A stretch of 64,000 bases of DNA, taken from positions 62,001 to 126,000 of the forward strand of contig JBFMCV010000007.1 in NCBI GenBank assembly GCA_040754335.1. Direction: 5' to 3'. Numbering within the stretch: position 1 is the stretch's first letter; the number at the start of each line of letters is the position of its first letter. Made by a program: the position numbers and the translations under genes. The notes beneath the pieces were generated by a model. That model searched no databases. It was not told the origin of the DNA and worked only from the letters and a program-made list of their open reading frames with translations. This document shows positions 1 to 64,000 of the stretch, piece after piece. The DNA comes from Thermodesulfobacteriota bacterium. Its GTDB lineage: Bacteria; Desulfobacterota_D; UBA1144; Nemesobacterales; UBA2774.

Positions 1-47
1 TCACCGCTCTCTCCTTCCCTGTCGACTACGAAAAATTTTCGCACCAT
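1..47 (-). CDS. Possible 5' end of an unidentified gene (truncated by window)
   Basis: An ATG on the minus strand at 47 opens a frame of 15 codons (MVRKFFVVDREGESG) that runs off the window without a stop. It lies 52 bases downstream of, and in the same direction as, the MshEN/receiver gene, which fits a second gene of the same operon. Only a weak purine-rich stretch precedes the ATG. Too little is visible to name a family. Confidence 0.3.
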   Translation of the reverse strand, partial: MVRKFFVVDREGESG

Positions 48-99
48 GTTAACTTATCCCGGCACCGCTCACGTATTCTCCGAAATATGACAAATTCCC

Positions 100-1551
100 T
101 CATCCGGCATACTTCTCAACTGCCCCGACGAGGTCGGCCGACCCGAAGGGCTTCGTAATAAGGTCGCTCGCCCCCGCCATCTTTATCTTCATCTTATCCA
201 GGACCCCGGCTTTCCCCGAGAGCATCACGACCGGCACTTCCTTCGTTAGGCCGTGACTCTTGATCACCTTGCAGAGCTGGTAACCGTCCATGTGGGGAAG
301 CCTGATATCGACGAATACCAGGTCGGGGATAGCTTCGTTGAGCCTGGCCAGGGCCTGCATACCGTCACTTGCCGAAACCACCTTATACCCGGCACGTTCA
401 AGGCTTATCCTCATGATCTTCCTGACCGTCGGACTGACGTCTACTATAAGGACCGAGCCCCTGTTTTCCTTCATCCTGTTATCATGCCCATCAGGCTCGG
501 CACCGTTCATTGAGTGCGCTGCCTGGGAGGGTTCTTCATGCGAAGGAGAATAACCGTCCCCGCTCGAACGCCGGTCTGATTCACCGGACGGTTCGAATGC
601 TCTGTCCGGAACCCGTTCGGAACCGACCGGCTCCCGGGCGCTTTCCCCGGTGCTTTCATTTGACTGAGCGTCCGGGTGCGGATCGGGATTCTCCATATCA
701 ACGCCGTCAAGCACATTATCCGTGAGTAATCCGGGGCCGTTGTTGCTGCCGTTATCTTCCGCAAACGGACCTGCTTCAAGCGGCGGGCTTTCAAGCCCTC
801 CTGAGCCCGACTGAGCGGCGTTCACGTCGGTATCCTCTTCGCTCCCGCTGTTCTCTTCTTCAAACATAAGTCTTTCACCGGCAGGAGAGAATGGTAAATC
901 AGTATCCCCGCCCTTCTCAACCGTGAAGTCGAAAACAAAATCCGGTCCGGGCTTGTTATCTTGTCCGGTATTATCATCGATTGCATTCTGTGCCGGTACT
1001 TCCGTAAAATCCGTTCCGGAACCGAGACCGGGGTTCGAAAGCATTCCTTCCGCATCCGACACATCGTCGACATCTTCATCCGAATCTGGCCCGTCCGCAT
1101 CGTTCTGTCCATAATATTCGGCTAATTTATTTCTGATCGATCTTTCGGAGGCGACGACGGGCTTGATGTTCTTGCCCGTGATAAACCCAAGGTCGTCTAA
1201 CATTAAAATATTCGAGGGGTCGGAGACTGCTATCGTCAGATCAGCGCCATCGACGCTTATGGGAACGAGAAATTTCTCGAGCGCCGTCTCACGGGGAATG
1301 AGCCCGATCACGCTCCGGTCGGTTTCGCAGCCGTCGATATCCATGGACGGGACCCCGTACTCCTTGCTCAGGAATTCGACAAGCTGCTGCTCCTTAACGT
1401 AGCCGAGGGCGGCAAGGGACTCGCCCAGATCGCAGCCGCTCTCTTTACCCGATTCGACAGCTTCCCTTATCTGCTCGAGGCTGACCAAACCTTCCCTGAC
1501 CAGCAATTTTGCCAGATTAGTTCTCACAACGGAGAGATGAGCAATTATCAT
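100..1551 (-). CDS. MshEN-domain protein with C-terminal response-regulator receiver
   Basis: The N-terminal ~140 residues match the MshEN/GspE-N fold found at the front of type II secretion and type IV pilus ATPases (LAKLLVREGLVSLEQI, then LAALGYVKEQQL and a long helical/beta unit), but no ATPase follows. A long acidic Ser/Gly/Asp/Glu-rich linker of roughly 200 residues leads to a CheY-like receiver domain over the last ~120 residues, with phospho-acceptor Asp in LVFVDIRLP and Lys in ITKPFG. The usual acidic pair near the receiver start is altered (VDVSP instead of VDDSP). There is no output domain after the receiver, so it probably acts by protein contact, perhaps with MshEN binding a nucleotide such as c-di-GMP as known for that domain. 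I chose the ATG at 1551; the frame also allows a TTG at 1563. Neither has a clear ribosome binding site. Confidence 0.8.
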   Translation of the reverse strand: MIIAHLSVVRTNLAKLLVREGLVSLEQIREAVESGKESGCDLGESLAALGYVKEQQLVEFLSKEYGVPSMDIDGCETDRSVIGLIPRETALEKFLVPISVDGADLTIAVSDPSNILMLDDLGFITGKNIKPVVASERSIRNKLAEYYGQNDADGPDSDEDVDDVSDAEGMLSNPGLGSGTDFTEVPAQNAIDDNTGQDNKPGPDFVFDFTVEKGGDTDLPFSPAGERLMFEEENSGSEEDTDVNAAQSGSGGLESPPLEAGPFAEDNGSNNGPGLLTDNVLDGVDMENPDPHPDAQSNESTGESAREPVGSERVPDRAFEPSGESDRRSSGDGYSPSHEEPSQAAHSMNGAEPDGHDNRMKENRGSVLIVDVSPTVRKIMRISLERAGYKVVSASDGMQALARLNEAIPDLVFVDIRLPHMDGYQLCKVIKSHGLTKEVPVVMLSGKAGVLDKMKIKMAGASDLITKPFGSADLVGAVEKYAG

Positions 1552-1601
1552 GCCACTGCGCAAAAAGGGAGCGATGTTTTATAACATACTGTAATTATTG
1601 C

Positions 1602-1610
1602 ATTATACCA
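1602..1610 (-). promoter_or_regulatory. Extended -10 promoter for the MshEN/receiver gene
   Basis: Reading the minus strand, TGGTATAAT is a perfect extended -10 (TGnTATAAT). It lies about 50 bases upstream of the ATG at 1551. No good -35 box is visible, as is usual for extended -10 promoters. Confidence 0.5.
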
Positions 1611-1995
1611 CCCACAAACCCGCTCTATATACCTAACAAAAGCTGACAAAAAACGTCAATAATATGAAATCAATGCGCAGTTGACACCCGTACGGTGCGC
1701 CTGGTACGGGAAGTGAAACCTTCTCCTTTTCTAAGGGGGAGGGGAAATATGCATCCTTCGGCAGGCTCACGTCTACGCTGAAGCTTAGCCGGGCAGGCAG
1801 GATGAACGTCGCAGCCGGAACCCTCTCCAGCGTGCAGGAAGATTCAGTATGGACTCCTGTTGCAATGGACGGCAGACACAATTTATCGGTGGAGTTTCAT
1901 AAACACTCGGGGAATGTTTAATTTTTAGAATGCTTTGCTTAAGTTTTAGGCACTTTTAATTTGGGACTTCTCTTATAAGCCCCTTTTATCATTGA
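1611..1995. repeat. Non-coding divergent region with a C-rich/G-rich palindrome
   Basis: About 390 bases between two divergent genes. At about 1729-1754 there is a degenerate copy of the CCCTT...AAGGGGGAGGGG palindrome that recurs in other islands of this window. The remainder shows no gene I can support; the 82-codon frames here have no family resemblance and no ribosome binding site. Confidence 0.5.
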
Positions 1996-2398
<403 letters not shown>

Positions 2399-2445
2399 TT
2401 CACTGAAACTTAAAAATATAGAACCATAGGAGGAGCAGTAAGAAC

Positions 2446-3912
2446 ATGCCCACAGCAATAAAGTCCAAGAGCAAAGGAGGATCGGAGGAGATGCTTCCCA
2501 AGAAGCCCTCTGATGTGTTGAAGATAATTAAGGATCACAGCATAGAGGTCATAGACCTGCGTTTTCTCGATTTCGTTGGTATGTGGCAGCATTTCAGCGT
2601 ACCAGCGCACGTGTTCGAGCTCGGCACGTTTGAAGAAGGTCTCGGATTCGACGGATCGAGCATAAGAGGATGGCAGTCGATCCACGCAAGCGACATGCTT
2701 GTAATCCCGGACCCCGAAACGGCCAGAATCGATCCGTTCATGACACACCCTACACTGGCGATAATATGCGACATAGTGGACCCGATCACGCGCGAGCCCT
2801 ATTCCCGCGACCCCCGCAACATAGCGAAAAAGGCCGCGGCCTATCTGAAGAGCACCGGCATCGGAGACACGGCGTTTTTCGGACCGGAGCTCGAGTTCTT
2901 CATCTTCGACGACGTAAGATACGACCAGACCTCGAACACAGGCTATTATTTCGTGGACTCGATCGAAGGCATATGGAACTCCGGCAGGGACGAGAACCCG
3001 AACCTCGGCTATAAACCGAGACACAAGGAAGGGTATTTCCCGACGCCGCCCTCGGACACGTTCCAGGACATGCGCTCGGAAATGGTCAGGGAGCTCGAGA
3101 AGCTCGGAATCGAGATAGAAGCTCACCATCACGAAGTCGCCACGGCCGGACAGTGTGAAATCGACATGAGGTTCTCTCCGATCGTGCAGATGGGCGACCA
3201 GATGATGTGGTATAAGTACGTACTCAGAAACGTAGCGAAGAAGTACGGAAGGACGGTCACGTTCATGCCGAAGCCCCTTTTCGAAGACAACGGCTCGGGC
3301 ATGCACGTCCACCAGTCCATATGGAAGAAGGACAAGCCGCTCTTCGCAGGTAACGGCTACGCCGGAATGAGCGACCTCGCGATGAACTACATTGGCGGCA
3401 TCCTTAAGCACGCAAGAGCATTATGCGCCTTCACGAACCCGACAACGAACTCGTACAGGAGGCTCGTCCCGGGATTCGAGGCCCCGGTAAACCTGGCATA
3501 TTCAGCAAGGAACAGGAGCGCCGCAATAAGGATCCCGATGTACTCGCCGAGCCCCAAGGCCAAGAGGCTCGAGTGCAGGTTCCCGGACCCCTCATGCAAC
3601 GGCTATCTCGCGTTCTCAGCGATGCTGATGGCGGGACTCGACGGCATTGAGAAGAAGCTCAGCCCCGGCGAGCCGCTCGATAAGGACATATACGCGCTCG
3701 GCCCTGAGGAATTGGCGGGCATACCGAACGTTCCCGGATCGCTCGAAGACGCGCTCAAGGCGCTCGAAGCCGACCACGAGTTCCTCATGAAGGGAGACGT
3801 ATTCACCGAAGACGTTATCGAGACCTGGATCGAGTACAAGACCGACAAGGAAGTAAACCCTGTGAAGCTGAGACCCGTCCCGTACGAGTTCAAGCTTTAC
3901 TTCGACGTGTAA
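2446..3912 (+). CDS. glnA: Glutamine synthetase, type I
   Basis: Catalyses ATP-dependent ligation of ammonia to glutamate in the cytoplasm as a dodecamer. The 488 codons cover the beta-grasp domain ([26 protein letters not shown]), the catalytic barrel ([54 protein letters not shown]) and the C-terminus. Tyr416 in DIYALGPEE sits where GSI-beta enzymes are adenylylated, so covalent regulation is plausible; no adenylyltransferase gene is in the window. Two starts are possible. The ATG at 2446 has AGGAGGAGC upstream. The ATG at 2491 has AAAGGAGG 8 bases upstream and gives 473 residues, closer to the ~470 typical for the family. Operon with glnB, followed by a strong terminator. Confidence 0.98.
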
Positions 3913-3946
3913 ACAAACCGCCCTTACGGCGCAGTGAAGACTTGAA

Positions 3947-3981
3947 GGCGGCGGCCCTCGTCGGGCCCGCCGCCTTTTTTT
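3947..3981 (+). terminator. Rho-independent terminator after glnA
   Basis: GGCGGCGG at 3947-3954 pairs with CCGCCGCC at 3967-3974 around a 12-base loop and is followed directly by seven T. It lies 35 bases after the glnA stop and would end the glnB-glnA transcript. Confidence 0.9.
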
Positions 3982-4519
3982 ATGCCCCTCCATTGACGAA
4001 TTCTCGCGTTGTTTCTGTCAGTGCAGAGTATCGTACGCCTGCGAGACCTTGGACTTATCTCAGGACAGGCGTACATTCGGCTTCGCACAGCTACGCCGGA
4101 CGAGCAGTGCGAGCGGGTTTGGTTAGATGGATGAATGAAAGGAAATAAGGAATCGCGGCTGAAAGCCGCTCCTACATTTTATTAGAAGATGAGATTGCTA
4201 CGGCTCAATCCGGTTTGGCGTTGTGACGCTGTGAAAAGTCGGACCCTCGCAAAAAAAGAAGCTATATTATCCTTCTTTTCCTTGATGAAAAGAAGCAAAA
4301 ATCAACCGACAGAACATAATTTGCTAAAAAAATCCTGCGTTTAATCTAAAATCTTTCAATAGAAAGCTGAAAGATTTTTTTACGCTTAAACACGCGATTT
4401 TCTTAACGCAAATTCTGTAATGTCGGGGAATATAGACCCACTACATTTCGTGCGATCACGGAAACAGCTCCGACCGGCAACTTATTACTAAGTTTCGCCG
4501 GAGAGAAATCGTGCCCGTT
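3982..4519. repeat. Convergent intergenic island with dispersed repeats
   Basis: About 540 bases between the converging glnA and nuoL 3' ends. It holds fragments of repeats seen elsewhere in the window: a CTCAGGACAGGCGTACAT stretch near 4054, a GAGCGGGTTTGGTTAG stretch near 4110, a REP-like element at 4153-4175, and AATTCTGTAATGTCGGGGAA near 4410, which recurs at 19022. No gene is supported, and no nuoM or nuoN remnant is visible after nuoL. Confidence 0.6.
4153..4175 (-). repeat. REP-like element, copy 1
   Basis: Plus-strand GCGGCTGAAAGCCGC (6-bp stem, GAA loop) followed by TCCTAC. On the minus strand it starts with GTAG, the tetranucleotide typical of REP elements mobilised by RAYT-type transposases. 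It differs from the other four copies by one loop base. Confidence 0.7.
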
Positions 4520-6496
4520 TCAAAAGCTCTGCCAGATGATTATGAACACGAGGATCGCGAAAGCCCCTATGGCCATGAGCGTCGCGTAGCTGCGGAGCAC
4601 CCCGCTCTGAGCGGCCTGAAGGGTGAGAGCCATGTCTTTCAGAATATCCGCGACCCCGTTCACGGCCCCGTCTATGAACCTCAGATCGAATTTCGCGGCC
4701 TGCTCGGAAAGGTACCTGAAAGGCTCGACGAATACATAGTTATACAGCTCGTCCACGTACCACTTGTGGAGGGATCCCTCGTACAGAGGCTCTATAGATT
4801 TACTGGAAGCGATCTTTTCGGGAAGGGACGGCTTGAAATAGTAAAGATAGCAAGCAGCAACTATGCCGACTGCGGCGGCCGATATAGTAAGCACTATCAG
4901 CGCCGTATGACTGAGCAGATGATGCCCGGCCGAGATAAAGTTATCCATTGTAATCGATGAGGAAACGAACTTGTCGAAGAGGTTCGATTCGTGTATACCG
5001 ACGAGCTCTCCCATGAATTCGGGGACGCCCATATATCCGCCCACTATCGAAAGGAACGCCAGCACCATGAGCGGGACAGTCATGGTCGGGGGCGACTCGT
5101 GTATATGGTCCCTGACCTCGTCGGAGACCCTGGATTTCCCTTCGAACGTGAGGAGGTAGAGCCTGCCCATATAGACTGCAGTAAGAATCGCGGTAACGAG
5201 GCCGATCAGCCAGTGTATCGAATAGCCCCGGTCGTACACAGTGCCGAGTATGGCGTCCTTGCTGAAAAAGCCAGCGAAGAAGGGAATGCCCGCTATCGCC
5301 AGCGTGCCTATGAGGAACGTTATAGCAGTCAGCGGGATGAATTTCCTGAGCCCGCCCATGTGTCTTATATCCTGCTCGCCCGAGAGCGCATGTATGACGC
5401 TCCCAGACCCCAGGAAGAGGAGGGCCTTGAAGAATGCGTGGGTAACGAGATGAAAGAGACCGGCCGTATACGCGCCGACGCCTATGCCCATGAACATGTA
5501 GCCGAGCTGGCTGATCGTGGAATAGGCGAGCACCTTTTTTATGTCGTTCTGAGTTACGGCGATCGTTGCCGCGAGGAATGAGGTCAATGCAGCAACGGTG
5601 ACCACGACCATCTGTGCCGTGGGCGACTGGGAATAGATTACGCTGCACCTGGCTATCATGTAGGCGCCTGCGGTGACCATGGTGGCCGCATGTATGAGAG
5701 CGCTCACCGGCGTGGGGCCCGCCATGGCATCGGGCAGCCATACATATAACGGTATCTGCGCGGATTTGCCGACCGCACCCACGAAGAGGAGGAGGGCGAT
5801 GACAGTGATAACGGCTGAGGGGACTGCGCTCATGAAAGCAGGGTCTGACGCCTTTCCGAACACGTCCTGGTAGTTGACGGAGCCGAATACGAAGAATATG
5901 AGGAAGATTCCCAAAATAAACCCGAAGTCCCCTATCCTGTTCACGATAAAGGCTTTTCTGCCGGCATCGGCGTTATCCGGGTTCTCGTACCAGAAACCTA
6001 TGAGGAGGTATGATGCGAGGCCAACCCCTTCCCAGCCTACGAACATGAGGGGGAAGCTGTCGCCGAGGACGAGGGTGAGCATAAAAAAGATGAAAATATT
6101 AAGGTAAGTGAAATACTTCGAATAAGCCTTGTCGTGGTGCATGTATCCGACCGAATAGAGGTGTATCAGGAACCCGACCCACGTGACTATGAGAGCCATT
6201 ACGCAGGAGAGCGTATCGAAGAGGAGCTCGAAGCTCACGGTAAAACCGCCCGAGGGTATCCATACGAAGAGGTTCTGTATTATCTCCCGGCGTGTCGGCT
6301 CTAAAGACAGGAGCTTGAAAAAGAGCGCGGATGAAATGAGGGCGGATACGAGAACGACGCCGCACCCGACAACACTCACAATCGTTTTTTCAGTGTGCTC
6401 GTCCCTGCCGAGGTATTTCTTCCAGAAACCCGAAGCAAAGAAGAGGCCGTTTACGGCCGCGCCCAATAGAGGGATGAGAATAATCCAGACTATCAT
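4520..6496 (-). CDS. nuoL: NADH-quinone oxidoreductase subunit L
   Basis: The large antiporter-like membrane subunit of complex I, which takes part in proton pumping in the cytoplasmic membrane. The 658 residues are the expected length, with about 14-16 hydrophobic segments, the proton-channel core (DTLSCVMALIVTWVGFLIH, MFVGWEGVGLASYLLIGFW, TPVSALIHAATMVTAGAYMI, KKVLAYSTISQLGYMFMG, THAFFKALLFLGSGSVIHAL) and the long amphipathic C-terminal helix region ending in a last membrane helix. It starts 6 bases after the nuoK stop, so it is cotranscribed with nuoJ and nuoK. Unusually, nuoM and nuoN do not follow; the gene is last in the block and meets glnA tail to tail. MrpA-type antiporters are related, but the nuoJK neighbours decide for NuoL. 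Confidence 0.96.
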   Translation of the reverse strand: MIVWIILIPLLGAAVNGLFFASGFWKKYLGRDEHTEKTIVSVVGCGVVLVSALISSALFFKLLSLEPTRREIIQNLFVWIPSGGFTVSFELLFDTLSCVMALIVTWVGFLIHLYSVGYMHHDKAYSKYFTYLNIFIFFMLTLVLGDSFPLMFVGWEGVGLASYLLIGFWYENPDNADAGRKAFIVNRIGDFGFILGIFLIFFVFGSVNYQDVFGKASDPAFMSAVPSAVITVIALLLFVGAVGKSAQIPLYVWLPDAMAGPTPVSALIHAATMVTAGAYMIARCSVIYSQSPTAQMVVVTVAALTSFLAATIAVTQNDIKKVLAYSTISQLGYMFMGIGVGAYTAGLFHLVTHAFFKALLFLGSGSVIHALSGEQDIRHMGGLRKFIPLTAITFLIGTLAIAGIPFFAGFFSKDAILGTVYDRGYSIHWLIGLVTAILTAVYMGRLYLLTFEGKSRVSDEVRDHIHESPPTMTVPLMVLAFLSIVGGYMGVPEFMGELVGIHESNLFDKFVSSSITMDNFISAGHHLLSHTALIVLTISAAAVGIVAACYLYYFKPSLPEKIASSKSIEPLYEGSLHKWYVDELYNYVFVEPFRYLSEQAAKFDLRFIDGAVNGVADILKDMALTLQAAQSGVLRSYATLMAIGAFAILVFIIIWQSF

Positions 6497-6502
6497 CAGA
6501 TT

Positions 6503-6808
6503 CTAACCTTTCAGTATCTTCAAAATATCGACGTCGAGTGTCTCCCTGTGCGCATAAACGGCGACGACCAGGGCGAGCCCGACCGCAACTTCGGCCGCAG
6601 CGACGGTTATGGACATTATCATGAACACCTGTCCCGTCATGTCGTTATGAGCACGTGAGAACGCGACGAAAGCGAGGTTCGCGGAATTGAGCATCAGCTC
6701 GAGCGACATAAGGACAACGATGAGGTTCCTCCTCGCAATCACGCCATAAGCCCCGATGACGAACAAAATCGCGCTCAAGACGAAATAATGCTCGAGAGAA
6801 ACGCCCAT
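6503..6808 (-). CDS. nuoK: NADH-quinone oxidoreductase subunit K
   Basis: A 101-residue membrane subunit of complex I with three hydrophobic helices, the standard size. The motifs YGVIARRNLIVVLMSLELMLNSANL and the Glu in the second helix (AAAEVAVGLALVV), both important for proton transfer in the E-channel region, are conserved. The stop of nuoJ lies one base upstream of its ATG, so translation is probably coupled, and nuoL follows after 6 bases. Confidence 0.96.
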   Translation of the reverse strand: MGVSLEHYFVLSAILFVIGAYGVIARRNLIVVLMSLELMLNSANLAFVAFSRAHNDMTGQVFMIMSITVAAAEVAVGLALVVAVYAHRETLDVDILKILKG

Positions 6809-6809
6809 A

Positions 6810-7319
6810 TCAGCTCTCCCTCCTCTTCGCTATGGCGACTACGCCGATTATCGCGGCCACTATCAGAACGGATGTAAGCTCGAAGGGCAGGAGATAATCG
6901 GTGAACAGGAGCCTGCCGACGCCTTCGACAGTGCCGAACCCCTCCGTGGGCGCGGCAGGCGCGCCCGACTGGGAAAAGGCTCTATTGAACCCCATGCTGG
7001 CGAAATATCCCGTGAACAGAATCACTACGAGGAAGACGCTTACCTTAAAAGCCATATTCCGGGCGTCGAAACTGAGCGCTTCCGGCCTCAGGTTCAGAAA
7101 CATGACGGTAAAGAGGAACAGAACCATTATAGCGCCCGCATAAACGAGTATCTGTATGGCCGCCACGAAATGGGCCAGGAGGAGGACGAAGAGCACGGCT
7201 GTGGAAAAGAGCGTCAACACGAGCGACACGGCGCTCGAGACCGGGTTTTTGTGCGTTATTACGAGAAGGGCCCCTGCAACCGAGAGGGCCGCGAACACAT
7301 AGAATACTACCGTTTCCAA
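6810..7319 (-). CDS. nuoJ: NADH-quinone oxidoreductase subunit J
   Basis: A membrane subunit of complex I with five predicted helices, including the pi-bulge helix segment QILVYAGAIMVLFLFTVMFLN that is diagnostic of NuoJ. I place the start at the TTG at 7319 (169 residues; METVVFYVFAALSV, like known NuoJ N-termini). It has GGGAGG about 9 bases upstream, whereas the TTG at 7349 would add ten residues that read through this ribosome binding site. First gene of nuoJKL. The genes for the hydrophilic arm and for NuoA, H, I, M and N are not adjacent, so the remaining subunits must be encoded elsewhere. Confidence 0.92.
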   Translation of the reverse strand: METVVFYVFAALSVAGALLVITHKNPVSSAVSLVLTLFSTAVLFVLLLAHFVAAIQILVYAGAIMVLFLFTVMFLNLRPEALSFDARNMAFKVSVFLVVILFTGYFASMGFNRAFSQSGAPAAPTEGFGTVEGVGRLLFTDYLLPFELTSVLIVAAIIGVVAIAKRRES

Positions 7320-7494
7320 ACCGTAAAAACCTCCCGGATATGAAGACAAACAAGCTGTTTAAGAGGTGAATGAATTATATTTGAGATAGCGGGATAGTCA
7401 AACCTGTCGGTTGAGGGAATGACAGAAATGCACTCCTCACCCTTACTCTGAAACAAGTTCAGGGCAACTCCTCTCTCACGGTCAAAGAAAACCA

Positions 7495-7534
7495 AAATCC
7501 ACCCTAACCCTCCTTTACGAAAGGAGGGAATTAA
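7495..7534. repeat. C-rich/G-rich palindrome
   Basis: AATCCACCCTAACC leads into CCCTCCTTT-ACG-AAAGGAGGG, a perfect 9-bp stem, then AATTAA. It belongs to a family with copies near 1729, 13871, 18385, 57017, 57361, 57478 and 61271. The stem changes between copies while staying paired. Confidence 0.65.
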
Positions 7535-7686
7535 AAGAAAAAGCAAACGATAGATTTCCCCCGGTTTGTTTTCTGCAGCTGAGAAGTGGTGTGGAAGTGG
7601 CAAATTCGTAATTAACCGAGGGCGTCCTGCTTCTCGCTCGCTCGAAGCAGTGGTCGAAATGACATGCAGTGTTGGTGCCCGGACGG

Positions 7687-7709
7687 TCGCGGCTGGAAGC
7701 CGCTCCTAC
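7687..7709 (-). repeat. REP-like element, copy 2
   Basis: Plus-strand GCGGCTGGAAGCCGC followed by TCCTAC, with a 6-bp stem and GGA loop. Same orientation as the other four copies. Confidence 0.7.
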
Positions 7710-7813
7710 AGACATGATGCAAGATACAGGATGCAGGATTAAAGACAGGATGCAGGATTAAAGAAATGGATTCCCTATAAAGACATTCGGGAATGACAAG
7801 ATAATTGAGGTTA

Positions 7814-8470
7814 TCAGCGGCTTTTTCCGACCCCTATCTTGTCGCAGTACGCCTCCACTGGACAGATGCTGCATTTGGGTGATAAAGGACGGCAGATATA
7901 CTGGCCGAACGCCACGAGCAGGCTGTTGTAGTCTATCCAGTACCTCCTGGGGAGTTTTTTCCTGAGCGCCATTTCGGTCTCATACGGGTTCCTGGTTTCT
8001 ATGTACCCGAGCCTGTTCGAGATCCTGTGGACGTGTGTGTCGACGCATATCCCGTGCTTTCCGTATCCGAGCGTGAGGACGAGGTTAGCCGTCTTTCTGC
8101 CGACGCCTTTAAGCCGCAGCAGCTCTTCGAGGTCGTCGGGCACGCGCGAGCCGTGCCTGTCTATGAGCTCGCGGCATATCCCGCATATGTTCTTCGCTTT
8201 CGTCCTGTAAAAGCCGACCGGATATATAGCTTCCGCAATCTCTTTCTCGCCGAGCGCGAGCATGTCCCGCGGGTTGTCGGCCAGGGCGAAGAGCCTCCTC
8301 GAGGCCTCGGCCGTGGTCTCGTCCTTCGTCCTCAGACTCAGCACCGTGGAGATGAGGACCCTGAAGGGGTCGCGCGAGGTCTCGGCCTCAAGCGTTACCG
8401 CGGGGACGCTCCACTTGGGAAACTCTTTTTTCAATACGCGTATGATTTCGGATATATGACCGGTTTTCAT
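7814..8470 (-). CDS. nth: Endonuclease III (DNA glycosylase/AP lyase)
   Basis: A base-excision repair glycosylase that removes oxidised pyrimidines and nicks the abasic site. The 218 residues contain the helix-hairpin-helix with catalytic Lys (LKGVGRKTANLVL), the catalytic Asp in VDTHVHRISNRLG, and the C-terminal [4Fe-4S] ligands spaced C-X6-C-X2-C-X5-C (CRPLSPKCSICPVEAYC). Full length compared with the ~211-residue E. coli enzyme. It stands alone: a terminator at 8531 separates it from the sigma factor gene upstream. Confidence 0.96.
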   Translation of the reverse strand: MKTGHISEIIRVLKKEFPKWSVPAVTLEAETSRDPFRVLISTVLSLRTKDETTAEASRRLFALADNPRDMLALGEKEIAEAIYPVGFYRTKAKNICGICRELIDRHGSRVPDDLEELLRLKGVGRKTANLVLTLGYGKHGICVDTHVHRISNRLGYIETRNPYETEMALRKKLPRRYWIDYNSLLVAFGQYICRPLSPKCSICPVEAYCDKIGVGKSR

Positions 8471-8530
8471 TCAAGTGCGAATAAATCGATGATACACATG
8501 TTAGGACGGGTAATCCAGACCGGAGGGAAA

Positions 8531-8568
8531 TAAAAAAGGGTGCAGCGCCATATAACTGGATGCACCCC
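8531..8568 (-). terminator. Rho-independent terminator after the sigma factor gene
   Basis: On the minus strand GGGTGCA (8561-8567) pairs with TGCACCC (8538-8544) and is followed by TTTTTT (8537-8532) and a further T-rich tract. It lies 60 bases beyond the stop at 8630 and just upstream of nth. Confidence 0.8.
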
Positions 8569-8629
8569 AATCGGCCTCTCTTCGATTCGAACGGGCAGGC
8601 CGCCGTAAAGCCCGCCCGCTACCTTGTTG

Positions 8630-9865
8630 TCAGTTATATACTTCCATCAAGCTCCTCAAGACAGGAGCGGATTTCGACCTCCTTATCCTGTCGAGGGCTT
8701 TTTTTTCTATCTGCCTTATCCTCTCTCTCGTTAGGCGGAACTTCCTGCCTATCTCGTCGAGCGTATACGGGCAGTCGTAGCCTATGCCGAACCTCATCTT
8801 CACGACTTCCCTCTCCCTCATCGAAAGCATGAGCAGGGCGTCGTTTATGTTATCGGGGATGGATATCTCGGCGATCACGCTGTCGACCTCGAGAGAGCTC
8901 GAATCTTCCATAAAGTCCATGTACGTCACTTTCTCTCCGTTCCACACGGGAGTGTCGAGTCTCACTACCTTGTTCACGCTCGACTCCAGTATTCTTTTCA
9001 CGTTCTCGACGCTCATCTGCGCCTTCTCCGCTATTTCCTCGGCGTATGGCTCCCTCTCGTAATCCTTGGTCAGGAGCCTCCTCACGTGCCTTACCTTGCC
9101 CGCCTTTTCCAGGAGATAAGCAGGCATCTTTACGGTCCGGGTCTGGTTGAATATTCCCCTCGTCATGGCCTGGTTGATCCACCAGCAGGCGTAAGTGGAG
9201 AACCTGTAGCCCTTGGTGTGGTCGAACCGCTCGACCGCCTTGATCAACCCGAGGTTCCCCTCCTGAATGAGATCGAGAAACGGGACGCCCCTTCCGACGT
9301 ACCTCTTCGCCATGCTGGCAACGAGCCTGAGATTGGCCTTGATGAACCTGTTTCGGAGCTGAAACCCTTTCGTCACATAGGCTTCGTAGAGCTTCGTGTA
9401 AAGCAGCAGCTCCCTTTCGGCGGTCAAGCGCTTTCTCCCGTTTGAAGATACAGCTCCGGCGTTCGTCTCAATGAAGCTCCTGACCCAGGAATTGAGCGCG
9501 ACGATATCTTCACCGAGCCTCTTCCCGATAATCCTTTCGATCTTTTTTCTAAGCGTCTTCGCCCTCTCCTCGCAGCATTTTATCTTAGCGGCTACGTGCG
9601 CCTCCTCGTGAGGCGCCAGGAGAGCCTCAGTGCTCACCTCTTTGAAATACGCGTTTACGAGCCTTAAATCCTGACTTATTTCCTCTTCCCCAACCGTTTT
9701 TTCGGTAATATTCTGCTCGGTTTCCTCAGTAATCTGCGATTCTTCATCGAAGAATATATCGACGTCTTCCAATTCGTCCTGGTCGAAGCTCTCCACTATG
9801 GAGGATTCCGCGTGGCTGACTGCGAAATCGTCGAATACGTCTGCAAATTCAGGCTTCTTTAACAT
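8630..9865 (-). CDS. RNA polymerase sigma factor, sigma-70 family (RpoD/RpoS group)
   Basis: A 411-residue sigma factor that directs RNA polymerase to -10/-35 promoters. After an acidic N-terminus (residues 1-85) come region 1.2 (LVNAYFKEVSTEALLAPHEE), region 2 (RLVASMAKRYVGRGVPFLDL and GNLGLIKAVERF, then KGYRFSTYACWWINQAMTRG, the -10 melting/recognition helix), region 3, and region 4 with the -35 helix-turn-helix (YTLDEIGRKFRLTRERIRQI). It lacks the large region 1.1 and non-conserved insertion of the main RpoD, so a group 2 alternative (RpoS-like) is more likely than the housekeeping factor. GAAGGAGG 7 bases before the ATG supports the start. Single-gene unit with its own terminator. Confidence 0.93.
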   Translation of the reverse strand: MLKKPEFADVFDDFAVSHAESSIVESFDQDELEDVDIFFDEESQITEETEQNITEKTVGEEEISQDLRLVNAYFKEVSTEALLAPHEEAHVAAKIKCCEERAKTLRKKIERIIGKRLGEDIVALNSWVRSFIETNAGAVSSNGRKRLTAERELLLYTKLYEAYVTKGFQLRNRFIKANLRLVASMAKRYVGRGVPFLDLIQEGNLGLIKAVERFDHTKGYRFSTYACWWINQAMTRGIFNQTRTVKMPAYLLEKAGKVRHVRRLLTKDYEREPYAEEIAEKAQMSVENVKRILESSVNKVVRLDTPVWNGEKVTYMDFMEDSSSLEVDSVIAEISIPDNINDALLMLSMREREVVKMRFGIGYDCPYTLDEIGRKFRLTRERIRQIEKKALDRIRRSKSAPVLRSLMEVYN

Positions 9866-10199
9866 TTTTAGCCTCCTTCAGTTTAAGATGCTCACGGCTG
9901 GTTTGTGGATGCATCTATGTTCAATCGATCTTGTATCTATAAACCATTACGAACAGCAATTGGTTTCAGATTCAATTCAAGAGCGATAACATGAACAAAT
10001 CATTGAAGAAAACCCCGTTAAACGGAACGTTCAGGCAGGAATTCCCGGATATTGTTATTTCCGGACGGTGTCCGCTCATAATTACTTATACGAAAGGGGG
10101 TCGATAACCATTCGGGAGACGGAATACGGTACTTTCAATATTCCGGATTATTTTTTATGAATCTCCGGGGGATTGATTCAATGTCCGGCGATGCGGCGA
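9866..10199. other. Non-coding region upstream of the sigma factor gene
   Basis: About 330 bases. An imperfect inverted repeat AACCATTAC/TTGGTT lies near 9943-9963 within the likely promoter region of the sigma gene. I find no convincing -35/-10 pair, no RNA and no gene; 10000-10199 shows nothing recognisable. Confidence 0.4.
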
Positions 10200-10979
10200 T
10201 CACTGAAGAGTGGAATTATCGAGGCTCCCCGAGGCGTAGCTCCTTATATCCTCCCACTTTTGAATGAGAGACCTGAGTGAGCTGTCAGCCTCGGTGTAAT
10301 GCCCTTCTTTCAGCAAACGGAGGAACTTCCAGGCCTCTCCGACCGAACGTTCATTCTCAAGGCTGTAGGGATTTATGACCGAGCATAGCTCGCCGTAGTT
10401 TAGAACGATGAAACCGCCGTCATCGAAACCCGAGAGCCACATCCTGAGCTCGGCCAGGCCGCGTGATAAATCTTCCGCGAGATACATGCAGCTCGAAGCG
10501 TCGAGCTCCGCGGGATGCTTATCCGCAACGCCGGAGACGATCTCTATTGCTTCGTCGAGCCTGCCGAGTGCCGTGTTGACGCGCGTATCGTAATGAAGCG
10601 CGTTGAACCCCCAGTGCGTGTAGAGGGTCTGCCTGTCTTCCTCGCTGAACAGCACGAGCCATTCGACCGGGATGAAGTTCTCGCAGAAAAACAGGTTCGC
10701 CTTCGATTTGAAGGGGGCGACGTAATATTTCCCGTCTTCGTCTTTGGTAAAGAAGCAGTGCTCGATCTCATCCTGAGACATTCCCAGGCTCTCCGACAGG
10801 GCGTTTACGAAAGACTCGTATTCGTTCCCGAACCACACACCGAAAGGCGAAGTCGGCCCTCCCCAATACTGCTCGTAGAACTGCACGTATTCGTTCCAGT
10901 AATAGCTTTTATCCGTGAGACTGCCGAGGGGCTCATACAAGACGAGCGTGCTCTTGGCCATAAGAAAGTAATAAACCAA
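10200..10979 (-). CDS. Hypothetical protein, family not recognised
   Basis: A 259-residue soluble protein rich in aromatic residues (KSYYWNEYVQFYEQYWGGP, GVWFGNEYESF) with a helical C-terminal half. No signal peptide, membrane segment or catalytic motif is apparent. Overall it looks like an all-helical protein, and a chaperone or adaptor role would be a guess. A second ATG at 10961 (MAKSTLVLYEPLG) is a possible start; neither has a ribosome binding site. It is divergent from the MerR-like gene at 11166, with ~190 bases between. Codon choice matches neighbouring genes, so it is likely real. Confidence 0.75.
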   Translation of the reverse strand: MVYYFLMAKSTLVLYEPLGSLTDKSYYWNEYVQFYEQYWGGPTSPFGVWFGNEYESFVNALSESLGMSQDEIEHCFFTKDEDGKYYVAPFKSKANLFFCENFIPVEWLVLFSEEDRQTLYTHWGFNALHYDTRVNTALGRLDEAIEIVSGVADKHPAELDASSCMYLAEDLSRGLAELRMWLSGFDDGGFIVLNYGELCSVINPYSLENERSVGEAWKFLRLLKEGHYTEADSSLRSLIQKWEDIRSYASGSLDNSTLQ

Positions 10980-11129
10980 ACGACGCGCAAAATCAATCGA
11001 AGAGGGCGGCGATCAGACCGCAGGTCGGTATCTTGTTCCCAGGCGGAATCCTGAGGGACGTTTAAGGAGCGGGCACACTTACTTGCCGGGGAACCCCGCA
11101 TAACTGACCGAAAGTCAATAAAAAAACGA

Positions 11130-11159
11130 TTGACAAAGGCTTTAGATACTGCTTAATAT
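11130..11159 (+). promoter_or_regulatory. Promoter of the MerR-like gene, probably leaderless
   Basis: TTGACA at 11130-11135 (perfect), an 18-base spacer and TAATAT at 11154-11159 (4 of 6). Transcription should begin around 11165-11168, which coincides with the ATG at 11166. No ribosome binding site precedes that ATG. Confidence 0.6.
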
Positions 11160-11165
11160 CATGGT

Positions 11166-11882
11166 ATGGCTGAAATTTCACTGGAAGAAATCATAAGGGA
11201 AGCGAAGAAAAGAAAAATAGACCTCGGGGCCGACCCTGAAAAGACAATCAAGGTTTGCTCGAGGCTGGGACTCATACCGAAACCAAAAAGAAAGAAAATT
11301 ACGGAAGGGGGCGTGACGAAGACGCGCCTCATCTTCCCAGAAGCCACTCTCGAGAAGCTCGCTCACATCAAGGCCATGAAATCCGAAGGCCTCACACTCG
11401 AGGAGATAAGGGACAGCTTCGCGCTCGAGTACGTGCAGGGGGCGTTAAAAGACCTCTTGAACAACGCCGACGACGAGAAGGTGAAGGAGCTCGCAAACAT
11501 CATCAGCAAGGAGAAGGAGCTGGAGTCGATAGTAGAGGCCCCGCTCGTCTATCTCATAGAAGGGATGTCGCCAGAAGAGGCAAAGAAGCTCCTCACGTTA
11601 TTTTTCGGGGTGGGTTATTACGCACTACTCGAAGCGCAGAAGTCGCTCGAGGAATTCAAGTTCAACGACGCGAGGAGGTCGCTATTCAGGGCGATATTCT
11701 ATAACTCGATCGCGGTCCTGAGGCTCGCAAGGACGACAAACGACACCAAGCTCGAGGAGACGGCATTCGAGCTCTACGAAAAGACGGTGATCGAGCCCAT
11801 AGGAAGGGCGAGCGAGAGGGTCAGGAAGGAATTCATAAACTCGTTCGAGAGGTATCTGAAGGAAAAGGGCCTGACGAATTAG
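11166..11882 (+). CDS. MerR-like DNA-binding protein with helical C-terminal domain
   Basis: The 238-residue product begins with a winged-helix region resembling MerR family DNA-binding domains: VCSRLGLIPKPKRKK, a basic wing GGVTKTRLIFPE, then LEKLAHIKAMKSEGLTLEEI, the second helix pair typical of MerR. Residues ~85-238 are an all-alpha domain without cysteines, so metal sensing of the MerR type is unlikely; a ligand or protein partner is more probable. A perfect TTGACA box is placed so that the transcript would be leaderless. It converges with the ACP gene (10-base gap) and diverges from the unknown gene at 10200. The regulated target is unknown. Confidence 0.75.
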   Translation: MAEISLEEIIREAKKRKIDLGADPEKTIKVCSRLGLIPKPKRKKITEGGVTKTRLIFPEATLEKLAHIKAMKSEGLTLEEIRDSFALEYVQGALKDLLNNADDEKVKELANIISKEKELESIVEAPLVYLIEGMSPEEAKKLLTLFFGVGYYALLEAQKSLEEFKFNDARRSLFRAIFYNSIAVLRLARTTNDTKLEETAFELYEKTVIEPIGRASERVRKEFINSFERYLKEKGLTN

Positions 11883-11892
11883 GATTGTAGTT

Positions 11893-12147
11893 TCAGAGCA
11901 TTCTCTTCGCGATGTAATCGGAAATACTATCCACGGTCTCGAAAAATTCAGGCGTTATCTCGGCTTCGTCGAGCCTGACGCCGAACTCCTCTTCGAGTGC
12001 TACCAGGAACTCGAGCCTTGATACGGAATCGACCCCTACGCCGTACTCGAGGAGCGGGGCATTGTCGCCCAGACCGCCGGCGTCGATATCCCGGAGCACA
12101 TTCCCCGTGAGGACTTTCTTTACCCTTGCCTTTATGTCATCCCTCAT
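11893..12147 (-). CDS. Acyl carrier protein (stand-alone)
   Basis: An 84-residue acidic carrier protein. Ser41 in GVDSVSRLEFL is the 4'-phosphopantetheine attachment site (DS motif). The sequence is less like housekeeping AcpP (no DSLDT) and more like carrier proteins of secondary or modified fatty-acid pathways. It follows the acyl-AMP ligase by 21 bases in the same operon, so it is probably the acceptor for an acyl or aminoacyl group activated by that enzyme. No fab, PKS or NRPS genes are nearby. Confidence 0.9.
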   Translation of the reverse strand: MRDDIKARVKKVLTGNVLRDIDAGGLGDNAPLLEYGVGVDSVSRLEFLVALEEEFGVRLDEAEITPEFFETVDSISDYIAKRML

Positions 12148-12168
12148 TCTGCATTATCCCTTATGCGC

Positions 12169-13650
12169 TCACTTCAATCTCTCTCTCAATATTTTACCAG
12201 CCGGGCTCCTCGGAAGCTCCGGGCGGAATTCGACGAGAGCCGGGAGCTTGTACCCGGCGATCCTGTCCTTGAGGAAGTCGAGCACGTCCTTAACATCCAT
12301 CGGCCGCCGGGCGACTATGACAGCTTTCACCCGCTCGTTCCCGAGGTTATCCGTAATACCAAGTACCGCGGCCTCGACAACGTCCGGGTGCCGCGAGAGG
12401 AGGCTCTCCACTTCTTCCGGGTCGACCTTGAAGCCGCCGACGTTGATGAGGAATTTCTTGCGCCCCTTGATGTATATATAACCCGCTTCGTCAATGAAAC
12501 CCAGATCGCCCGTGAAGTAATACCCATCCCTGAACACCCTCGCCGTTTCCTCGGGAAGCCCGTAATAGCCTGTGGTCATGGAGGGGCTTTTTACGGCTAT
12601 CTCCCCCGTCATTCCCGCGGCGACTTCAAATCCGTCTTCCCCGAACACCTTCACGATTACGTTCTTCACGGGCCTGCCTACGGAACTCCGCCGCGTCTCT
12701 ATCTCATCTTCGCCGCAGAGGTTGATCGATATGACCCCCGTCTCCGTCGATCCGTACAGCTGCCGCGGATAGACGGAAAACCTCTCATGGAATTTGAAAA
12801 AGGTACGTTCCTGAAGCGGTGCGCCTGCTGATATGACAAGTTTCAGCGAAGTGAAATCCCCGGGCTCGGCCAGGTGCGTCTTCGAGAGCACGTCGAGCAT
12901 GACCGGGACGGCCGGGAAGACCGTAATGCGCTCCCTTTCGAGGAGATCGAGGACCCGGTTCCTGTTGAACTCCCTTGAAACGACTACAGTAGCCCCTGAT
13001 TTGACGGCGCTTATAAAGTTCCCGAAGGCGTAAGTGTGAGAAATGGGGACGGCGAAGAGTATCCTGTCTTCGCAGGTCCAGCCGACTGTCTGCGTGTGGT
13101 TGTCCGCGAGGGCGGATAGATTGTAGTGTGTCCTCGCAACCCTCTTCGGTTTTCCGGTGGACCCGGTCGAGTAAAGATATACCGCCTCGTCTTCCGGCCC
13201 GGCGGCCAGGGCGTCGAAGTCCTTTCCCGCTAGCTGTCCGTGGAACTTCCAGCCAGCGCCCTCTCCTTTTATCGATACGACCTTTACGCCTTTCCCGGAC
13301 GAAGCCCCGGAAGCGGTATGCTCGAGCTCGTCCGATGTAACAATCAGCCTCGCGCCCGAATGCTCGAGATAAAATGCGACCTCTTCCGTCTTGAAGGTGC
13401 TGTTTACAGGGACCGATACGGCGCCGGCGAGAGACGCTCCGAAAACAGCCGTCACGAACTCGATAGAGTTGGGGAGGAATATTGCCACCCTGTCCCCTTT
13501 TTTAATTCCGCGTGAGGAGAGAAAGGACGCGAAGCCCCGGGAGATGCGGGCGAGGTCCCCATACGTGACGCTCACGCCGTCTTCTATGACGGCAGTGCGA
13601 TAGGAGAACCGTTCTTCCGCCGATAACAATATTTCAGTCAGCGTGCTCAT
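12169..13650 (-). CDS. Acyl-CoA synthetase / acyl-AMP ligase (ANL superfamily)
   Basis: A 493-residue adenylate-forming enzyme that activates a carboxylic acid with ATP and passes it to a thiol. Core motifs are present in order: A3 P-loop (YLYSTGSTGKPKRVARTH), A5 (QLYGSTETG), A7 (YFTGDLG), A8 hinge (GRKFLINVGGFKVDPEEVE) and the A10 catalytic Lys (PRSPAGKILR). The pairing with a dedicated ACP 21 bases downstream suggests the acceptor is the carrier protein rather than CoA. The substrate cannot be read from sequence; medium- or long-chain fatty acids and aryl acids are all possible. Alternative: a DltA/PKS-loading type ligase. Confidence 0.9.
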   Translation of the reverse strand: MSTLTEILLSAEERFSYRTAVIEDGVSVTYGDLARISRGFASFLSSRGIKKGDRVAIFLPNSIEFVTAVFGASLAGAVSVPVNSTFKTEEVAFYLEHSGARLIVTSDELEHTASGASSGKGVKVVSIKGEGAGWKFHGQLAGKDFDALAAGPEDEAVYLYSTGSTGKPKRVARTHYNLSALADNHTQTVGWTCEDRILFAVPISHTYAFGNFISAVKSGATVVVSREFNRNRVLDLLERERITVFPAVPVMLDVLSKTHLAEPGDFTSLKLVISAGAPLQERTFFKFHERFSVYPRQLYGSTETGVISINLCGEDEIETRRSSVGRPVKNVIVKVFGEDGFEVAAGMTGEIAVKSPSMTTGYYGLPEETARVFRDGYYFTGDLGFIDEAGYIYIKGRKKFLINVGGFKVDPEEVESLLSRHPDVVEAAVLGITDNLGNERVKAVIVARRPMDVKDVLDFLKDRIAGYKLPALVEFRPELPRSPAGKILRERLK

Positions 13651-13801
13651 AATCGTCGATGTCGAGTGATTCGTGGACTATAGTTGCCCACATCAGAATA
13701 CATAAGAAAGCGGTATATTGCTCTTCTTTTCCTGAAACAACCCTGAAACGAGTTCAGGGCGGGCCCTCCCACTTTGAAAAAGGGTGAGGTATATAAGGAA
13801 A

Positions 13802-13824
13802 TCGCGGCTGGAAGCCGCTCCTAC
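13802..13824 (-). repeat. REP-like element, copy 3
   Basis: Plus-strand GCGGCTGGAAGCCGC followed by TCCTAC; identical to copies 2, 4 and 5. Confidence 0.7.
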
Positions 13825-13870
13825 GTGGAAGGTGCAAGATGCAGGATAAAGAAAAACAAAATGTAACAAC

Positions 13871-13910
13871 AAATCCCTCCCAACCTCCCTTTACGAAAGG
13901 GAGGGGGGGG
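13871..13910. repeat. C-rich/G-rich palindrome
   Basis: AAATCCCTCCCAAC leads into CTCCCTTT-ACG-AAAGGGAG and a run of G. It differs from the 7495 copy in the stem but keeps the pairing. Confidence 0.6.
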
Positions 13911-13940
13911 TTTAATTGGTCAGGCAAAGGCGGTTTTGAA

Positions 13941-14166
13941 GGGTCGTATATGAGCACACATTGTGTGCCGCCGGATTTGGCAGAAGGAAATATCGGAGTC
14001 AAGAAAGTTACAACCTAGCATACAGGAGAGAGCGACCGATTCCTCTAATTTGGCTTCAGCAACATTGGGATGATGGATAATACGTCCCGTGCACTCAACC
14101 AGGTGCGACCAATTCCTCACAAGCTCGGAATTGTTGATCGGAATCGTTTGTGAATGTCGGGAAATA
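13941..14166. repeat. Long intergenic repeat with a 15-bp central dyad (copy A)
   Basis: Begins with GGGTCGTATATGAGC, then the dyad GCACACA-T-TGTGTGC (13954-13968), GCCGGATTTGG, ATATCGGAGTCAAG, GAGCGACCGATTCCTC, and ends with GGAATCGTTTGTGAATGTCGGGAA. The same blocks in the same order occur at 32731-32880, with a shorter middle. Confidence 0.7.
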
Positions 14167-14245
14167 CAACCCCCCTTCATCACATGTTATCCAGGAGAAT
14201 ACCAGCCCCAAAATATTTAACACCTATAATAATGACCAATCAAGA

Positions 14246-15283
14246 CTACGGATAGATTCCGGCAGCGCGTAATGATTCAGTTTCCTCAAAACCGAACATT
14301 AAGTTCATGTTCTGCACTGCTTGCCCCGATGCCCCCTTGACGAGATTGTCGAGAGCCGTGACCGTAATAAGCCTGTCTCCCTTCACACGGAAGCCGATCG
14401 CGCAAACGTTGGAAGACCTCACGTCCTTGACCTCGGGCAACGTCTCCCCGGCATATATCCTGATAAAGGGCTCGCCGCCGTAATATCTCTCGTAGATATC
14501 CGAGATATATCCGGGCGTGGCATCATCCCTGAGCCGTGAGTAGATCGTCGTCAGTATGCCCCTGTTGATCGAGAGAGTATGGGACATGAAGCTGATTCCG
14601 ACCTTTCTCCGTGAGAGAAGCGAGAGAATATCTTCCATTTCCGGCCCCTGGGTCTCGGATGCGGACAGATTGACCCTTACGTTCTCGTTCGATTCCGGGA
14701 AATGGTGAGGAAGCGACGGGGCGCGTCCCCCGCCTGAAGCCCCCGCCTTGGCGTCGGCCACTATCGAGCCTGTGTCAACGAGGTTTTCCGATAGAAGCGG
14801 ATACAACCCTAGTATGACCCCCGCGGCGAAGCATCCGGGGTTCGCCACGAGATTCGCGTTCGTGATCTTGTCCCTGAAGAGTTCCGGGATCCCGTAGACC
14901 GCTCCCTCAAGCAAATCCTTGAATTTATGAACGCCTCCATAGAGCTTCTCATAAACGGACGGTTCTCTGAACCTGAAATCCGCGCTGAAATCTATGACGC
15001 GCACGCCCGTATCGAGGAGCCTCGCCGTAAAGTGCATGGATGAGCCGTGAGGGAGGCAGGAGAAGGCCACGTCCACCTTACCCAGGTCTTTCAGTCCCGC
15101 CACACTCCTGCACTCGAGGTCCGAGAAACCCCTGAGATGGGGGAAGACCTCGTATATCTTCTTACCCGCGAACTTCTCGGACGTAAGCCATTCGAGGCTT
15201 ACTCCTGGGTGGACAGAGAGGAGTCTCAGGAGCTCGGCCCCTGTATAACCCGTAGCCCCGAGTACCCCCGCCTTTATGCTCAT
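14246..15283 (-). CDS. argC: N-acetyl-gamma-glutamyl-phosphate reductase
   Basis: Third step of arginine biosynthesis: NADPH-dependent reduction of N-acetylglutamyl phosphate to the semialdehyde, in the cytoplasm. The N-terminal Rossmann motif VLGATGYTGAELLRLL, the catalytic Cys in NPGCFAAG, the KAGASGGGRAPS loop, the HT in SFMSHTLSINRGIL and the C-terminal DNLVKGASGQAVQNMN are all family signatures. I chose the ATG at 15283 (345 residues, usual family length), with GGAG about 10 bases upstream; the frame continues eight codons to 15307. No other arg gene is adjacent. Confidence 0.96.
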   Translation of the reverse strand: MSIKAGVLGATGYTGAELLRLLSVHPGVSLEWLTSEKFAGKKIYEVFPHLRGFSDLECRSVAGLKDLGKVDVAFSCLPHGSSMHFTARLLDTGVRVIDFSADFRFREPSVYEKLYGGVHKFKDLLEGAVYGIPELFRDKITNANLVANPGCFAAGVILGLYPLLSENLVDTGSIVADAKAGASGGGRAPSLPHHFPESNENVRVNLSASETQGPEMEDILSLLSRRKVGISFMSHTLSINRGILTTIYSRLRDDATPGYISDIYERYYGGEPFIRIYAGETLPEVKDVRSSNVCAIGFRVKGDRLITVTALDNLVKGASGQAVQNMNLMFGFEETESLRAAGIYP

Positions 15284-15416
15284 ATTTTTACGGCTCCGCT
15301 GCATCATCTTCCAATTATTTCAGACTATTATGCTGCAACCCCTCTATGCCAGTTTCCACGCAGAAGACCACGCTTGCCAACCCCAGCAAACACAGATATT
15401 GTTATCCTGAACGCAG

Positions 15417-15809
15417 ATGCGTACGAGATTTGAAGTACTTACGACGTCTCTACTTTCTTTAGTCATTTCCTTCAATTTATTACTATACTCTTTACAGCGT
15501 TATTCTCCACCCGAAGCCGACTCTCCTTCGTTCTCCGTACTTTACTGCACATCACATAGCTATGAGCAATATCTGTCAGCAACGATAGAGCTGATATACG
15601 GGGATGAGGGTGAAACCGGGACCGAAAAGCATTGCTTCTGCCATAGCTGCTGCAGCTCGGGTTTCAAATCCGAAATTCCAAAACCCGCAGCCGCTCCTTC
15701 CGCGACGTGCGTAGACAGAAGCCGCTTCCCTATCGAGAACCAGTCCGCCGAATCGGACTATCTCGATAGCAACATCCCTATACGCTCACCCCCGGCTGTC
15801 GTAATTTAG
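15417..15809 (+). CDS. Small Cys/His-rich exported protein, DUF2946-like
   Basis: A 130-codon frame. It begins with a hydrophobic segment (LTTSLLSLVISFNLLLYSLQ) that could be a signal peptide or anchor, has a cysteine cluster HCFCHSCC near residue 72, and ends with IPIRSPPAV. That layout resembles DUF2946-type small proteins often found beside metal-related outer-membrane proteins. No ribosome binding site precedes the ATG. It is followed after ~220 bases by a beta-barrel gene on the same strand. The link to metal handling is inference from the cysteines, the His-rich tail of the neighbour and known contexts of such proteins. Could be a spurious frame. Confidence 0.5.
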   Translation: MRTRFEVLTTSLLSLVISFNLLLYSLQRYSPPEADSPSFSVLYCTSHSYEQYLSATIELIYGDEGETGTEKHCFCHSCCSSGFKSEIPKPAAAPSATCVDRSRFPIENQSAESDYLDSNIPIRSPPAVVI

Positions 15810-15881
15810 CCAAGCTATTAATTGCATATCCAGACGCGGGCATGTCTTAACAAGAGCGCCCTCCCGTGAGCGTCTGTCATT

Positions 15882-15988
15882 TCCGGGCGGATTATCACAG
15901 TGATCTAACCGATCGTTCAATCAACTGTCGGAGCCGGTGAAGGTGCGGAATAAGCACGCTTCAGCCTATGGTGATAGCGCCGCCCGGA
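15882..15988 (+). ncRNA. Candidate structured leader RNA (three-way junction) before the beta-barrel gene
   Basis: A closing stem pairs 15882-15890 with 15980-15988 (9 bp, TCCGGGCGG/CCGCCCGGA) and continues after a small internal loop as 15893-15898 with 15971-15976 (TATCAC/GTGATA). Inside lie a short CCGA...TCGG helix (about 15909-15931) and a strong hairpin TGAAG-GTGC...GCAC-g-CTTCA (15938-15963). The element ends 38 bases before the ATG at 16027. It matches no riboswitch class I know (not TPP, FMN, cobalamin, fluoride or yybP-ykoY). There is no T-run, so it is not a terminator as it stands. Confidence 0.45.
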
Positions 15989-16026
15989 CGGTCTGACCTA
16001 ACTTATACACAGGGAGAAATATTACT

Positions 16027-17061
16027 ATGAAAGCCAATGCAGCAATCACAATAATAGCAATGCTGTGTCTGTTATCGGTTTTATCATTTTCGAACGAGAC
16101 GGCTGCTCAGCTCTGGGACTCCGACCGGCCCGACGCGAACGCTCCGGCCGGGGTCATGGACGACCACGTCCACAGGGCGGGGCACTGGATGCTGAGTTAC
16201 AGGTTCATGTATATGAGCATGGAGGGGTTGAGAAACGGAACGCATAAAGTGAGCAACCGGGAGGCGCTCGAGAAATACATGATGATCCCGACGAAGATGG
16301 ACGAACAGATGCACATGTTCGGGATCATGTACGCGCCGACGGACTCGATAAACGTAATGGCCATGATACCCTACGTCAGGAAATCGATGACCCACGTAAA
16401 CCGGATGGGGGAGCACTCAAGCGTAACCAACGACGGGCTGGGCGACGTGTCGATAACCACCATATTCAAAATATTCGACGCGCACAGGCAGAGGGTCCAG
16501 CTTAATGCCGGACTGAGCTTTCCGACAGGATCTATAGATGAAAGGGGCTCCTACGATATGCAGCTGGGCTCGGGGACGTTAGACCTGATTCCGGGGATCA
16601 CTTATCTCGGCCAATACGGGAGGTTCTCCTGGGGAGCGCAGGCGAGCGGGGTAATCAGGATCGCCGAGAACAAAAAGGATTATGCGCTCGGGGACAGGCT
16701 CGACGCGACTGCATGGGGGGCGTGGGACTGGTTTAACTGGATAAGCACCTCGGCGAGGGCGGACTGGCAGTCGTGGGGGAACGTAAACGGCGCGAACCCC
16801 GCTCTCAACCCTGAAATGATGCCATGCGCAGACCCCGATCTCCAGGGAGGAGACAGGCTCGACCTGCTGCTCGGCGTCAACTTCTACGTGCTGGAGGGAC
16901 CTGCGTTCATAAAAGGGCAGAGGCTCTTCGCCGAATTCGGCCTCCCGGTCTATCAGAACCTCGACGGGCCGCAGTTAGAGACGGATTGGGTGCTGTGGCT
17001 CGGGTGGCAGTACGGCTGGTCCTTCGGAGGAAAGCACCACGGGCACAAGGGACACCATTGA
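16027..17061 (+). CDS. Outer-membrane beta-barrel, transporter-like (phenol_MetA_deg type)
   Basis: A 344-residue protein with a signal peptide (hydrophobic residues ~6-22, likely cleavage after TAA near residue 28). It is followed by alternating beta-strand sequence rich in Tyr, Trp, Gly and Met, as in the MetA-pathway/transporter-like outer membrane family (YAPTDSINVMAMIPYVRKSM, TNDGLGDVSITTIFK, LNAGLSFPTGS, FAEFGLPVYQNLDGPQLETDW). The tail GGKHHGHKGHH is His-rich, and the N-terminal part is rich in Met and His (DDHVHRAGHW), which hints at copper or other metal contact. GGGAG 10 bases before the ATG supports the start. A structured leader candidate precedes it. Substrate unknown. Confidence 0.8.
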   Translation: MKANAAITIIAMLCLLSVLSFSNETAAQLWDSDRPDANAPAGVMDDHVHRAGHWMLSYRFMYMSMEGLRNGTHKVSNREALEKYMMIPTKMDEQMHMFGIMYAPTDSINVMAMIPYVRKSMTHVNRMGEHSSVTNDGLGDVSITTIFKIFDAHRQRVQLNAGLSFPTGSIDERGSYDMQLGSGTLDLIPGITYLGQYGRFSWGAQASGVIRIAENKKDYALGDRLDATAWGAWDWFNWISTSARADWQSWGNVNGANPALNPEMMPCADPDLQGGDRLDLLLGVNFYVLEGPAFIKGQRLFAEFGLPVYQNLDGPQLETDWVLWLGWQYGWSFGGKHHGHKGHH

Positions 17062-17234
17062 CAGTCGTCCATTGAAAACCGTAACACCGGCCGGGGAAGA
17101 CCTCTCTTTTCCAGCCGGCGTTACAACATCTATGTAAAAATAAAGTATTTTCAGTTAATATAGGTTTAGCGGGAAGCGGCCGGCTGTAGCGTATTATTTT
17201 TAACCATTAACCAACTACTATGGAGGATAGGATC

Positions 17235-18104
17235 ATGGTTAAATTACTGAGCAGGCATTCGATCTTATTAATAATACTAGTTATGGCCTCATTCATGTCG
17301 TACGGTTTTTGGGGATGCGACAGCGGGGGCGGCGGGGGCGGCGGCAACAAGACCAGGATCAACGGAACGGTGCTCGAGGTCGTAACCGGCTCGGTATCAG
17401 ACATAAAGGTCACCGTCTTTAACAGTAATGATAAAAAGATTGACTCAACAAGAACCAACCAGCTTGGTCAATTCACTCTCAGATTCAAGCCCAACGCGGA
17501 TACAGTAAAAATAGAGTTCGAAGGGTCCAATTTCACGCTTTCCAGGTTCATCGCCGTTACACGGGACAGCGATGTGATATTCAACGTGACGCTGATAGTA
17601 TCGCCCGGGGAGATCATTGTCAACGACTGGACAGTATTTCAGGACCCGATACGCGGCGATGGCACGGACGAGTTTTCATTCGACTCCCTCGAAGCCGACT
17701 TCGAGATAGACGGGGACGGGAACACCTGCATCAGGTCCCACGGGGAAAGCCTCGTCGAGATAACGGCGAGGAGCATAACACTCAGCGACTGCAATATAGG
17801 AATAGATACACAGGGCTCGGGATTCGTCCTTCTCGAAGCCGATTTCGATATTACCATTAGCGCCAACAAGGACGCCATAAAGACGAGCAACGAATCGTTC
17901 GTCAGGGTCACACAGACCGTCTCGCCGATAGATAACAACATATTTATCACGTCTCTCAGGGAAAACGGAATAAAGGCAGCAGGCTCATCCGAGGTCGAAA
18001 TCGATCCCCAGAACGACTGCTCTATAAGCGGCGCGAAGTCGGCGATAAACCAGTCGGGCTCATCCGTGGTCGATCCCGACGGATGTACGCTCGTCGACGG
18101 ATGA
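17235..18104 (+). CDS. Lipoprotein with carboxypeptidase-regulatory-like domain and beta-repeat region
   Basis: The start at 17235 is set by GGAGGA 9 bases upstream; an ATG at 17220 lies before this site. A type II signal peptide ends at YGFWGC, and the lipidated Cys is followed by a Gly-rich spacer. Residues ~45-115 look like a carboxypeptidase-regulatory/SpaA-like beta-sandwich (INGTVLEVVTGSVSDIKVTVFN, TNQLGQFTLRF). The remainder consists of repeating short beta-strand units (ESLVEITARSITLSDCNIGI, GSGFVLLEADFDITIS, NESFVRVTQ) reminiscent of a parallel beta-helix with a few Cys. Surface-attached; function unknown. Codon use matches neighbours. Confidence 0.85.
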   Translation: MVKLLSRHSILLIILVMASFMSYGFWGCDSGGGGGGGNKTRINGTVLEVVTGSVSDIKVTVFNSNDKKIDSTRTNQLGQFTLRFKPNADTVKIEFEGSNFTLSRFIAVTRDSDVIFNVTLIVSPGEIIVNDWTVFQDPIRGDGTDEFSFDSLEADFEIDGDGNTCIRSHGESLVEITARSITLSDCNIGIDTQGSGFVLLEADFDITISANKDAIKTSNESFVRVTQTVSPIDNNIFITSLRENGIKAAGSSEVEIDPQNDCSISGAKSAINQSGSSVVDPDGCTLVDG

Positions 18105-18384
18105 GGCGGGAGGCCCCTTCATCGCGGGCCTTCGCAGAAGTCTATACAATCAGTCAACTGCGACCTGTGCTTCTCAATTTGGCTTTTGTAACGACGATAC
18201 GAAGTAATTTCTGCGTTCGTGCTCTTAACCATTAGCGACCGATTCGCTTTGTCTTCTGCAGCGGTTTAGCCGAACATTCGCATTGAAGCACTTAATCCAA
18301 GAGGTCCGGTTGTTCGCTCGCTCACAACCGTTACTTGCTCTAAATTGTTGCTTAGGACTGTTGTTCGGGAATGACTAAAAAGAT

Positions 18385-18421
18385 AAATCCCCCTTACTCC
18401 CCCTTTTTCTAAGGGGGAAAT
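18385..18421. repeat. C-rich/G-rich palindrome
   Basis: AAATCCCCCTTACT then CCCCCTT-TTTCT-AAGGGGG and AAATTAAA. Same family as 7495 and 61271. Confidence 0.6.
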
Positions 18422-18489
18422 TAAATGACAAAAACAAATGTGAGATAGCGGCTGTTCCTGCAGAACCTCGCACAGACAGATAAAAAATA

Positions 18490-18512
18490 TCGCGGCTGGA
18501 AGCCGCTCCTAC
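18490..18512 (-). repeat. REP-like element, copy 4
   Basis: Plus-strand GCGGCTGGAAGCCGC followed by TCCTAC. Confidence 0.7.
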
Positions 18513-19118
18513 AGATTTAAAAGAGAGATGCTGTAACGAGTTCAGCATGACAAAATTATTTTAATGTACCCCCTCACCCTATCCCTAATTTGGTTTAGAA
18601 GATATTGAGCCTGAAGTTGATGTACTTAATTGCCTCTGTTCAGAAGGGACCGATTGCTCTTATTCATCGCAACCGTTCCTCGCTGGGGAGAGGAAAAACA
18701 AGGATACCTCTTTCGACAACTTTCCGGCTTCGCTTCGGACTCCGCTATCCTCCTATGCTAAAGCTCCCGTCTTCGCGAAGCCCGCTTCGGCGGGCGAAGG
18801 AAGGTTGGGGGGGACGAGACGCCGGACGGTCCGGCTTCGCTGTGCTACGCCGTGACAAACAACCGACTTCGCTCTTCGGGCTTCGACGGACAGGGGGCGA
18901 ACGGGTCTTGTCTCGCTGCCGGCATACCCAGAAGAGATACTGTCGGATCATATGCCCGGCATGTGCGTGCTTCGACACGCTCAGGGCGAACGGGTGGGGG
19001 GTGCGGCGTATTGTGTGCCGCCAATTCTGTAATGTCGGGAAAGACAAAAATTGGCGCCGAAGCGGGATGAGTCACCCGCGGGTGTTCATACGCCGCGGAT
19101 TCTACACTGCACAAGGCT

Positions 19119-19148
19119 TGATCCCAGCTGTATGTACAGTTGGGATCA
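19119..19148. terminator. Long hairpin spanning the polA stop codon
   Basis: TGATCCCA (19119-19126) pairs perfectly with TGGGATCA (19141-19148), and five to six further pairs lie inside. The right arm contains the polA stop codon on the minus strand. There is no T-run on either side, so termination would need another factor; it may instead protect the mRNA 3' end. Confidence 0.45.
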
Positions 19149-21863
19149 GTGGGCTTCCGCCCAGTTCTTTCCGGTGCCTATCTCGACCACGATCGGGACG
19201 CTGAGCTTCCAGGCTCCTTCCATTTCTTCCCTCACCATGCGTGATACCGCATCGAGCTCGTCTTCCGGGACTTCGAATAGAAGCTCGTCATGAACTTGAA
19301 GTATCATGCGTGTCTTTAAACCGGACGCGAGCCTCTCGTGAATCCTTATCATGGCGATGTTGATTATGTCGGCTGCCGAGCCCTGTATCGGCGTGTTCAT
19401 CGCCGTCCGCTCCCCGAAGCCCTTCCTGTTCCTGTCCTCCGAAGCGAGCTCCGGTATCGGACGCCTCCTGCCGAGGATTGTCTCTGCATAACCTTTTCTC
19501 TTCGCGTCGCTTACGGATTTATCGATGTATTCCCTTACCTTCCCGTAGCGCTTGAAGTACTCGTCTATGTAGCTCTTCGCAATCGATACCGAAGTGCCGA
19601 GCTGCTTCGCGAGGCCGAAAGCGCTTATACCGTAAATAATTCCGAAATTGATGCTCTTCGCGAGCCTCCTCATATCGGGTGTCACGAGGTCGGGGGTTAC
19701 GCCGAATATCTCTGACGCCGTCCTGTTATGTATATCGCCTCCCGTTGTAAATGCTTCGATGAGACTTTCGTCGCCCGAGAAGTGGGCGAGCAGCCTGAGC
19801 TCTATTTGCGAGTAATCCGCCGAGAGCATTATATAGCCCTCTTCGGGGATGAACGCCTCCCTTATGCGCTTCCCCTGAGTAGTCTTTATAGGGATATTCT
19901 GGAGATTCGGGTCGCTCGAGCTGAGCCTCCCTGTGGAAGAGCCAACGGGATTGAAAGATGTGTGGAGCCTGCCTGTCCTGGGGTTGATTAGCTTCGGGAG
20001 CGCGTCCACGTACGTGGACTTGAGCTTGGAGAGGGTCCTGTGCTCGAGCACCTTCTCGGGGACGGGGTGGAATTTGCTGAGGTCGCTCAGCACCTCGACG
20101 TCGGTCGAGGACTCGCCTGTTTTCGTGAGCTTTTTCTGGGGCAGGCCGAGCGTATCGAAAAGCACCTGCCTGAGCTGTATCGGAGAGTTCAGGTTAAACT
20201 CGTAACCGACATCCTCGTATATCGACTTTTCTATCTCCTTTAGGCCTGCATCGAACTCTTTAGAGAGCTCTTTTAACCTCGCGGCGTCGACCTTTACGCC
20301 GTTTATCTCGATCCGGGCAAGGACATCTATGAATTTGAGCTCGATGTCCCTGTAGACCTTGGTCAGGTGAGCCTCTTCGAGCTCAGGGGCGAGCTTGCCC
20401 GAAAGGAGCATCGCCACGTCCGCGTCCTCGCAGGAGTAGACCTTGGCCGCCTCGAGCTCAACTTCTTCGAAGTTGATCTTGGATTTCCCCGTTCCGGTAA
20501 CGTCCCTGTAGGAGATCATGCGGTGCCCCAGATAGACGCGGCAGAGCTCATCCAGACTGTAGCTCATCCTCGATGAATCGAGCATGTGGGCCGCTATCAT
20601 CGTATCGAAGGAAATGCCGCCCAGCCTGAGCCCGTACATCTCGAGGAGCACCAGCTCGTATTTGAGGTTCTGGCCTATTTTCCGAAGATTTGTATCCTCG
20701 ATGACGGGCTTTAATTTCCCGAGCACGAGCGGCAGCGCGAGCTGCCTCGTCGAGGAATCGGAAAGCGCCCTGTGCGCGACAGGGATGTAGTATGCCTCGT
20801 GAGGGGCGGGGCAGAGCGCGATGCCGACGATCTCGGCGAGCATGGGGTCAGGCGATGTAGTTTCGAGATCTATAGAGACCTCGCCCGTTTCCTTTATCCT
20901 TCCGATCACACGCTCCAAAGCGTCTTCGGTCATAACGAGCGAATAGTTGTCGTAGGGGACTGCACCGCTCTCATTCTTCTTTTGCGCCGCTGCTGCTCCT
21001 CCGTCTCCGCCCCCGTCGCCCAGCTCGCGGAGCAGGTTCTTGAATTCGAGCTCCTCGAATATCTCCCTCAGCTTCGCCTTGTCGAAGCCCTCGTACCTGA
21101 ATTTGTCGAGCTCCATGTCGAGGTCCATATCAGTCTTTATCGTTACGAGCTCCTTACTGAGAAGGGCATCCCCCTTCTTCTCCCCGATAAGGTTACGCTG
21201 CCTTTCGGCGAGCTCGTCGAGGTTTCGAAGGAGGTTGTCGAGGGAGCCGAACGACTTGATGAGCCCTATTGCCGTCTTCTCGCCTATGCCTTTGACGCCC
21301 GGGATGTTGTCTACCGGGTCCCCCATGAGCGCGAATACGTCCGTAACCCTCTCGGGAGGGACGCCGTATTTTTGGATTACGTCTGGTATCCGGGTCTCCT
21401 TGTTCTTCATCGTATCGAGGAGTGTTACCTTGTCCGATACCAGCTGGCAGAAGTCCTTATCCCCCGTGACGAGGACGACGTCCATGCCCTGCCGCTCGTA
21501 GTCTCTCGCGATCGTGCCCATTATATCGTCCGCCTCGAACCCCTCGACGCGGAACTGCGGAATCTTGAACGCGTCCACGACGTCGAAAATCTTCTCAAAC
21601 TGAGGCACCAGGTCGTCGGGCGGGGCGCCTCTGTTGGCCTTGTAGAGAGGATACATATCGTCCCTGAACGTCTTTTCCTTAGTGTCGAAAACGATCCCCA
21701 GATAGTCGGGCTTGTAGTCCTTCAGGAACTTGAATAACATTGAGGCAAACCCGTAGACGGCGTTGGTAGGGAAGCCTTTGGAGGTGCTCAAGCGTCTAAT
21801 TGCGTAGTAAGCCCTGAAAATATAAGAGCTGCCGTCGATGAGATATAAAACGGGTTTTTCCAT
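19146..21863 (-). CDS. polA: DNA polymerase I
   Basis: A 905-residue three-domain repair/replication polymerase. Residues ~1-290 are the 5'-3' exonuclease/flap domain (LIDGSSYIFRAYYA, VEGFEADDIMGTIA, VTGDKDFCQLV, GVKGIGEKTA). Residues ~300-490 are the 3'-5' exonuclease fold, with ExoI IDLET intact, ExoIII YSCEDAD intact, and ExoII GQNLKYELVLL carrying Glu where E. coli has Asp424. The C-terminal half is the polymerase (motif A LSADYSQIELRLLAHFS, motif B RRLAKSINFGIIYGI, motif C QVHDELLFEV). Monocistronic on the minus strand, ended by a hairpin at its stop codon. Confidence 0.98.
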   Translation of the reverse strand: MEKPVLYLIDGSSYIFRAYYAIRRLSTSKGFPTNAVYGFASMLFKFLKDYKPDYLGIVFDTKEKTFRDDMYPLYKANRGAPPDDLVPQFEKIFDVVDAFKIPQFRVEGFEADDIMGTIARDYERQGMDVVLVTGDKDFCQLVSDKVTLLDTMKNKETRIPDVIQKYGVPPERVTDVFALMGDPVDNIPGVKGIGEKTAIGLIKSFGSLDNLLRNLDELAERQRNLIGEKKGDALLSKELVTIKTDMDLDMELDKFRYEGFDKAKLREIFEELEFKNLLRELGDGGGDGGAAAAQKKNESGAVPYDNYSLVMTEDALERVIGRIKETGEVSIDLETTSPDPMLAEIVGIALCPAPHEAYYIPVAHRALSDSSTRQLALPLVLGKLKPVIEDTNLRKIGQNLKYELVLLEMYGLRLGGISFDTMIAAHMLDSSRMSYSLDELCRVYLGHRMISYRDVTGTGKSKINFEEVELEAAKVYSCEDADVAMLLSGKLAPELEEAHLTKVYRDIELKFIDVLARIEINGVKVDAARLKELSKEFDAGLKEIEKSIYEDVGYEFNLNSPIQLRQVLFDTLGLPQKKLTKTGESSTDVEVLSDLSKFHPVPEKVLEHRTLSKLKSTYVDALPKLINPRTGRLHTSFNPVGSSTGRLSSSDPNLQNIPIKTTQGKRIREAFIPEEGYIMLSADYSQIELRLLAHFSGDESLIEAFTTGGDIHNRTASEIFGVTPDLVTPDMRRLAKSINFGIIYGISAFGLAKQLGTSVSIAKSYIDEYFKRYGKVREYIDKSVSDAKRKGYAETILGRRRPIPELASEDRNRKGFGERTAMNTPIQGSAADIINIAMIRIHERLASGLKTRMILQVHDELLFEVPEDELDAVSRMVREEMEGAWKLSVPIVVEIGTGKNWAEAH

Positions 21864-22015
21864 AACCGTACAGTTTAGGTTTTAAAGGGATGGGTGTCAA
21901 AATGAAGAGGCGCAGGACGCCTATCCGCACTTTTACTTTCTATTTACCCCAAATCGTGAATAATATTGAGGGTAACAGGTAGAATCTTTTTGGAAAACGG
22001 CAGAAGGGGGATCCG

Positions 22016-22363
22016 ATGAAATATCTTCTCATTCAGTGGATAATCAGCACCGCGAGTCTCCTGATAGTGTCGTATATAATTCCGGGTTTCGTCGTGGAGG
22101 GGATAGGAAACGCACTCCTCGCGGCCGTTATAATAGGCCTGATCAACGCGACGATAGGACTGTTCCTCAAGATAATCACGCTCCCGCTCTCAATACTGAC
22201 GTTCGGCATATTCCTCCTCGTCATAAATGCGCTGATGCTAATGCTGGCCTCGTCGATATTATCTCCGGGCTTCCACGTGAGAGACTTCTGGACGGCTCTC
22301 CTGGCAGCCCTTGTGCTTGCCATCGTGAGCTCGATCTTGCGCCATCTACTGGGGGAGAAATAG
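22016..22363 (+). CDS. Phage holin family 4 / YvlD-type small membrane protein
   Basis: A 115-residue protein of four hydrophobic helices with the signatures of the YvlD/DUF360 family (SYIIPGFVVEG, IIGLINATIGLFLKIITLPLSILTFGIFLLVINALML). Despite the family name there is no phage context; chromosomal members are stand-alone inner-membrane proteins of unknown role. AGAAGGGGG lies 6-14 bases before the ATG. It converges with the dehydrogenase gene, with only 4 bases between stops. Confidence 0.9.
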   Translation: MKYLLIQWIISTASLLIVSYIIPGFVVEGIGNALLAAVIIGLINATIGLFLKIITLPLSILTFGIFLLVINALMLMLASSILSPGFHVRDFWTALLAALVLAIVSSILRHLLGEK

Positions 22364-22367
22364 GAAC

Positions 22368-23393
22368 TCAGAGTCCGGGATCGATAATGACCTTTATCGA
22401 ATCCCTTGCTTCTTCGACCATGCGGAAGCCTTTCTGAGTCTCCGAAAGCGGGAGCCTGTGAGTCACCATTCCGCCGACGTTCACCCTCTTAGCCCTTATG
22501 AGCTCGAGCGCTATGGAGAGGTCTTCGGGCGAGGCCGCGTAAGAGCTCACGGTCTTTATACCGGACCACCAGAATTCGTTGTAGGGGATTTTGAGCTCGA
22601 CATCGGGCCCGGAGGGTGCGAAAAAGAGTATCGTACCGCCCGGCTCGACTAACCTGAACGCGCCTTCTATCGCGGACTGCGCGCCCGTGCATGCGATGAC
22701 GAAGTCTGCCAGGCGGCCGTCGTTGACGCCGCGGATGAAGGAAGCCGTCTCCCCGCCTGCTTGCACGGCGTGATCGGCGCCGAATTCCAAAGCGGCTTTG
22801 AGCCTGAAATCGCTTATGTCGGACGCTATTATGCGTCCCGCACCCTGGGCGCGGGCTAGCTGGATGTGCAGAAGCCCCGTTATGCCGCTCCCTATGACGA
22901 GCACGGAATCCGTTATCCGAAACCCGGCAAGACGCTGGCCGCGGACGACGCACCCGAGAGGCTCGACGAAAGAAGCCTCGTCGTAGGAGACCTCGTCCGG
23001 GAGCCCGAGCACGCCCCTGTCCACGTTTATTGCGGGTATGCGTATGTACTCGGAGAAGCCGCCCGGATCGAAATGGGTCGTCCTCAGAGTCCCGCATGAA
23101 GAGTGATTGCCCCTCAAACAGTAATAACAGGTATTGCAGGGGACGTGATGAGTGGCGATGATACGGTCGCCCGGCTTGAACCTCTCTACACCGGCGCCCG
23201 TTTCGACTACTTCGCCAGCGACCTCGTGCCCCAGGACGAGGGGGGCTTTCGGGAGCCTGTACCATTCCATGAGGTCGCTGCCGCATATTCCGCTCGCATG
23301 GACCCGCATGAGTATCTCGCCGGGGCCGATCCCAGGGACGGGCATTTCCTCGAGCCTGATGTCCCTGTTGTTATAGTACATCGCCACACGCAT
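22368..23393 (-). CDS. Zinc-dependent alcohol/polyol dehydrogenase (MDR superfamily)
   Basis: A medium-chain dehydrogenase of 341 residues. Catalytic zinc ligands are in ASGICGSDLMEW and LGHEVAGEV, structural zinc Cys in PCNTCYYCLRGNHSSC, and the NAD(P) Rossmann motif in VIGSGITGLLHIQLA. The start at 23393 (MRVAMYYNNRDIRLEE) has GGAAAAGAG upstream; an ATG at 23441 would add a basic 16-residue leader without support. It lies 58 bases (10 if the longer start is used) after an LsrF-type aldolase gene in the same operon, so it probably acts on a product or precursor of that aldolase. Substrate not identifiable; sorbitol- or threonine-dehydrogenase-like. Confidence 0.9.
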   Translation of the reverse strand: MRVAMYYNNRDIRLEEMPVPGIGPGEILMRVHASGICGSDLMEWYRLPKAPLVLGHEVAGEVVETGAGVERFKPGDRIIATHHVPCNTCYYCLRGNHSSCGTLRTTHFDPGGFSEYIRIPAINVDRGVLGLPDEVSYDEASFVEPLGCVVRGQRLAGFRITDSVLVIGSGITGLLHIQLARAQGAGRIIASDISDFRLKAALEFGADHAVQAGGETASFIRGVNDGRLADFVIACTGAQSAIEGAFRLVEPGGTILFFAPSGPDVELKIPYNEFWWSGIKTVSSYAASPEDLSIALELIRAKRVNVGGMVTHRLPLSETQKGFRMVEEARDSIKVIIDPGL

Positions 23394-23451
23394 CTCTTTT
23401 CCGCGTGCTCCGGGTTTAGGTTTATTTACGGGATTACGCATGATCCGGAAC

Positions 23452-24267
23452 TTATACGCCTGCCACCTTCTTCGTTTCCTCGTTCTTCAGGCTGAGGAAG
23501 AGGTCGTGGGCCTGTTTCGGCTTGCCGTTTTCATGGACTATCGACCTGATAGCACTGATTACCGCAACGGGGTGGTCGTTCTGCCATATGTTCCGCCCCA
23601 TATCCACGCCGACCGCGCCCTGCTGTATGGCATTGTAGGTCATTTCGAAGACGTCCATCTCGGTCTCGAGCTTGGGGCCGCCCGCGATAACGATGGGAAC
23701 GGGACAGCTCGTCGTTACCTTCTCGAAATCCTCGCAGTAGTATGTCTTGACTATGTGCGTGCCGAGCTCGGCGCATATACGGCAGCAAAGAGCCAGATAC
23801 CTCGCGTCCCTCTTCTCCAGCTCCTTCCCGACCGCCGTGATGCCGAGGACGGGAATGCCGTATTCCTCGCCCTGATCGACAAGCGCGGCGAGGTTGAGGA
23901 GCGTCTGCTTCTCATGTTCGCTACCCACAAATACGGATATGCCGACGCCGGCAACATTCAGCCTTATAGCGTCCCTGAACGACGTAGTGAGGCCCTCGTC
24001 GGAAAGGTCGGCGCCCACTATGCTCGAGCCTCCGGAGACCCTGAGGACGACGTTGGCGCACGATTCGGGGTCTACCGAGCTCCTGAGTACGCCTCTCGTA
24101 AGCATTATGGTATCGGCGTAAGGGAGGAGGGGGGTTATTGTCTCACGAGGGACCTCGAGCTTGTGCGTAGGACCGAGGAAATAGCCGTGGTCGAACGCAA
24201 CCATCACGGCCCTGCCTGTCTGCGGGTTGATTATCCTGGCCATTCTGTTTTTCATGCCCCAATCCAT
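23452..24267 (-). CDS. Class I aldolase/thiolase of the LsrF-DhnA family
   Basis: A 271-residue TIM-barrel enzyme close to LsrF, the thiolase of AI-2 catabolism: MDWGMKNRMARIINPQTGR, AFDHGYFLGPT, TRGVLRSSV, the Schiff-base Lys in IVKTYYCEDF, PVPIVIAGG and GVDMGRNIWQNDHPVA. None of the lsr transporter, kinase or isomerase genes is nearby, so a role in autoinducer breakdown is not supported. Related DhnA enzymes act as fructose-bisphosphate aldolase or as aldolases in aromatic precursor synthesis. The start at 24267 follows GAGAGGTG by 8 bases; the ATG at 24285 lies before that site. First gene of a two-gene operon with a zinc dehydrogenase. Confidence 0.88.
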   Translation of the reverse strand: MDWGMKNRMARIINPQTGRAVMVAFDHGYFLGPTHKLEVPRETITPLLPYADTIMLTRGVLRSSVDPESCANVVLRVSGGSSIVGADLSDEGLTTSFRDAIRLNVAGVGISVFVGSEHEKQTLLNLAALVDQGEEYGIPVLGITAVGKELEKRDARYLALCCRICAELGTHIVKTYYCEDFEKVTTSCPVPIVIAGGPKLETEMDVFEMTYNAIQQGAVGVDMGRNIWQNDHPVAVISAIRSIVHENGKPKQAHDLFLSLKNEETKKVAGV

Positions 24268-24285
24268 AGCCGTAACACCTCTCAT

Positions 24286-24498
24286 TTGTTAGAATTTATT
24301 ACAAAACTTTAAAGTAACGGAGGCCGGTTGTCAATCGGGACGGGGTATTCAATGAAAATACCGAGCGCCGGCAGGCCGTTATGAGATTAAGAGACATTTA
24401 AGAATCCCTTTATATTCAGCCTGTATGCTGATCCCGTGTACGGCCGGGCGGATCGGGCGGTCTTCGTGGAACGAAGAACGGAGCGTAAATCAGGCCAT
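24286..24498. other. Divergent intergenic region, left part
   Basis: Non-coding sequence between the aldolase and carboxymuconolactone decarboxylase genes. It carries some GC-rich short inverted repeats (GCCGGCAGGCCG near 24372) but no gene or known RNA. Confidence 0.4.
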
Positions 24499-24623
24499 TT
24501 TTGCATTTGCACATAAAATCTGCGAGAGTGTAATATATGCCAATAATACCAAGATATTACAACTCATAACACATGTGCATTTGCAAAATAACCGCTTGAC
24601 TCTGATCTTTTTGCCCTTAAATT
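24499..24623 (+). promoter_or_regulatory. Promoter and two inverted operator-like boxes of the CMD/hydrolase operon
   Basis: TTTTGCATTTGCACAT at 24499-24514 and ATGTGCATTTGCAAAA at 24573-24588 are inverted copies (13 of 16 bases match; each is itself nearly palindromic around TGCAnnnTGCA). Their centres are 74 bases apart, seven helical turns. TTGACT at 24596-24601 with TAAATT at 24618-24623 (16-base spacer) is a plausible promoter just downstream. This layout suits a looping repressor or activator. Confidence 0.45.
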
Positions 24624-24642
24624 TATACGTATGGAGAAAACC

Positions 24643-25071
24643 ATGAACAGATATGAACAGGGTATAGAGAGATTCAAGGAAATCAAGGGCAACGGGGCAG
24701 AGAAGTCGATCGAGCGCTTGAAATCGCTCCACCCGGACCTTGAGAAGCTGGTTATGGAATTCGCCTTCAACGATATCTACGGTAGGCCCGAGCTCGATAT
24801 CAAATCGAGGGAGATCGCCACAGTCGCGGCGCTCGCCGCTCTTGGGCACACCGCTCAGCTCAAAGTACACACGCAGTCGGCTTTGAACGTCGGGGTGACC
24901 CGGGAAGAGATCGTCGAAATCATCCTACAAATGGCGCTCTACGCGGGCTTCCCAGCGGCGATCAATGCTATGCAGGCCGTGAAAGAGGTATTCGTCGAGG
25001 TCGATTCAAATCAAAGAACTACAAACGGCAGCGGCTTGATACCCGAAAGGAAGAAGCTTGCATCCATATGA
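24643..25071 (+). CDS. Carboxymuconolactone decarboxylase family protein
   Basis: A 142-residue all-helical CMD/AhpD-fold protein. The core LDIKSREIATVAALAALGHTAQLKVHTQSALNVGVTREEIVEIILQMALYAGFPAAINAM matches PcaC-like proteins; the CxxC of AhpD peroxidases is absent, so a redox role is unlikely. The start at 24643 has GGAG 9 bases upstream; an ATG at 24631 precedes it. Its stop overlaps the start of the alpha/beta hydrolase gene by four bases (ATGA), indicating coupled translation. The pair mimics PcaC-PcaD of the beta-ketoadipate pathway, but no other aromatic catabolic gene is present. Confidence 0.88.
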   Translation: MNRYEQGIERFKEIKGNGAEKSIERLKSLHPDLEKLVMEFAFNDIYGRPELDIKSREIATVAALAALGHTAQLKVHTQSALNVGVTREEIVEIILQMALYAGFPAAINAMQAVKEVFVEVDSNQRTTNGSGLIPERKKLASI

Positions 25072-26030
25072 CCGTCACAGGACCGCGCTCCGGTACCGTT
25101 AAAGTAAACGGCATAGACATATACTACGAGATCCACGGCTCGGGCGAGCCCGTCTTGCTTATCGAGGGGCTCGGATACTCGGCGTGGATGTGGTATAAGC
25201 AGATTCCGGCTTTCTCCAAGAGATACCAGGTTATATTGTTCGACAACAGGGGAGCCGGGAACACTGACAAGCCGGACTCTGAATACTCGATAGAGATAAT
25301 GGCGGACGACGCCTCGGGACTCCTGAGGACGTTGGGGATAGGGCCGGTACACGTCCTCGGAATCTCTCTCGGGGGATTCATAGCGCAGGAGCTCGCGTTA
25401 AGGCACCCCGACCTCGTAAAGAGCCTGATCCTCGTATCTACGAACTCGGGGCCGGGCAGACACGCAATGAAGAACTCCCAGCACCTGAACGGGCTCTTCA
25501 AGCTCTGGGGCATCCTGCCGGGGACGTTCGAGATGAGCGGGAAGGCGAGCGTGCCTCTCGGGTTCGAATACGGCATCACCAAAGAAGACAGGATAAGATA
25601 CGGTCTCTCTCTAGCGTTCACGCCGGAATACTACAAGGCGCATCCGGACGAGATAGAGAAGATCGTGGCATGGAGGCTCGAGAACCCGCAGCCCGGTTAC
25701 GCATGGAGCCGTCAGCTAATGGCGGGGATGCATTTCGACTCCTCCGGCCGCGCGGAAAGCATTCATGCGCCGACACTAGTCATTAACGGGACCGAAGACA
25801 GGATAGTCACGCCTGAAAGCGCGCGTGGGCTTGCCCGGATTATCCCGGATTCGAGATATATGGAGATCGAGGGATCGGGGCACCTGCTATTCATCGAGAG
25901 GTCCGACGAGTTCAATGAAATCGTAATGGGTTTTCTCGACGACGTGAGCGCGAAAGACAGCTCGATTGACAAGAGCGGAGACAGCACAGGTTGGTGGAGA
26001 AGGATAGTCTCGTTTCTGAATATACCATGA
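25068..26030 (+). CDS. Alpha/beta hydrolase (PcaD-like)
   Basis: A 320-residue hydrolase with the nucleophile elbow GISLGGF, oxyanion region LLIEGLGYSAWMW, DNRGAGNTDKPDSEYSI, acid in VINGTEDRIVTPE and the catalytic His in EGSGHLLFIER. It resembles 3-oxoadipate enol-lactonases and related esterases. No signal peptide, hence cytoplasmic. A C-terminal extension of ~25 residues ends in STGWWRRIVSFLNIP, amphipathic and possibly membrane-touching. Overlaps the CMD gene by four bases. Substrate unknown. Confidence 0.9.
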   Translation: MTVTGPRSGTVKVNGIDIYYEIHGSGEPVLLIEGLGYSAWMWYKQIPAFSKRYQVILFDNRGAGNTDKPDSEYSIEIMADDASGLLRTLGIGPVHVLGISLGGFIAQELALRHPDLVKSLILVSTNSGPGRHAMKNSQHLNGLFKLWGILPGTFEMSGKASVPLGFEYGITKEDRIRYGLSLAFTPEYYKAHPDEIEKIVAWRLENPQPGYAWSRQLMAGMHFDSSGRAESIHAPTLVINGTEDRIVTPESARGLARIIPDSRYMEIEGSGHLLFIERSDEFNEIVMGFLDDVSAKDSSIDKSGDSTGWWRRIVSFLNIP

Positions 26031-26246
26031 AATAGGGTGCTGGTTCTGGAGATGTTCGGGGGAAGGGCTACGTCCTTCGATAAACTCAGGACGAACGGGT
26101 TTTTGTTGAGCAGATTGGGATGAGAAAGAAGGTGCGGGGTAAGATCGCGGCTGGAAGCCGCTCCTACGGATTATTAAAAGACTTGATTCCCGGTTTGTGT
26201 CGGGAATGACAAGAATAAAAAGACGAGATATCCGCGGGCAACGGAC
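26031..26246. repeat. Convergent intergenic island
   Basis: About 215 bases between converging genes. It holds a CTTCGATAAACTCAGGACGAACGGG block near 26077 (split here for length: CTTCGATAAACTC then AGGACGAACGGG) and a REP-like element at 26145-26167. No gene. Confidence 0.55.
26145..26167 (-). repeat. REP-like element, copy 5
   Basis: Plus-strand GCGGCTGGAAGCCGC followed by TCCTAC. Confidence 0.7.
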
Positions 26247-27425
26247 TCATCTCATACACTTTTTGAATGCGGACTTGAAAGCGTTAAGCGCTAGTCTCAC
26301 GTGCTCTTCAGTATGGCTTGCCATGAGCGTAGCCCTTATCCTGCACTTGCCGGGAGGGACCGAGGGCGGACGGACTGCAGGGGTATAAACGCCGTTCTCC
26401 CTGAGCGCAGCCGCGAATTCCAAAGCGGGCTCCGCCTCGCCGATAAGCACCGGTACTATAGCGGAACCGGAAGGCAACACCGTGAGGCCTATGTCTCCGA
26501 GACCGCTCTTGAACATTTCTATCAGACGCCGGAGGTGCTCCCTCCTTCCGGGCTCGTTCTCGATTATATCTATCGCGGCTATGGACGCCGCGAGAGAGGC
26601 AGCCGGAAGGGAGGTATCGAATATGTAGCTCCTGACGCGGTTCCTTATGAAATCGGTGAGATTCCGGCTGCCCGCGATGTAGCCGCCGAGAGAGCCTATC
26701 GCTTTTGAAAGCGTGCCCATGACTATCGGCACGTCACCCTCCACACCGAAATGCTCAGTGGCTCCGCTTCCCCTTTCGCCGAGCACGCCCGTCGCGTGCG
26801 CTTCGTCGACCATGAGCATGCAGCCGAACCTCTCCGAGAGGCTGACGAGCCGGAGGAGGTCGGCGAGGTCTCCGTCCATGCTGAAGACAGTATCTGTAAC
26901 GATGAGCCTCTTCCCTTTCCTTTCCCTGTCAGACGTCAGGAGAGATTCAAGATGCCCATAGTCGAGGTGTTCGTAAATGCGGACGTCCGCGCGGGAAATC
27001 CTGCACCCGTCGATTATGGACGCGTGGTTGAGCTCGTCGCTGTATACCGTATCGCCTTCGCTCACGAGTGACGATATCGTCCCTATATTCGCGAGGTAGC
27101 CTGAGCTGAATACGATCGCGGACTCGGTGTTTTTAAAAGACGCTATACGCACCTCGAGCTCCCTGTGGAGGTCTGTGCTCCCGCTCACTAGACGGGAGCC
27201 TCCCGAGCCTGTGCCGTATTTCTCGAGCGCGCTGCGGGCCGCCCCGACGACCCTGGGGTCCACCGACAATCCGAGGTAGCTGTTCGAGGCCAGTAGCACG
27301 TAGCGCTTACCGTCTATGGTTATTTCGGGGGACTGTCCCGTCCCTAACTCCGTAAGCGCCCGGAAGAGATTTTTATCCCTGATCAGAGCCAATTCCTTTT
27401 CTATCCAGTCGAGAGAGTGATTCAT
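26247..27425 (-). CDS. bioF: 8-amino-7-oxononanoate synthase (BioF)
   Basis: A PLP enzyme of the alpha-oxoamine synthase family that condenses pimeloyl-thioester with alanine, the first step of biotin ring assembly. The 392 residues include SNSYLGLSVDPRV, YGTGSGGSRLVSGS, HASIIDG, VDEAHATGVLGERG and the PLP Lys in GTLSKAIGSLGGY. Glycine C-acetyltransferase (Kbl) is a close relative, but position after bioB and bioA favours BioF. Last gene of the operon, 54 bases after bioA. Confidence 0.94.
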   Translation of the reverse strand: MNHSLDWIEKELALIRDKNLFRALTELGTGQSPEITIDGKRYVLLASNSYLGLSVDPRVVGAARSALEKYGTGSGGSRLVSGSTDLHRELEVRIASFKNTESAIVFSSGYLANIGTISSLVSEGDTVYSDELNHASIIDGCRISRADVRIYEHLDYGHLESLLTSDRERKGKRLIVTDTVFSMDGDLADLLRLVSLSERFGCMLMVDEAHATGVLGERGSGATEHFGVEGDVPIVMGTLSKAIGSLGGYIAGSRNLTDFIRNRVRSYIFDTSLPAASLAASIAAIDIIENEPGRREHLRRLIEMFKSGLGDIGLTVLPSGSAIVPVLIGEAEPALEFAAALRENGVYTPAVRPPSVPPGKCRIRATLMASHTEEHVRLALNAFKSAFKKCMR

Positions 27426-27479
27426 ATCGCGGAAAGCGTCGGCTTAGATTATGCGCGGCCTACGTATACGCATATAACA

Positions 27480-28838
27480 TCACGCGGCTTCTGTCGCCCT
27501 TTTTATCGAATTGTACGTCGCGCGGACGAGCTTCTTCAAATCTTCCATGGGTATACCGAGAGGCGGCATGAGGACCACGACGTTTCCGAGGGGCCGTATC
27601 AGCACCTCCTCCTTCATGGCCTCCTCCGCGACCCTCCATCCCATTCTCATCTTCGCAGGATAGGGTTCCTTGGACTCCTTATCGAGGACCAGCTCTATGC
27701 CGGCCATGAGGCCTTTACTCCTTACGTCACCGACGTGTTTGAGTCCGCCGAATTCCCTGAGCTCTTCTTCCAGGTAATCGATCTTTTCTTTAAGGTTTCC
27801 GAGCGTATCGTAATTTCTGAAGGCTTCGAGGTTGCCCAACGATGCGGCGCACGCGAGCGGGTTCCCTGCGTAGCTGTGGCCGTGGAAGAAGGTCTTGAAC
27901 TCCTCGTACTCGCCGAGAAAGGCGTCGTACACGTCCTCGGTCGTTATAGTGGCGGAGAGGGGGAGGTAGCCGCCTGTCATTCCTTTTCCGAGGACTAATA
28001 TATCGGGCGTCACGCCCTCGTGCTCGCAGGCGAACATCCTGCCCGTCCTGCCGAAGCCGGTCGCGACCTCGTCCAGTATAAGGAGGACGCCGTATCTGTC
28101 GCAGTATTCCCGCACGCGCCTGAGGTAGCCGGGAGGAGAGACTATCATGCCGCCCGCAGCCTGAACGTAAGGCTCGAATATGACCCCTGCCAATTCCTCG
28201 TGATGAGCTTCGAGGATATTGCCGGCCTCATCCGCGCACGCCAAGCCGCAGGAGGGATATGACTTACCGAGCTCGCACCTGTAGCAGTAATAGGAAGGGG
28301 CCTGATATGTCTCGAAGAGAAGGGGTTTGAAGGCGGAGTGGAAGAGGTCTATGCCACCCACCGAGACGGCCCCGAGAGTGTCGCCGTGGTATGCGTTCCG
28401 CAGAGAGACGAATTTGGTCTTGCCGGGCTTTCCTCTATGCTGCCAGTACTGGAAAGCCATCTTGAGTGCGACCTCGACGGCGCTCGCGCCGTCGCCTGAA
28501 TAAAACACCTTCTTGAGACCGGGCGGACATATGTCTATGAGCTCCTTCGCAAGGAGCGCAGCCGGGGGGTTCGTAACGCCTAAAAGGGTACTGTGGCTGA
28601 GCAGGTCCACCTGCTCTTTGATAGCGTTGTCGATCTCGGGCACGCGGTGGCCGTGAATATTCACCCAGAGCGACGAGACCCCGTCTATATACCTCCTGCC
28701 ATCGGAATCGATGAGGTATGCCCCTTCGCCACGCTCGATGACGACGGGTTCCTTCCCCTCGTATTCCTTCATCTGCGTGAAGGGGTGCCATACGAATTCC
28801 TTATCATAGGCCCCCGGATTTTTCTTTCTGTCTGGCAT
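27480..28838 (-). CDS. bioA: Adenosylmethionine-8-amino-7-oxononanoate aminotransferase
   Basis: A class III PLP aminotransferase (452 residues) converting KAPA to DAPA in biotin synthesis. Characteristic parts: VWHPFTQMKEY at the N-terminus, GVSSLWVNIHGH, YSGDGASAVEVALKMA, LRNAYHGDTLGAVSVGGI, LILDEVATGFGRTG and the PLP Lys in LGKGMTGGYLPLSA. The N-terminal WHPFTQM is typical of BioA rather than other class III enzymes. It lies between bioB and bioF. bioD and bioC are not in the window. Confidence 0.96.
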   Translation of the reverse strand: MPDRKKNPGAYDKEFVWHPFTQMKEYEGKEPVVIERGEGAYLIDSDGRRYIDGVSSLWVNIHGHRVPEIDNAIKEQVDLLSHSTLLGVTNPPAALLAKELIDICPPGLKKVFYSGDGASAVEVALKMAFQYWQHRGKPGKTKFVSLRNAYHGDTLGAVSVGGIDLFHSAFKPLLFETYQAPSYYCYRCELGKSYPSCGLACADEAGNILEAHHEELAGVIFEPYVQAAGGMIVSPPGYLRRVREYCDRYGVLLILDEVATGFGRTGRMFACEHEGVTPDILVLGKGMTGGYLPLSATITTEDVYDAFLGEYEEFKTFFHGHSYAGNPLACAASLGNLEAFRNYDTLGNLKEKIDYLEEELREFGGLKHVGDVRSKGLMAGIELVLDKESKEPYPAKMRMGWRVAEEAMKEEVLIRPLGNVVVLMPPLGIPMEDLKKLVRATYNSIKRATEAA

Positions 28839-28897
28839 CTCTGTTTTTCTAAGTGAGTTGCGGGGCGCAAGCCGGGATTGTCAGGCCGGATCTCTCT

Positions 28898-29815
28898 TCA
28901 GTTAACATCCTTCCTGACGGGCATTTCGAGGTCATCGAGCATCCTGAGGTCTTCCTCCGGAGACCTGCCCGGAGTGGTGAGGTAATTCCCCAGTATCATC
29001 GCGTTTGCGCCGGCGAGGAGCCCCATCGACTGCAGGTCTCTCAGGGTGACTTCCCTTCCGCCGGCCGTCATGAGTATCTTATCGGGGAGTATGAGCCTGA
29101 ATATTGCTATCGTTTTTATCGCTTCGAAAGGCTGGAGCGCCTGGAGCTTCTCGAAAGGCGTCCCGGGTCTCGGGTTAAGGAAGTTTATGGGGACCCAGCT
29201 AGGGCCGAGCTCTTTCAATTCGAACGCGAGCTCGATCCTCTGTTCGGGCGATTCCCCCATTCCGAGTATCCCCCCGGAGCAGAGGTGCATGCCCGCTTTC
29301 TTGACGAGCTCCGCCGTCCTGAGCCTGTCGTCATAGGTGTGGGTAGTGCAGATATTCGGGAAGTAGCTCCTGCAGGTCTCGAGGTTGTGGTTGTAGCGCC
29401 AGACCCCGTGCTCCTTGAGCTCGTAGGCCTGCTCTTCCCTGAGGTCCCCGAGGGAGCAGCCTATTTTCAGGCCCGTTTCGGCGCGCAGCAGGTCGACGAC
29501 TTCGAGCACCTTTCTGAAGATCCTGGGGGAGGGCCCTTTCGCGCTTATCACTATACAGAAATCCATCGCGCCCAGCTTTTCCGATTGTTTTGCCGCCAAT
29601 AATATCTTTTCGGCGGCCATGAGAGGATGCGCGTTGACTTCCGTATCGTAATGCGCCGATTGGGAGCAAAAAGAACAGTCTTCCGGGCAGTTACCGGTCT
29701 GGGCGCTGATTATTGACCTTAAAAAAACGCCGTCGCCCTTATATTTCAGCGTGACTTTCCTGGCAAGCGAGATAAGGTCGGGAACTTCCGGCTTTTCAAG
29801 CCCGCAGAGCGCCAA
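28898..29815 (-). CDS. bioB: Biotin synthase (start probably further upstream)
   Basis: A radical SAM enzyme inserting sulfur into dethiobiotin. CPEDCSFC binds the [4Fe-4S] cluster; YNHNLETCRSYFPNICTTHTYDDRL, GGILGMGES and FLNPRPGTPFE are BioB signatures, and the Arg/Cys ligands of the auxiliary cluster are in place. The TTG at 29815 is the first conventional start, but its GAGGAGG is only two bases away and the frame stays open upstream to an in-frame TAA. It encodes EIVAEKLLVNEEPISFEEALAL, clearly BioB-like. The extended form probably begins at the ATT at 29884, preceded by GGGAGAGACGGG, and would bring the cluster Cys near residue 66 as in longer BioB proteins. First gene of bioBAF. Confidence 0.95.
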   Translation of the reverse strand: MALCGLEKPEVPDLISLARKVTLKYKGDGVFLRSIISAQTGNCPEDCSFCSQSAHYDTEVNAHPLMAAEKILLAAKQSEKLGAMDFCIVISAKGPSPRIFRKVLEVVDLLRAETGLKIGCSLGDLREEQAYELKEHGVWRYNHNLETCRSYFPNICTTHTYDDRLRTAELVKKAGMHLCSGGILGMGESPEQRIELAFELKELGPSWVPINFLNPRPGTPFEKLQALQPFEAIKTIAIFRLILPDKILMTAGGREVTLRDLQSMGLLAGANAMILGNYLTTPGRSPEEDLRMLDDLEMPVRKDVN

Positions 29816-29920
29816 TGCCTCCTCAAAACTTATAGGCTCCTCATTGACAAGCAGTTTCTCGGCAACAATTTCGAGGACTGAAATCCCGTCTCTCCCGTCT
29901 TATTAATTCGAATTTCACTT

Positions 29921-29948
29921 AGATTACTGGAAGGGTTTTTATTGTCAA
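29921..29948 (-). promoter_or_regulatory. Putative bioBAF promoter
   Basis: On the minus strand a perfect TTGACA (29948-29943) is followed after 16 bases by TAATCT (29926-29921, 3 of 6). It lies about 37 bases upstream of the ATT proposed as the bioB start. No BirA-type operator with clear dyad was recognised. Confidence 0.4.
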
Positions 29949-30228
29949 TGATACTAGCCTTTTCCCAGAATTGTATTATATAATTATTAATGGAAGATAG
30001 GCCGAAATAGCGTGGATACAGACATTGCATCCTCGTTGGTATAAAATATACGGTTGATAAGATGATGCATATTTGGATTCGTAAATTTCAATCCCGCCCG
30101 GAAGTCCGAATAAAGGCTTCGTCCGTATATATTCCATGAATATACAGGACGGTGATACAAGAAAAGGTGCAGTTTAAAAATTTCATAACTATCTCACGCG
30201 AGACTGACAAACAGGAGGAATCACGCCA
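29949..30228. other. Divergent region before the HTH-receiver gene
   Basis: AT-rich non-coding sequence with an imperfect inverted repeat at about 30117-30152 (CGTCC-GTATATATTC-CAT-GAATATAC-AGGACG) located ~80 bases before the ATG at 30229. It could be an operator or transcript hairpin. No gene is visible. Confidence 0.4.
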
Positions 30229-30789
30229 ATGGAGCAAGTTCTGACTCTCGAAGAAGCCGCTCAATACCTCAAAGTCGCCAAGCCCACACTCTACAGACTG
30301 CTAGAAGACGGTAAGATTCCCGCATTCAAGGTAGGGAACCAGTGGAGGTTCACGAAGGAGCTCATAGATAAGTGGCTCTGGGACCAGCTGCCAAAGAAAA
30401 AGAACGTGCTTGTGGTGGATGACGAAAAGCTCGTCGCAATGGATATCAAAAAGATAGTTACTTCCGAGGGACACGACGTAATTGCAACTCAAAGCGGGGT
30501 CGAGGCGTCGAGGGTTATCGAGGATTCGAACATCGACCTGGTATTCCTTGACCTCGTCCTACCGGACATTAACGGGGTGGAGGTCCTGAAGGAGATAAAG
30601 AAAGCGAAAAGCGACCTCCCCGTCGTGATAATTACAGGCTACCCGGACAGCGAGATAATGAACCAGGCCCTCGATCTGGGACCGATCTCGGTGCTCAAAA
30701 AACCGTTCAACAGGGACCAGATACGCGATCTGCTGAAGATACTCCTGGCGCCCGCGGCGGGCACGGGAAGAACCAGGGCCAAGCAATAG
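30229..30789 (+). CDS. Excisionase-type HTH fused to a response-regulator receiver
   Basis: A 186-residue protein with reversed domain order for a response regulator. Residues 3-52 are an HTH_17/excisionase-like winged helix (LTLEEAAQYLKVAKPTLYRLLEDGKIPAFKVGNQWRF), and residues 58-180 a receiver with acidic pair Asp64-Asp65, phospho-acceptor Asp108 (VFLDLVLPD), Thr in IITGYP and Lys in VLKKPF, all intact. GGAGGAA upstream supports the start. No histidine kinase gene is near, so it is an orphan. It may control its own promoter (inverted repeat at 30117) or the downstream aldehyde dehydrogenase; this is inference. Confidence 0.9.
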   Translation: MEQVLTLEEAAQYLKVAKPTLYRLLEDGKIPAFKVGNQWRFTKELIDKWLWDQLPKKKNVLVVDDEKLVAMDIKKIVTSEGHDVIATQSGVEASRVIEDSNIDLVFLDLVLPDINGVEVLKEIKKAKSDLPVVIITGYPDSEIMNQALDLGPISVLKKPFNRDQIRDLLKILLAPAAGTGRTRAKQ

Positions 30790-30869
30790 GACCGTTTTCC
30801 AGGCAGCAAAAGGGGGATCGGGAATCACTCCGGTCCGGATAAACAGCAGCCAAAATAACCTGCAGCAAG

Positions 30870-30946
30870 GTCGCCCGTAACCTGTTACGGCGACTCGCCG
30901 GGGGATTATCCGTAATCCCGAAGGGGCCGGTTCGCAGTCACCGGGC
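30870..30946 (+). other. Three consecutive hairpins between the HTH-receiver and dehydrogenase genes
   Basis: Hairpin 1: GTCG-c-CCGTAAC pairs with GTTACGG-CGAC (30870-30894). Hairpin 2: GGGATTA-TCCG-TAATCCC (30902-30919). Hairpin 3: CCGGT pairs with ACCGG (about 30930-30945). An alternative pairing of CGCCCG (30873) with CGGGCG (30943) would exclude hairpin 1. No T-run follows. Could be attenuator-like or simply operators. Confidence 0.35.
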
Positions 30947-31031
30947 GTATCCGAGGTATTCTTCTCTTTTTGGCTTATGTCCCAAAAATTGGATAGAATT
31001 CTGGGATAGCGGTTAAGGGAGGTACGTAATT

Positions 31032-32507
31032 TTGACTGCCAAGATAAGGAAATACGGGCTTTTCATAAACGGAAAGGAGACTGATTCGGTCTCCGGGAAG
31101 ACGTATATCAGAGAGAATCCCGCGACGGAAGAACCCTTTGCAGAGATAGCCGAGGCCCAGAAGGAGGACGTTGACAACGCGGTGAAAGCGGCGGGGAAGG
31201 CTTTCGAGTCGTGGTCGAAGGTCCCGGTCGCTGAGCGGGTAAGGTTCGTTCACAGAATTGCCGAGCTGCTCGACAAAAACAAGGAAGCGGTCGCCCTGAC
31301 AAATACGCTCGAAACAGGAAAGCCGATACGGGAGAGCCGGCTCGTCGAGGTAGGGGGCTCCGTCAGGACGCTTGAATATTACTCGGGCGCGGCCACGAGA
31401 CTCAACGGAGAGAGCATGTCGGTATCGGAAAACCAGCTCACCGTTACGCTTAAAGAGCCTCTGGGAGTCGTGGCGCAGATAATACCCTGGAATTTCCCGC
31501 TCCTCCTCTCGCTCTGGAAAATAGCGCCCGCGCTCGTAGCCGGGTGTACGATAGTGCTGAAGCCGGCAGAGTATACCCCCTGCGGCATACTGGAGGTGGC
31601 CAGGATCGCCTCCGAGGCGGGACTGCCCGACGGCGTGCTGAACGTCGTGCCGGGTATGGGAGAGGTAGCGGGTCAGTCCGTTGTGGAGCACCCGGGAGTG
31701 GCGAAGGTGGCGTTCACCGGATCGACCGAAGTCGGAAAGATAGTGATGAAGACGGCGGCAGAGACCATCAAGCGTATCTCCCTCGAGCTCGGGGGCAAAG
31801 CGCCATGTATCGTATTCGAGGACGCTGATATCGAGAGCACGATCGAGGCCACCCTGAGGGGAGGCTTCTTCAACCAGGGCGAGAACTGCACCGCCGTAAC
31901 GAGGCTCCTCCTGCATGAGGACATATACGATAAATTCCTCCCGCCGTTTATAGACAGGGTAAAGAAGATAAGACAGGGTGACCCGAGGAGCGAGGACACG
32001 GAGCTGGGCTCGCTCATATCGAAAGAGCACTTCGACAGGGTCAAGTCTTATTTCGAGAAAGGGATAAACGAAGGAGGGCAGGCGCTCCACGGCGGAGGCA
32101 GGCCCGATGATTTAAAAAAGGGGTACTTCTTCGAGCCGACGGTGCTTGCCGACGTCGAGCCCGATTCGACGGTCGCGTGCGAGGAGATTTTCGGCCCCAT
32201 CGTTGCAGTCATACCGTTCAAGACAGAGGAAGAGGCCGTAAGGTTAGCGAACGACACCGTTTACGGGCTCGCCGGGGGGATATGGACGAGGGACATAAAG
32301 AAGGCCCTCAGGGTAGCAAAGGCCGTGAAGGCAGGGTATCTGTGGGTGAATACATACGGCGGCATAGTGCCGGAAACCCCTTACGGGGGATTCAAGCAGA
32401 GCGGCATAGGGAAGGAGCTCGGCACGGAAGGGCTAGACATGTACCTCGAAACGAAAGCGGTGAACATCTACATAGGCGATAAGATACCGGCATGGTACAA
32501 GGGATAA
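31032..32507 (+). CDS. NAD(P)-dependent aldehyde dehydrogenase
   Basis: A 491-residue ALDH-superfamily enzyme oxidising an aldehyde to an acid. Motifs: GVVAQIIPWNFPLL (cofactor), KPAEYTPCGILEVA, VAFTGSTEVGKIVMK, the general base Glu in LELGGKAPCIVFEDAD, the catalytic Cys in FFNQGENCTAVTRLL, CEEIFGPIVAVIPFK and the C-terminal YGGFKQSGIGKELG. Closest in feel to betaine-aldehyde/phenylacetaldehyde dehydrogenases. The start is a TTG at 31032 with GGGAGG about 9 bases upstream; the sequence aligns with family N-termini from there. Monocistronic; substrate unknown. Confidence 0.94.
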   Translation: MTAKIRKYGLFINGKETDSVSGKTYIRENPATEEPFAEIAEAQKEDVDNAVKAAGKAFESWSKVPVAERVRFVHRIAELLDKNKEAVALTNTLETGKPIRESRLVEVGGSVRTLEYYSGAATRLNGESMSVSENQLTVTLKEPLGVVAQIIPWNFPLLLSLWKIAPALVAGCTIVLKPAEYTPCGILEVARIASEAGLPDGVLNVVPGMGEVAGQSVVEHPGVAKVAFTGSTEVGKIVMKTAAETIKRISLELGGKAPCIVFEDADIESTIEATLRGGFFNQGENCTAVTRLLLHEDIYDKFLPPFIDRVKKIRQGDPRSEDTELGSLISKEHFDRVKSYFEKGINEGGQALHGGGRPDDLKKGYFFEPTVLADVEPDSTVACEEIFGPIVAVIPFKTEEEAVRLANDTVYGLAGGIWTRDIKKALRVAKAVKAGYLWVNTYGGIVPETPYGGFKQSGIGKELGTEGLDMYLETKAVNIYIGDKIPAWYKG

Positions 32508-32600
32508 ACAGAACCCGCCCGCCTGGCATCAGCCGCTAAAATCTCTCAATTCCTCCCACATGCCTACTGGCGAGAAACCCGTCCATGCTTCGACAGGCTC

Positions 32601-32691
32601 AGCACGAACGGGTTTGTTAGTTGCAAGATTAAGCAGAGGATATGCGGTGGGATCGTATACGAGCGAAGGTTCTGCGCCTCAGGACGAACGG
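32601..32691. repeat. 91-bp dispersed repeat (copy E)
   Basis: Aligned base by base to 57241-57331: 81 of 91 identical, no gaps. It includes GGGATCGTATACGAGC followed by a degenerate form of the central dyad (GCGAAGG-T-TCTGCGC, 32663-32677). Confidence 0.8.
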
Positions 32692-32730
32692 CTGGGGTTC
32701 ACTTTTAGGTTAGGCAGAGGAGATTCGGGA

Positions 32731-32880
32731 GAATCGTATATAAGCACACACTGTGTGCCGCCGGATTTGCCGGTAGAAAATATCGGAGCCAAGTAAGCTG
32801 TGAGCAGGTCGTTAAGATAGAGCGACCGATTCCTCGTTTGATCGGAATTGTTGCTCGGAATCGTTTGTGAATGTCGGGAA
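32731..32880. repeat. Long intergenic repeat with 15-bp dyad (copy B)
   Basis: GAATCGTATATAAGC, dyad GCACACA-C-TGTGTGC (32744-32758), GCCGGATTTGCCGG, ATATCGGAGCCAAG, GAGCGACCGATTCCTC, and GGAATCGTTTGTGAATGTCGGGAA split over the end. Same block order as 13941-14166. Confidence 0.7.
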
Positions 32881-33009
32881 GGAGAAAGACGAGATGCTGA
32901 ATAGATCCCGGCTCGTTGGCCGGGACATGGTTTAGAATGACAAGAAAATTAGAGAATTCAATCCCCCGGATTATTTAACATCTGATTATTCGGCATCTAT
33001 AGAAAAGTA

Positions 33010-34494
33010 CTAGGGGAGATTCGTCGAACCCATCAGGTACCTGTCGCACTCGCGCGCGGCCTGGCGCCCTTCGTTTATCGCCCAGACGACGAGGCTCTGC
33101 CCCCGTCTCGCGTCCCCCGCGGCGAATACCCCCTCGATGCTGGTCTGATACTTTCCATATTCCGCCTTCGCATTCGAGCGGTCGTCCCGTGCAATTTTCA
33201 GCTGATCGAGGAGCAGGTCTTCGGGCCCTAGGAATCCGAGCGCCAGGAACACGAGCTGCGCAGGCCATACCTTTTCCGTGCCCGGTATCTCCCTGAAGGA
33301 TGTGCGGCCGTTGTCGCCCATATGCCATTCTATCTGTATGGTGTGGAGCTCCTTCACGTTGCCCTTCTTATCCCCTGCGAACCTCGTCGTCAGCACCTGG
33401 TACCTCCTTGGGTCTTCTCCGAATACGGCCATCGCTTCTTCCTGGCCGTAGCTTATCGTATAGACCTTCGGCCACTGGGGCCAGGGGTTGTCAGGGGCGC
33501 GTTCGAAAGGCGGTTTCGGCAGTATCTCGAACTGAAGAAGGCTCCTGCATCCGTGGCGCATCGAGGTGGCGACGCAGTCGGTGCCCGTATCGCCCCCGCC
33601 GAGAACTATGACGTCCTTGTCCTTAGCCGATATGTATTTCTTGTCCTTGAGACCGCTGTCGAGGAGGCTCTTCGTATTGGCCTTCAAGAACTCCATGGCG
33701 AAATGAATGCCCTTGAGCTCCCTGCCCTCGACAGGCAGGTCGCGGGGCTTCGTGGCGCCTGTGCATATAACGACGGCGTCGTATTCCTTCAGGAGCTTTT
33801 CCGCCGGATAGTCCCTGCCTACCTCCGTATTCGTAACGAACTTCACGCCCTCTTCGGCGAGAAGCTTGACCCTCCTCTCGACGACGCGCTTGTCCAGGTG
33901 AGGGTTGGGTATGCCGTACATGAGGAGCCCTCCTACCCTGTCGTCACGCTCGTATACCGTTACCCAGTGTCCCGCCTTGTTGAGCTGGGCTGCGCAGGCG
34001 AGTCCCGCGGGCCCTGACCCTATGACAGCGACTTTTTTCCCTGTCCTCGTTTCCGGTATCTCCGGGACGACCCATCCCTCTTCGAACCCCTTGTCTATTA
34101 TCGTGCATTCTATCGTCTTTATCGTAACGGGGGTTTCGTTGATACCGAGGACGCACGAGCCCTCGCACGGCGCGGGGCATATCCTGCCCGTGAATTCCGG
34201 GAAATTGTTCGTCTTATGGAGACGCTCGAGCGCCTCTTTCCACAACCCCTTGTATATGAGATCGTTCCACTCGGGTATGAGGTTATTTACCGGGCAGCCC
34301 GCGGTCAATCCGTTTATGATAGACCCCGTCTGGCAGAAAGGTATTCCGCAGTCCATGCATCTCGACCCCTGGACCCTGAGCTTCGACTCCGGAAGGTGTT
34401 TATGGAACTCCTTCCAGTCCCGTATGCGTTCTTCGGGCGAACGGTCGGGCTCAAGCTCTCTGTCATGCTCCATAAAACCAGTAGGGTCACCCAT
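33010..34494 (-). CDS. gltD: Glutamate synthase, small (beta) subunit
   Basis: Feeds electrons from NAD(P)H through FAD to the large subunit of GOGAT. The 494 residues contain the N-terminal Cys-rich [4Fe-4S] region ([41 protein letters not shown]), the FAD Rossmann motif [22 protein letters not shown], the NADPH motif [22 protein letters not shown] and the C-terminal [24 protein letters not shown] 7 bases before the ATG. It follows gltB by 72 bases in the same operon. With glnA it forms the GS-GOGAT ammonia assimilation route. Confidence 0.98.
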
Positions 34495-34566
34495 TAAACT
34501 TCCTCCACGTCAAAGTCGATACGATTATACCGAATATTGATTTACTTGTACGAGACAGGGAGAGAA

Positions 34567-37500
34567 TTAATTGCCGCTTACTCGGGCCAGGTCTCGTTTG
34601 TTTTCTTCAAACGCGGCCATTAGAGCCTCTTCCCCGCTGAGGCCGGTTTTTTGGACTTTCTTTATCGCTTCGAGCATTCTCTTGTAATCCTTTGGCATTA
34701 CTTTGACGAACTTCCCGGACACGGCGGTAAAGCGCGCAAGCACGTCCCTTCCCCTGTCGCTATGCGTGTATTCGACGTGTCGTTTTATCATGCCTTTTAT
34801 CTCTTCCAGGTCCTCGCCGTCGAGCTTATCGAGGCTGACCATATCTTTATTGCACCTCACGGGGAAGTCCCCGGTCTCGTCGAGAACGTACGCAACCCCT
34901 CCCGACATGCCGGCTGCGAAATTCCTGCCCGTGGAGCCGAGCACGAGAACGCGCCCGCCCGTCATGTACTCGCAGGCGTGGTCGCCGACGCCCTCTACGA
35001 CGGCGTGGACGCCGCTGTTTCTGACGCAGAAGCGCTCGCCGGCCATGCCCCTGATGTAGGCTTCCCCTCCGGTCGCGCCGTAAAAGGCTACGTTGCCGAT
35101 TATGATGTTCTCTTCGGGCCGGAACGTCGATCCCTTGGGCGGATACACCACGATCTTGCCCCCCGAAAGACCCTTTCCTATATAATCGTTCGAATCGCCC
35201 TCGAGGATAAGGGTCATGGAGTTCGGGATAAAGGCCCCGAAACTCTGGCCCGCGGAGCCGTTGAAGTGGAGTCTTATAGTGTCGGGCGGAAGACCGTCCG
35301 GACCGTAACGCCGCGTGATCTCGCTCCCTAGTATCGTCCCCACCGTCCTGTTCACGTTCCTGATGGGCAGAATCGCCTCTACAGGCGTGCCCGCTTCGAG
35401 CGCGGGCTTGCATATCTCGAGAAGCACTTTGTTGTCGAGGGCATCTTTCAGACCGTGGTCCTGCTCTATCTGGCAATACCTCCCCCAGTCGGGCGGCACG
35501 TCGGGCTGAAAGAGTATCTCCGAGAGGTCTACACCCCTCGCCTTCCAGTGGTCTATGGCCTTCTTCATCTCGAGCTTGTCTGTCCTTCCTATCATTTCGC
35601 TTACAGTCCTGAAACCGAGCTGCGCCATAATCTCTCTGACTTCCTCGGCGATGAAGCGCATGAAATTTACCACGTGCGCAGGATCGCCCGAGAATTTCTT
35701 GCGGAGCTCCGGGTTCTGCGTTGCGACTCCGACGGGGCATGTGTCGAGATGGCAGACCCTCATCATGATACATCCGAGGACGACCAACGGGGCCGTGGAG
35801 AAGCCGAACTCCTCGGCTCCGAGGAGCGCCGCGATGACTACGTCGCGGCCGGTCTTCATCTGACCGTCCGTTTCGAGCACCACCCGGCTCCTGAGGTTGT
35901 TGACGAGTAGCGTCTGGTGGGTCTCGGCGAGGCCGAGCTCCCACGGGAGACCCGCGTGCTGTATGCTCGTCTGGGGCGACGCGCCCGTGCCGCCGTCATA
36001 CCCGCTCACGAGGATCACGTCCGCATGTCCCTTGGCTACTCCGGCGGCTATCGTGCCGACGCCGACTTCGGATACGAGCTTCACGTTGATGCGCGCCCTC
36101 TGGTTCGCGTTCTTGAGGTCGTGTATCAGCTCGGCGAGGTCCTCGATCGAGTATATGTCGTGATGGGGCGGAGGCGATATGAGCCCTACGCCCGGTGTCG
36201 AGAGCCTGACCTTCGCTATCCAAGGATAGACTTTCTTTCCGGGGAGCTGACCGCCTTCTCCGGGCTTCGCCCCCTGGGCTATTTTTATCTGAATTTCGTC
36301 CGAGTTAACGAGGTATTCGCTCGTCACCCCGAACCTGCCGGAAGCCACCTGCTTGATCGCGCTCTTTCTCGAATCGCCGTTCGGGTCGGGGACGTAGCGG
36401 TGCGGATCCTCCCCGCCCTCGCCTGTATTGCTCTTCCCCCCTATCCTGTTCATGGCTATGGCGAGGCTTTCGTGCGCCTCGAGGCTTATCGCCCCGTAGG
36501 ACATGGCCCCCGTCTTAAATCTCCTGCATATAGATTCCACGGATTCCACTTCGTCTATGTCTATGGGCTCGGGCTCGAGCCTGAGGTCGAGCAGGCCTCT
36601 TAGCGTATGGAGCTGCTTCGACTGGTCGTTCACGAGCGACGAGAATTTCTTGAAATTCTCGTAGCTCCCCGTGCGTGTGGCGTTCTGCAGCAGGTGCACC
36701 GTGCGCGGGTTAAACGCGTGGTGCTCCCCTTCGGGACGCCACTGATAAATGCCGCCCACGTCGAGCGTCTCGGGCTCGACTTCGCGGTCCGGGAATGCCT
36801 TCTCGTGCCGCATCCTTATCTCATCGGCGATTACTTCGATCCCCGCGCCCTTTATCCTCGTCGGCGTCCACGTGAAGTATTTGTCCACGAACTCGTGGTT
36901 GAGTCCTATGGCTTCGAATATCTGTGCGCCGTGATAACTCTGGACGGCGGATATGCCGATCTTCGACATGGTTTTCACGACGCCCTTCACGACGCTCTTT
37001 ATATAGTTCTTGAGCGCGGTCTTTTTATCGATGTTCCTGAGCATCCCCTGCTCTATCATGTCCTCTATCGATTCGTAAGCGAGATAAGGGTTCACGGCGC
37101 TTACGCCGTAGCCGATGAGGAGCGCGAAATGGTGGACTTCCCGGGGCTCGCCCGATTCCAGTATCAAAGCGACCTTGAGCCTCTTCCCGTTTCTTATCAA
37201 ATGGTGGTGTAGACCGGAAGACGCGAGGAGCGACGGTATGGGCGCGTGCTGCCTGTCAAAACCCCTGTCCGACAGTATAAGCAGGTTTGCCCCTTCCTCG
37301 ATCGCCCTGTCGGCTTTCGTGAACAAGTCCTTGAGTGCATCCTCGAGACCGTCGCTTCCTCCAGAGACCTCGAAAAGTATCGGAAGGGTCACGGATTTGA
37401 ACGTGCTGTTGTCGAGACCCCTTATGCGCTCTAGCTGCTCGTTAGTCAGTATGGGGCTGTCGAGCTTTATCAGCCGGCAGCTCTCGGGCCTGGGGTCGAG

Positions 37501-39171
37501 TATATTGCCCTCCGGGCCTATCGTGACCTCGGTCGCCGTAATCAGCTCCTCGCGAATCGCGTCTATGGGAGGATTGGTCACCTGGGCGAAGAGCTGCTTG
37601 AAGTATTCGAAAAGGAGCCTCGGCTTGTTCGAGAGCACCGCTACAGGGGTGTCCTTCCCCATGGAGCCTACGGGCTCGACGCCGTTCTCCGCCATCGGGC
37701 CCATGATTATCCTCAAATCCTCGAACGTGTATCCGAATACCCTCTGCCTCTCGACCATGGCTTCGTGGTCGAATTTCTCCTCGTCCTTGATCCCCTCCGA
37801 CAGCGGTATATCGGAGAGGTTTATGAGGTTCTGATCGAGCCACTCCCTGTAAGGCTTTTCATTCGCGAGCCTGTTTTTTATCTCCTCGTCGCCTACAATG
37901 CGCCCCTCGATCGTATCGATAAGGAACATCCTGCCGGGCTGGAGCCTTCCCTTGCGCAGCACCATGTCGGCCGGGACGTCCAGAACGCCGACCTCGGAGC
38001 CCATAATGACCATGTCGTCTTTCGTCACGTAATAGCGGGACGGCCTGAGCCCGTTCCTGTCGAGGACAGCGCCCACTTTGAACCCGTCCGTAAAAGCTAT
38101 CGACGCGGGCCCGTCCCAGGGCTCCATAAGGCAGCTGTGGTATTCGTAGAACGCCTTCTTCTCGTCGCTCATAGTCTCGTGATTGGACCAGGGCTCCGGT
38201 ATCATCATCATGATCGAATGCTCTATCGGGCGCCCCGCGAGCGTAAGGAACTCGACGCAGTTGTCGAAATTAGCGGAATCGCTTCCGTCGGGCTGTATGA
38301 TCGGGAATATCTTTTCGAGATCGTCTCCGAACAAATCGGTGGAAAGCACGGCCTCGCGGGCGTGCATCCAGTTGATATTCCCTCTCAGGGTGTTGATCTC
38401 TCCGTTGTGGATAATATAGCGGTATGGGTGCGCGCGGTCCCAGCTCGGGAACGTATTCGTGCTGAAACGCGAGTGGACGAGCGCTATGGCGGACTCCATG
38501 TCCTGGTCGCTCAGGTCGGGATAGTATTGCTCTAGCTGCCAGGTCGTGAGCATGCCCTTGTAGACGAACGTCTTGTAGGAGAGGCTGGGTACGTAGAAAT
38601 ACTCGCCCCCCTGCATGCCGGAGAACCTGATATCGTTTTCCCCGCGCTTCCTGATTATGTAGAGCTTGCGCTCGAAAGCGCCGTCGTCTGCGATGCCGGA
38701 GCCGCGGGCGATGAATATCTGCTTCATGTAGGGCTCGCCCTTGACCGCCGTGAAGCCCAGAGTTGAATTGTCGGTCGGTATATCGCGCCATCCTAGGACG
38801 GACAGACCCTCCTCGCTTATTATCCTTTCGAACGCCTTTATGCATTCCTTTCTCTCGGACGCGTTCGGAGGTAGGAAAACCATCCCCGAGGCGTAAGACT
38901 GATAGGGAGGGAGCGTTATCCCCGCCTCTCCGGCTATCTTCTTAAAAAACTTGTGCGGGGTCTGGATCAGTATCCCCGCGCCGTCGCCGGTGTTGACCTC
39001 GCAACCGCATGCCCCCCTGTGCTGGAGGTTCCGGAGAATAGTCAGAGCGTTTTTTATTATGGCGTGGGATTTTTCGCCTTTTATATTTACAACAAACCCT
39101 ATGCCGCACGAATCGTGCTCGAATTGCGGGTCGTACAGACCCTGTTTCTTCGGATATCCCACGGGCTTCAT
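34567..39171 (-). CDS. gltB: Glutamate synthase, large (alpha) subunit
   Basis: Hydrolyses glutamine and transfers ammonia to 2-oxoglutarate, giving glutamate. The 1534 residues are the normal length. Domains: class II amidotransferase with nucleophile Cys22 (HDSCGIGFV) behind a 21-residue propeptide normally removed; central domain; FMN-binding synthase domain ([43 protein letters not shown]); the [3Fe-4S] motif [12 protein letters not shown]; and the C-terminal GXGXG beta-helix ([31 protein letters not shown]). AGGAAGGTG before the ATG supports the start. First gene of gltBD. Confidence 0.98.
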
Positions 39172-39361
39172 AAAAACACCTTCCTGAAAGATATAAAATG
39201 ATATGAAGCTGAAACAGACCGGCCTTCGATTTCAGCCGACTAACCCTAAATTAATGTTAGATGAAAATTAAGACAAGTCAACAATGGGGGCCAACAACGG
39301 GAAAGTAATTAAATTAAACGGAGAGAGGCGGTTTGTCCAGGGCTTATAACTGTGGTGCCGC

Positions 39362-41101
39362 TCACTCCCTGTAGAGGTTCGTGATCGGGAAGCGGCGGTC
39401 TTTGCCGAAAGCCCTAGCGGTAATTTTGATGCCCGGAGGCGCCTGCCTCCGCTTGTATTCGTTCGTGTCGACCATACGGGTCACCTTCTTGACGACGGGC
39501 TCGCTGAAGCCGAGCGACACTATGTCTTCTATGCTGAGGTCGTCCTCGACATAGGCTTTAAGTATCGGGTCCAGTATCTCATAAGGCGGAAGAGAGTCCG
39601 TGTCCAGCTGACCCGGCCTGAGCTCGGCAGACGGTGGCTTGGTCAGAATCGCCGCGGGTATTATCTCCTTCTTTTTCCAGGAATTGTAAAAGCGGGCGAC
39701 CCTGTAGACTATAGTCTTGGGCACGTCCTTGATAACGGCGAACCCACCGGCCATGTCTCCATATATGGTGCAGTAGCCGACGCTCATCTCGCTCTTGTTG
39801 CCGGTAGTGAGGACAAGCCACCGGAACTTGTTCGAAAGGGCCATGAGCAAGTTGCCCCTTATGCGCGCCTGGATGTTCTCTTCAGTCGCATCCTCCCTAA
39901 GCCCCGCAAAAACCCCGGATAGCATATCGCCGTAAGCCTTGAAAGCTTTCTCGATAGGTATGTTCAGAAGCTCGATCCCAAGATTCCCGGCTAATTTTTC
40001 CGAATCCCCGACGCTCCCCCGCGAGCTGTACCTGGAGGGCATCGTAACCGCGACCACGTTCTCCCTGCCGAGCGCCTCGACAGCTATGACGGTCACTATC
40101 GCGGAATCGATGCCTCCGCTCAAGCCGATGACCACTTTCCTGAAACCGTTTTTGGTTACGTAGTCTCTCGTCCCAATCACGAGCGCCTTGAGAATTTCCT
40201 CGTCGACCGGAAGGAAGTCTTCCACCCTGGGCTTTACCGCGGGCCCGGGCGTCTCCTTATTCTTCTTCGCGTCCATGACGATCACTTCAGGGTTATCCGA
40301 GTGAGCCTTCATGGCCAGATGCTCTTTCCTCCTCCTGGGGTCGTGCATGCGCGACCTGAACACCCGGTCTATGTTTATGTCGGATACGAGCAGGTCTTCC
40401 TCGAACCCCTTCGCCCGGGCGAGTATCTCCCCCCGCTCTCCGATTATCACGCTGTGGCCGTCGAACACGAGCTCGTCCTGTCCCCCGACGAGGTTGCAGT
40501 AGGCGACGACCGCCGAGTAGTCCTTGGCCCTCGTAACGAGCATCTGCTCGCGCGCCTTTACCTTGGACGAATAATACGGAGATGAGGAAATATTGATAAT
40601 TATCTGGGCGCCGCCGAGTACGGATTGTCTTCTGGTGGGGTCCCCCGGATACCATATGTCCTCGCATATGTTGACGCCGAATATCGCGTCTCCGAGCTTG
40701 TAAACGGGCGCCCTGAGCCCGGACTGAAAGTACCTGTCCTCATCGAAGACGCCGTAGTTGGGGAGGTAGTGCTTGCGGTAAATGTCAACGAGCTCTTTAT
40801 TGCGGAGGATCGCGGCCGCGTTGTAGATGTCTTCCCTGCGGTCGGCGAAACCTAGAACCACCGTTAGACCGTCTGTGGCCTTCCTAACCCTGTCCACCGC
40901 TTTCAGGTTATCGCTTATGAACCGCGGCTTGAGGAGAAGGTCCTCAGGGGGGTACCCCGTAACCGCGAGCTCGGGGAAGCATAATATATCGACTCCCAAG
41001 GCCCTTGCGTTTTTGATGTATCCAAGGATCTTCTCGAGATTCCCTTCGACATCGCCTACACGCACGTTTATCTGGGCAAGGCCCAATCTTACAGTATCCA
41101 T
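39362..41101 (-). CDS. nadE: Glutamine-dependent NAD(+) synthetase
   Basis: Last step of NAD biosynthesis: amidation of nicotinate adenine dinucleotide with ammonia from glutamine. The 579 residues join an N-terminal nitrilase-like glutaminase, with catalytic Glu44 (FPELAVTGYPPEDLL), Lys in RKHYLPNYGVFDE and Cys in GVNICEDIWYP, to a C-terminal ATP-dependent synthetase with the P-loop VIGLSGGIDSAIV, TTGNKSEMSVGYCTIYGDMAGG and the C-terminal NEYKRRQAPPGIKIT. Placed 190 bases after the gltB start region, probably in its own unit. Confidence 0.97.
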   Translation of the reverse strand: MDTVRLGLAQINVRVGDVEGNLEKILGYIKNARALGVDILCFPELAVTGYPPEDLLLKPRFISDNLKAVDRVRKATDGLTVVLGFADRREDIYNAAAILRNKELVDIYRKHYLPNYGVFDEDRYFQSGLRAPVYKLGDAIFGVNICEDIWYPGDPTRRQSVLGGAQIIINISSSPYYSSKVKAREQMLVTRAKDYSAVVAYCNLVGGQDELVFDGHSVIIGERGEILARAKGFEEDLLVSDINIDRVFRSRMHDPRRRKEHLAMKAHSDNPEVIVMDAKKNKETPGPAVKPRVEDFLPVDEEILKALVIGTRDYVTKNGFRKVVIGLSGGIDSAIVTVIAVEALGRENVVAVTMPSRYSSRGSVGDSEKLAGNLGIELLNIPIEKAFKAYGDMLSGVFAGLREDATEENIQARIRGNLLMALSNKFRWLVLTTGNKSEMSVGYCTIYGDMAGGFAVIKDVPKTIVYRVARFYNSWKKKEIIPAAILTKPPSAELRPGQLDTDSLPPYEILDPILKAYVEDDLSIEDIVSLGFSEPVVKKVTRMVDTNEYKRRQAPPGIKITARAFGKDRRFPITNLYRE

Positions 41102-41250
41102 CCCGAAGCCCGTGTATAAATTATAACACTCTAAGAAATAAAATAATTACAGTATTTTAACCGAATCGGAGCCAAGAGGGAATATCGGGGAGGGAAATAC
41201 CGGCTTAAGCGAGCATTGCCTTAAAACGCCTCAGCCCTCCTCCGTAACCG

Positions 41251-41862
41251 TCAAGAAAAACCTGCCGAGATATGGACTATATTGGCAAGGAAATGAAAAA
41301 TGATGCTCGCCCAGAGCGTCCCCGTCGCCATATACAGATAACCCATAACGAGGGAAGGGAAGAATGTCAGTACAGCCTGAGAGCACTCCGATAACCCGTG
41401 GCCGCCTCCGAGGCACAGCGTTATGAAATGCCCGAGCGCAAATAGAAAGCTTACGGCCACTATGCCCTTTAACGTATTACCGAGCTTCTGCTGCAGGTAG
41501 CCCCTGAAAAAGACCTCTTCCGGCAGGGCCACGAGCAAAAGCTGGATGAGTATGAAGGTATAAGAGAGCCTGCCGAAGGTGAGCGAATTTCCCGAATACA
41601 GGCCGTAACCGGCCAGGACGGCTATATAGACTAGGAGCAACACGATCGAGACCGCGATACCCGTGAGCACCCCCTTCGGGTCCCATCTGAGGTCGCTCAT
41701 ATCGGTCTTGAGCATAAAAGGGATCGAAAGCATGAGTACTGCGGATACGGATACTACATACGGCGCGGACATAAACCGCTTCATAAGGAAGATCAGGGAT
41801 ATTACGAGGACATAAATAGCTAACGGCGGCAGGTACTCATGGAGATTGCGGGGTTTATCCAT
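41251..41862 (-). CDS. CPBP-family intramembrane glutamic protease
   Basis: A 203-residue polytopic membrane protein with the Abi/CAAX-protease motifs: Glu115-Glu116 and Arg120 in PEEVFFRGYLQ, His145 in FALGHF, and the last motif HFLANI. Such enzymes cut substrates within or near the membrane; relatives MrtJ, MrtC and MrtX are proposed processing enzymes for Cys-containing C-terminal sorting tails (JDVT/MYXO-CTERM). A protein with such a tail is encoded at 57650 in this window, making this gene a candidate partner; that link is inference. Weak ribosome binding site. Stands between nadE and a GT-C gene on the same strand. Confidence 0.88.
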   Translation of the reverse strand: MDKPRNLHEYLPPLAIYVLVISLIFLMKRFMSAPYVVSVSAVLMLSIPFMLKTDMSDLRWDPKGVLTGIAVSIVLLLVYIAVLAGYGLYSGNSLTFGRLSYTFILIQLLLVALPEEVFFRGYLQQKLGNTLKGIVAVSFLFALGHFITLCLGGGHGLSECSQAVLTFFPSLVMGYLYMATGTLWASIIFHFLANIVHISAGFS

Positions 41863-41916
41863 TCAGCGGGCCGGATAAGATTTTAAATTGTAAAATACAT
41901 AAAGCCGGTTGTGAGG

Positions 41917-43149
41917 TCAATACACCTTGAACCATTCGAATTTATTGATAAACAGCACTCCCCAGAGGTTGACCAGCACGCCCGCTGTAATAAGCGCCTT
42001 GTGATACCATTTCATCTCCCCGCCGATGCCCTTGAAAGTAAGGAGGAGGAGGAAGGGATAAAAATCGAGAGCGTATCTGTAACCGAACTGCGTCCACCCC
42101 GTACCGCTTTTTATGAATATAAGAAAGGCGGTCGGTATCACCGCCGACCAGCATGCGAGAGAGAGCCTGTTCCTTATTCCGGCGAAGAGGGCGAAGATGA
42201 ATGCGGGCGTCGTAATGAGGATCGAGAGCCCTATCTGCGACGGGACTACATAAGGCCAGGTGCTTATGAATGCGGGCGGCTCGAGGAACATGATGCGGAG
42301 GTGATAAGGGATATACGACAAATCGAAGAGTCCCTTATTGAACCAGGGCGAGAGTTTTTCCTTGGCCGGGTAAATCGAGTGCATGACGTACCCGACGTCG
42401 AAAGGCGTCCCGAAACGGAGGTAGTTGTATATGAAGTTGAGTAATACGAAAATACCGGCGCCCGCGCAGAGCAGAAGAATGGGCCTTAATCTTACCCTGC
42501 CGAGCAGTCCCGCCCTATCCGTGGAAAGGAGCCAGGTATCGGAAAGCATTATCAGAAAAAAGGGCAATGTCAGAAGGGTCGGCAATCTCGACCAGTATGA
42601 CGCCCCGACAAGGAGTCCTATGAGAAACGGTCTCCGGCTCGTTAACGTGACGTACACAGCCAGGACCAGAAACGTCGTCGAGGCGATTTGAGCAAAGTAC
42701 CATACGGAGCCGACCGTGGCCAGATACCAGTGGATGCTGCCGAACCCGAAGAGGACTGTCATCCAGAACCGTATCTCCTCGTTTTCCGTAAGCTTCCTCA
42801 TTATCATGTATACGATCGATACGTTGACGCCGCCCAGCATAAAGGATACGAGGACGTGGTTGAACGAAACCCCGAACAGGGCTACGAACGGCATAAGCAC
42901 GATTGCAGGCATAGGTGGATAAATCTCGTAATATTTACCTCCGACCACTATGAGCTCCTCAAAATGTATGGGCGGATCCGCCAGATACAGCCTCCCGTGG
43001 AGAAACGCGTCGGCTAGATAGCTGAAATAGTTAAAGTAATCATGAATCCGGGGCTGAGTTAAGTAATAAACGACGTAACCCGCTATAAAAAAGAGAAGTG
43101 GGGCAAACAGGCGCGAATATTTTTTAGGAGTCAGGGCACTGAAATTCAT
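41917..43149 (-). CDS. Polytopic membrane protein, GT-C/GT39-like glycosyltransferase
   Basis: A 410-residue protein with ~10-11 membrane helices. Its layout matches polyprenyl-phosphate-dependent GT-C enzymes: a first helix followed by a luminal/periplasmic loop with acidic residues (YLADAFLHGRLYLADPP, FEELIVVGGKYYEIYPPMPAI), then repeated helices, and a C-terminal FIKSGTGWTQFGYRYALDFYPF typical of the family. The sugar and acceptor cannot be told. Start ATG at 43149 (a TTG at 43152 precedes it). Divergent from the PIG-V-like gene at 43265. Confidence 0.8.
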   Translation of the reverse strand: MNFSALTPKKYSRLFAPLLFFIAGYVVYYLTQPRIHDYFNYFSYLADAFLHGRLYLADPPIHFEELIVVGGKYYEIYPPMPAIVLMPFVALFGVSFNHVLVSFMLGGVNVSIVYMIMRKLTENEEIRFWMTVLFGFGSIHWYLATVGSVWYFAQIASTTFLVLAVYVTLTSRRPFLIGLLVGASYWSRLPTLLTLPFFLIMLSDTWLLSTDRAGLLGRVRLRPILLLCAGAGIFVLLNFIYNYLRFGTPFDVGYVMHSIYPAKEKLSPWFNKGLFDLSYIPYHLRIMFLEPPAFISTWPYVVPSQIGLSILITTPAFIFALFAGIRNRLSLACWSAVIPTAFLIFIKSGTGWTQFGYRYALDFYPFLLLLTFKGIGGEMKWYHKALITAGVLVNLWGVLFINKFEWFKVY

Positions 43150-43264
43150 CAAATATACCGGAACCGGTATTCAATATTTCCGGATAATAGATTAACATAA
43201 TACACGGATTTTCCAGTAAATATTAGAATAGCATGATACGCGCAGCAGAGACCGGCGGTACAAA

Positions 43265-44368
43265 ATGAAGCTTAATGCCGAATCGAGAGAATTGTCCTTA
43301 ATAGCCCTGGTCTCGATAATATGGACTTTTGTTGTCGCCTATACGGCATACGTAGTCCTGGAGAACAAATATCCCGATACGATCATCTCGATCTGGAATG
43401 TATGGGACACTCCGCACTATATAGACATCGCACGGTACGGATACACGAGCTCGACGGCAGACGATAGATACTTGTTTATCGTATTCTTCCCGCTCTATCC
43501 GTATCTCGTGAAAATATTTTCTTTGATATTCAGAGATTATCTTCTAGCCGCTCTCCTGGTATCGAATCTCTCATACGCAGGAGCCGTATTCTACTTCTTT
43601 AAACTTGTCAGGCTAGACTACGAAAGCGAGGATGCGTTCAGATCGGTGATATATTTATCGATATTCCCAACCGCATATTTTTTCCATGCCGCTTATACAG
43701 AGAGCCTGTTCATTCTGCTCACTATAGCCAGTTTCTATTACGCAAGAAAAGAGAGATGGGCGCTCTCGGGATTATTCGGGATGCTGGCATCGGCTACGCG
43801 CATTACAGGAATAATCCTGCTCCCTGTTCTCGTAATAGAGTATCTAAACCAAAAAGGATTCAAATTAAATCAGGTAAGGAGAAATATACTCTGGATTTCA
43901 ATTATCCCGCTGGGGCTCGCAGTCTATCTGGCATTAAACTATATTACGTTCGGAGACCCGCTTAAGTTCCTGGAATTTCAAAATAAACACTGGGCAAAGC
44001 ACTTCGATTTCCTCTACAGGGGATTTCTGGTTGCTTTGGACGGCATTGTGTTGAGCAAACCCAGGGACTCCATAATGACGGGATGGGGTGAGCTTGTATT
44101 CGCCGTAATGACCCTCGCAATCATCGTTTATTCGTTTTTCAGGATACGCCTGTCATATTGTCTATATGCGCTTGCGACCTGGCTGGTAGTGACTTCGACT
44201 TCGTTCTGGCTGAGCGTCCCCCGCTATACGCTTTCAATGTTCCCGATCTTCATAGCCCTCTCCCTCTTGGGCAGACGGAGGGAAGTAAATTATCTGCTCA
44301 TATTTTTATCACTTACGCTATACATGCTGTTTTTGGTGCAATTTATCAGGTTCGGCTGGGCGTTTTAG
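43265..44368 (+). CDS. PIG-V-like GT-C mannosyltransferase
   Basis: A 367-residue multi-pass membrane protein with family signatures of PIG-V/GPI-mannosyltransferase-II-like bacterial proteins: WNVWDTPHYIDIARYGY (acidic catalytic loop after helix 1), VFFPLYPYLVKIFS, IFPTAYFFHAAYTESLFILLT and SATRITGIILLPVL. It probably transfers a hexose, perhaps mannose, from a polyprenyl phosphate donor on the outer face of the inner membrane. Base composition is AT-richer than flanking housekeeping genes. Between two oppositely oriented GT-C genes. Confidence 0.82.
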   Translation: MKLNAESRELSLIALVSIIWTFVVAYTAYVVLENKYPDTIISIWNVWDTPHYIDIARYGYTSSTADDRYLFIVFFPLYPYLVKIFSLIFRDYLLAALLVSNLSYAGAVFYFFKLVRLDYESEDAFRSVIYLSIFPTAYFFHAAYTESLFILLTIASFYYARKERWALSGLFGMLASATRITGIILLPVLVIEYLNQKGFKLNQVRRNILWISIIPLGLAVYLALNYITFGDPLKFLEFQNKHWAKHFDFLYRGFLVALDGIVLSKPRDSIMTGWGELVFAVMTLAIIVYSFFRIRLSYCLYALATWLVVTSTSFWLSVPRYTLSMFPIFIALSLLGRRREVNYLLIFLSLTLYMLFLVQFIRFGWAF

Positions 44369-44457
44369 AGATAGAGGTCTTCCTTAAAACGCTTGATGAA
44401 TACATCAGCCTTACCTTGCGGTTGGCCGATGCAAGATAAAAATTTATTTGGATGAAT

Positions 44458-45714
44458 TTATTCTGATTCGGCGATCTTGGGAAATGAAATGCCTAATAAT
44501 TTGAATTTGGTTCGTTCCCATCTCGCGCGATAAATATTTCTAATGAGATATGTTAATAAGTAAACATAGCTTAATAAATTTATCACTGAGCTCGTTACCG
44601 TCAGTATGGTTATAGTATGCGGATCATGAAAAAGTGAGCCATAGTTACGCTCATATACCGCAAACATATTTAAGAAAAATGTCAGAGACAGAATGACGTA
44701 TATATACATAAACTTTCTTTCAGAGGCGAGCGGGACCAGAAGCGCCAAAAACGGTATGGCCCAGAACATATACCTTTCATGTACCCGCGTGAAGAAAATA
44801 AAGAACGTCAAGTAGATAAAAAATGATGCAAAACATAACGACCGGAAATTAAATCTGTATCTCCTCAGGTAAATATTCAAAAGAACCGCCACCAAAAGAT
44901 AAACAAGAATGCCGATATATTTCGGCGTAATAAAAAAATATTTAACATTGTCGAGCGGTGAATCGTACCACTCCTTTGTCCAGGACGACGAGCTAAATAA
45001 CCACCAGAAGTTGTATGCATTTACGGTAATATGGGGAAAGCTGTTAAACGAATTGATAAAAACGCTTTTAAAGAGAGTTATAATCTCGGGCAGGAACGGC
45101 AATAATATAACAAATGATGTAATTGCGAATGATATAATCAGCCTGGGGAGATTTTTTATATTGAATAGTATCGGCGCCAGTATCAATCCCTGGAGCTTGG
45201 ACAGTATCGAGAAGGCATAAAATACACCCCCTTTATAATTGTTATAGTTATAAATTGTCAGCAGGAGGAAAAACGAAAGAAGAGGATCGTCCCACTTTCC
45301 CCAGAACGCCGAATCAAAGATTATAGCGGGGTTAAATAAAAACGCCGCCATGCTTATGAACGGGGCGTGTTTCAATAAGTCATTTTTCTCGAATTTACGT
45401 TTCGACGCAAAGTAGATAGTTACGGCTATACCCAAATCCGCAAGGATGCCGGGTAGTTTTAAGAATAGAAAGCCGAATTCCCGAAATTTCATCATCGGGT
45501 AGCTGATTATATATAATAAGAAAGTGAATATCGGAGGCAAGTTGCACCATGTACGCCCATAGAAATTCGTGAGACCGTTCTTTTGCAAGGATTCCGCCCA
45601 TGATTTGTGAATTAGAACATCCGACTCGAAACCCGGATTTTGACTTACCAAAAGTCGAATTGACAGGCCTAGAGCAAGCAATATTATTACTAGTATCGTT
45701 TCCTTATTTTTCAT
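44458..45714 (-). CDS. GT-C membrane glycosyltransferase (paralogue of 48876-50210)
   Basis: A 418-residue polytopic protein. It shares a set of motifs with the product at 48876: WCNLPPIFTFLLYI versus WCDYMPGYLYVLWV, KLPGILADLGI versus KLPANLADLGI, FNPAIIFDSAFWGKWDD versus FNPASLSNSTFWGQVDS, and TRVHERYMFWAIPF versus TRAHERHLLPMIVF. These are features of mannosyltransferase-like GT-C (GT87/GT39-related) enzymes. The gene is clearly AT-richer than its surroundings and uses AT-ending codons, which suggests recent acquisition. Flanked by plus-strand glycosyltransferase genes. Confidence 0.8.
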   Translation of the reverse strand: MKNKETILVIILLALGLSIRLLVSQNPGFESDVLIHKSWAESLQKNGLTNFYGRTWCNLPPIFTFLLYIISYPMMKFREFGFLFLKLPGILADLGIAVTIYFASKRKFEKNDLLKHAPFISMAAFLFNPAIIFDSAFWGKWDDPLLSFFLLLTIYNYNNYKGGVFYAFSILSKLQGLILAPILFNIKNLPRLIISFAITSFVILLPFLPEIITLFKSVFINSFNSFPHITVNAYNFWWLFSSSSWTKEWYDSPLDNVKYFFITPKYIGILVYLLVAVLLNIYLRRYRFNFRSLCFASFFIYLTFFIFFTRVHERYMFWAIPFLALLVPLASERKFMYIYVILSLTFFLNMFAVYERNYGSLFHDPHTITILTVTSSVINLLSYVYLLTYLIRNIYRARWERTKFKLLGISFPKIAESE

Positions 45715-45971
45715 GGATTTAAGAAAAAACGCAGTCAGTAATATATCATTAGAACAAAGTTATAACCAGCGGCTTACTGCGCATAATTGAACATGCAGGC
45801 GGTTTGTTTTTCTGAGACGCGGAGAGTTTCACAACTGTAACACGAATGTTAGACCGGGCTTATATGAACAGACCTGATTACCTGCGCATTTAAACTCATT
45901 GCGTCTGTTTGGCGATTGTAAATAGACTTTTAATTCGCTGTAATTAAATGATAAAATGAAATTACAAATCT
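45715..45971. other. Divergent intergenic region
   Basis: AT-rich non-coding sequence between the GT-C gene (minus) and the Dol-P-Man-synthase-like gene (plus). TGATAAAAT near 45951 could serve as a -10 for the latter. Nothing else is recognisable. Confidence 0.35.
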
Positions 45972-46697
45972 ATGAGCCTGACACTAGTCATACCGACATA
46001 TAACGAATCGGAAAATTTACCGATACTGCTCGATAAGGTCTTCGGCGTTTTTAGAGAGTCGGGTATAGACGGCGGTGTAATCATAGTGGACGACAATTCC
46101 CCTGACGAGACATGGAAGATTGCCGAGGGGCTAAAGGGAGAATACGGCCGGCTCGAGGTTTTGAGAAGGCTCAATGAAAGGGGACTCTCTTCAGCCGTTT
46201 TAGACGGCTTCCGTATGTCGAAGAGCTCCATCCTCGGCGTCATGGACGCAGACTTAAGCCACCCACCCGAAAAAATACCCGACCTCGCTGGCCCCATAAT
46301 CAGGGGGGAAGCCGATATCGTTATAGGGAGCCGGTACATAGACAGCGGTAAAATCGGGGACTGGTCTTTCCGAAGAAAGATCTCATCCAAACTAGCGACC
46401 CTCGCCGCAAAAGGACTTACGAACGTTAAAGACCCGATGTCGGGATTTTTCCTCCTAAAACGGGAGGTGATAGAAAATATCGAATTGAACCCGAAGGGGT
46501 TTAAAATAGCCCTCGAAATCCTCGTGAAAGGAAAATACGACAAAGTTGCGGAAGTGCCCATTTTTTTCCAGGACAGGATTTACGGAGAGACCAAGTTAAG
46601 CAGCGGGGTAATCCTCGATTACTTGCTCCAGGCATTGAGGCTCTACATTTATAAAATTTTTATGCCACGCAGGAAGGCTGAAAAGAACTATAAATAA
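45972..46697 (+). CDS. Dolichyl/polyprenyl-phosphate mannose synthase (GT2)
   Basis: A 241-residue cytoplasmic-face GT2 enzyme resembling DPM1: LVIPTYNESENLPILLDKVF, VDDNSPDETWKIAE, RGLSSAVLDGF, DXD-type MDADLSHPPEKIPDL, IVIGSRYIDSGKI, DPMSGFFLLKREVI and VPIFFQDRIYGETKLS. It would make polyprenyl-phosphate mannose (or glucose), the donor used by the neighbouring GT-C and PMT enzymes. It lacks the C-terminal membrane helices seen in some bacterial forms; the ending IYKIFMPRRKAEKNYK is short and basic. Separate plus-strand gene within the glycosylation region. Confidence 0.92.
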   Translation: MSLTLVIPTYNESENLPILLDKVFGVFRESGIDGGVIIVDDNSPDETWKIAEGLKGEYGRLEVLRRLNERGLSSAVLDGFRMSKSSILGVMDADLSHPPEKIPDLAGPIIRGEADIVIGSRYIDSGKIGDWSFRRKISSKLATLAAKGLTNVKDPMSGFFLLKREVIENIELNPKGFKIALEILVKGKYDKVAEVPIFFQDRIYGETKLSSGVILDYLLQALRLYIYKIFMPRRKAEKNYK

Positions 46698-46864
46698 GGA
46701 ACTGTTTCGCCGGTAGACAATTCGTTAAAACCCCTCAATGGCAAGAAGTCGCAAACTTGGTTCCCGCCGGAAGACTCAATTAACCGGGATATCGATTCTT
46801 GCAGCGAAATTACAGAAAAATTTTTAGTATTAAGACAACCAAAATTGAAGGGCAGATATTTGAT

Positions 46865-47506
<642 letters not shown>

Positions 47507-47553
47507 TCACTCCGGTCATTGAAACTATCTTCACCAGACGAGGACCCATTAGA

Positions 47554-48864
47554 TTATTTCCACGTGTGAAGCCACATGTATCGGTCGAGATCAACATTCC
47601 TGATCGGCAGCGCGGAGAGAACGGGGAAAAAATAGAAGAACACCCCGCCGGCGATGCAGAAATAGATGACTACGAGAATCTTCCCTTTTCGGGAACTTTT
47701 CCACAGCTCATTCAGAAAATACGTACTTGTCAAAAGTATGAATATAAGAGAGGGGAGGAAATGATAAAGGAATACGACCTTCCGGGGAGAAAAAGCCCAA
47801 GGGAGCCAATATGCAAAAACGCTCAGCACGGTGAAAAGGAGTGGGGGCGTTTCCTTTCTTACCACCTGTATTATGCCCAGGATCAGGAACAATATTCCTG
47901 TATACCATATGAAAATATTACCCATTAAATAAATGTCGGATCTCATTCCTTTCCCCAAATCCGCATAATGAAGGAAAACAGGCCTAAGCATGAGAGGCCA
48001 TTTCCACCATGACGATTGATAAGGATGGGTCTCAGTTACCCCGCCGTGATACCCGAACATGTATCCCTGGAGGGTTAGAAAGTCCTGGAACGAATTGCCG
48101 TGATAGAAATAGGGTATGTACGTAGCCAGGTACACGAGGATCGGAATTGCGATGAATGCGAGCGCCATTCTCGGGATGATTTTTAAAAGAGAGGCGATAA
48201 ATTCCTTGTCGCGGACCTTCGTGGTATATACCTCGAAATAATACATCAGAAAAAGCGCCACCCCTGCAAGGAACTCGGTAATATAGACGCCGCTCCATTT
48301 GACGGACATCCCGGCCCCGCAGAAGAACCCGGTCAGGTAAAGATATGAATTCCGCCTGGTCCTCGCATATTTGACGATAAAAAGAGACGCAAGGATCAGG
48401 AAGACGGCGATAAAGATATCGACCATTGTAATCCGGCTCAGGACGAAAACAAAAGATTCAAAACTATACAAGATAGAGGCTATCAGCCCTGCCGATTTAC
48501 TGTCGAATAATTCCTTACCGAGCAAGTAGATGAACAGTGCTCCCAGCGACCCGAAGACGGATTGGAAAAACCGCCATCCGAACGTGTTATTGCCGAAAAT
48601 CAGGATGCCGATCGCGCTTATCTCCTTCCCGAGCGGAGGGTGAGTCCATTCGTAAGCAAGGTCTTCGGGAGCCTTCGCGCTGCTTTCCCAGGCGGCTCTG
48701 TTCCCTTTAGCCATTTCCTGCGCCGTGAAGGCGAAATAGACCTCGTCGAAGTAGTAACTGTCGGGTATCTCCAGGCGGTAGAATCTTATCCCGAAAGCGA
48801 ACAGCAGTATCAGCGCGAGAAGTAGCTCGGACTTGTATCTACCGATAAAAGATTGCTCTGGCAT
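47554..48864 (-). CDS. PMT-type protein O-mannosyltransferase (GT39)
   Basis: A 436-residue polytopic enzyme of the dolichyl-phosphate-mannose-protein mannosyltransferase family. It shows the acidic loop 1 motif YYFDEVYFAFTAQEM, the hallmark THPPLGKEISAIG, RFFQSVFGSLGALFIYLLG, SRITMVDIFIAVF, AGMSVKWSGVY, and the C-terminal four-helix region with FSPRKVVFLYHFLPSLIFILL. Bacterial members glycosylate Ser/Thr of exported proteins using polyprenyl-phosphate mannose. No large luminal MIR domain, as expected in bacteria. Eleven bases after the upstream GT-C gene. Confidence 0.92.
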   Translation of the reverse strand: MPEQSFIGRYKSELLLALILLFAFGIRFYRLEIPDSYYFDEVYFAFTAQEMAKGNRAAWESSAKAPEDLAYEWTHPPLGKEISAIGILIFGNNTFGWRFFQSVFGSLGALFIYLLGKELFDSKSAGLIASILYSFESFVFVLSRITMVDIFIAVFLILASLFIVKYARTRRNSYLYLTGFFCGAGMSVKWSGVYITEFLAGVALFLMYYFEVYTTKVRDKEFIASLLKIIPRMALAFIAIPILVYLATYIPYFYHGNSFQDFLTLQGYMFGYHGGVTETHPYQSSWWKWPLMLRPVFLHYADLGKGMRSDIYLMGNIFIWYTGILFLILGIIQVVRKETPPLLFTVLSVFAYWLPWAFSPRKVVFLYHFLPSLIFILLTSTYFLNELWKSSRKGKILVVIYFCIAGGVFFYFFPVLSALPIRNVDLDRYMWLHTWK

Positions 48865-48875
48865 ATGGTTATCTC

Positions 48876-50210
48876 TTACGGAGTCCTCGGGTAGGGAGTA
48901 TCGAATGAAGTTTCATATTTGACTGTATCTTTAACATAACTAATGAGTAGAACGATATATACACCGAGGTACAAAAAAAACATTCCCGGAATCAAATATT
49001 TGTTATAATTCTCAGGTATCCCCGCGTATGAAGTCGTAAGCTGCACATATGAATAAATCATGTTAACCACATAAACACCGGACACAATAGCATATAAATA
49101 CCAGAATATCCAAGTACGAAACGTAATCAGGGTGAAGAATACTATCATGGGCAGAAGATGCCTTTCATGGGCCCGGGTCACGAAGAGGAAGAGCGTGAAA
49201 AGCACAAGCGTAATCGCCTCGAACACGTAATAACCGTAGTCACCGGATTCTTTATCCCTCAGGGCGGCGGAGAATCTTATCAGCAGTCCCATTATAAGCA
49301 GATAGACCGCGCCGAATATCGATGTGCCTATTGTCCTGTATGAAACGCCCATGAACTTCGTGTCATCGTTGTACCACATCGCTACGGCGCCCCAGAAATT
49401 GAACGCGTTCAGGGACGAGGACTTATACTGCCCGTATGACGCGGCGAACCTTTCCATTATCAAATCAGCGGGTCCCGTGATCAGATGATATGCCGAATCC
49501 ACCACATCCCATATGAAAGGGAGAGTGACGATAAACGCCGTAATCAAAGCTGCGCCCGCCATCTCGAATGAGGGCAATAGAGACCGGACGCCCGGTCTAA
49601 ACCCCGTACCGATTATCGGCTTCAGGGCAAGGAAACCTATCAGCGGGAATATGACCAGGCTCTGGGGCTTGATCATGAACGCGAGCGCGGCGAACACGCC
49701 TGAAAGTATGAATTTCCGCCTCAGCCCCAGATAAACCGAGAGTAGTATGGGGAAGGCATGAAATGAGTCTACCTGACCCCAGAAGGTCGAATTCGAAAGC
49801 GACGCCGGGTTAAAAAAATATACGACCGACGCTATCATCGCGTTTTTATAGCCGGTTATCAGCTTGAGGGAATAATATATGAGTATAGAGATACCGAGGT
49901 CGGCGAGATTCGCGGGGAGCTTGAAGAGTATGTCTATCGAGAGCCCGGGTAGCGCACGGTGGACGTTGTCGAGCACCCACAGCACGTAGAGATAGCCGGG
50001 CATGTAATCGCACCAGTGCCTTTCGTAGAAATCGCCGAACCCCGCGGATGAAATCTGGCTTCCCCATCCGGTCCATGCACCAAAATCAGGCCTGTAAGTG
50101 AGAAACTGGGAGAAGAAGATTCTGAGTATCAGCCCCGCAGCGAGAATCAGGGTGAAACGAACGTAAGGATCCCCCAGGTACCCTCTATTTTCATCTGTCC
50201 CTGAGCTCAT
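48876..50210 (-). CDS. GT-C membrane glycosyltransferase
   Basis: A 444-residue multi-pass protein related to the product at 44458 (shared motifs WCDYMPGYLYVLW, KLPANLADLGI, FFNPASLSNSTFWGQ, MIKPQSLVIFPLIGFLALKP, TRAHERHLLPMIV). The pattern fits mannosyltransferase-like GT-C enzymes that use polyprenyl-phosphate sugars in the periplasm. Its ATG lies inside the end of the upstream GT2 gene (20-base overlap), so translation is coupled and the GT2 enzyme probably supplies its donor. Confidence 0.85.
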   Translation of the reverse strand: MSSGTDENRGYLGDPYVRFTLILAAGLILRIFFSQFLTYRPDFGAWTGWGSQISSAGFGDFYERHWCDYMPGYLYVLWVLDNVHRALPGLSIDILFKLPANLADLGISILIYYSLKLITGYKNAMIASVVYFFNPASLSNSTFWGQVDSFHAFPILLSVYLGLRRKFILSGVFAALAFMIKPQSLVIFPLIGFLALKPIIGTGFRPGVRSLLPSFEMAGAALITAFIVTLPFIWDVVDSAYHLITGPADLIMERFAASYGQYKSSSLNAFNFWGAVAMWYNDDTKFMGVSYRTIGTSIFGAVYLLIMGLLIRFSAALRDKESGDYGYYVFEAITLVLFTLFLFVTRAHERHLLPMIVFFTLITFRTWIFWYLYAIVSGVYVVNMIYSYVQLTTSYAGIPENYNKYLIPGMFFLYLGVYIVLLISYVKDTVKYETSFDTPYPRTP

Positions 50211-50907
50211 TTCTCAGCTTCCACGATTCCTTGAACATTTTTATTATCACCCTCATATTCGCCCCGGTTTGAGAGCCGAAAATGCGGGGGAAATGCCTCA
50301 CGGGCACCTCTTTGAATGAAAACCCATTGCGCTTCAGCTTTATCAGGAACTCGGCGCTGAAAAGCGCACCCTCGGATTTTATCGGCCTCACTGACTCGTA
50401 TGCGCTCCTCGGAAAAATCTTAAAGGCGCAGTCCATATCCTTTACTTTAAGTCCGAAGACAAAATATATATATAGGCCGTATAGCCAGGCATTCAAGGAC
50501 CTGATATGAGAATCAGCCCTGTCTTCCCTGTAACCGATAACCGCCCTGTCCGGACCCGCATACGGGATCAGTCGGCCTAGGTCGCTAATATCGAACTGCC
50601 CGTCGCTGTCCATGAAGAAAATATAATCTTTCGAGGCTCTATCCAAACCGCTCCTGAGCGCGGAGCCGTACCCCTTGTTGGTTTCGTGATTGACGAGCAC
50701 CACGCAGGGATTAGCAGAAGACATCTCTTCTACTATCTCTCGCGTTCTATCCGATGAGCCGTCGTTCACTACCACGACTTCGTAATCGCCGACATTCTTT
50801 TCGAGGTAGGAGAGGCATTTCTCAACGGTGTTTTTGATGTTGCCCTCCTCGTTATGCGCAGGAAGCACCACCGTAAGGGAAAAATCTGCTTTCATCTCTT
50901 GTTCCAT
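50191..50907 (-). CDS. GT2 glycosyltransferase, polyprenyl-phosphate sugar synthase type
   Basis: A 238-residue GT2 enzyme: VVLPAHNEEGNIKNTVEKCL, VVVNDGSSDRTREIVEE, NKGYGSALRSGLDRAS, DXD-type FMDSDGQFDISDLGRL, VIGYREDRADSHIRSLNAW, DMDCAFKIFPRSAYE. It resembles polyprenyl-phosphate mannose/glucose synthases but lacks C-terminal membrane helices. It is the second such enzyme in the region (see 45972). It overlaps the downstream GT-C gene by 20 bases and follows the FG-GAP gene by 27 bases. Confidence 0.9.
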   Translation of the reverse strand: MEQEMKADFSLTVVLPAHNEEGNIKNTVEKCLSYLEKNVGDYEVVVVNDGSSDRTREIVEEMSSANPCVVLVNHETNKGYGSALRSGLDRASKDYIFFMDSDGQFDISDLGRLIPYAGPDRAVIGYREDRADSHIRSLNAWLYGLYIYFVFGLKVKDMDCAFKIFPRSAYESVRPIKSEGALFSAEFLIKLKRNGFSFKEVPVRHFPRIFGSQTGANMRVIIKMFKESWKLRNELRDR

Positions 50908-50934
50908 GAGAGAGTGTATACGCCGCGCAAGGCT

Positions 50935-52485
50935 TCAGCTCGACGGGTTAATTCCGCATTTCATCTCGCTGATAGTATACTCCCTGACCTTCTCGACCGA
51001 GACACCCTTGAAAGAACAGGTCTTGCCGCTCGGCCACGTAATTTCGACATCAGCGACTTTCTCCTTGCCCAAGCCGAAATACAGGGGGAGCATGTCCTGC
51101 TCGCAGCACCCCCTGCCGCCGGATACTTCTCTTATCTGAACGCCTGCCGGTGTTGAGACCGCCGCCCGGGCCCCGACCGCCGACCTATTGCTCTTTTTGC
51201 CGTCGCCTTCGAGCTTGAGCACGATAGAATAATTTGAATTGCCGTTATTTTTCATGAGCCCAGTACCGATGTGGCCGTTAAGAAACACGTCGATATACCC
51301 GTCGCGGTTGTAATCCCCCCACGTCGCGGCAAATACGTCTTTCGGCAAATCGATTCCCGCTTCGGGCGCGACGTCGGTGAATGCGCCTTTGCCCGAATTG
51401 AGGTATAACTTGTTTGGATGGACGTGGTTGGTGGTGAAAAGGTCCACATCGCCGTCCGCGTCGAAGTCGACCCAGGCGCATGTCCTCCCGTCCCCCGCAT
51501 CCGCCGTCCCCGTATCGGACGTGACGTCGGTAAATGTGCCGTCTCCATTGTTCCTGTAAAGCGCGTTCCTCATGCGGGGACCCAGATTCGTGACATATAT
51601 GTCGAGGTATCCGTCACCGTTATAATCACCCGTACAAGCTGCGGTCGTTCTCCAGGAAGCCTCCCCCGAAAGCCCTGACTTTTCCGTGTAATCCGCAAAG
51701 GTACCGTCGCCCTTATTCAAATAAAAAGCATTAGTCCCTGTGTTCGCGAGAAAGAGGTCCTGAAAACCGTCGTTATTGGAATCGAACCAAACGGCTCCAT
51801 TTGTCCTGGCCTTGACGCCGAGCCCGGCCGGACCCGACACTTCCCCGAAGGTTCCGTCTCCCTTGTTGCGGTAGAGGAGCGATCCCCCGGTGCCGGCCTG
51901 AAAGAGGTCGACCGATCCGTCGTTATCGTAATCGACCCAGAGGACCTGACTCGGGTTCGGACCTTCTATTGTCAAACCCGCTTTTTCCGAAACGTCCGCG
52001 AAAGAAAACTTCTTCGAATTCTTGAATAAAATCGGAGGCTTCCCGGCCATTATGGTCATCACGGCGACGTCCAGATACCCGTCGTTATCGTAATCGGCCC
52101 ATGAAGCGGCTTTCGCTCTTAAATCGGGCAGCCCCGTTTCGCCGGTAGTCTCAGTAAAAGACCCGCCGTTTACATTCATAAATAACAATAGATCCCTCGA
52201 AATCCCCTCGCCGCCCTCAACGCCGGCCTCGCTGTTTTTTTTCTTTTTGGACTTCGTCGTCCTCAACATGGTCAGGCTCGAGAGCAGGATGTCCTGCCAG
52301 CCGTCGTTGTTGTAGTCTCCCCAGACCGCCGCATGACCGAGCGGGCCGCCTATGTATACGCCTGATTCCTTCTGTACATTGACGAACCCGGGTACGTCCT
52401 CCGCGGAAGCCGCCGGATCGACGGGAACCCCGACCGCGGCGCTCAGGAGAATGATGAAAAACAGATTTGATCCGAATCGAACCAA
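50935..52485 (-). CDS. Secreted FG-GAP/VCBS repeat protein with ASPIC/UnbV domain
   Basis: A 516-residue exported protein. The start is a TTG at 52485, 7 bases after the GMC stop with AAAGG just upstream, leading into a signal peptide (NLFFIILLSAAVGV, cleavage near ASA). Seven Ca-binding-type repeats follow: DYNNDGWQD, DYDNDGYLD, DYDNDGSVD, DSNNDGFQD, DYNGDGYLD, DFDADGDVD, DYNRDGYID, forming a beta-propeller as in integrin-alpha/CRTAC1-like proteins. The C-terminal ~80 residues match ASPIC/UnbV (SNRSAVGARAAVSTPAG, REVSGGRGCCEQDMLPLYFGLG, DVEITWPSGKT). Periplasmic or surface; a likely substrate or partner of the adjacent glycosylation and oxidoreductase proteins. Confidence 0.9.
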   Translation of the reverse strand: MVRFGSNLFFIILLSAAVGVPVDPAASAEDVPGFVNVQKESGVYIGGPLGHAAVWGDYNNDGWQDILLSSLTMLRTTKSKKKKNSEAGVEGGEGISRDLLLFMNVNGGSFTETTGETGLPDLRAKAASWADYDNDGYLDVAVMTIMAGKPPILFKNSKKFSFADVSEKAGLTIEGPNPSQVLWVDYDNDGSVDLFQAGTGGSLLYRNKGDGTFGEVSGPAGLGVKARTNGAVWFDSNNDGFQDLFLANTGTNAFYLNKGDGTFADYTEKSGLSGEASWRTTAACTGDYNGDGYLDIYVTNLGPRMRNALYRNNGDGTFTDVTSDTGTADAGDGRTCAWVDFDADGDVDLFTTNHVHPNKLYLNSGKGAFTDVAPEAGIDLPKDVFAATWGDYNRDGYIDVFLNGHIGTGLMKNNGNSNYSIVLKLEGDGKKSNRSAVGARAAVSTPAGVQIREVSGGRGCCEQDMLPLYFGLGKEKVADVEITWPSGKTCSFKGVSVEKVREYTISEMKCGINPSS

Positions 52486-52492
52486 GAGATGT

Positions 52493-54142
52493 TCAACCTT
52501 TCTTGATATCTCTCAACAGAAGGTCGGCTGCCCTCAAACTCAGGGCTTCTATCGTGAGAGAGGGTGCTTCTCCTCCTCCTGACGTGGGGAAGACGCTGGC
52601 ATCGGTAACTAATAAATTGGGAATGCTATGGACTCTCAGGGAAGGATTTACGACAGAGGTCTCTCTATCTTCACCCATGCGGCACGTTCCGAAGACGTGG
52701 GTGGCCGAAAAGAAGTCATAGGAGGAGACCTCCTCGACTACGTCTCCGGCCCCGCTCGCTTTTAAAATCTCTTTCGACTTTTTTGAAATAAACTCCAGCG
52801 ACTTTAATTCCGGCTCTCCCAGAAACGATTGAATCTGGGCGACCGGGGACCCGAACTGATCTTTTATCTTGGGGTCGAGCGTGACGAAGGTGTCGTTATT
52901 GGGGAAGAATTCGGCGATCCCGCCCACGCTGATTGCGTGTCCGAACCACTTCTCTATCTCCTTGACGTAATTTTCTCCCCAGCCTTCGAAATAACGGAGG
53001 GAATAGTTAACCGGCCCCAGCGCGCTGCCTGCGGTCGGGAATAACCTCAGTCCGCCGGGAAACCCCCTCTCCGGGTCGGGGTTGTTCCATTTCCAGATAA
53101 TGCTGTCAATCGGTATGCCGCGATAGGAATCAAGCCTTTCGGGATGCATGGCTACGGCTTCGTAGAAAGTCGTCTCCATAAAATTCTTCCCGACAAGCCC
53201 GTTTCCTTTAATGTCGGAGTTCAAAAGGAGCCTGGGCGTCTCTACGGCTCCGCATGCGACCGCGATATAATCGCCTCCGACGAAATGCTCCTTTCCGCCC
53301 CTGTCATAGTAAACCACCCCCACGGCTCTTTTTTTACCGAGCTTGTTGTCGATTTCTATTCGGGTAACGTAGACATTATCGATTATTTCGCAGGTGCCGG
53401 TCTTCTCTGCAAGCGGGATAAACGTAACGTCGACACTGCCCTTATCCTTCCTCGGGCAGCCCCAGACGCACCCGTTACAATAATTACAAGGGGGGGCATC
53501 GCGGTAAACCCCTGATAGTATGGCGACGGAATTCGGTATAAGGTCAATGCCCTGCTTCCGGCAAGCCTTCTCCACGATCTTGCTCGCATAACTCAGCTTG
53601 TGAGGTTTCAAGGGGTACGGCTTGCTCCTGGGCCGGCCGGGTATAGTATCGGGTCCGGCAACTCCCAGAATGCCCTCGGTTTCGGCGTAGTAGGGCTCGA
53701 GGTCTTTATACTCTATGGGCCAGTCCACGGCCACCCCGTAACGGCTCTTCATCCGGAACGCGTCCTCGTTAAGCCTGTGGGCCTCCCCCTGGTAGTGGAG
53801 GGTGGTCCCGCCGATTCCGGAGATCTGATGGTACTTCAAATATCTCCTTTCCTTTGTGGGATTAAGCTTGCCTGAGGCCTTGTTCCATGACCGCAGATTC
53901 TCGTATTGCCCATCGAGGGGCTGTTTTTTGCCGAACGTGTGCCTTATGTTCCTGATCTCGGGGAAACCTTTGGATTCCCAGTTATCCTCATCGAGCGCAT
54001 AGCTCTTGTAGGGGTCGTAACGCGGGCCGGCTTCGAGCAGCAGTACATTCATGCCTTTCGACGCCAGCTTCCAGGCAAACGGCGCCCCGCCGGGGCCCGA
54101 TCCGACCACCAGGCAATCGTATTTTTTCTTTATCGGAGGCAT
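52493..54142 (-). CDS. GMC-family FAD-dependent oxidoreductase
   Basis: A 549-residue flavoprotein, large subunit of a gluconate/sorbitol-dehydrogenase-like complex. FAD-binding G14-S-G-P-G-G19 in CLVVGSGPGGAPFAWKLA, LLLEAGPRYDP, substrate loop SGIGGTTLHYQGEAHR, a Cys-rich insert CNYCNGCVWGCPRKDKGSVD, and the C-terminal GMC motif HVFGTCRMGEDRETSVVNP with LVTDASVFPTSGGGEAPSLTI. No signal peptide; relatives are exported with a Tat-tagged small subunit, and that subunit is encoded divergently at 55084. First gene of the six-gene minus-strand run. Substrate unknown. Confidence 0.93.
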   Translation of the reverse strand: MPPIKKKYDCLVVGSGPGGAPFAWKLASKGMNVLLLEAGPRYDPYKSYALDEDNWESKGFPEIRNIRHTFGKKQPLDGQYENLRSWNKASGKLNPTKERRYLKYHQISGIGGTTLHYQGEAHRLNEDAFRMKSRYGVAVDWPIEYKDLEPYYAETEGILGVAGPDTIPGRPRSKPYPLKPHKLSYASKIVEKACRKQGIDLIPNSVAILSGVYRDAPPCNYCNGCVWGCPRKDKGSVDVTFIPLAEKTGTCEIIDNVYVTRIEIDNKLGKKRAVGVVYYDRGGKEHFVGGDYIAVACGAVETPRLLLNSDIKGNGLVGKNFMETTFYEAVAMHPERLDSYRGIPIDSIIWKWNNPDPERGFPGGLRLFPTAGSALGPVNYSLRYFEGWGENYVKEIEKWFGHAISVGGIAEFFPNNDTFVTLDPKIKDQFGSPVAQIQSFLGEPELKSLEFISKKSKEILKASGAGDVVEEVSSYDFFSATHVFGTCRMGEDRETSVVNPSLRVHSIPNLLVTDASVFPTSGGGEAPSLTIEALSLRAADLLLRDIKKG

Positions 54143-54239
54143 CTCAGTGAGCGGTTGATAATATAATGAAACTATTGCTTTATGTCAATTTATAAGTTAT
54201 ACATTTTGTTTACCCGCCATTTTGAACAAGGAGCAAAGA

Positions 54240-55076
54240 ATGAAGATTTTGATACCTATCCTGCTGACAGCATTGCTTTTATCATCGGCTTGCGGCCAAT
54301 CGGGAACTGAAAAGTCGCCTGAGGGCAAGACCGGCAACGCGGGGCAGGAACAGAATGGAAGCACTGAAGCCGCAAAGGCCAAACCCGAAAGGAACTCAAA
54401 AGTGGTCGCCCGCGTAAACGGGGTCCCGATCTACGAAGACGAGCTAAACGGCAGGCCCGTGGATTCGCTCATAACGGACGAAATCCTCTACCAGAAGGGG
54501 CTGAACGAGGGACTGGACAAGAAATACGAGGACAGAATCAGGGAATACAGAATGAGCCTCGTGGTAATGGAAGTTAAGAACAAATTTACAGAGAGCCAGC
54601 CGCCGGAAGAGAAAATAACGGATGAAGACCTCCTCGAATACTACAATTCCGCAAAGGACACGGCTTACACCAGCATCCGCGCAGAGGAAATAAATTTTAA
54701 GGACGAAGGCCTGGGCGGTCAAATAATAAAAATGGCCAAGGAGGGGAAAAACCTCCAGGACATAGCGAAGGACCTGTCGGATGCGGAATCAGAGATGAAA
54801 GTTTCGGACCCGGGATACGATAAAAAGTATAACGCTTACTTCGACGTGAAAGAAGTCGGCTCCGTATCGAGCGTCATACGCAAACCGGACGGGACATACA
54901 GCGTACTCAAGATACTGGAAGTCAAAGTAATACCCTATGACAAGATCAAAAGTAAGATCGGGCACACCATAGAAGCCAGGCGGAAGGGAGCGGCTTTCAA
55001 CAAATATGCCCGGGAAGTAGCGCAACAGGACGGATTCACGGTGGAAATAATAGACAGTACAAGCCATAATAACTGA
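54240..55076 (+). CDS. SurA/PpiC-like lipoprotein (peptidyl-prolyl isomerase fold)
   Basis: A 278-residue lipoprotein: signal peptide MKILIPILLTALLLSSAC with lipobox Cys, an Asn/Glu/Lys-rich tether of ~40 residues, then a SurA-N-like region (KVVARVNGVPIYEDELNG, ITDEILYQKGLNEGLDK, KITDEDLLEYYNSAKD) and a parvulin-like segment (IRAEEINFKDEGLGGQIIKMAKEGKNLQDIAKDLSD... continuing to VGSVSSVIRKPDGTYSVLKILEVK). The start at 54240 has AAGGAG 8 bases upstream; a TTG at 54222 runs through that site. It lies 7 bases before the Tat-exported subunit gene, so it is probably a dedicated folding factor for the exported oxidoreductase. Confidence 0.85.
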   Translation: MKILIPILLTALLLSSACGQSGTEKSPEGKTGNAGQEQNGSTEAAKAKPERNSKVVARVNGVPIYEDELNGRPVDSLITDEILYQKGLNEGLDKKYEDRIREYRMSLVVMEVKNKFTESQPPEEKITDEDLLEYYNSAKDTAYTSIRAEEINFKDEGLGGQIIKMAKEGKNLQDIAKDLSDAESEMKVSDPGYDKKYNAYFDVKEVGSVSSVIRKPDGTYSVLKILEVKVIPYDKIKSKIGHTIEARRKGAAFNKYAREVAQQDGFTVEIIDSTSHNN

Positions 55077-55083
55077 AACGGAT

Positions 55084-55623
55084 ATGAAAAGCTCAAGAAG
55101 AAAATTCTTAAAGACGGTAGCCGCGGGAGTGATAGGAGGGGAGATAATATCGGGGGCCGCACCAGCAGTCTTCGCTAAAACCGAGCCGTATGCCGATGGG
55201 TTCGAAGTCCAAAAGGGCTTCAAGGTATTCAACGAAACTACGCAGAAAAATATGATGAAGCTCGCCGAGATCATCATACCGGGATGCGGAAACATCGGGA
55301 TGAAAGACAAGCTTATGCGGTACCTCTACAGCAGCAAGGGCACGGCCAGTTTTTTCGATGCCGGGTTTTGGAACCTGGACGCCGTCAGCAGGAAATATCT
55401 CAAGGTCCCGTTCTACGAGCTCGAAAAGAAGAAAGATATCGACGCCATCCTCAAACGTACAAGAGCCGTCAACAGGGGGTTCTTCGACAGCTTCAGAAAG
55501 ATTGTCGTTCAGTTCTACTATTCAGACCCGAGGGTATGGAAGACACTCTCATACGACGGGCCCCCGCAGCCAAGGGGTTTCATGGACTACTCGGAACCTC
55601 CCAAGCCGGCAAAAAAAGGATAG
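55084..55623 (+). CDS. Gluconate 2-dehydrogenase subunit 3 family protein, Tat-exported
   Basis: A 179-residue small subunit with a textbook twin-arginine signal (SSRRKFLKTVAAGVIGG, cleavage near VFAKT). The mature part shows the subunit-3 pattern (FNETTQKNMMKLAEIIIPGC, FFDAGFWNLDAVSRKYLKVPFYEL, FFDSFRKIVVQFYYSDPRVWKTLSYDGPPQPRGFMDYSEPP). In known systems this subunit carries the GMC flavoprotein across the membrane. A third, cytochrome c subunit is not in the window, so the electron acceptor is unknown. Cotranscribed with the lipoprotein, divergent from the GMC gene. Confidence 0.93.
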   Translation: MKSSRRKFLKTVAAGVIGGEIISGAAPAVFAKTEPYADGFEVQKGFKVFNETTQKNMMKLAEIIIPGCGNIGMKDKLMRYLYSSKGTASFFDAGFWNLDAVSRKYLKVPFYELEKKKDIDAILKRTRAVNRGFFDSFRKIVVQFYYSDPRVWKTLSYDGPPQPRGFMDYSEPPKPAKKG

Positions 55624-55650
55624 GCCTGTCATTCCGGGCGGGCCGACCGC

Positions 55651-56790
55651 TCAGAATTCACGGGATGAGACAAGCCCGAGCGTTTCTTCGATAACGTCCT
55701 GTATACGCATTATTTTTTCTATCTCCATGACGCGCCCTCTCCGCGCTCTTGTCTTCGGATTCGCGGAAACAATGGAGCAGCAGTCCTTATATGGCTCTAT
55801 GGATAATCCATAAGTGCCTATTCTCTTGGCATAATCCACAATCTCTTGCTTATCGTATGCAATAAGCGGCTGGAAGACCGGCAGCGAAACAGCCTCCCTC
55901 ACAAGAGCCATATTCTCGATAGTTTGCGACGCGACCTGGCCCAGGCTGTCTCCCGTCACAAGGGCCATACAACCGTTCTCTTGCGCTATCCTTTCGGACA
56001 CCCTCACCATAAACCTTCTGAACAGAACGAGCTCATATCCAGTGACGTCGGCCGCTTTCAGGAGAGAGGATTCAAACGGGTAATAGGGCACGAGAAATAC
56101 ACGCGTGCCGAGCTGGAATTCGTTCAGTCGTCCGAATATTCCATTCATCTTTGTACGCTCCACATAGCCGTTATCGGCGTAGACATGGAAATGAACGAGG
56201 TCGACCCTGCACCCCCTCTTCATCATCAGATATGAGGAGACAGGCGAATCTATGCCGCCGGATATGAGAGATAGAACACGGCCGCTCACGCCCGTCGGGA
56301 ACCCTCTCAGCCCTTCCTTTTTCTCAAAGAATATATATGTCTTGCCGGAGACCTCGATAAATACCTTCATTTCCGGATCTCGGAGGTTGGCTTTCAAACC
56401 ATACTTTCGAGTGATCGCGTCGCCTGTGAGCCTCGCGACCTCCATCGACGTATACGGGAATTTCTTATCGGGCCTCCGCGCAAAAACACCGAAGCTTACA
56501 GGACCTCCCGCCAGCCTGCCGCCCACCTCATCCGTTACGATATCCGTGATTTCGTCGATCCGGCTATCCGCTACGAGGGCCTCGGCATACCAGGAGATAC
56601 CCGGCACTTTATCGAGCAGCAGAGGATCGCCGCCCTCCATAACAAAATAGCCCCTGTGCCTGCTGATTACGCCGCCCGCTATACTTTCGATATTGTCCTT
56701 TAGCTTCAATTCGAAATCCGCCCTGTTCCTGCCCTTAAGGGACAATTCGCCGTAATGTATCAAGACGCATTTATTCTTCTTCATCGGCAT
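55651..56790 (-). CDS. thiI: tRNA 4-thiouridine synthase / thiazole sulfur transfer protein
   Basis: A 379-residue ThiI with NFLD/THUMP N-terminus (VLIHYGELSLKGRNRADFELKL) and PP-loop ATPase domain (SLISGGIDSPVSSYLMMKRG, ALVTGDSLGQVASQTIENM). It uses persulfide sulfur to make s4U8 in tRNA and in some bacteria also feeds thiazole synthesis. The C-terminal rhodanese domain of E. coli ThiI is absent, as in many bacteria, although a CC pair sits near the end (YKDCCSIVSANPKTRA). The ATG at 56790 gives the normal N-terminus; the frame extends 27 codons upstream into repeat-type sequence. It converges with the subunit-3 gene. Confidence 0.95.
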   Translation of the reverse strand: MPMKKNKCVLIHYGELSLKGRNRADFELKLKDNIESIAGGVISRHRGYFVMEGGDPLLLDKVPGISWYAEALVADSRIDEITDIVTDEVGGRLAGGPVSFGVFARRPDKKFPYTSMEVARLTGDAITRKYGLKANLRDPEMKVFIEVSGKTYIFFEKKEGLRGFPTGVSGRVLSLISGGIDSPVSSYLMMKRGCRVDLVHFHVYADNGYVERTKMNGIFGRLNEFQLGTRVFLVPYYPFESSLLKAADVTGYELVLFRRFMVRVSERIAQENGCMALVTGDSLGQVASQTIENMALVREAVSLPVFQPLIAYDKQEIVDYAKRIGTYGLSIEPYKDCCSIVSANPKTRARRGRVMEIEKIMRIQDVIEETLGLVSSREF

Positions 56791-57016
56791 ACATGATACA
56801 TGAGGAAGGATGCGGGATACAGTGTGCGGGATTGAGGATTTAAAGAAATGGATTCCCGATAAAGACACCAAGGAATGACGATTTAAAAGACGAGATTGCC
56901 GCGGTCGCAGTATTCATCAGGTATCGAGCATAGATAACTTGCTTCATTGCAATCAACCAGGGGCAACCGGTTCTTACGCACGCTCAGAACCGTTCCTCGC
57001 AAAGACAGACAACTAC

Positions 57017-57056
57017 AAATCCTCCCTAACCCTCCTTTGCCAAAGGAGGGAATTAA
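57017..57056. repeat. C-rich/G-rich palindrome
   Basis: AAATCCTCCCTAAC then CCTCCTTT-GCC-AAAGGAGG and GAATTAAC; nearest to the 7495 copy. Confidence 0.6.
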
Positions 57057-57240
57057 CTGCAAAGGATGAGACTGCCGCGGCTCCTGCACATGAGGTATCT
57101 GCTAGGGAAGACCCGTTCATGCTTCGACCCTTCGACTTTGCTCAGGACAGGCGTGCAGATTAGCATTATCCTGTCTTCAGTGTTTGGCGAAATGTAAGAA
57201 GTGACAGAAGAATCGGATATAAGCGCAGATTCTGCGCCTC

Positions 57241-57331
57241 AGCACGAACGGGTTTGTTGGTTGCAGTATTAAGCAGAGGATACGCGGAGGGATCGTATAT
57301 GAGCGCAGGTTCCGCGCCTCAGTGCGAACGG
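57241..57331. repeat. 91-bp dispersed repeat (copy D)
   Basis: 81 of 91 bases identical to 32601-32691 without gaps. The dyad here is GCGCAGG-T-TCCGCGC (57303-57317). A second core just upstream, GCGCAGA-T-TCTGCGC at 57223-57237 (copy C), is a perfect 7-bp-arm dyad. Confidence 0.8.
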
Positions 57332-57360
57332 GTATGGTTGAATTAGTGAATGAAAAGTAA

Positions 57361-57402
57361 CACCCCCCACCCTTAACCCTCCCCCCTTAAGGGGGAGGGA
57401 AG
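57361..57402. repeat. C-rich/G-rich palindrome
   Basis: CCCACCCTTAACC then CCTCCCCCCTTAAGGGGGAGG, a near-perfect palindrome around TTAA. Confidence 0.55.
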
Positions 57403-57477
57403 TGAAAAGAAAGGCAAGATTGCCGCGGTCGCCTTGCTCCCTCGCAAAGACAGATCAGATGACAGAAATGATAAAGA

Positions 57478-57514
57478 AAAATCCCCCTAAATCCCCCTTT
57501 AGAAAGGGGGAAAA
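57478..57514. repeat. C-rich/G-rich palindrome
   Basis: AAATCCCCCTAAAT then CCCCCTTT-AG-AAAGGGGG and AAAA. Confidence 0.6.
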
Positions 57515-57542
57515 GGTAAAACGACAGGCTGTAAGAGATAGT

Positions 57543-57583
57543 AAAAAAAAAGCCGGGAGAATCAGTTTCCTGACTCTCCCGGC
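57543..57583 (-). terminator. Strong Rho-independent terminator of the secreted-protein genes
   Basis: On the minus strand GCCGGGAGA-g-TCAG pairs with CTGA-t-TCTCCCGGC around a GAAA loop (57552-57583), followed by nine T (57551-57543). A second GC-rich hairpin (GGGGAGGCGGGC...CCGCCCCCC) lies just before it at about 57607-57640. Confidence 0.92.
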
Positions 57584-57649
57584 GTTAAGCTGTTTCAGAA
57601 TTAAAGCAGGGGGGCGGACGTAAAGCCCGCCTCCCCGCAGTTTGAATCC

Positions 57650-59677
57650 TTATTTCTTTCTTCTTCTTACTGCCCTTACACCGAAGGCGAAGGCCACCGG
57701 TACAAGCGGAATCAGCACGTTGGCAAACGCTGTTCCGAGCTGAACCGGGCTGGCCGCGATCGCGCAGCTTCCACCACCACCGCCATCAGACGGCGGAACA
57801 GACGTCGGCGGAGGAGGCGTAATCGTCGTCGGCGGGGTGCTCGTCGGCGGAGTCGTTACAGGCGAAGGCGAGAACTCGTCGCTTATCGGCACATCGGCGT
57901 CTATACCGAGCCTGATGAAGCAGACCAGAACGTCGCCGCAGCTCTGGAAGTCTTCGAAGTCATCGAAGATTCCGATCTCAGCCGTTACCAACGCACCGAG
58001 CGTCCTGTAATTCGGGAGATACTCGTCGGCGAAGTTAATCATTATCGCATCGCCGCCCACACCGTCGTCACCAACCGTGTTAAACTGGCCGGCAAACTGG
58101 GTCGGGAGGAAATCGGTAAGGAACGCATTGAAATCGCCAGTGAGCGTCCCGTCGCAGAATATCGCGTCGATTATCGTCTCGACGTTCCTGAAGTTATCAA
58201 CCAGGGCGCCAGTCGTCGCGCGTGTTACATTGCTCGGATTCGTCTCACAAAGCCCGTCCTTTTGCGCGGTTATGTACTGAACCACATAGCGGTCTCCATT
58301 CGCAGGCGAGTTAAGGGTATCCGAAACGAAAGGCCCTGTACCGCCCTGGAACTCGAACGCTCCGATCGCATAGGTGAGGTTATCGTTCCCCAATATCTGA
58401 CAAGAGCCGAACCCGAGAATGTTACCAACGTTGGCCGTTGTATTCTGCTGATAGCAGTTACAGTCCACAGCAACCGGAGGACCAGGAATCGTAGCGAATG
58501 TCGGCTCTACGTCGAGAACACAGACCGCAGCGTAGTTTTCACAAGTGGAGAAAAGAATGTCTTCAGGAGCGAGGAACGTGAGGTCATACTGAACAATACC
58601 CGTGTTCGTCGGTCCAGGCGGAAGGCTCGGAGTGCTTAACGGATCGAAGATGTTGCTTTCGACGATCGTGACGTTGGTGTCAACCGGCCCGACACCGATC
58701 AGGTTCTGGGCAGAGGCACCGAGAGAAGCAGATAACTGACTCGCAAACGATCCGATAGGAGAGTTCAGGCCATAGTATCCCGTGGGAACCGTGGCGTCCG
58801 AAAGGATGAACGACATAAAGGTATCGGCGTCCGGATCGTCACAGTCAGGTCCCTGACAAGCAGGAGGATTGATATTCGGCTGAATCCCCTGAGCTGTTAT
58901 CACGCCAGAGGCTCCACCCTGCTGCTGTTCCCAGGGCGGGAGTGATCCGTCCTGGAAGCTGCCGTTGAGAATGAGGTTGAGGTCCACAGGGAACTCTTCG
59001 TCGAAACATACGGCCCACCTGTGATTGGCGTTAAAGCCGTAGGAATAATCTATATCATCGATCACCTGTATCGTCGCCGCAAGGCCGTTGTGCTCTATAG
59101 CAACGTCAGGCGAAGGACACTCGTCGACCGCAGTAATGGTCAGGAAACCTTCATGACCCTGCAGAACGTTGTCGTCGGGCGTATCGCCGATGTTCGTAAT
59201 CAGGTCGCCGAAATCATACACATGGGTATCTGCCGGGGTGTAAAAATCGCAGAAGTTCCTGATCTCGACGCAGTTCTCGTCCAGTATGCGCACATGCACC
59301 CACGTCGGGAAATCCGCGTTCGTCAGCTGAACGAACGTGTTCCTTCCGCCCTTCTGGGTCCACCAGGTTACGGCCTGCGAACCCGTTTCATTTGTGGGCG
59401 TCGGCTGATCAAAGTTCGTGAAATCCACATGCTGCCAATCCATACCGCCCACCGCAGCACCGCCTATGCCCTCAACGGTACCTATCAGGGCACCAGAAAA
59501 ATTGATGGGCGTAACAGGCGTAATATCCTCAGTCTTGAGCCATCCGGTAGGTACTTCAACGAATGGACAGAACTGAGCGTTCTCTCCAGCCTGCCCCTTA
59601 GCCTGGTTCTGGAAACTGAACCCCAAGAGGACAAGCAATACTACAGCGATCAGTGAAAACCTTAACTTGCTTATCAT
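57650..59677 (-). CDS. Secreted protein with Cys-type C-terminal sorting tail
   Basis: A 675-residue exported protein: signal peptide (LRFSLIAVVLLVLLGFSF, cleavage near QAKG), then a beta-rich ectodomain with scattered Cys, starting with a module shared with the neighbour at 59745 (GRNTFVQLTN, WVHVRILDENCVEIRNFCDF, TPADTHVYDFGDL). The C-terminus has a Pro/Thr-rich stalk (TTPPTSTPPTTITPPPPTS), then GGGGGSC638AIA, a hydrophobic helix and RRRKK: the three-part layout of PEP/MYXO/JDVT-CTERM-type sorting signals. It is therefore probably cleaved near Cys638 and anchored at the cell surface. AAGGAGG upstream of the ATG. Function unknown; highly expressed genes often have such a strong terminator. 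Confidence 0.88.
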   Translation of the reverse strand: MISKLRFSLIAVVLLVLLGFSFQNQAKGQAGENAQFCPFVEVPTGWLKTEDITPVTPINFSGALIGTVEGIGGAAVGGMDWQHVDFTNFDQPTPTNETGSQAVTWWTQKGGRNTFVQLTNADFPTWVHVRILDENCVEIRNFCDFYTPADTHVYDFGDLITNIGDTPDDNVLQGHEGFLTITAVDECPSPDVAIEHNGLAATIQVIDDIDYSYGFNANHRWAVCFDEEFPVDLNLILNGSFQDGSLPPWEQQQGGASGVITAQGIQPNINPPACQGPDCDDPDADTFMSFILSDATVPTGYYGLNSPIGSFASQLSASLGASAQNLIGVGPVDTNVTIVESNIFDPLSTPSLPPGPTNTGIVQYDLTFLAPEDILFSTCENYAAVCVLDVEPTFATIPGPPVAVDCNCYQQNTTANVGNILGFGSCQILGNDNLTYAIGAFEFQGGTGPFVSDTLNSPANGDRYVVQYITAQKDGLCETNPSNVTRATTGALVDNFRNVETIIDAIFCDGTLTGDFNAFLTDFLPTQFAGQFNTVGDDGVGGDAIMINFADEYLPNYRTLGALVTAEIGIFDDFEDFQSCGDVLVCFIRLGIDADVPISDEFSPSPVTTPPTSTPPTTITPPPPTSVPPSDGGGGGSCAIAASPVQLGTAFANVLIPLVPVAFAFGVRAVRRRKK

Positions 59678-59744
59678 TTATTTATCCTCCTTTTTTAAAT
59701 TTGTTATGCATCCGATGTTCATCGTTATTCACCTTGCTCCGGTA

Positions 59745-60722
59745 TTACTCTTCGACAGCAACAGCTTCCGTAAACACGCTGAACGACATCCAGGAATCCA
59801 TCGAGCCGGTGCCGTTTCCGTTGTTAATACCGAGGAAGCCGACAAAGAACGGCTCAGATGGGCACTCGGTAGGATCGAGATCCGCTTCGAAACATACGAA
59901 ATTTATGAACGGAAGGAAGAGCCATCCGGAGTCCACGGCGCCGATAACCGGGCCGTCGAGCTTATTGGTGTTGCATATTCTATCAAAACCCTGAGAGTTC
60001 GGAATAGAGTTGTCAATACCGTAGTTGATGGTCGTGTCGTCACAGGTGAATACAACCGGGCTGCATGACGTGGGGATCTCGTTATCGTCCAATATAAAGT
60101 TCTGAGGATCGAAAGGATCTCCGAACAATGTACCGATCAGCGGCGAAGCGAAAACCTGATCGAAACCGAGATCGACATAGGTGATACCTACAACGTCGGA
60201 GAATTCGTTCCCGTTCACATCGTTGAAGTTGAGAATCTTGAACCCTTCGAAGAAGGCCAGCGGATCCTCGCTCCAGGCAGCGTTCGTCCTGTACTCGTAA
60301 TCGCCGTCGTTGTCGAGTATCCTGAACATCCCTATCAGAGAAAACTCGGGACCGGACGTCAGGGATATGGCCACGAAGCCGTGGGTATCTACCAGGTTGC
60401 TGGCAATACCGGCCGGGAGATCCGACATGTCGTAGACGTCTGTATCGCCCGGGGTCAGGCAATCAAAGAAGTCCAACTCTTCGCATGCGAGGGTGGCATT
60501 GAATATCTGGACATGCACACAAACCTCTTCGTCAGAAGTGTTGGTGAGCTGTATGAAAGTGTCCCTACCGACCTCGTCATAATAATAGATGAGCCTGTTG
60601 GCGCCCGTGTCGGTCTGGTCTATGGGCTCAATATCGAACCCAGCTTTTGCCTGCATCGGTATTACTAAAAGAAAAGCAAGCACTAATAAGTACTTAATTT
60701 TGGATATACTATCCTGTAGCAT
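59745..60722 (-). CDS. Secreted protein, paralogue of 57650-59677 without sorting tail
   Basis: A 325-residue exported protein with signal peptide (KYLLVLAFLLVIPMQAKA). Its N-terminal module aligns with the larger neighbour: GRDTFIQLTNTSDEEVCVHVQIF, CEELDFFDCLTPGDTDVYDMSDL, THGFVAISL. The sequence is acidic with several Cys and ends in TEAVAVEE, without anchor or stalk. The ATG at 60722 has AAGGAGG 9 bases upstream; an alternative ATG at 60770 also has GAAGGAGG at good distance and would add 16 residues. It precedes the sorted protein by 67 bases, in the same transcription unit. Confidence 0.85.
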   Translation of the reverse strand: MLQDSISKIKYLLVLAFLLVIPMQAKAGFDIEPIDQTDTGANRLIYYYDEVGRDTFIQLTNTSDEEVCVHVQIFNATLACEELDFFDCLTPGDTDVYDMSDLPAGIASNLVDTHGFVAISLTSGPEFSLIGMFRILDNDGDYEYRTNAAWSEDPLAFFEGFKILNFNDVNGNEFSDVVGITYVDLGFDQVFASPLIGTLFGDPFDPQNFILDDNEIPTSCSPVVFTCDDTTINYGIDNSIPNSQGFDRICNTNKLDGPVIGAVDSGWLFLPFINFVCFEADLDPTECPSEPFFVGFLGINNGNGTGSMDSWMSFSVFTEAVAVEE

Positions 60723-60779
60723 TGAACCTTTCCTCCTTGTTTTGGTATTGTTAATCGAATTTCCAGTCATAAACATCCT

Positions 60780-61818
60780 CCTTCTTAATTTTCAAAATGG
60801 CAAAAAATGTACGGGAATTGGTTTATTCAGGCAACCTCCATCTCCTTACTACAAACAAATACCCGAGAAAACTCACAACTGCTCAGAATTACAACATAGA
60901 ATGAAGTCGTTGTCAAGTCTTTTTCTCCAGCACAAATATGAACATCCCGGAGACATGACACCATACTCCTTCCTCCTTTAAAATTAAAGCAATTACATCA
61001 CAAATTATACCCCTTGTCAAGATATTTCGGTCAGACAATTATTCGGGGACCCGGGCACAAACCCCGGGTACCGGGAGAGCCCCGGCCTCGTACCGGCCCG
61101 ACCGCCTCGCCGTCAGAGACCAAAGCCCCCGGATAGGGTGGCGCGATCGAGCTAATATGCCTGTAATTAACACTTTTCAGGATAAAAACTGCCTGCATAA
61201 CCGGGGATACAGGGAGAGCCAGGGGATGAGGCAGGTAACGTTTGAGAAAATATAGGGACAAAAGAAAAGCTAAATCCCCCTAAATCCCCCTTTTTCTAAG
61301 GGGGAAAAGAATTTAAGAATAACACCTTTTCCGGCTTCGCGTTCCTACGCCGTGACGAGCATACGACTTTGCCCTTCGGGCTTCGACGGACAGGGGGGCG
61401 TACGGGTTAAAAAAAGGGGTGTTTTGAGCCCGCTCCGGCGGCAGCCCTGTCCCGGCGCCCCGGAGCGGGCAGCCCGCCCACAATCCCCCGCACAGACCGC
61501 CTCAGGGATATGGCGGCCGGAGCCGGGCGGCCGCCGGGATAGCCGATATTATATATGGATTATATATATTACATATTCCAACAGGAGAGGTCCGGGCGCG
61601 GCACGGGCATACAGGCATATAAATCAACATCTCGCCGAAAATCTGTTAAAATTATTTATCTTCGCACGTACACCGCAGACCGGTCATTTCGAATGCCTCA
61701 GGGACGCCGGCGGCCGGCTCAAACCGGCTCTACTCCGGCCCTGTATATTTGATTGCCGCTCCGCATGATGTGATAATATCAAATAAGCAGCCAAGACAAG
61801 AATTGAGGAGAAAGAGTT
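60780..61818. other. 1-kb divergent non-coding region
   Basis: Between the secreted-protein operon and the peptidase gene. Notable parts: a GC-rich hairpin ACCCGGG-CACAAAC-CCCGGGT at 61049-61069; a C-rich/G-rich palindrome at 61271-61310; a CTTCGGGCTTCGACGGACAG block at about 61374 (also at 18879); an 11-bp inverted repeat GCCCGCTCCGG/CCGGAGCGGGC (61428-61438 with 61460-61470); and an alternating AT tract at about 61548-61580. No gene is supported. Confidence 0.5.
61271..61310. repeat. C-rich/G-rich palindrome
   Basis: TAAATCCCCCTAAAT then CCCCCTT-TTTCT-AAGGGGG and AAAAGA; same as the 18385 copy. Confidence 0.6.
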
Positions 61819-64000
61819 TTGAATAAATTTCCGGATAGAGTCAAGAAACTATTCGTATTAACGGCCGTTATCGCGTCCCTCGCATACGTCCTGTTCTTCC
61901 CTCCGGGCGTGATTATCCCCGGAGAGAGGGCGGAGGCGGACAACCTCGGAATAACGGACGCAGTCATGCAGTACGTAAACCGCTATTATGTAGATAAATC
62001 CGTCATAGATCCGAAAAACATGCTGATCCTGGGGCTCGGGAGAATGGAGCAGATGGTGGACAAGGTGCTCGTCGATTTCCCCCAGGGGGAGAACAGCCCG
62101 AGCTTCGAGGTGCAGGCCGGTGGGGAAAAAGCCGTGTTCGACATGAGCGGAGTCGCGGGACTCAACGACGTCACCGACAGGCTCGAAGAGGTATTCCGGT
62201 TCGTCTCGCCGCATCTCACTCCGAACGACCCCAAGCTGAACGACATAGAGTACGCCGTGCTCGACCAGATGCTCAACTCGCTCGACCCGCACTCCGGAAT
62301 AATAACCCCGCAGGTTTATAAGGAGTTCATGATAGAAACCGAAGGCAGCTTCGGGGGCCTCGGAATAGTGATCGGGGTAAGGGACGGCGACCTCACCGTC
62401 ATTTCCCCCATCGAAGGCACACCCGCCTACAGGGCCGGAATAAAGCCCAACGACAAGATCGTGCAGATAGCGAACGAATCGACCGTTAACATGTCTCTCA
62501 TCGAGGCCGTCAGCAAGCTTAGAGGGCCGAAGGATACCGAGGTCTCGATTCACGTCATGAGGGAAGGGTTCCCGTCGCCCAAGGAATTCAAAATGATGCG
62601 GGACACGATAGTGATAGAGAGCGTCGAGGCTTTCGAGCTCGAAGACGGTATCGAGTACGTGAGGATCAGGGACTTCCAGAAAAACACGCTCGACAGCATC
62701 GTCCACAACCTCGAACGGAACGGCGCAGGAAGCCCGAGGGGCATAATACTCGACCTGAGGGGCAACCCCGGCGGGCTTCTCGACCAGGCCGAGAGAATCT
62801 CGGACCTCTTTTTGACACAGGGCGTGATAGTCACCACAAAAATAGGGAATTCCTCCAAGCGCTATCACGCGAACGACAAGGACCAGCAATACAACGGCAA
62901 CATAGTCGTGCTCGTGGATGCGGGGAGCGCGAGCGCTTCGGAGATCGTGGCGGGCGCGCTCAAGAACAACGAAAGGGCGATCATCATAGGGGAGAGGACC
63001 TTCGGGAAGGGCTCGGTCCAGCAGATATTCGATCTGAACGACGGCTCGGCGCTCAAGCTGACGATAGCGCAGTACCTGACCCCGGGGGACATATCCATAC
63101 AGGACGTAGGAGTCACGCCCGACATAATACTCCACCCGACCGTTATCACGGACGACGCCATAGTATTCCACCCGAACTCGGACAACAGGATCCCCGAGAA
63201 ACCCGGCCTGAAAAAGAAGACGGTGGACCGGGTCCTCGAAAAGCCCGTCTACTCGATCACGTACCTCGACAATAAAATGGCCGTCAAACCCGGCGGGGAG
63301 GAAGAGCCCACGCCGGAAGAGGCGCTCACACGCGAAGAAAAGAGGAAGAAGCTCGAGGAGGACTTCTACGTATCGCTCGCCAGGGAGATAATCAATTCCT
63401 CGTCGGTCCCGTCCAGGAAAGAATCGCTCGGAGAGATACAGGGGGGGATCACCAAGATCTCGAAAAGCGAAGAAGGGAAGATCGTCGGGAAATGGAAGCT
63501 CATGGGGATCGACTGGTCGACCCAGAAGACGAAGGGCCTGAAACCCTCCCTCGCGGTCACTATAACCCCCGAAATCCCGACGGGGGACGCAGGCGGCAAG
63601 CTCGAAATGAATGTGGAAGTGCAGAACACCGGCAGGGAGCCCCTCTACAGGCTAATGGCCACGACAAAATCGGAAAACCCCGTCTTCGAGGGGAAAGAGC
63701 TTATTTTCGGAAAAGTGAACCCCGGCGAGAAGAGGTCGTGGAAAACGTCGTTCGAGGTCCCGAAATGGACGCTTACCAGGGAGGACACGGTCACACTGGA
63801 ATTCGAAGACGGAAACGACTCGCGGATACCCGGTTACGGATTTACCGCCAAGACGTACGGTCTCGAGAGACCGCTGTACGCGTTTAACTTCGAGATCGTC
63901 GACGACGGCAGGTACGGGTCGAGCGGCAACGGGAACGGGATACCAGAGCCGGGAGAAATCATAGCGTTCCTCGCGAAGGTGAAGAACATGGGCCGGGGAG
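61819..64000 (+). CDS. C-terminal processing peptidase, S41 family (3' end outside window)
   Basis: At least 727 residues. The start is a TTG at 61819 with GAGGAG 8 bases upstream; the next residues (NKFPDRVKKLFVLTAVIASLAYVLFF) form a signal peptide or anchor. A helical region (YVNRYYVDKSV, DQMLNSLDPHSGIITP) is followed by a PDZ domain (~170-250, GSFGGLGIVIGV, GTPAYRAGIKPNDKIVQI) and the S41 catalytic core with GIILDLRGNPGGLLDQA, the serine in GSASASEI (370-375) and Lys397 in TFGKGSVQQ. An unusual C-terminal extension of >200 residues contains beta-sandwich sequence and NGNGIPEPGEIIAFLAKVKN, seen in MXAN_5808-like peptidases. Acts in the periplasm on C-termini of exported proteins. Confidence 0.93.
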   Translation, partial: MNKFPDRVKKLFVLTAVIASLAYVLFFPPGVIIPGERAEADNLGITDAVMQYVNRYYVDKSVIDPKNMLILGLGRMEQMVDKVLVDFPQGENSPSFEVQAGGEKAVFDMSGVAGLNDVTDRLEEVFRFVSPHLTPNDPKLNDIEYAVLDQMLNSLDPHSGIITPQVYKEFMIETEGSFGGLGIVIGVRDGDLTVISPIEGTPAYRAGIKPNDKIVQIANESTVNMSLIEAVSKLRGPKDTEVSIHVMREGFPSPKEFKMMRDTIVIESVEAFELEDGIEYVRIRDFQKNTLDSIVHNLERNGAGSPRGIILDLRGNPGGLLDQAERISDLFLTQGVIVTTKIGNSSKRYHANDKDQQYNGNIVVLVDAGSASASEIVAGALKNNERAIIIGERTFGKGSVQQIFDLNDGSALKLTIAQYLTPGDISIQDVGVTPDIILHPTVITDDAIVFHPNSDNRIPEKPGLKKKTVDRVLEKPVYSITYLDNKMAVKPGGEEEPTPEEALTREEKRKKLEEDFYVSLAREIINSSSVPSRKESLGEIQGGITKISKSEEGKIVGKWKLMGIDWSTQKTKGLKPSLAVTITPEIPTGDAGGKLEMNVEVQNTGREPLYRLMATTKSENPVFEGKELIFGKVNPGEKRSWKTSFEVPKWTLTREDTVTLEFEDGNDSRIPGYGFTAKTYGLERPLYAFNFEIVDDGRYGSSGNGNGIPEPGEIIAFLAKVKNMGRG

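Follow-up and report, generated by a model that had tools for sequence, protein, structure and literature searches.

The operon described here lies in the window, that is, the whole 64,000-nucleotide stretch of DNA that was analysed. The explanation that we favour with moderate confidence, drawn by analogy with characterised systems, is that the operon is headed by a CruR/CutF-like arrest-peptide upstream open reading frame (uORF), and that ribosome arrest would free the Shine-Dalgarno sequence (SD) of the next gene, otherwise masked by the last codons of the uORF. The conserved RNA feature of these operons is a predicted long-range pairing of this SD with the uORF's last codons around R-S/A-P-P. 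The features of the operon in the window are the following.

15417..15809, + strand: uORF, 130 aa, Cys-rich, with an N-terminal hydrophobic segment and a C-terminal RSPP; candidate CruR/CutF-like arrest peptide
15633..15653, + strand: C-F-C-H-S-C-C codons including CxxC (residues 75-78); this Cys cluster does not vary within the family and may be a metal site
15775..15779, + strand: putative anti-SD UCCCU within the uORF; computed, with a probability that varies with context
15783..15794, + strand: R-S-P-P codons; predicted site of arrest, for which the CruR toeprints suggest 15789-15791 as the P-site
15831..15876, + strand: first intercistronic hairpin, arms CAGACGC/GCGTCTG
15882..15988, + strand: closing stem around two helices; spacer fold between the cistrons, found in one genome, computed, not conserved
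16011..16016, + strand: SD of the barrel gene, AGGGAG
16027..17061, + strand: gene for a 344-aa outer-membrane beta-barrel rich in Met and His, with a COG4313-channel-like fold

The Cys-rich uORF and its downstream genes

The uORF is the first of a series of genes on the same strand. Its hydrophobic segment spans residues 12-26, its CxxC is C75-H-S-C78, and its RSPP, with the two prolines at residues 125-126, ends 4 residues from the C-terminus and lies 44 residues from the CxxC. In the uORF family both a C-x-C-x-x-C-C cluster and P-x-R-S-P-P near the C-terminus are invariant, and sister ORFs carry RAPP where the window uORF has RSPP. Counterparts of the uORF precede the barrel gene throughout the family, an RxPP-ending ORF is present upstream of 20 of the 75 barrel homologs, compared with 1-3 at control positions, and three same-genus genomes are without both the barrel and the uORF (genus, family and order are here the labels given by the search tool). 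Among the ORFs upstream of barrel homologs that carry both motifs, which come from several phyla, the distance from CxxC to RxPP is 42-47 residues, or 41 when counted from a CxxxC. In PMC9973294 CutF-like proteins were selected by a length of <150 aa, PP among the 15 C-terminal residues, a signal peptide, and a gene on the same strand no more than 1000 nt away; the window uORF has the size (130 aa), the PP position and the same-strand gene (gap 217 nt) of this rule set. PF11162 (DUF2946) gave no match to the window protein up to an E-value of 10, and it was matched weakly by 8 of the 20 ORFs of alignment A3 (best E 5.4e-5); the window protein is therefore named CruR/CutF-like and not filed in DUF2946. 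No plasmid relatives of the uORF were found. Judged from its sequence features, ORF 15417-15809 is very probably a CruR/CutF-like regulator.

Two kinds of variant were observed among the more distant upstream ORFs. In two order-level loci (L096 and L097), with gaps of 35-47 nt, the uORFs retain RAPP and the SD pairing and have lost the CxxC. In four Nitrospirae-type loci (L158, L159, L162 and L163) barrel-family genes are preceded by ORFs some 100 aa long, carrying His-rich motifs and a CxxxC 41 residues before RAPP, possibly another sensor variant.

The predicted structure of the barrel protein is an outer-membrane channel (pLDDT 83), for which Foldseek returned the COG4313 channel PDB 4rl8 (E 5.9e-12, TM 0.62/0.78, about 10% identity); no sequence relative was found among the solved structures of the PDB. 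The family has no Pfam match above cut-off, PF13557 (MetA type) scoring 18.3 bits against a 22-bit cut-off. It is very widespread, with at least 488 relatives in many phyla (window 16027-17061; loci L092-L171) and no viral copies found, and M44, H47, H49, M55, M63, M65, M91, H96, M97, M101, M113 and M121 are invariant across phyla. The modelled fold and the invariant Met and His residues fit a candidate copper role. The third same-strand gene, at 17220-18104, encodes a lipoprotein-like product that contains a run rich in Gly and matches CarboxypepD_reg weakly (PF13620, E 6e-7, below cut-off); in several members of the family the start of a comparable Gly-rich lipoprotein was seen behind the barrel.

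Furthermore, a profile of the family uORF identified seven further copies in relatives without this barrel. The genes downstream of the L189, L192 and L193 uORFs are TonB-dependent receptors, the operons downstream of L187 and L190 include CopC, and the gene downstream of L188 and L191 is another barrel; these calls are based on Pfam for L189 and L193 (Plug), L187 and L190 (CopC) and L191 (PF13557, below cut-off), while the L192 and L188 genes were assigned through their likeness to sister loci. CopC and receptors of the TonB type both figure among the partners reported for CruR and CutF-like proteins. The present analysis links a widespread, uncharacterised Met/His-rich barrel family to copper-type control.

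Predicted pairing of the SD with the uORF tail

When the operon head was folded in silico, the barrel SD paired with the end of the uORF. As a measure we used the probability of pairing between the downstream SD and the 48 nt at the 3′ end of the uORF, calculated in a first set of 12 barrel operons (family and order level) and in a second set made of the 7 operons found through the uORF, whose RNA had not been inspected beforehand. In the first set the pairing was ≥0.66 in 10 of 12 operons, the other two being the window (0.43) and G008 (0.05), and in the second it was 0.88-1.00 in all 7, giving 17 of 19 operons at ≥0.66 for both sets together. For comparison, 53 ordinary gene pairs lying on one strand of the source genome, the window's own pair included, had a mean of 0.04, with 2% at ≥0.66. 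Twelve more distant loci, from other phyla and with uncertain starts, gave a mixed result.

Pro-Pro codons are C-rich, and for this reason the observed pairing was compared with that of synonymous recodings, drawn from the codon usage of each operon itself. The synonymous shuffles averaged 0.39, well above the 0.04 of ordinary pairs, and none of 80 pooled recodings was as strong as the observed sequences; recodings as strong numbered 5 of 2000 in the first set, for context-free duplexes, and 0 of 4000 in the second. Swapping the SDs between operons produced weaker duplexes, with 29 of 20000 permutations as strong as the cognate arrangement. Since the operons are phylogenetically related, these tests overstate independence and the counts are not independent trials. 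Apart from that of the window, each helix comprises 7-15 pairs; most of them reach past the SD core, and the register differs between operons. In L188 GUUCUCCUCC is paired with GGAGGAGAAC, and in G011 CCUCCGUU with AACGGAGG. In 15 of 19 operons the pairing held whichever stretch was folded (mean ≥0.69); it varied with the folding context in G014 and G006, and it was missing in G008. When the uORF was masked in silico, the SD found other partners in several operons. On these models, masking of the SD by the uORF tail is rather probably used in the lineage of the window.

The predicted helix of the window joins UCCCU 15775-15779 to AGGGA 16011-16015 across the gap; it has 5 bp, and its probability ranged from 0.00 to 0.93 depending on the stretch folded. 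The window SD was paired overall at 0.59-0.95, with a partner that changed with context, and in the SD swap its cognate pairing was no better than non-cognate ones (rank 10 of 19). For the window taken singly we are in two minds and lean slightly towards doubt as to whether SD masking would operate in the way drawn here.

The inverted repeat between the two cistrons

The preliminary description had drawn attention to the element at 15882-15988, proposing it as a candidate new structured leader RNA placed before the barrel gene. The anatomy that it gave is accurate: the outer arms (15882-15890/15980-15988) are complementary at 9 of 9 positions and the inner arms (15893-15898/15971-15976) at 6 of 6, the computed fold contains two enclosed helices with a hairpin near 15938-15963, and the element ends 38 bases before the barrel ATG. 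The closing stem had a probability of 0.97-0.99 across all folding contexts tried, and the 127-nt fold around it reached -49.4 kcal/mol (z -2.8), equalled or bettered by 2 of 200 dinucleotide shuffles. The claim that such complementarity is improbable by chance holds for the 9+6 composite, which was absent from 3000 shuffles of the 15810-16026 gap, and fails for a lone perfect 9-bp inverted repeat (spacer 20-120 nt), a common finding present in 24 of 177 intergenic gaps. In the background sample, made of 400 kb of genome stretches plus the window (464 kb), the composite occurred in 4 of 2134 tiles of 217 nt and in 3 of the 177 intergenic gaps. The composite is thus rare, but the gap ranks 18 of 165 by fold z-score among the gaps of the genome and its minus strand folds as well as the plus strand, so that 15882-15988 is a real inverted repeat whose RNA fold is unexceptional for its source genome. 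No + strand promoter-like site and no + strand intrinsic terminator were called in the 15810-16026 gap. Because of the missing promoter call, the fold probably sits between two cistrons rather than in a 5′ leader; a separate barrel promoter inside the gap and an intrinsic-terminator reading of the stem were rejected on these same calls.

Conservation of the fold was sought, as had been proposed, with a covariance model built from the stem, and no ortholog was recovered: among 61 genomes (60 of them relatives) the model matched only itself, and among 92 loci around barrel homologs it again matched only itself, with two further hits at E 3.2 and 5.3. The 3.26-Mb genome contains no second copy of the element, and Rfam gave no match to it. 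Across orthologous leaders, with gaps of 35-244 nt, the pairing of 15882-15988 is not kept; the family-level gaps (124-244 nt) do not align with that of the window and do not retain the pairing, and the order-level gaps (35-59 nt) cannot accommodate the fold. Nor was a common structure found among the gaps of the barrel family, where the best 107-nt windows had z-scores from -0.4 to -3.9 at unrelated places. A riboswitch or other Rfam class was rejected for want of an Rfam match and of any structure conserved before the orthologous genes. A MITE or REP-type repeat was likewise discarded, given the single copy in the genome, the lack of a plasmid match and the lack of a clean target duplication by the arms.

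The preliminary description had itself named orthologous leaders without the pairing as what would count against it, and as such leaders are what was found, a new leader-RNA class is not supported; on the sequences compared, 15882-15988 is not a conserved class of this kind. That the fold itself controls the barrel, as a leader RNA responding to metal or stress, is a reading to which its stability, its place before the barrel gene and its metal-like neighbours lend something, but we regard it as very improbable: besides the unconserved orthologous leaders, the short order-level gaps and the negative Rfam result, a candidate protein sensor lies directly upstream of the fold, and the reading appears largely refuted by the absent conservation. 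As for the accompanying hint taken from the neighbours, a metal signal through the Cys-rich one is supported, though with the nascent peptide and not the folded RNA as the likely sensor. That the stem is a repeat, or the relic of a mobile element with terminal inverted repeats, would agree with a symmetry between strands and with the repeat-like hairpins included among the few other composite repeats of the sampled 464 kb; the stem being single copy, with no plasmid match and no target duplication adjoining the arms, we consider this extremely improbable. Returning to an arrest peptide with SD masking, the stem was altered in silico in a single folding context, where these computed effects were obtained: the SD pairing of the window, 0.58 with the native stem, fell to 0.13 when the 5′ arm was broken and to 0.41 when the 3′ arm was; it was 0.62 with the helix restored and 0.60 with the element deleted, and shuffled elements averaged 0.15. 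This suggested a stem that does not compete for the pairing partners, and in these models it behaves as a self-contained spacer not required for the pairing.

Other structures were seen in the sampled sequence. Its strongest intergenic fold is a near-perfect hairpin of >20 bp (TCGCGGCTGGAAGCCGCTCCTAC...), REP-like in look, at 17500-17580 of L072 (G000:C1), and the second strongest is a very strong hairpin beside an A run at 57552-57583 of the window, likely a minus-strand intrinsic terminator. The intergenic regions 56872-57649 and 18105-18604 of the window contain repeated motifs, e.g., gattgccgcggtcgc and ccccctaaatccccct...aaaggggga, which resemble dispersed repeats.

Proposed mechanism and comparison with known arrest peptides

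In the mechanism that we propose, the exported Cys-rich nascent peptide would sense copper or a similar metal through its CxxC cluster, and this would alter the duration of ribosome arrest on RSPP (P-site 15789-15791). With no ribosome on RSPP, the last codons of the uORF would act as an anti-SD, pair with the barrel SD and keep the barrel off, whereas an arrested ribosome would cover the anti-SD codons and leave the SD free for a second ribosome to start barrel translation. The footprint of an arrested ribosome reaches about 15 nt upstream, so that from this P-site 15775-15779 would be just covered. Copper might prolong the arrest, as for CutF, with the barrel on, or relieve it, as for CruR, with the barrel off. 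The 15882-15988 element would be a local lineage-specific fold which at most stops the gap from competing for the partners and brings these nearer. The likely metal sensor is the nascent Cys-rich peptide and not a folded RNA; the arrest, the copper sensing, the switch and its functioning in the window are what we infer from the known systems.

Two other explanations of the operon bear on this. In a CruR-type Rho switch the arrested ribosome would shield a Rho site and copper would relieve the arrest, leading to Rho termination in the gap, while the SD pairing would be incidental and the gap structure would merely slow RNA polymerase. This is the mechanism shown for CruR, whose gap of 162 nt is likewise long and structured (PMC9426467), and both the 217-nt gap and the uORF anatomy of the window match; we nevertheless think it rather unlikely, as it leaves the codon-level SD pairing in relatives unexplained and as the most pronounced C>G bubble in the head of the operon, rejected as a special feature, is ordinary, being reached by 26% of genome segments. 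It is more improbable still that the uORF encodes an ordinary small exported Cys-rich protein, e.g., a periplasmic copper chaperone, with a structural RxPP and an SD pairing that is a by-product of C-rich Pro codons. Pro-Pro codons do lift the pairing by themselves (0.39 vs. 0.04), but the observed pairing exceeds that of the synonymous recodings, CxxC and RxPP are spaced as in CruR (44 vs. 45), and RxPP is avoided in proteomes save near the C-terminus of arrest peptides (PMC12992588). RxPP arrest that unmasks a downstream SD, by analogy with SecM, CutF and uDF_RQH, is probably the better account.

The closest relative in anatomy is CruR of Bordetella pertussis (cruR-bfrG/crtA-bp2921; DUF2946), where CxxC and RAPP are 45 residues apart, within 1-2 residues (PMC9426467, PMC12992588). 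As in CruR, the window uORF is small, putatively exported and probably first in its operon, with a CxxC, an RxPP near the C-terminus at a spacing of 44 against 45, a long gap and an outer-membrane gene downstream. CruR toeprints place the first Pro codon of the motif in the P-site at arrest, and RSPP, found in the window uORF instead of the RAPP of CruR, is a reported arrest-permissive variant (PMC12992588). The two differ in that the window protein has no PF11162 match, in that a TonB receptor lies downstream of CruR and a small barrel in the window (relatives of the uORF do have TonB receptors), and in that CruR works through Rho, whereas SD masking through uORF codons is proposed here. CutF of Rhodobacter capsulatus (cutFOG) is likewise a Cys-motif uORF with a proline-rich end, acting as the sensor that the window uORF is proposed to be, and its stalling frees the masked SD of the next gene, as proposed for the window; in CutF, however, one stem-loop in a gap of 40 bp both hides the SD and contains the anti-SD (PMC9973294), whereas here the anti-SD would be in the arrest-motif codons of the uORF, with a gap of 124-401 nt in most operons. 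For the barrel, the COG4313 channel (PDB 4rl8) has the fold in common at about 10% identity, the invariant Met and His residues being a feature of the window barrel family. What is known of metal-sensing arrest peptides comes from few experiments (CruR, CutF), and a CruR/CutF-like unit is now placed in a Dadabacteria-type lineage.

Arrest on RxPP or RAGP near the C-terminus is also a property of SecM-secA, ApdA, ApdP and uDF_RQH (PMC10987492, PMC10951233, PMC7897499), and in SecM and uDF_RQH it unmasks the SD of the next gene, as we propose for the window; SecM and the RAPP/RGPP peptides differ in sensing protein export and not metal. Tentatively, and with some reserve, we suggest that the R-(S/A)-P-P codons and those around them may be of dual use, encoding the arrest peptide and serving as the anti-SD of the next gene, so that arrest would unmask a start site as far as some 400 nt beyond the uORF with no intergenic hairpin, in one lineage of metal-sensing arrest uORFs and possibly in RxPP arrest peptides more generally. 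A non-exhaustive literature check found no prior description of an anti-SD located in arrest codons. For ApcA, ApdA and ApdP no hairpin hiding the downstream start site was reported by the authors (PMC7897499), and long-range pairing with the arrest codons could be the answer to this absence. The dual-use reading offers a testable view of how an arrested ribosome may switch on a distant gene.
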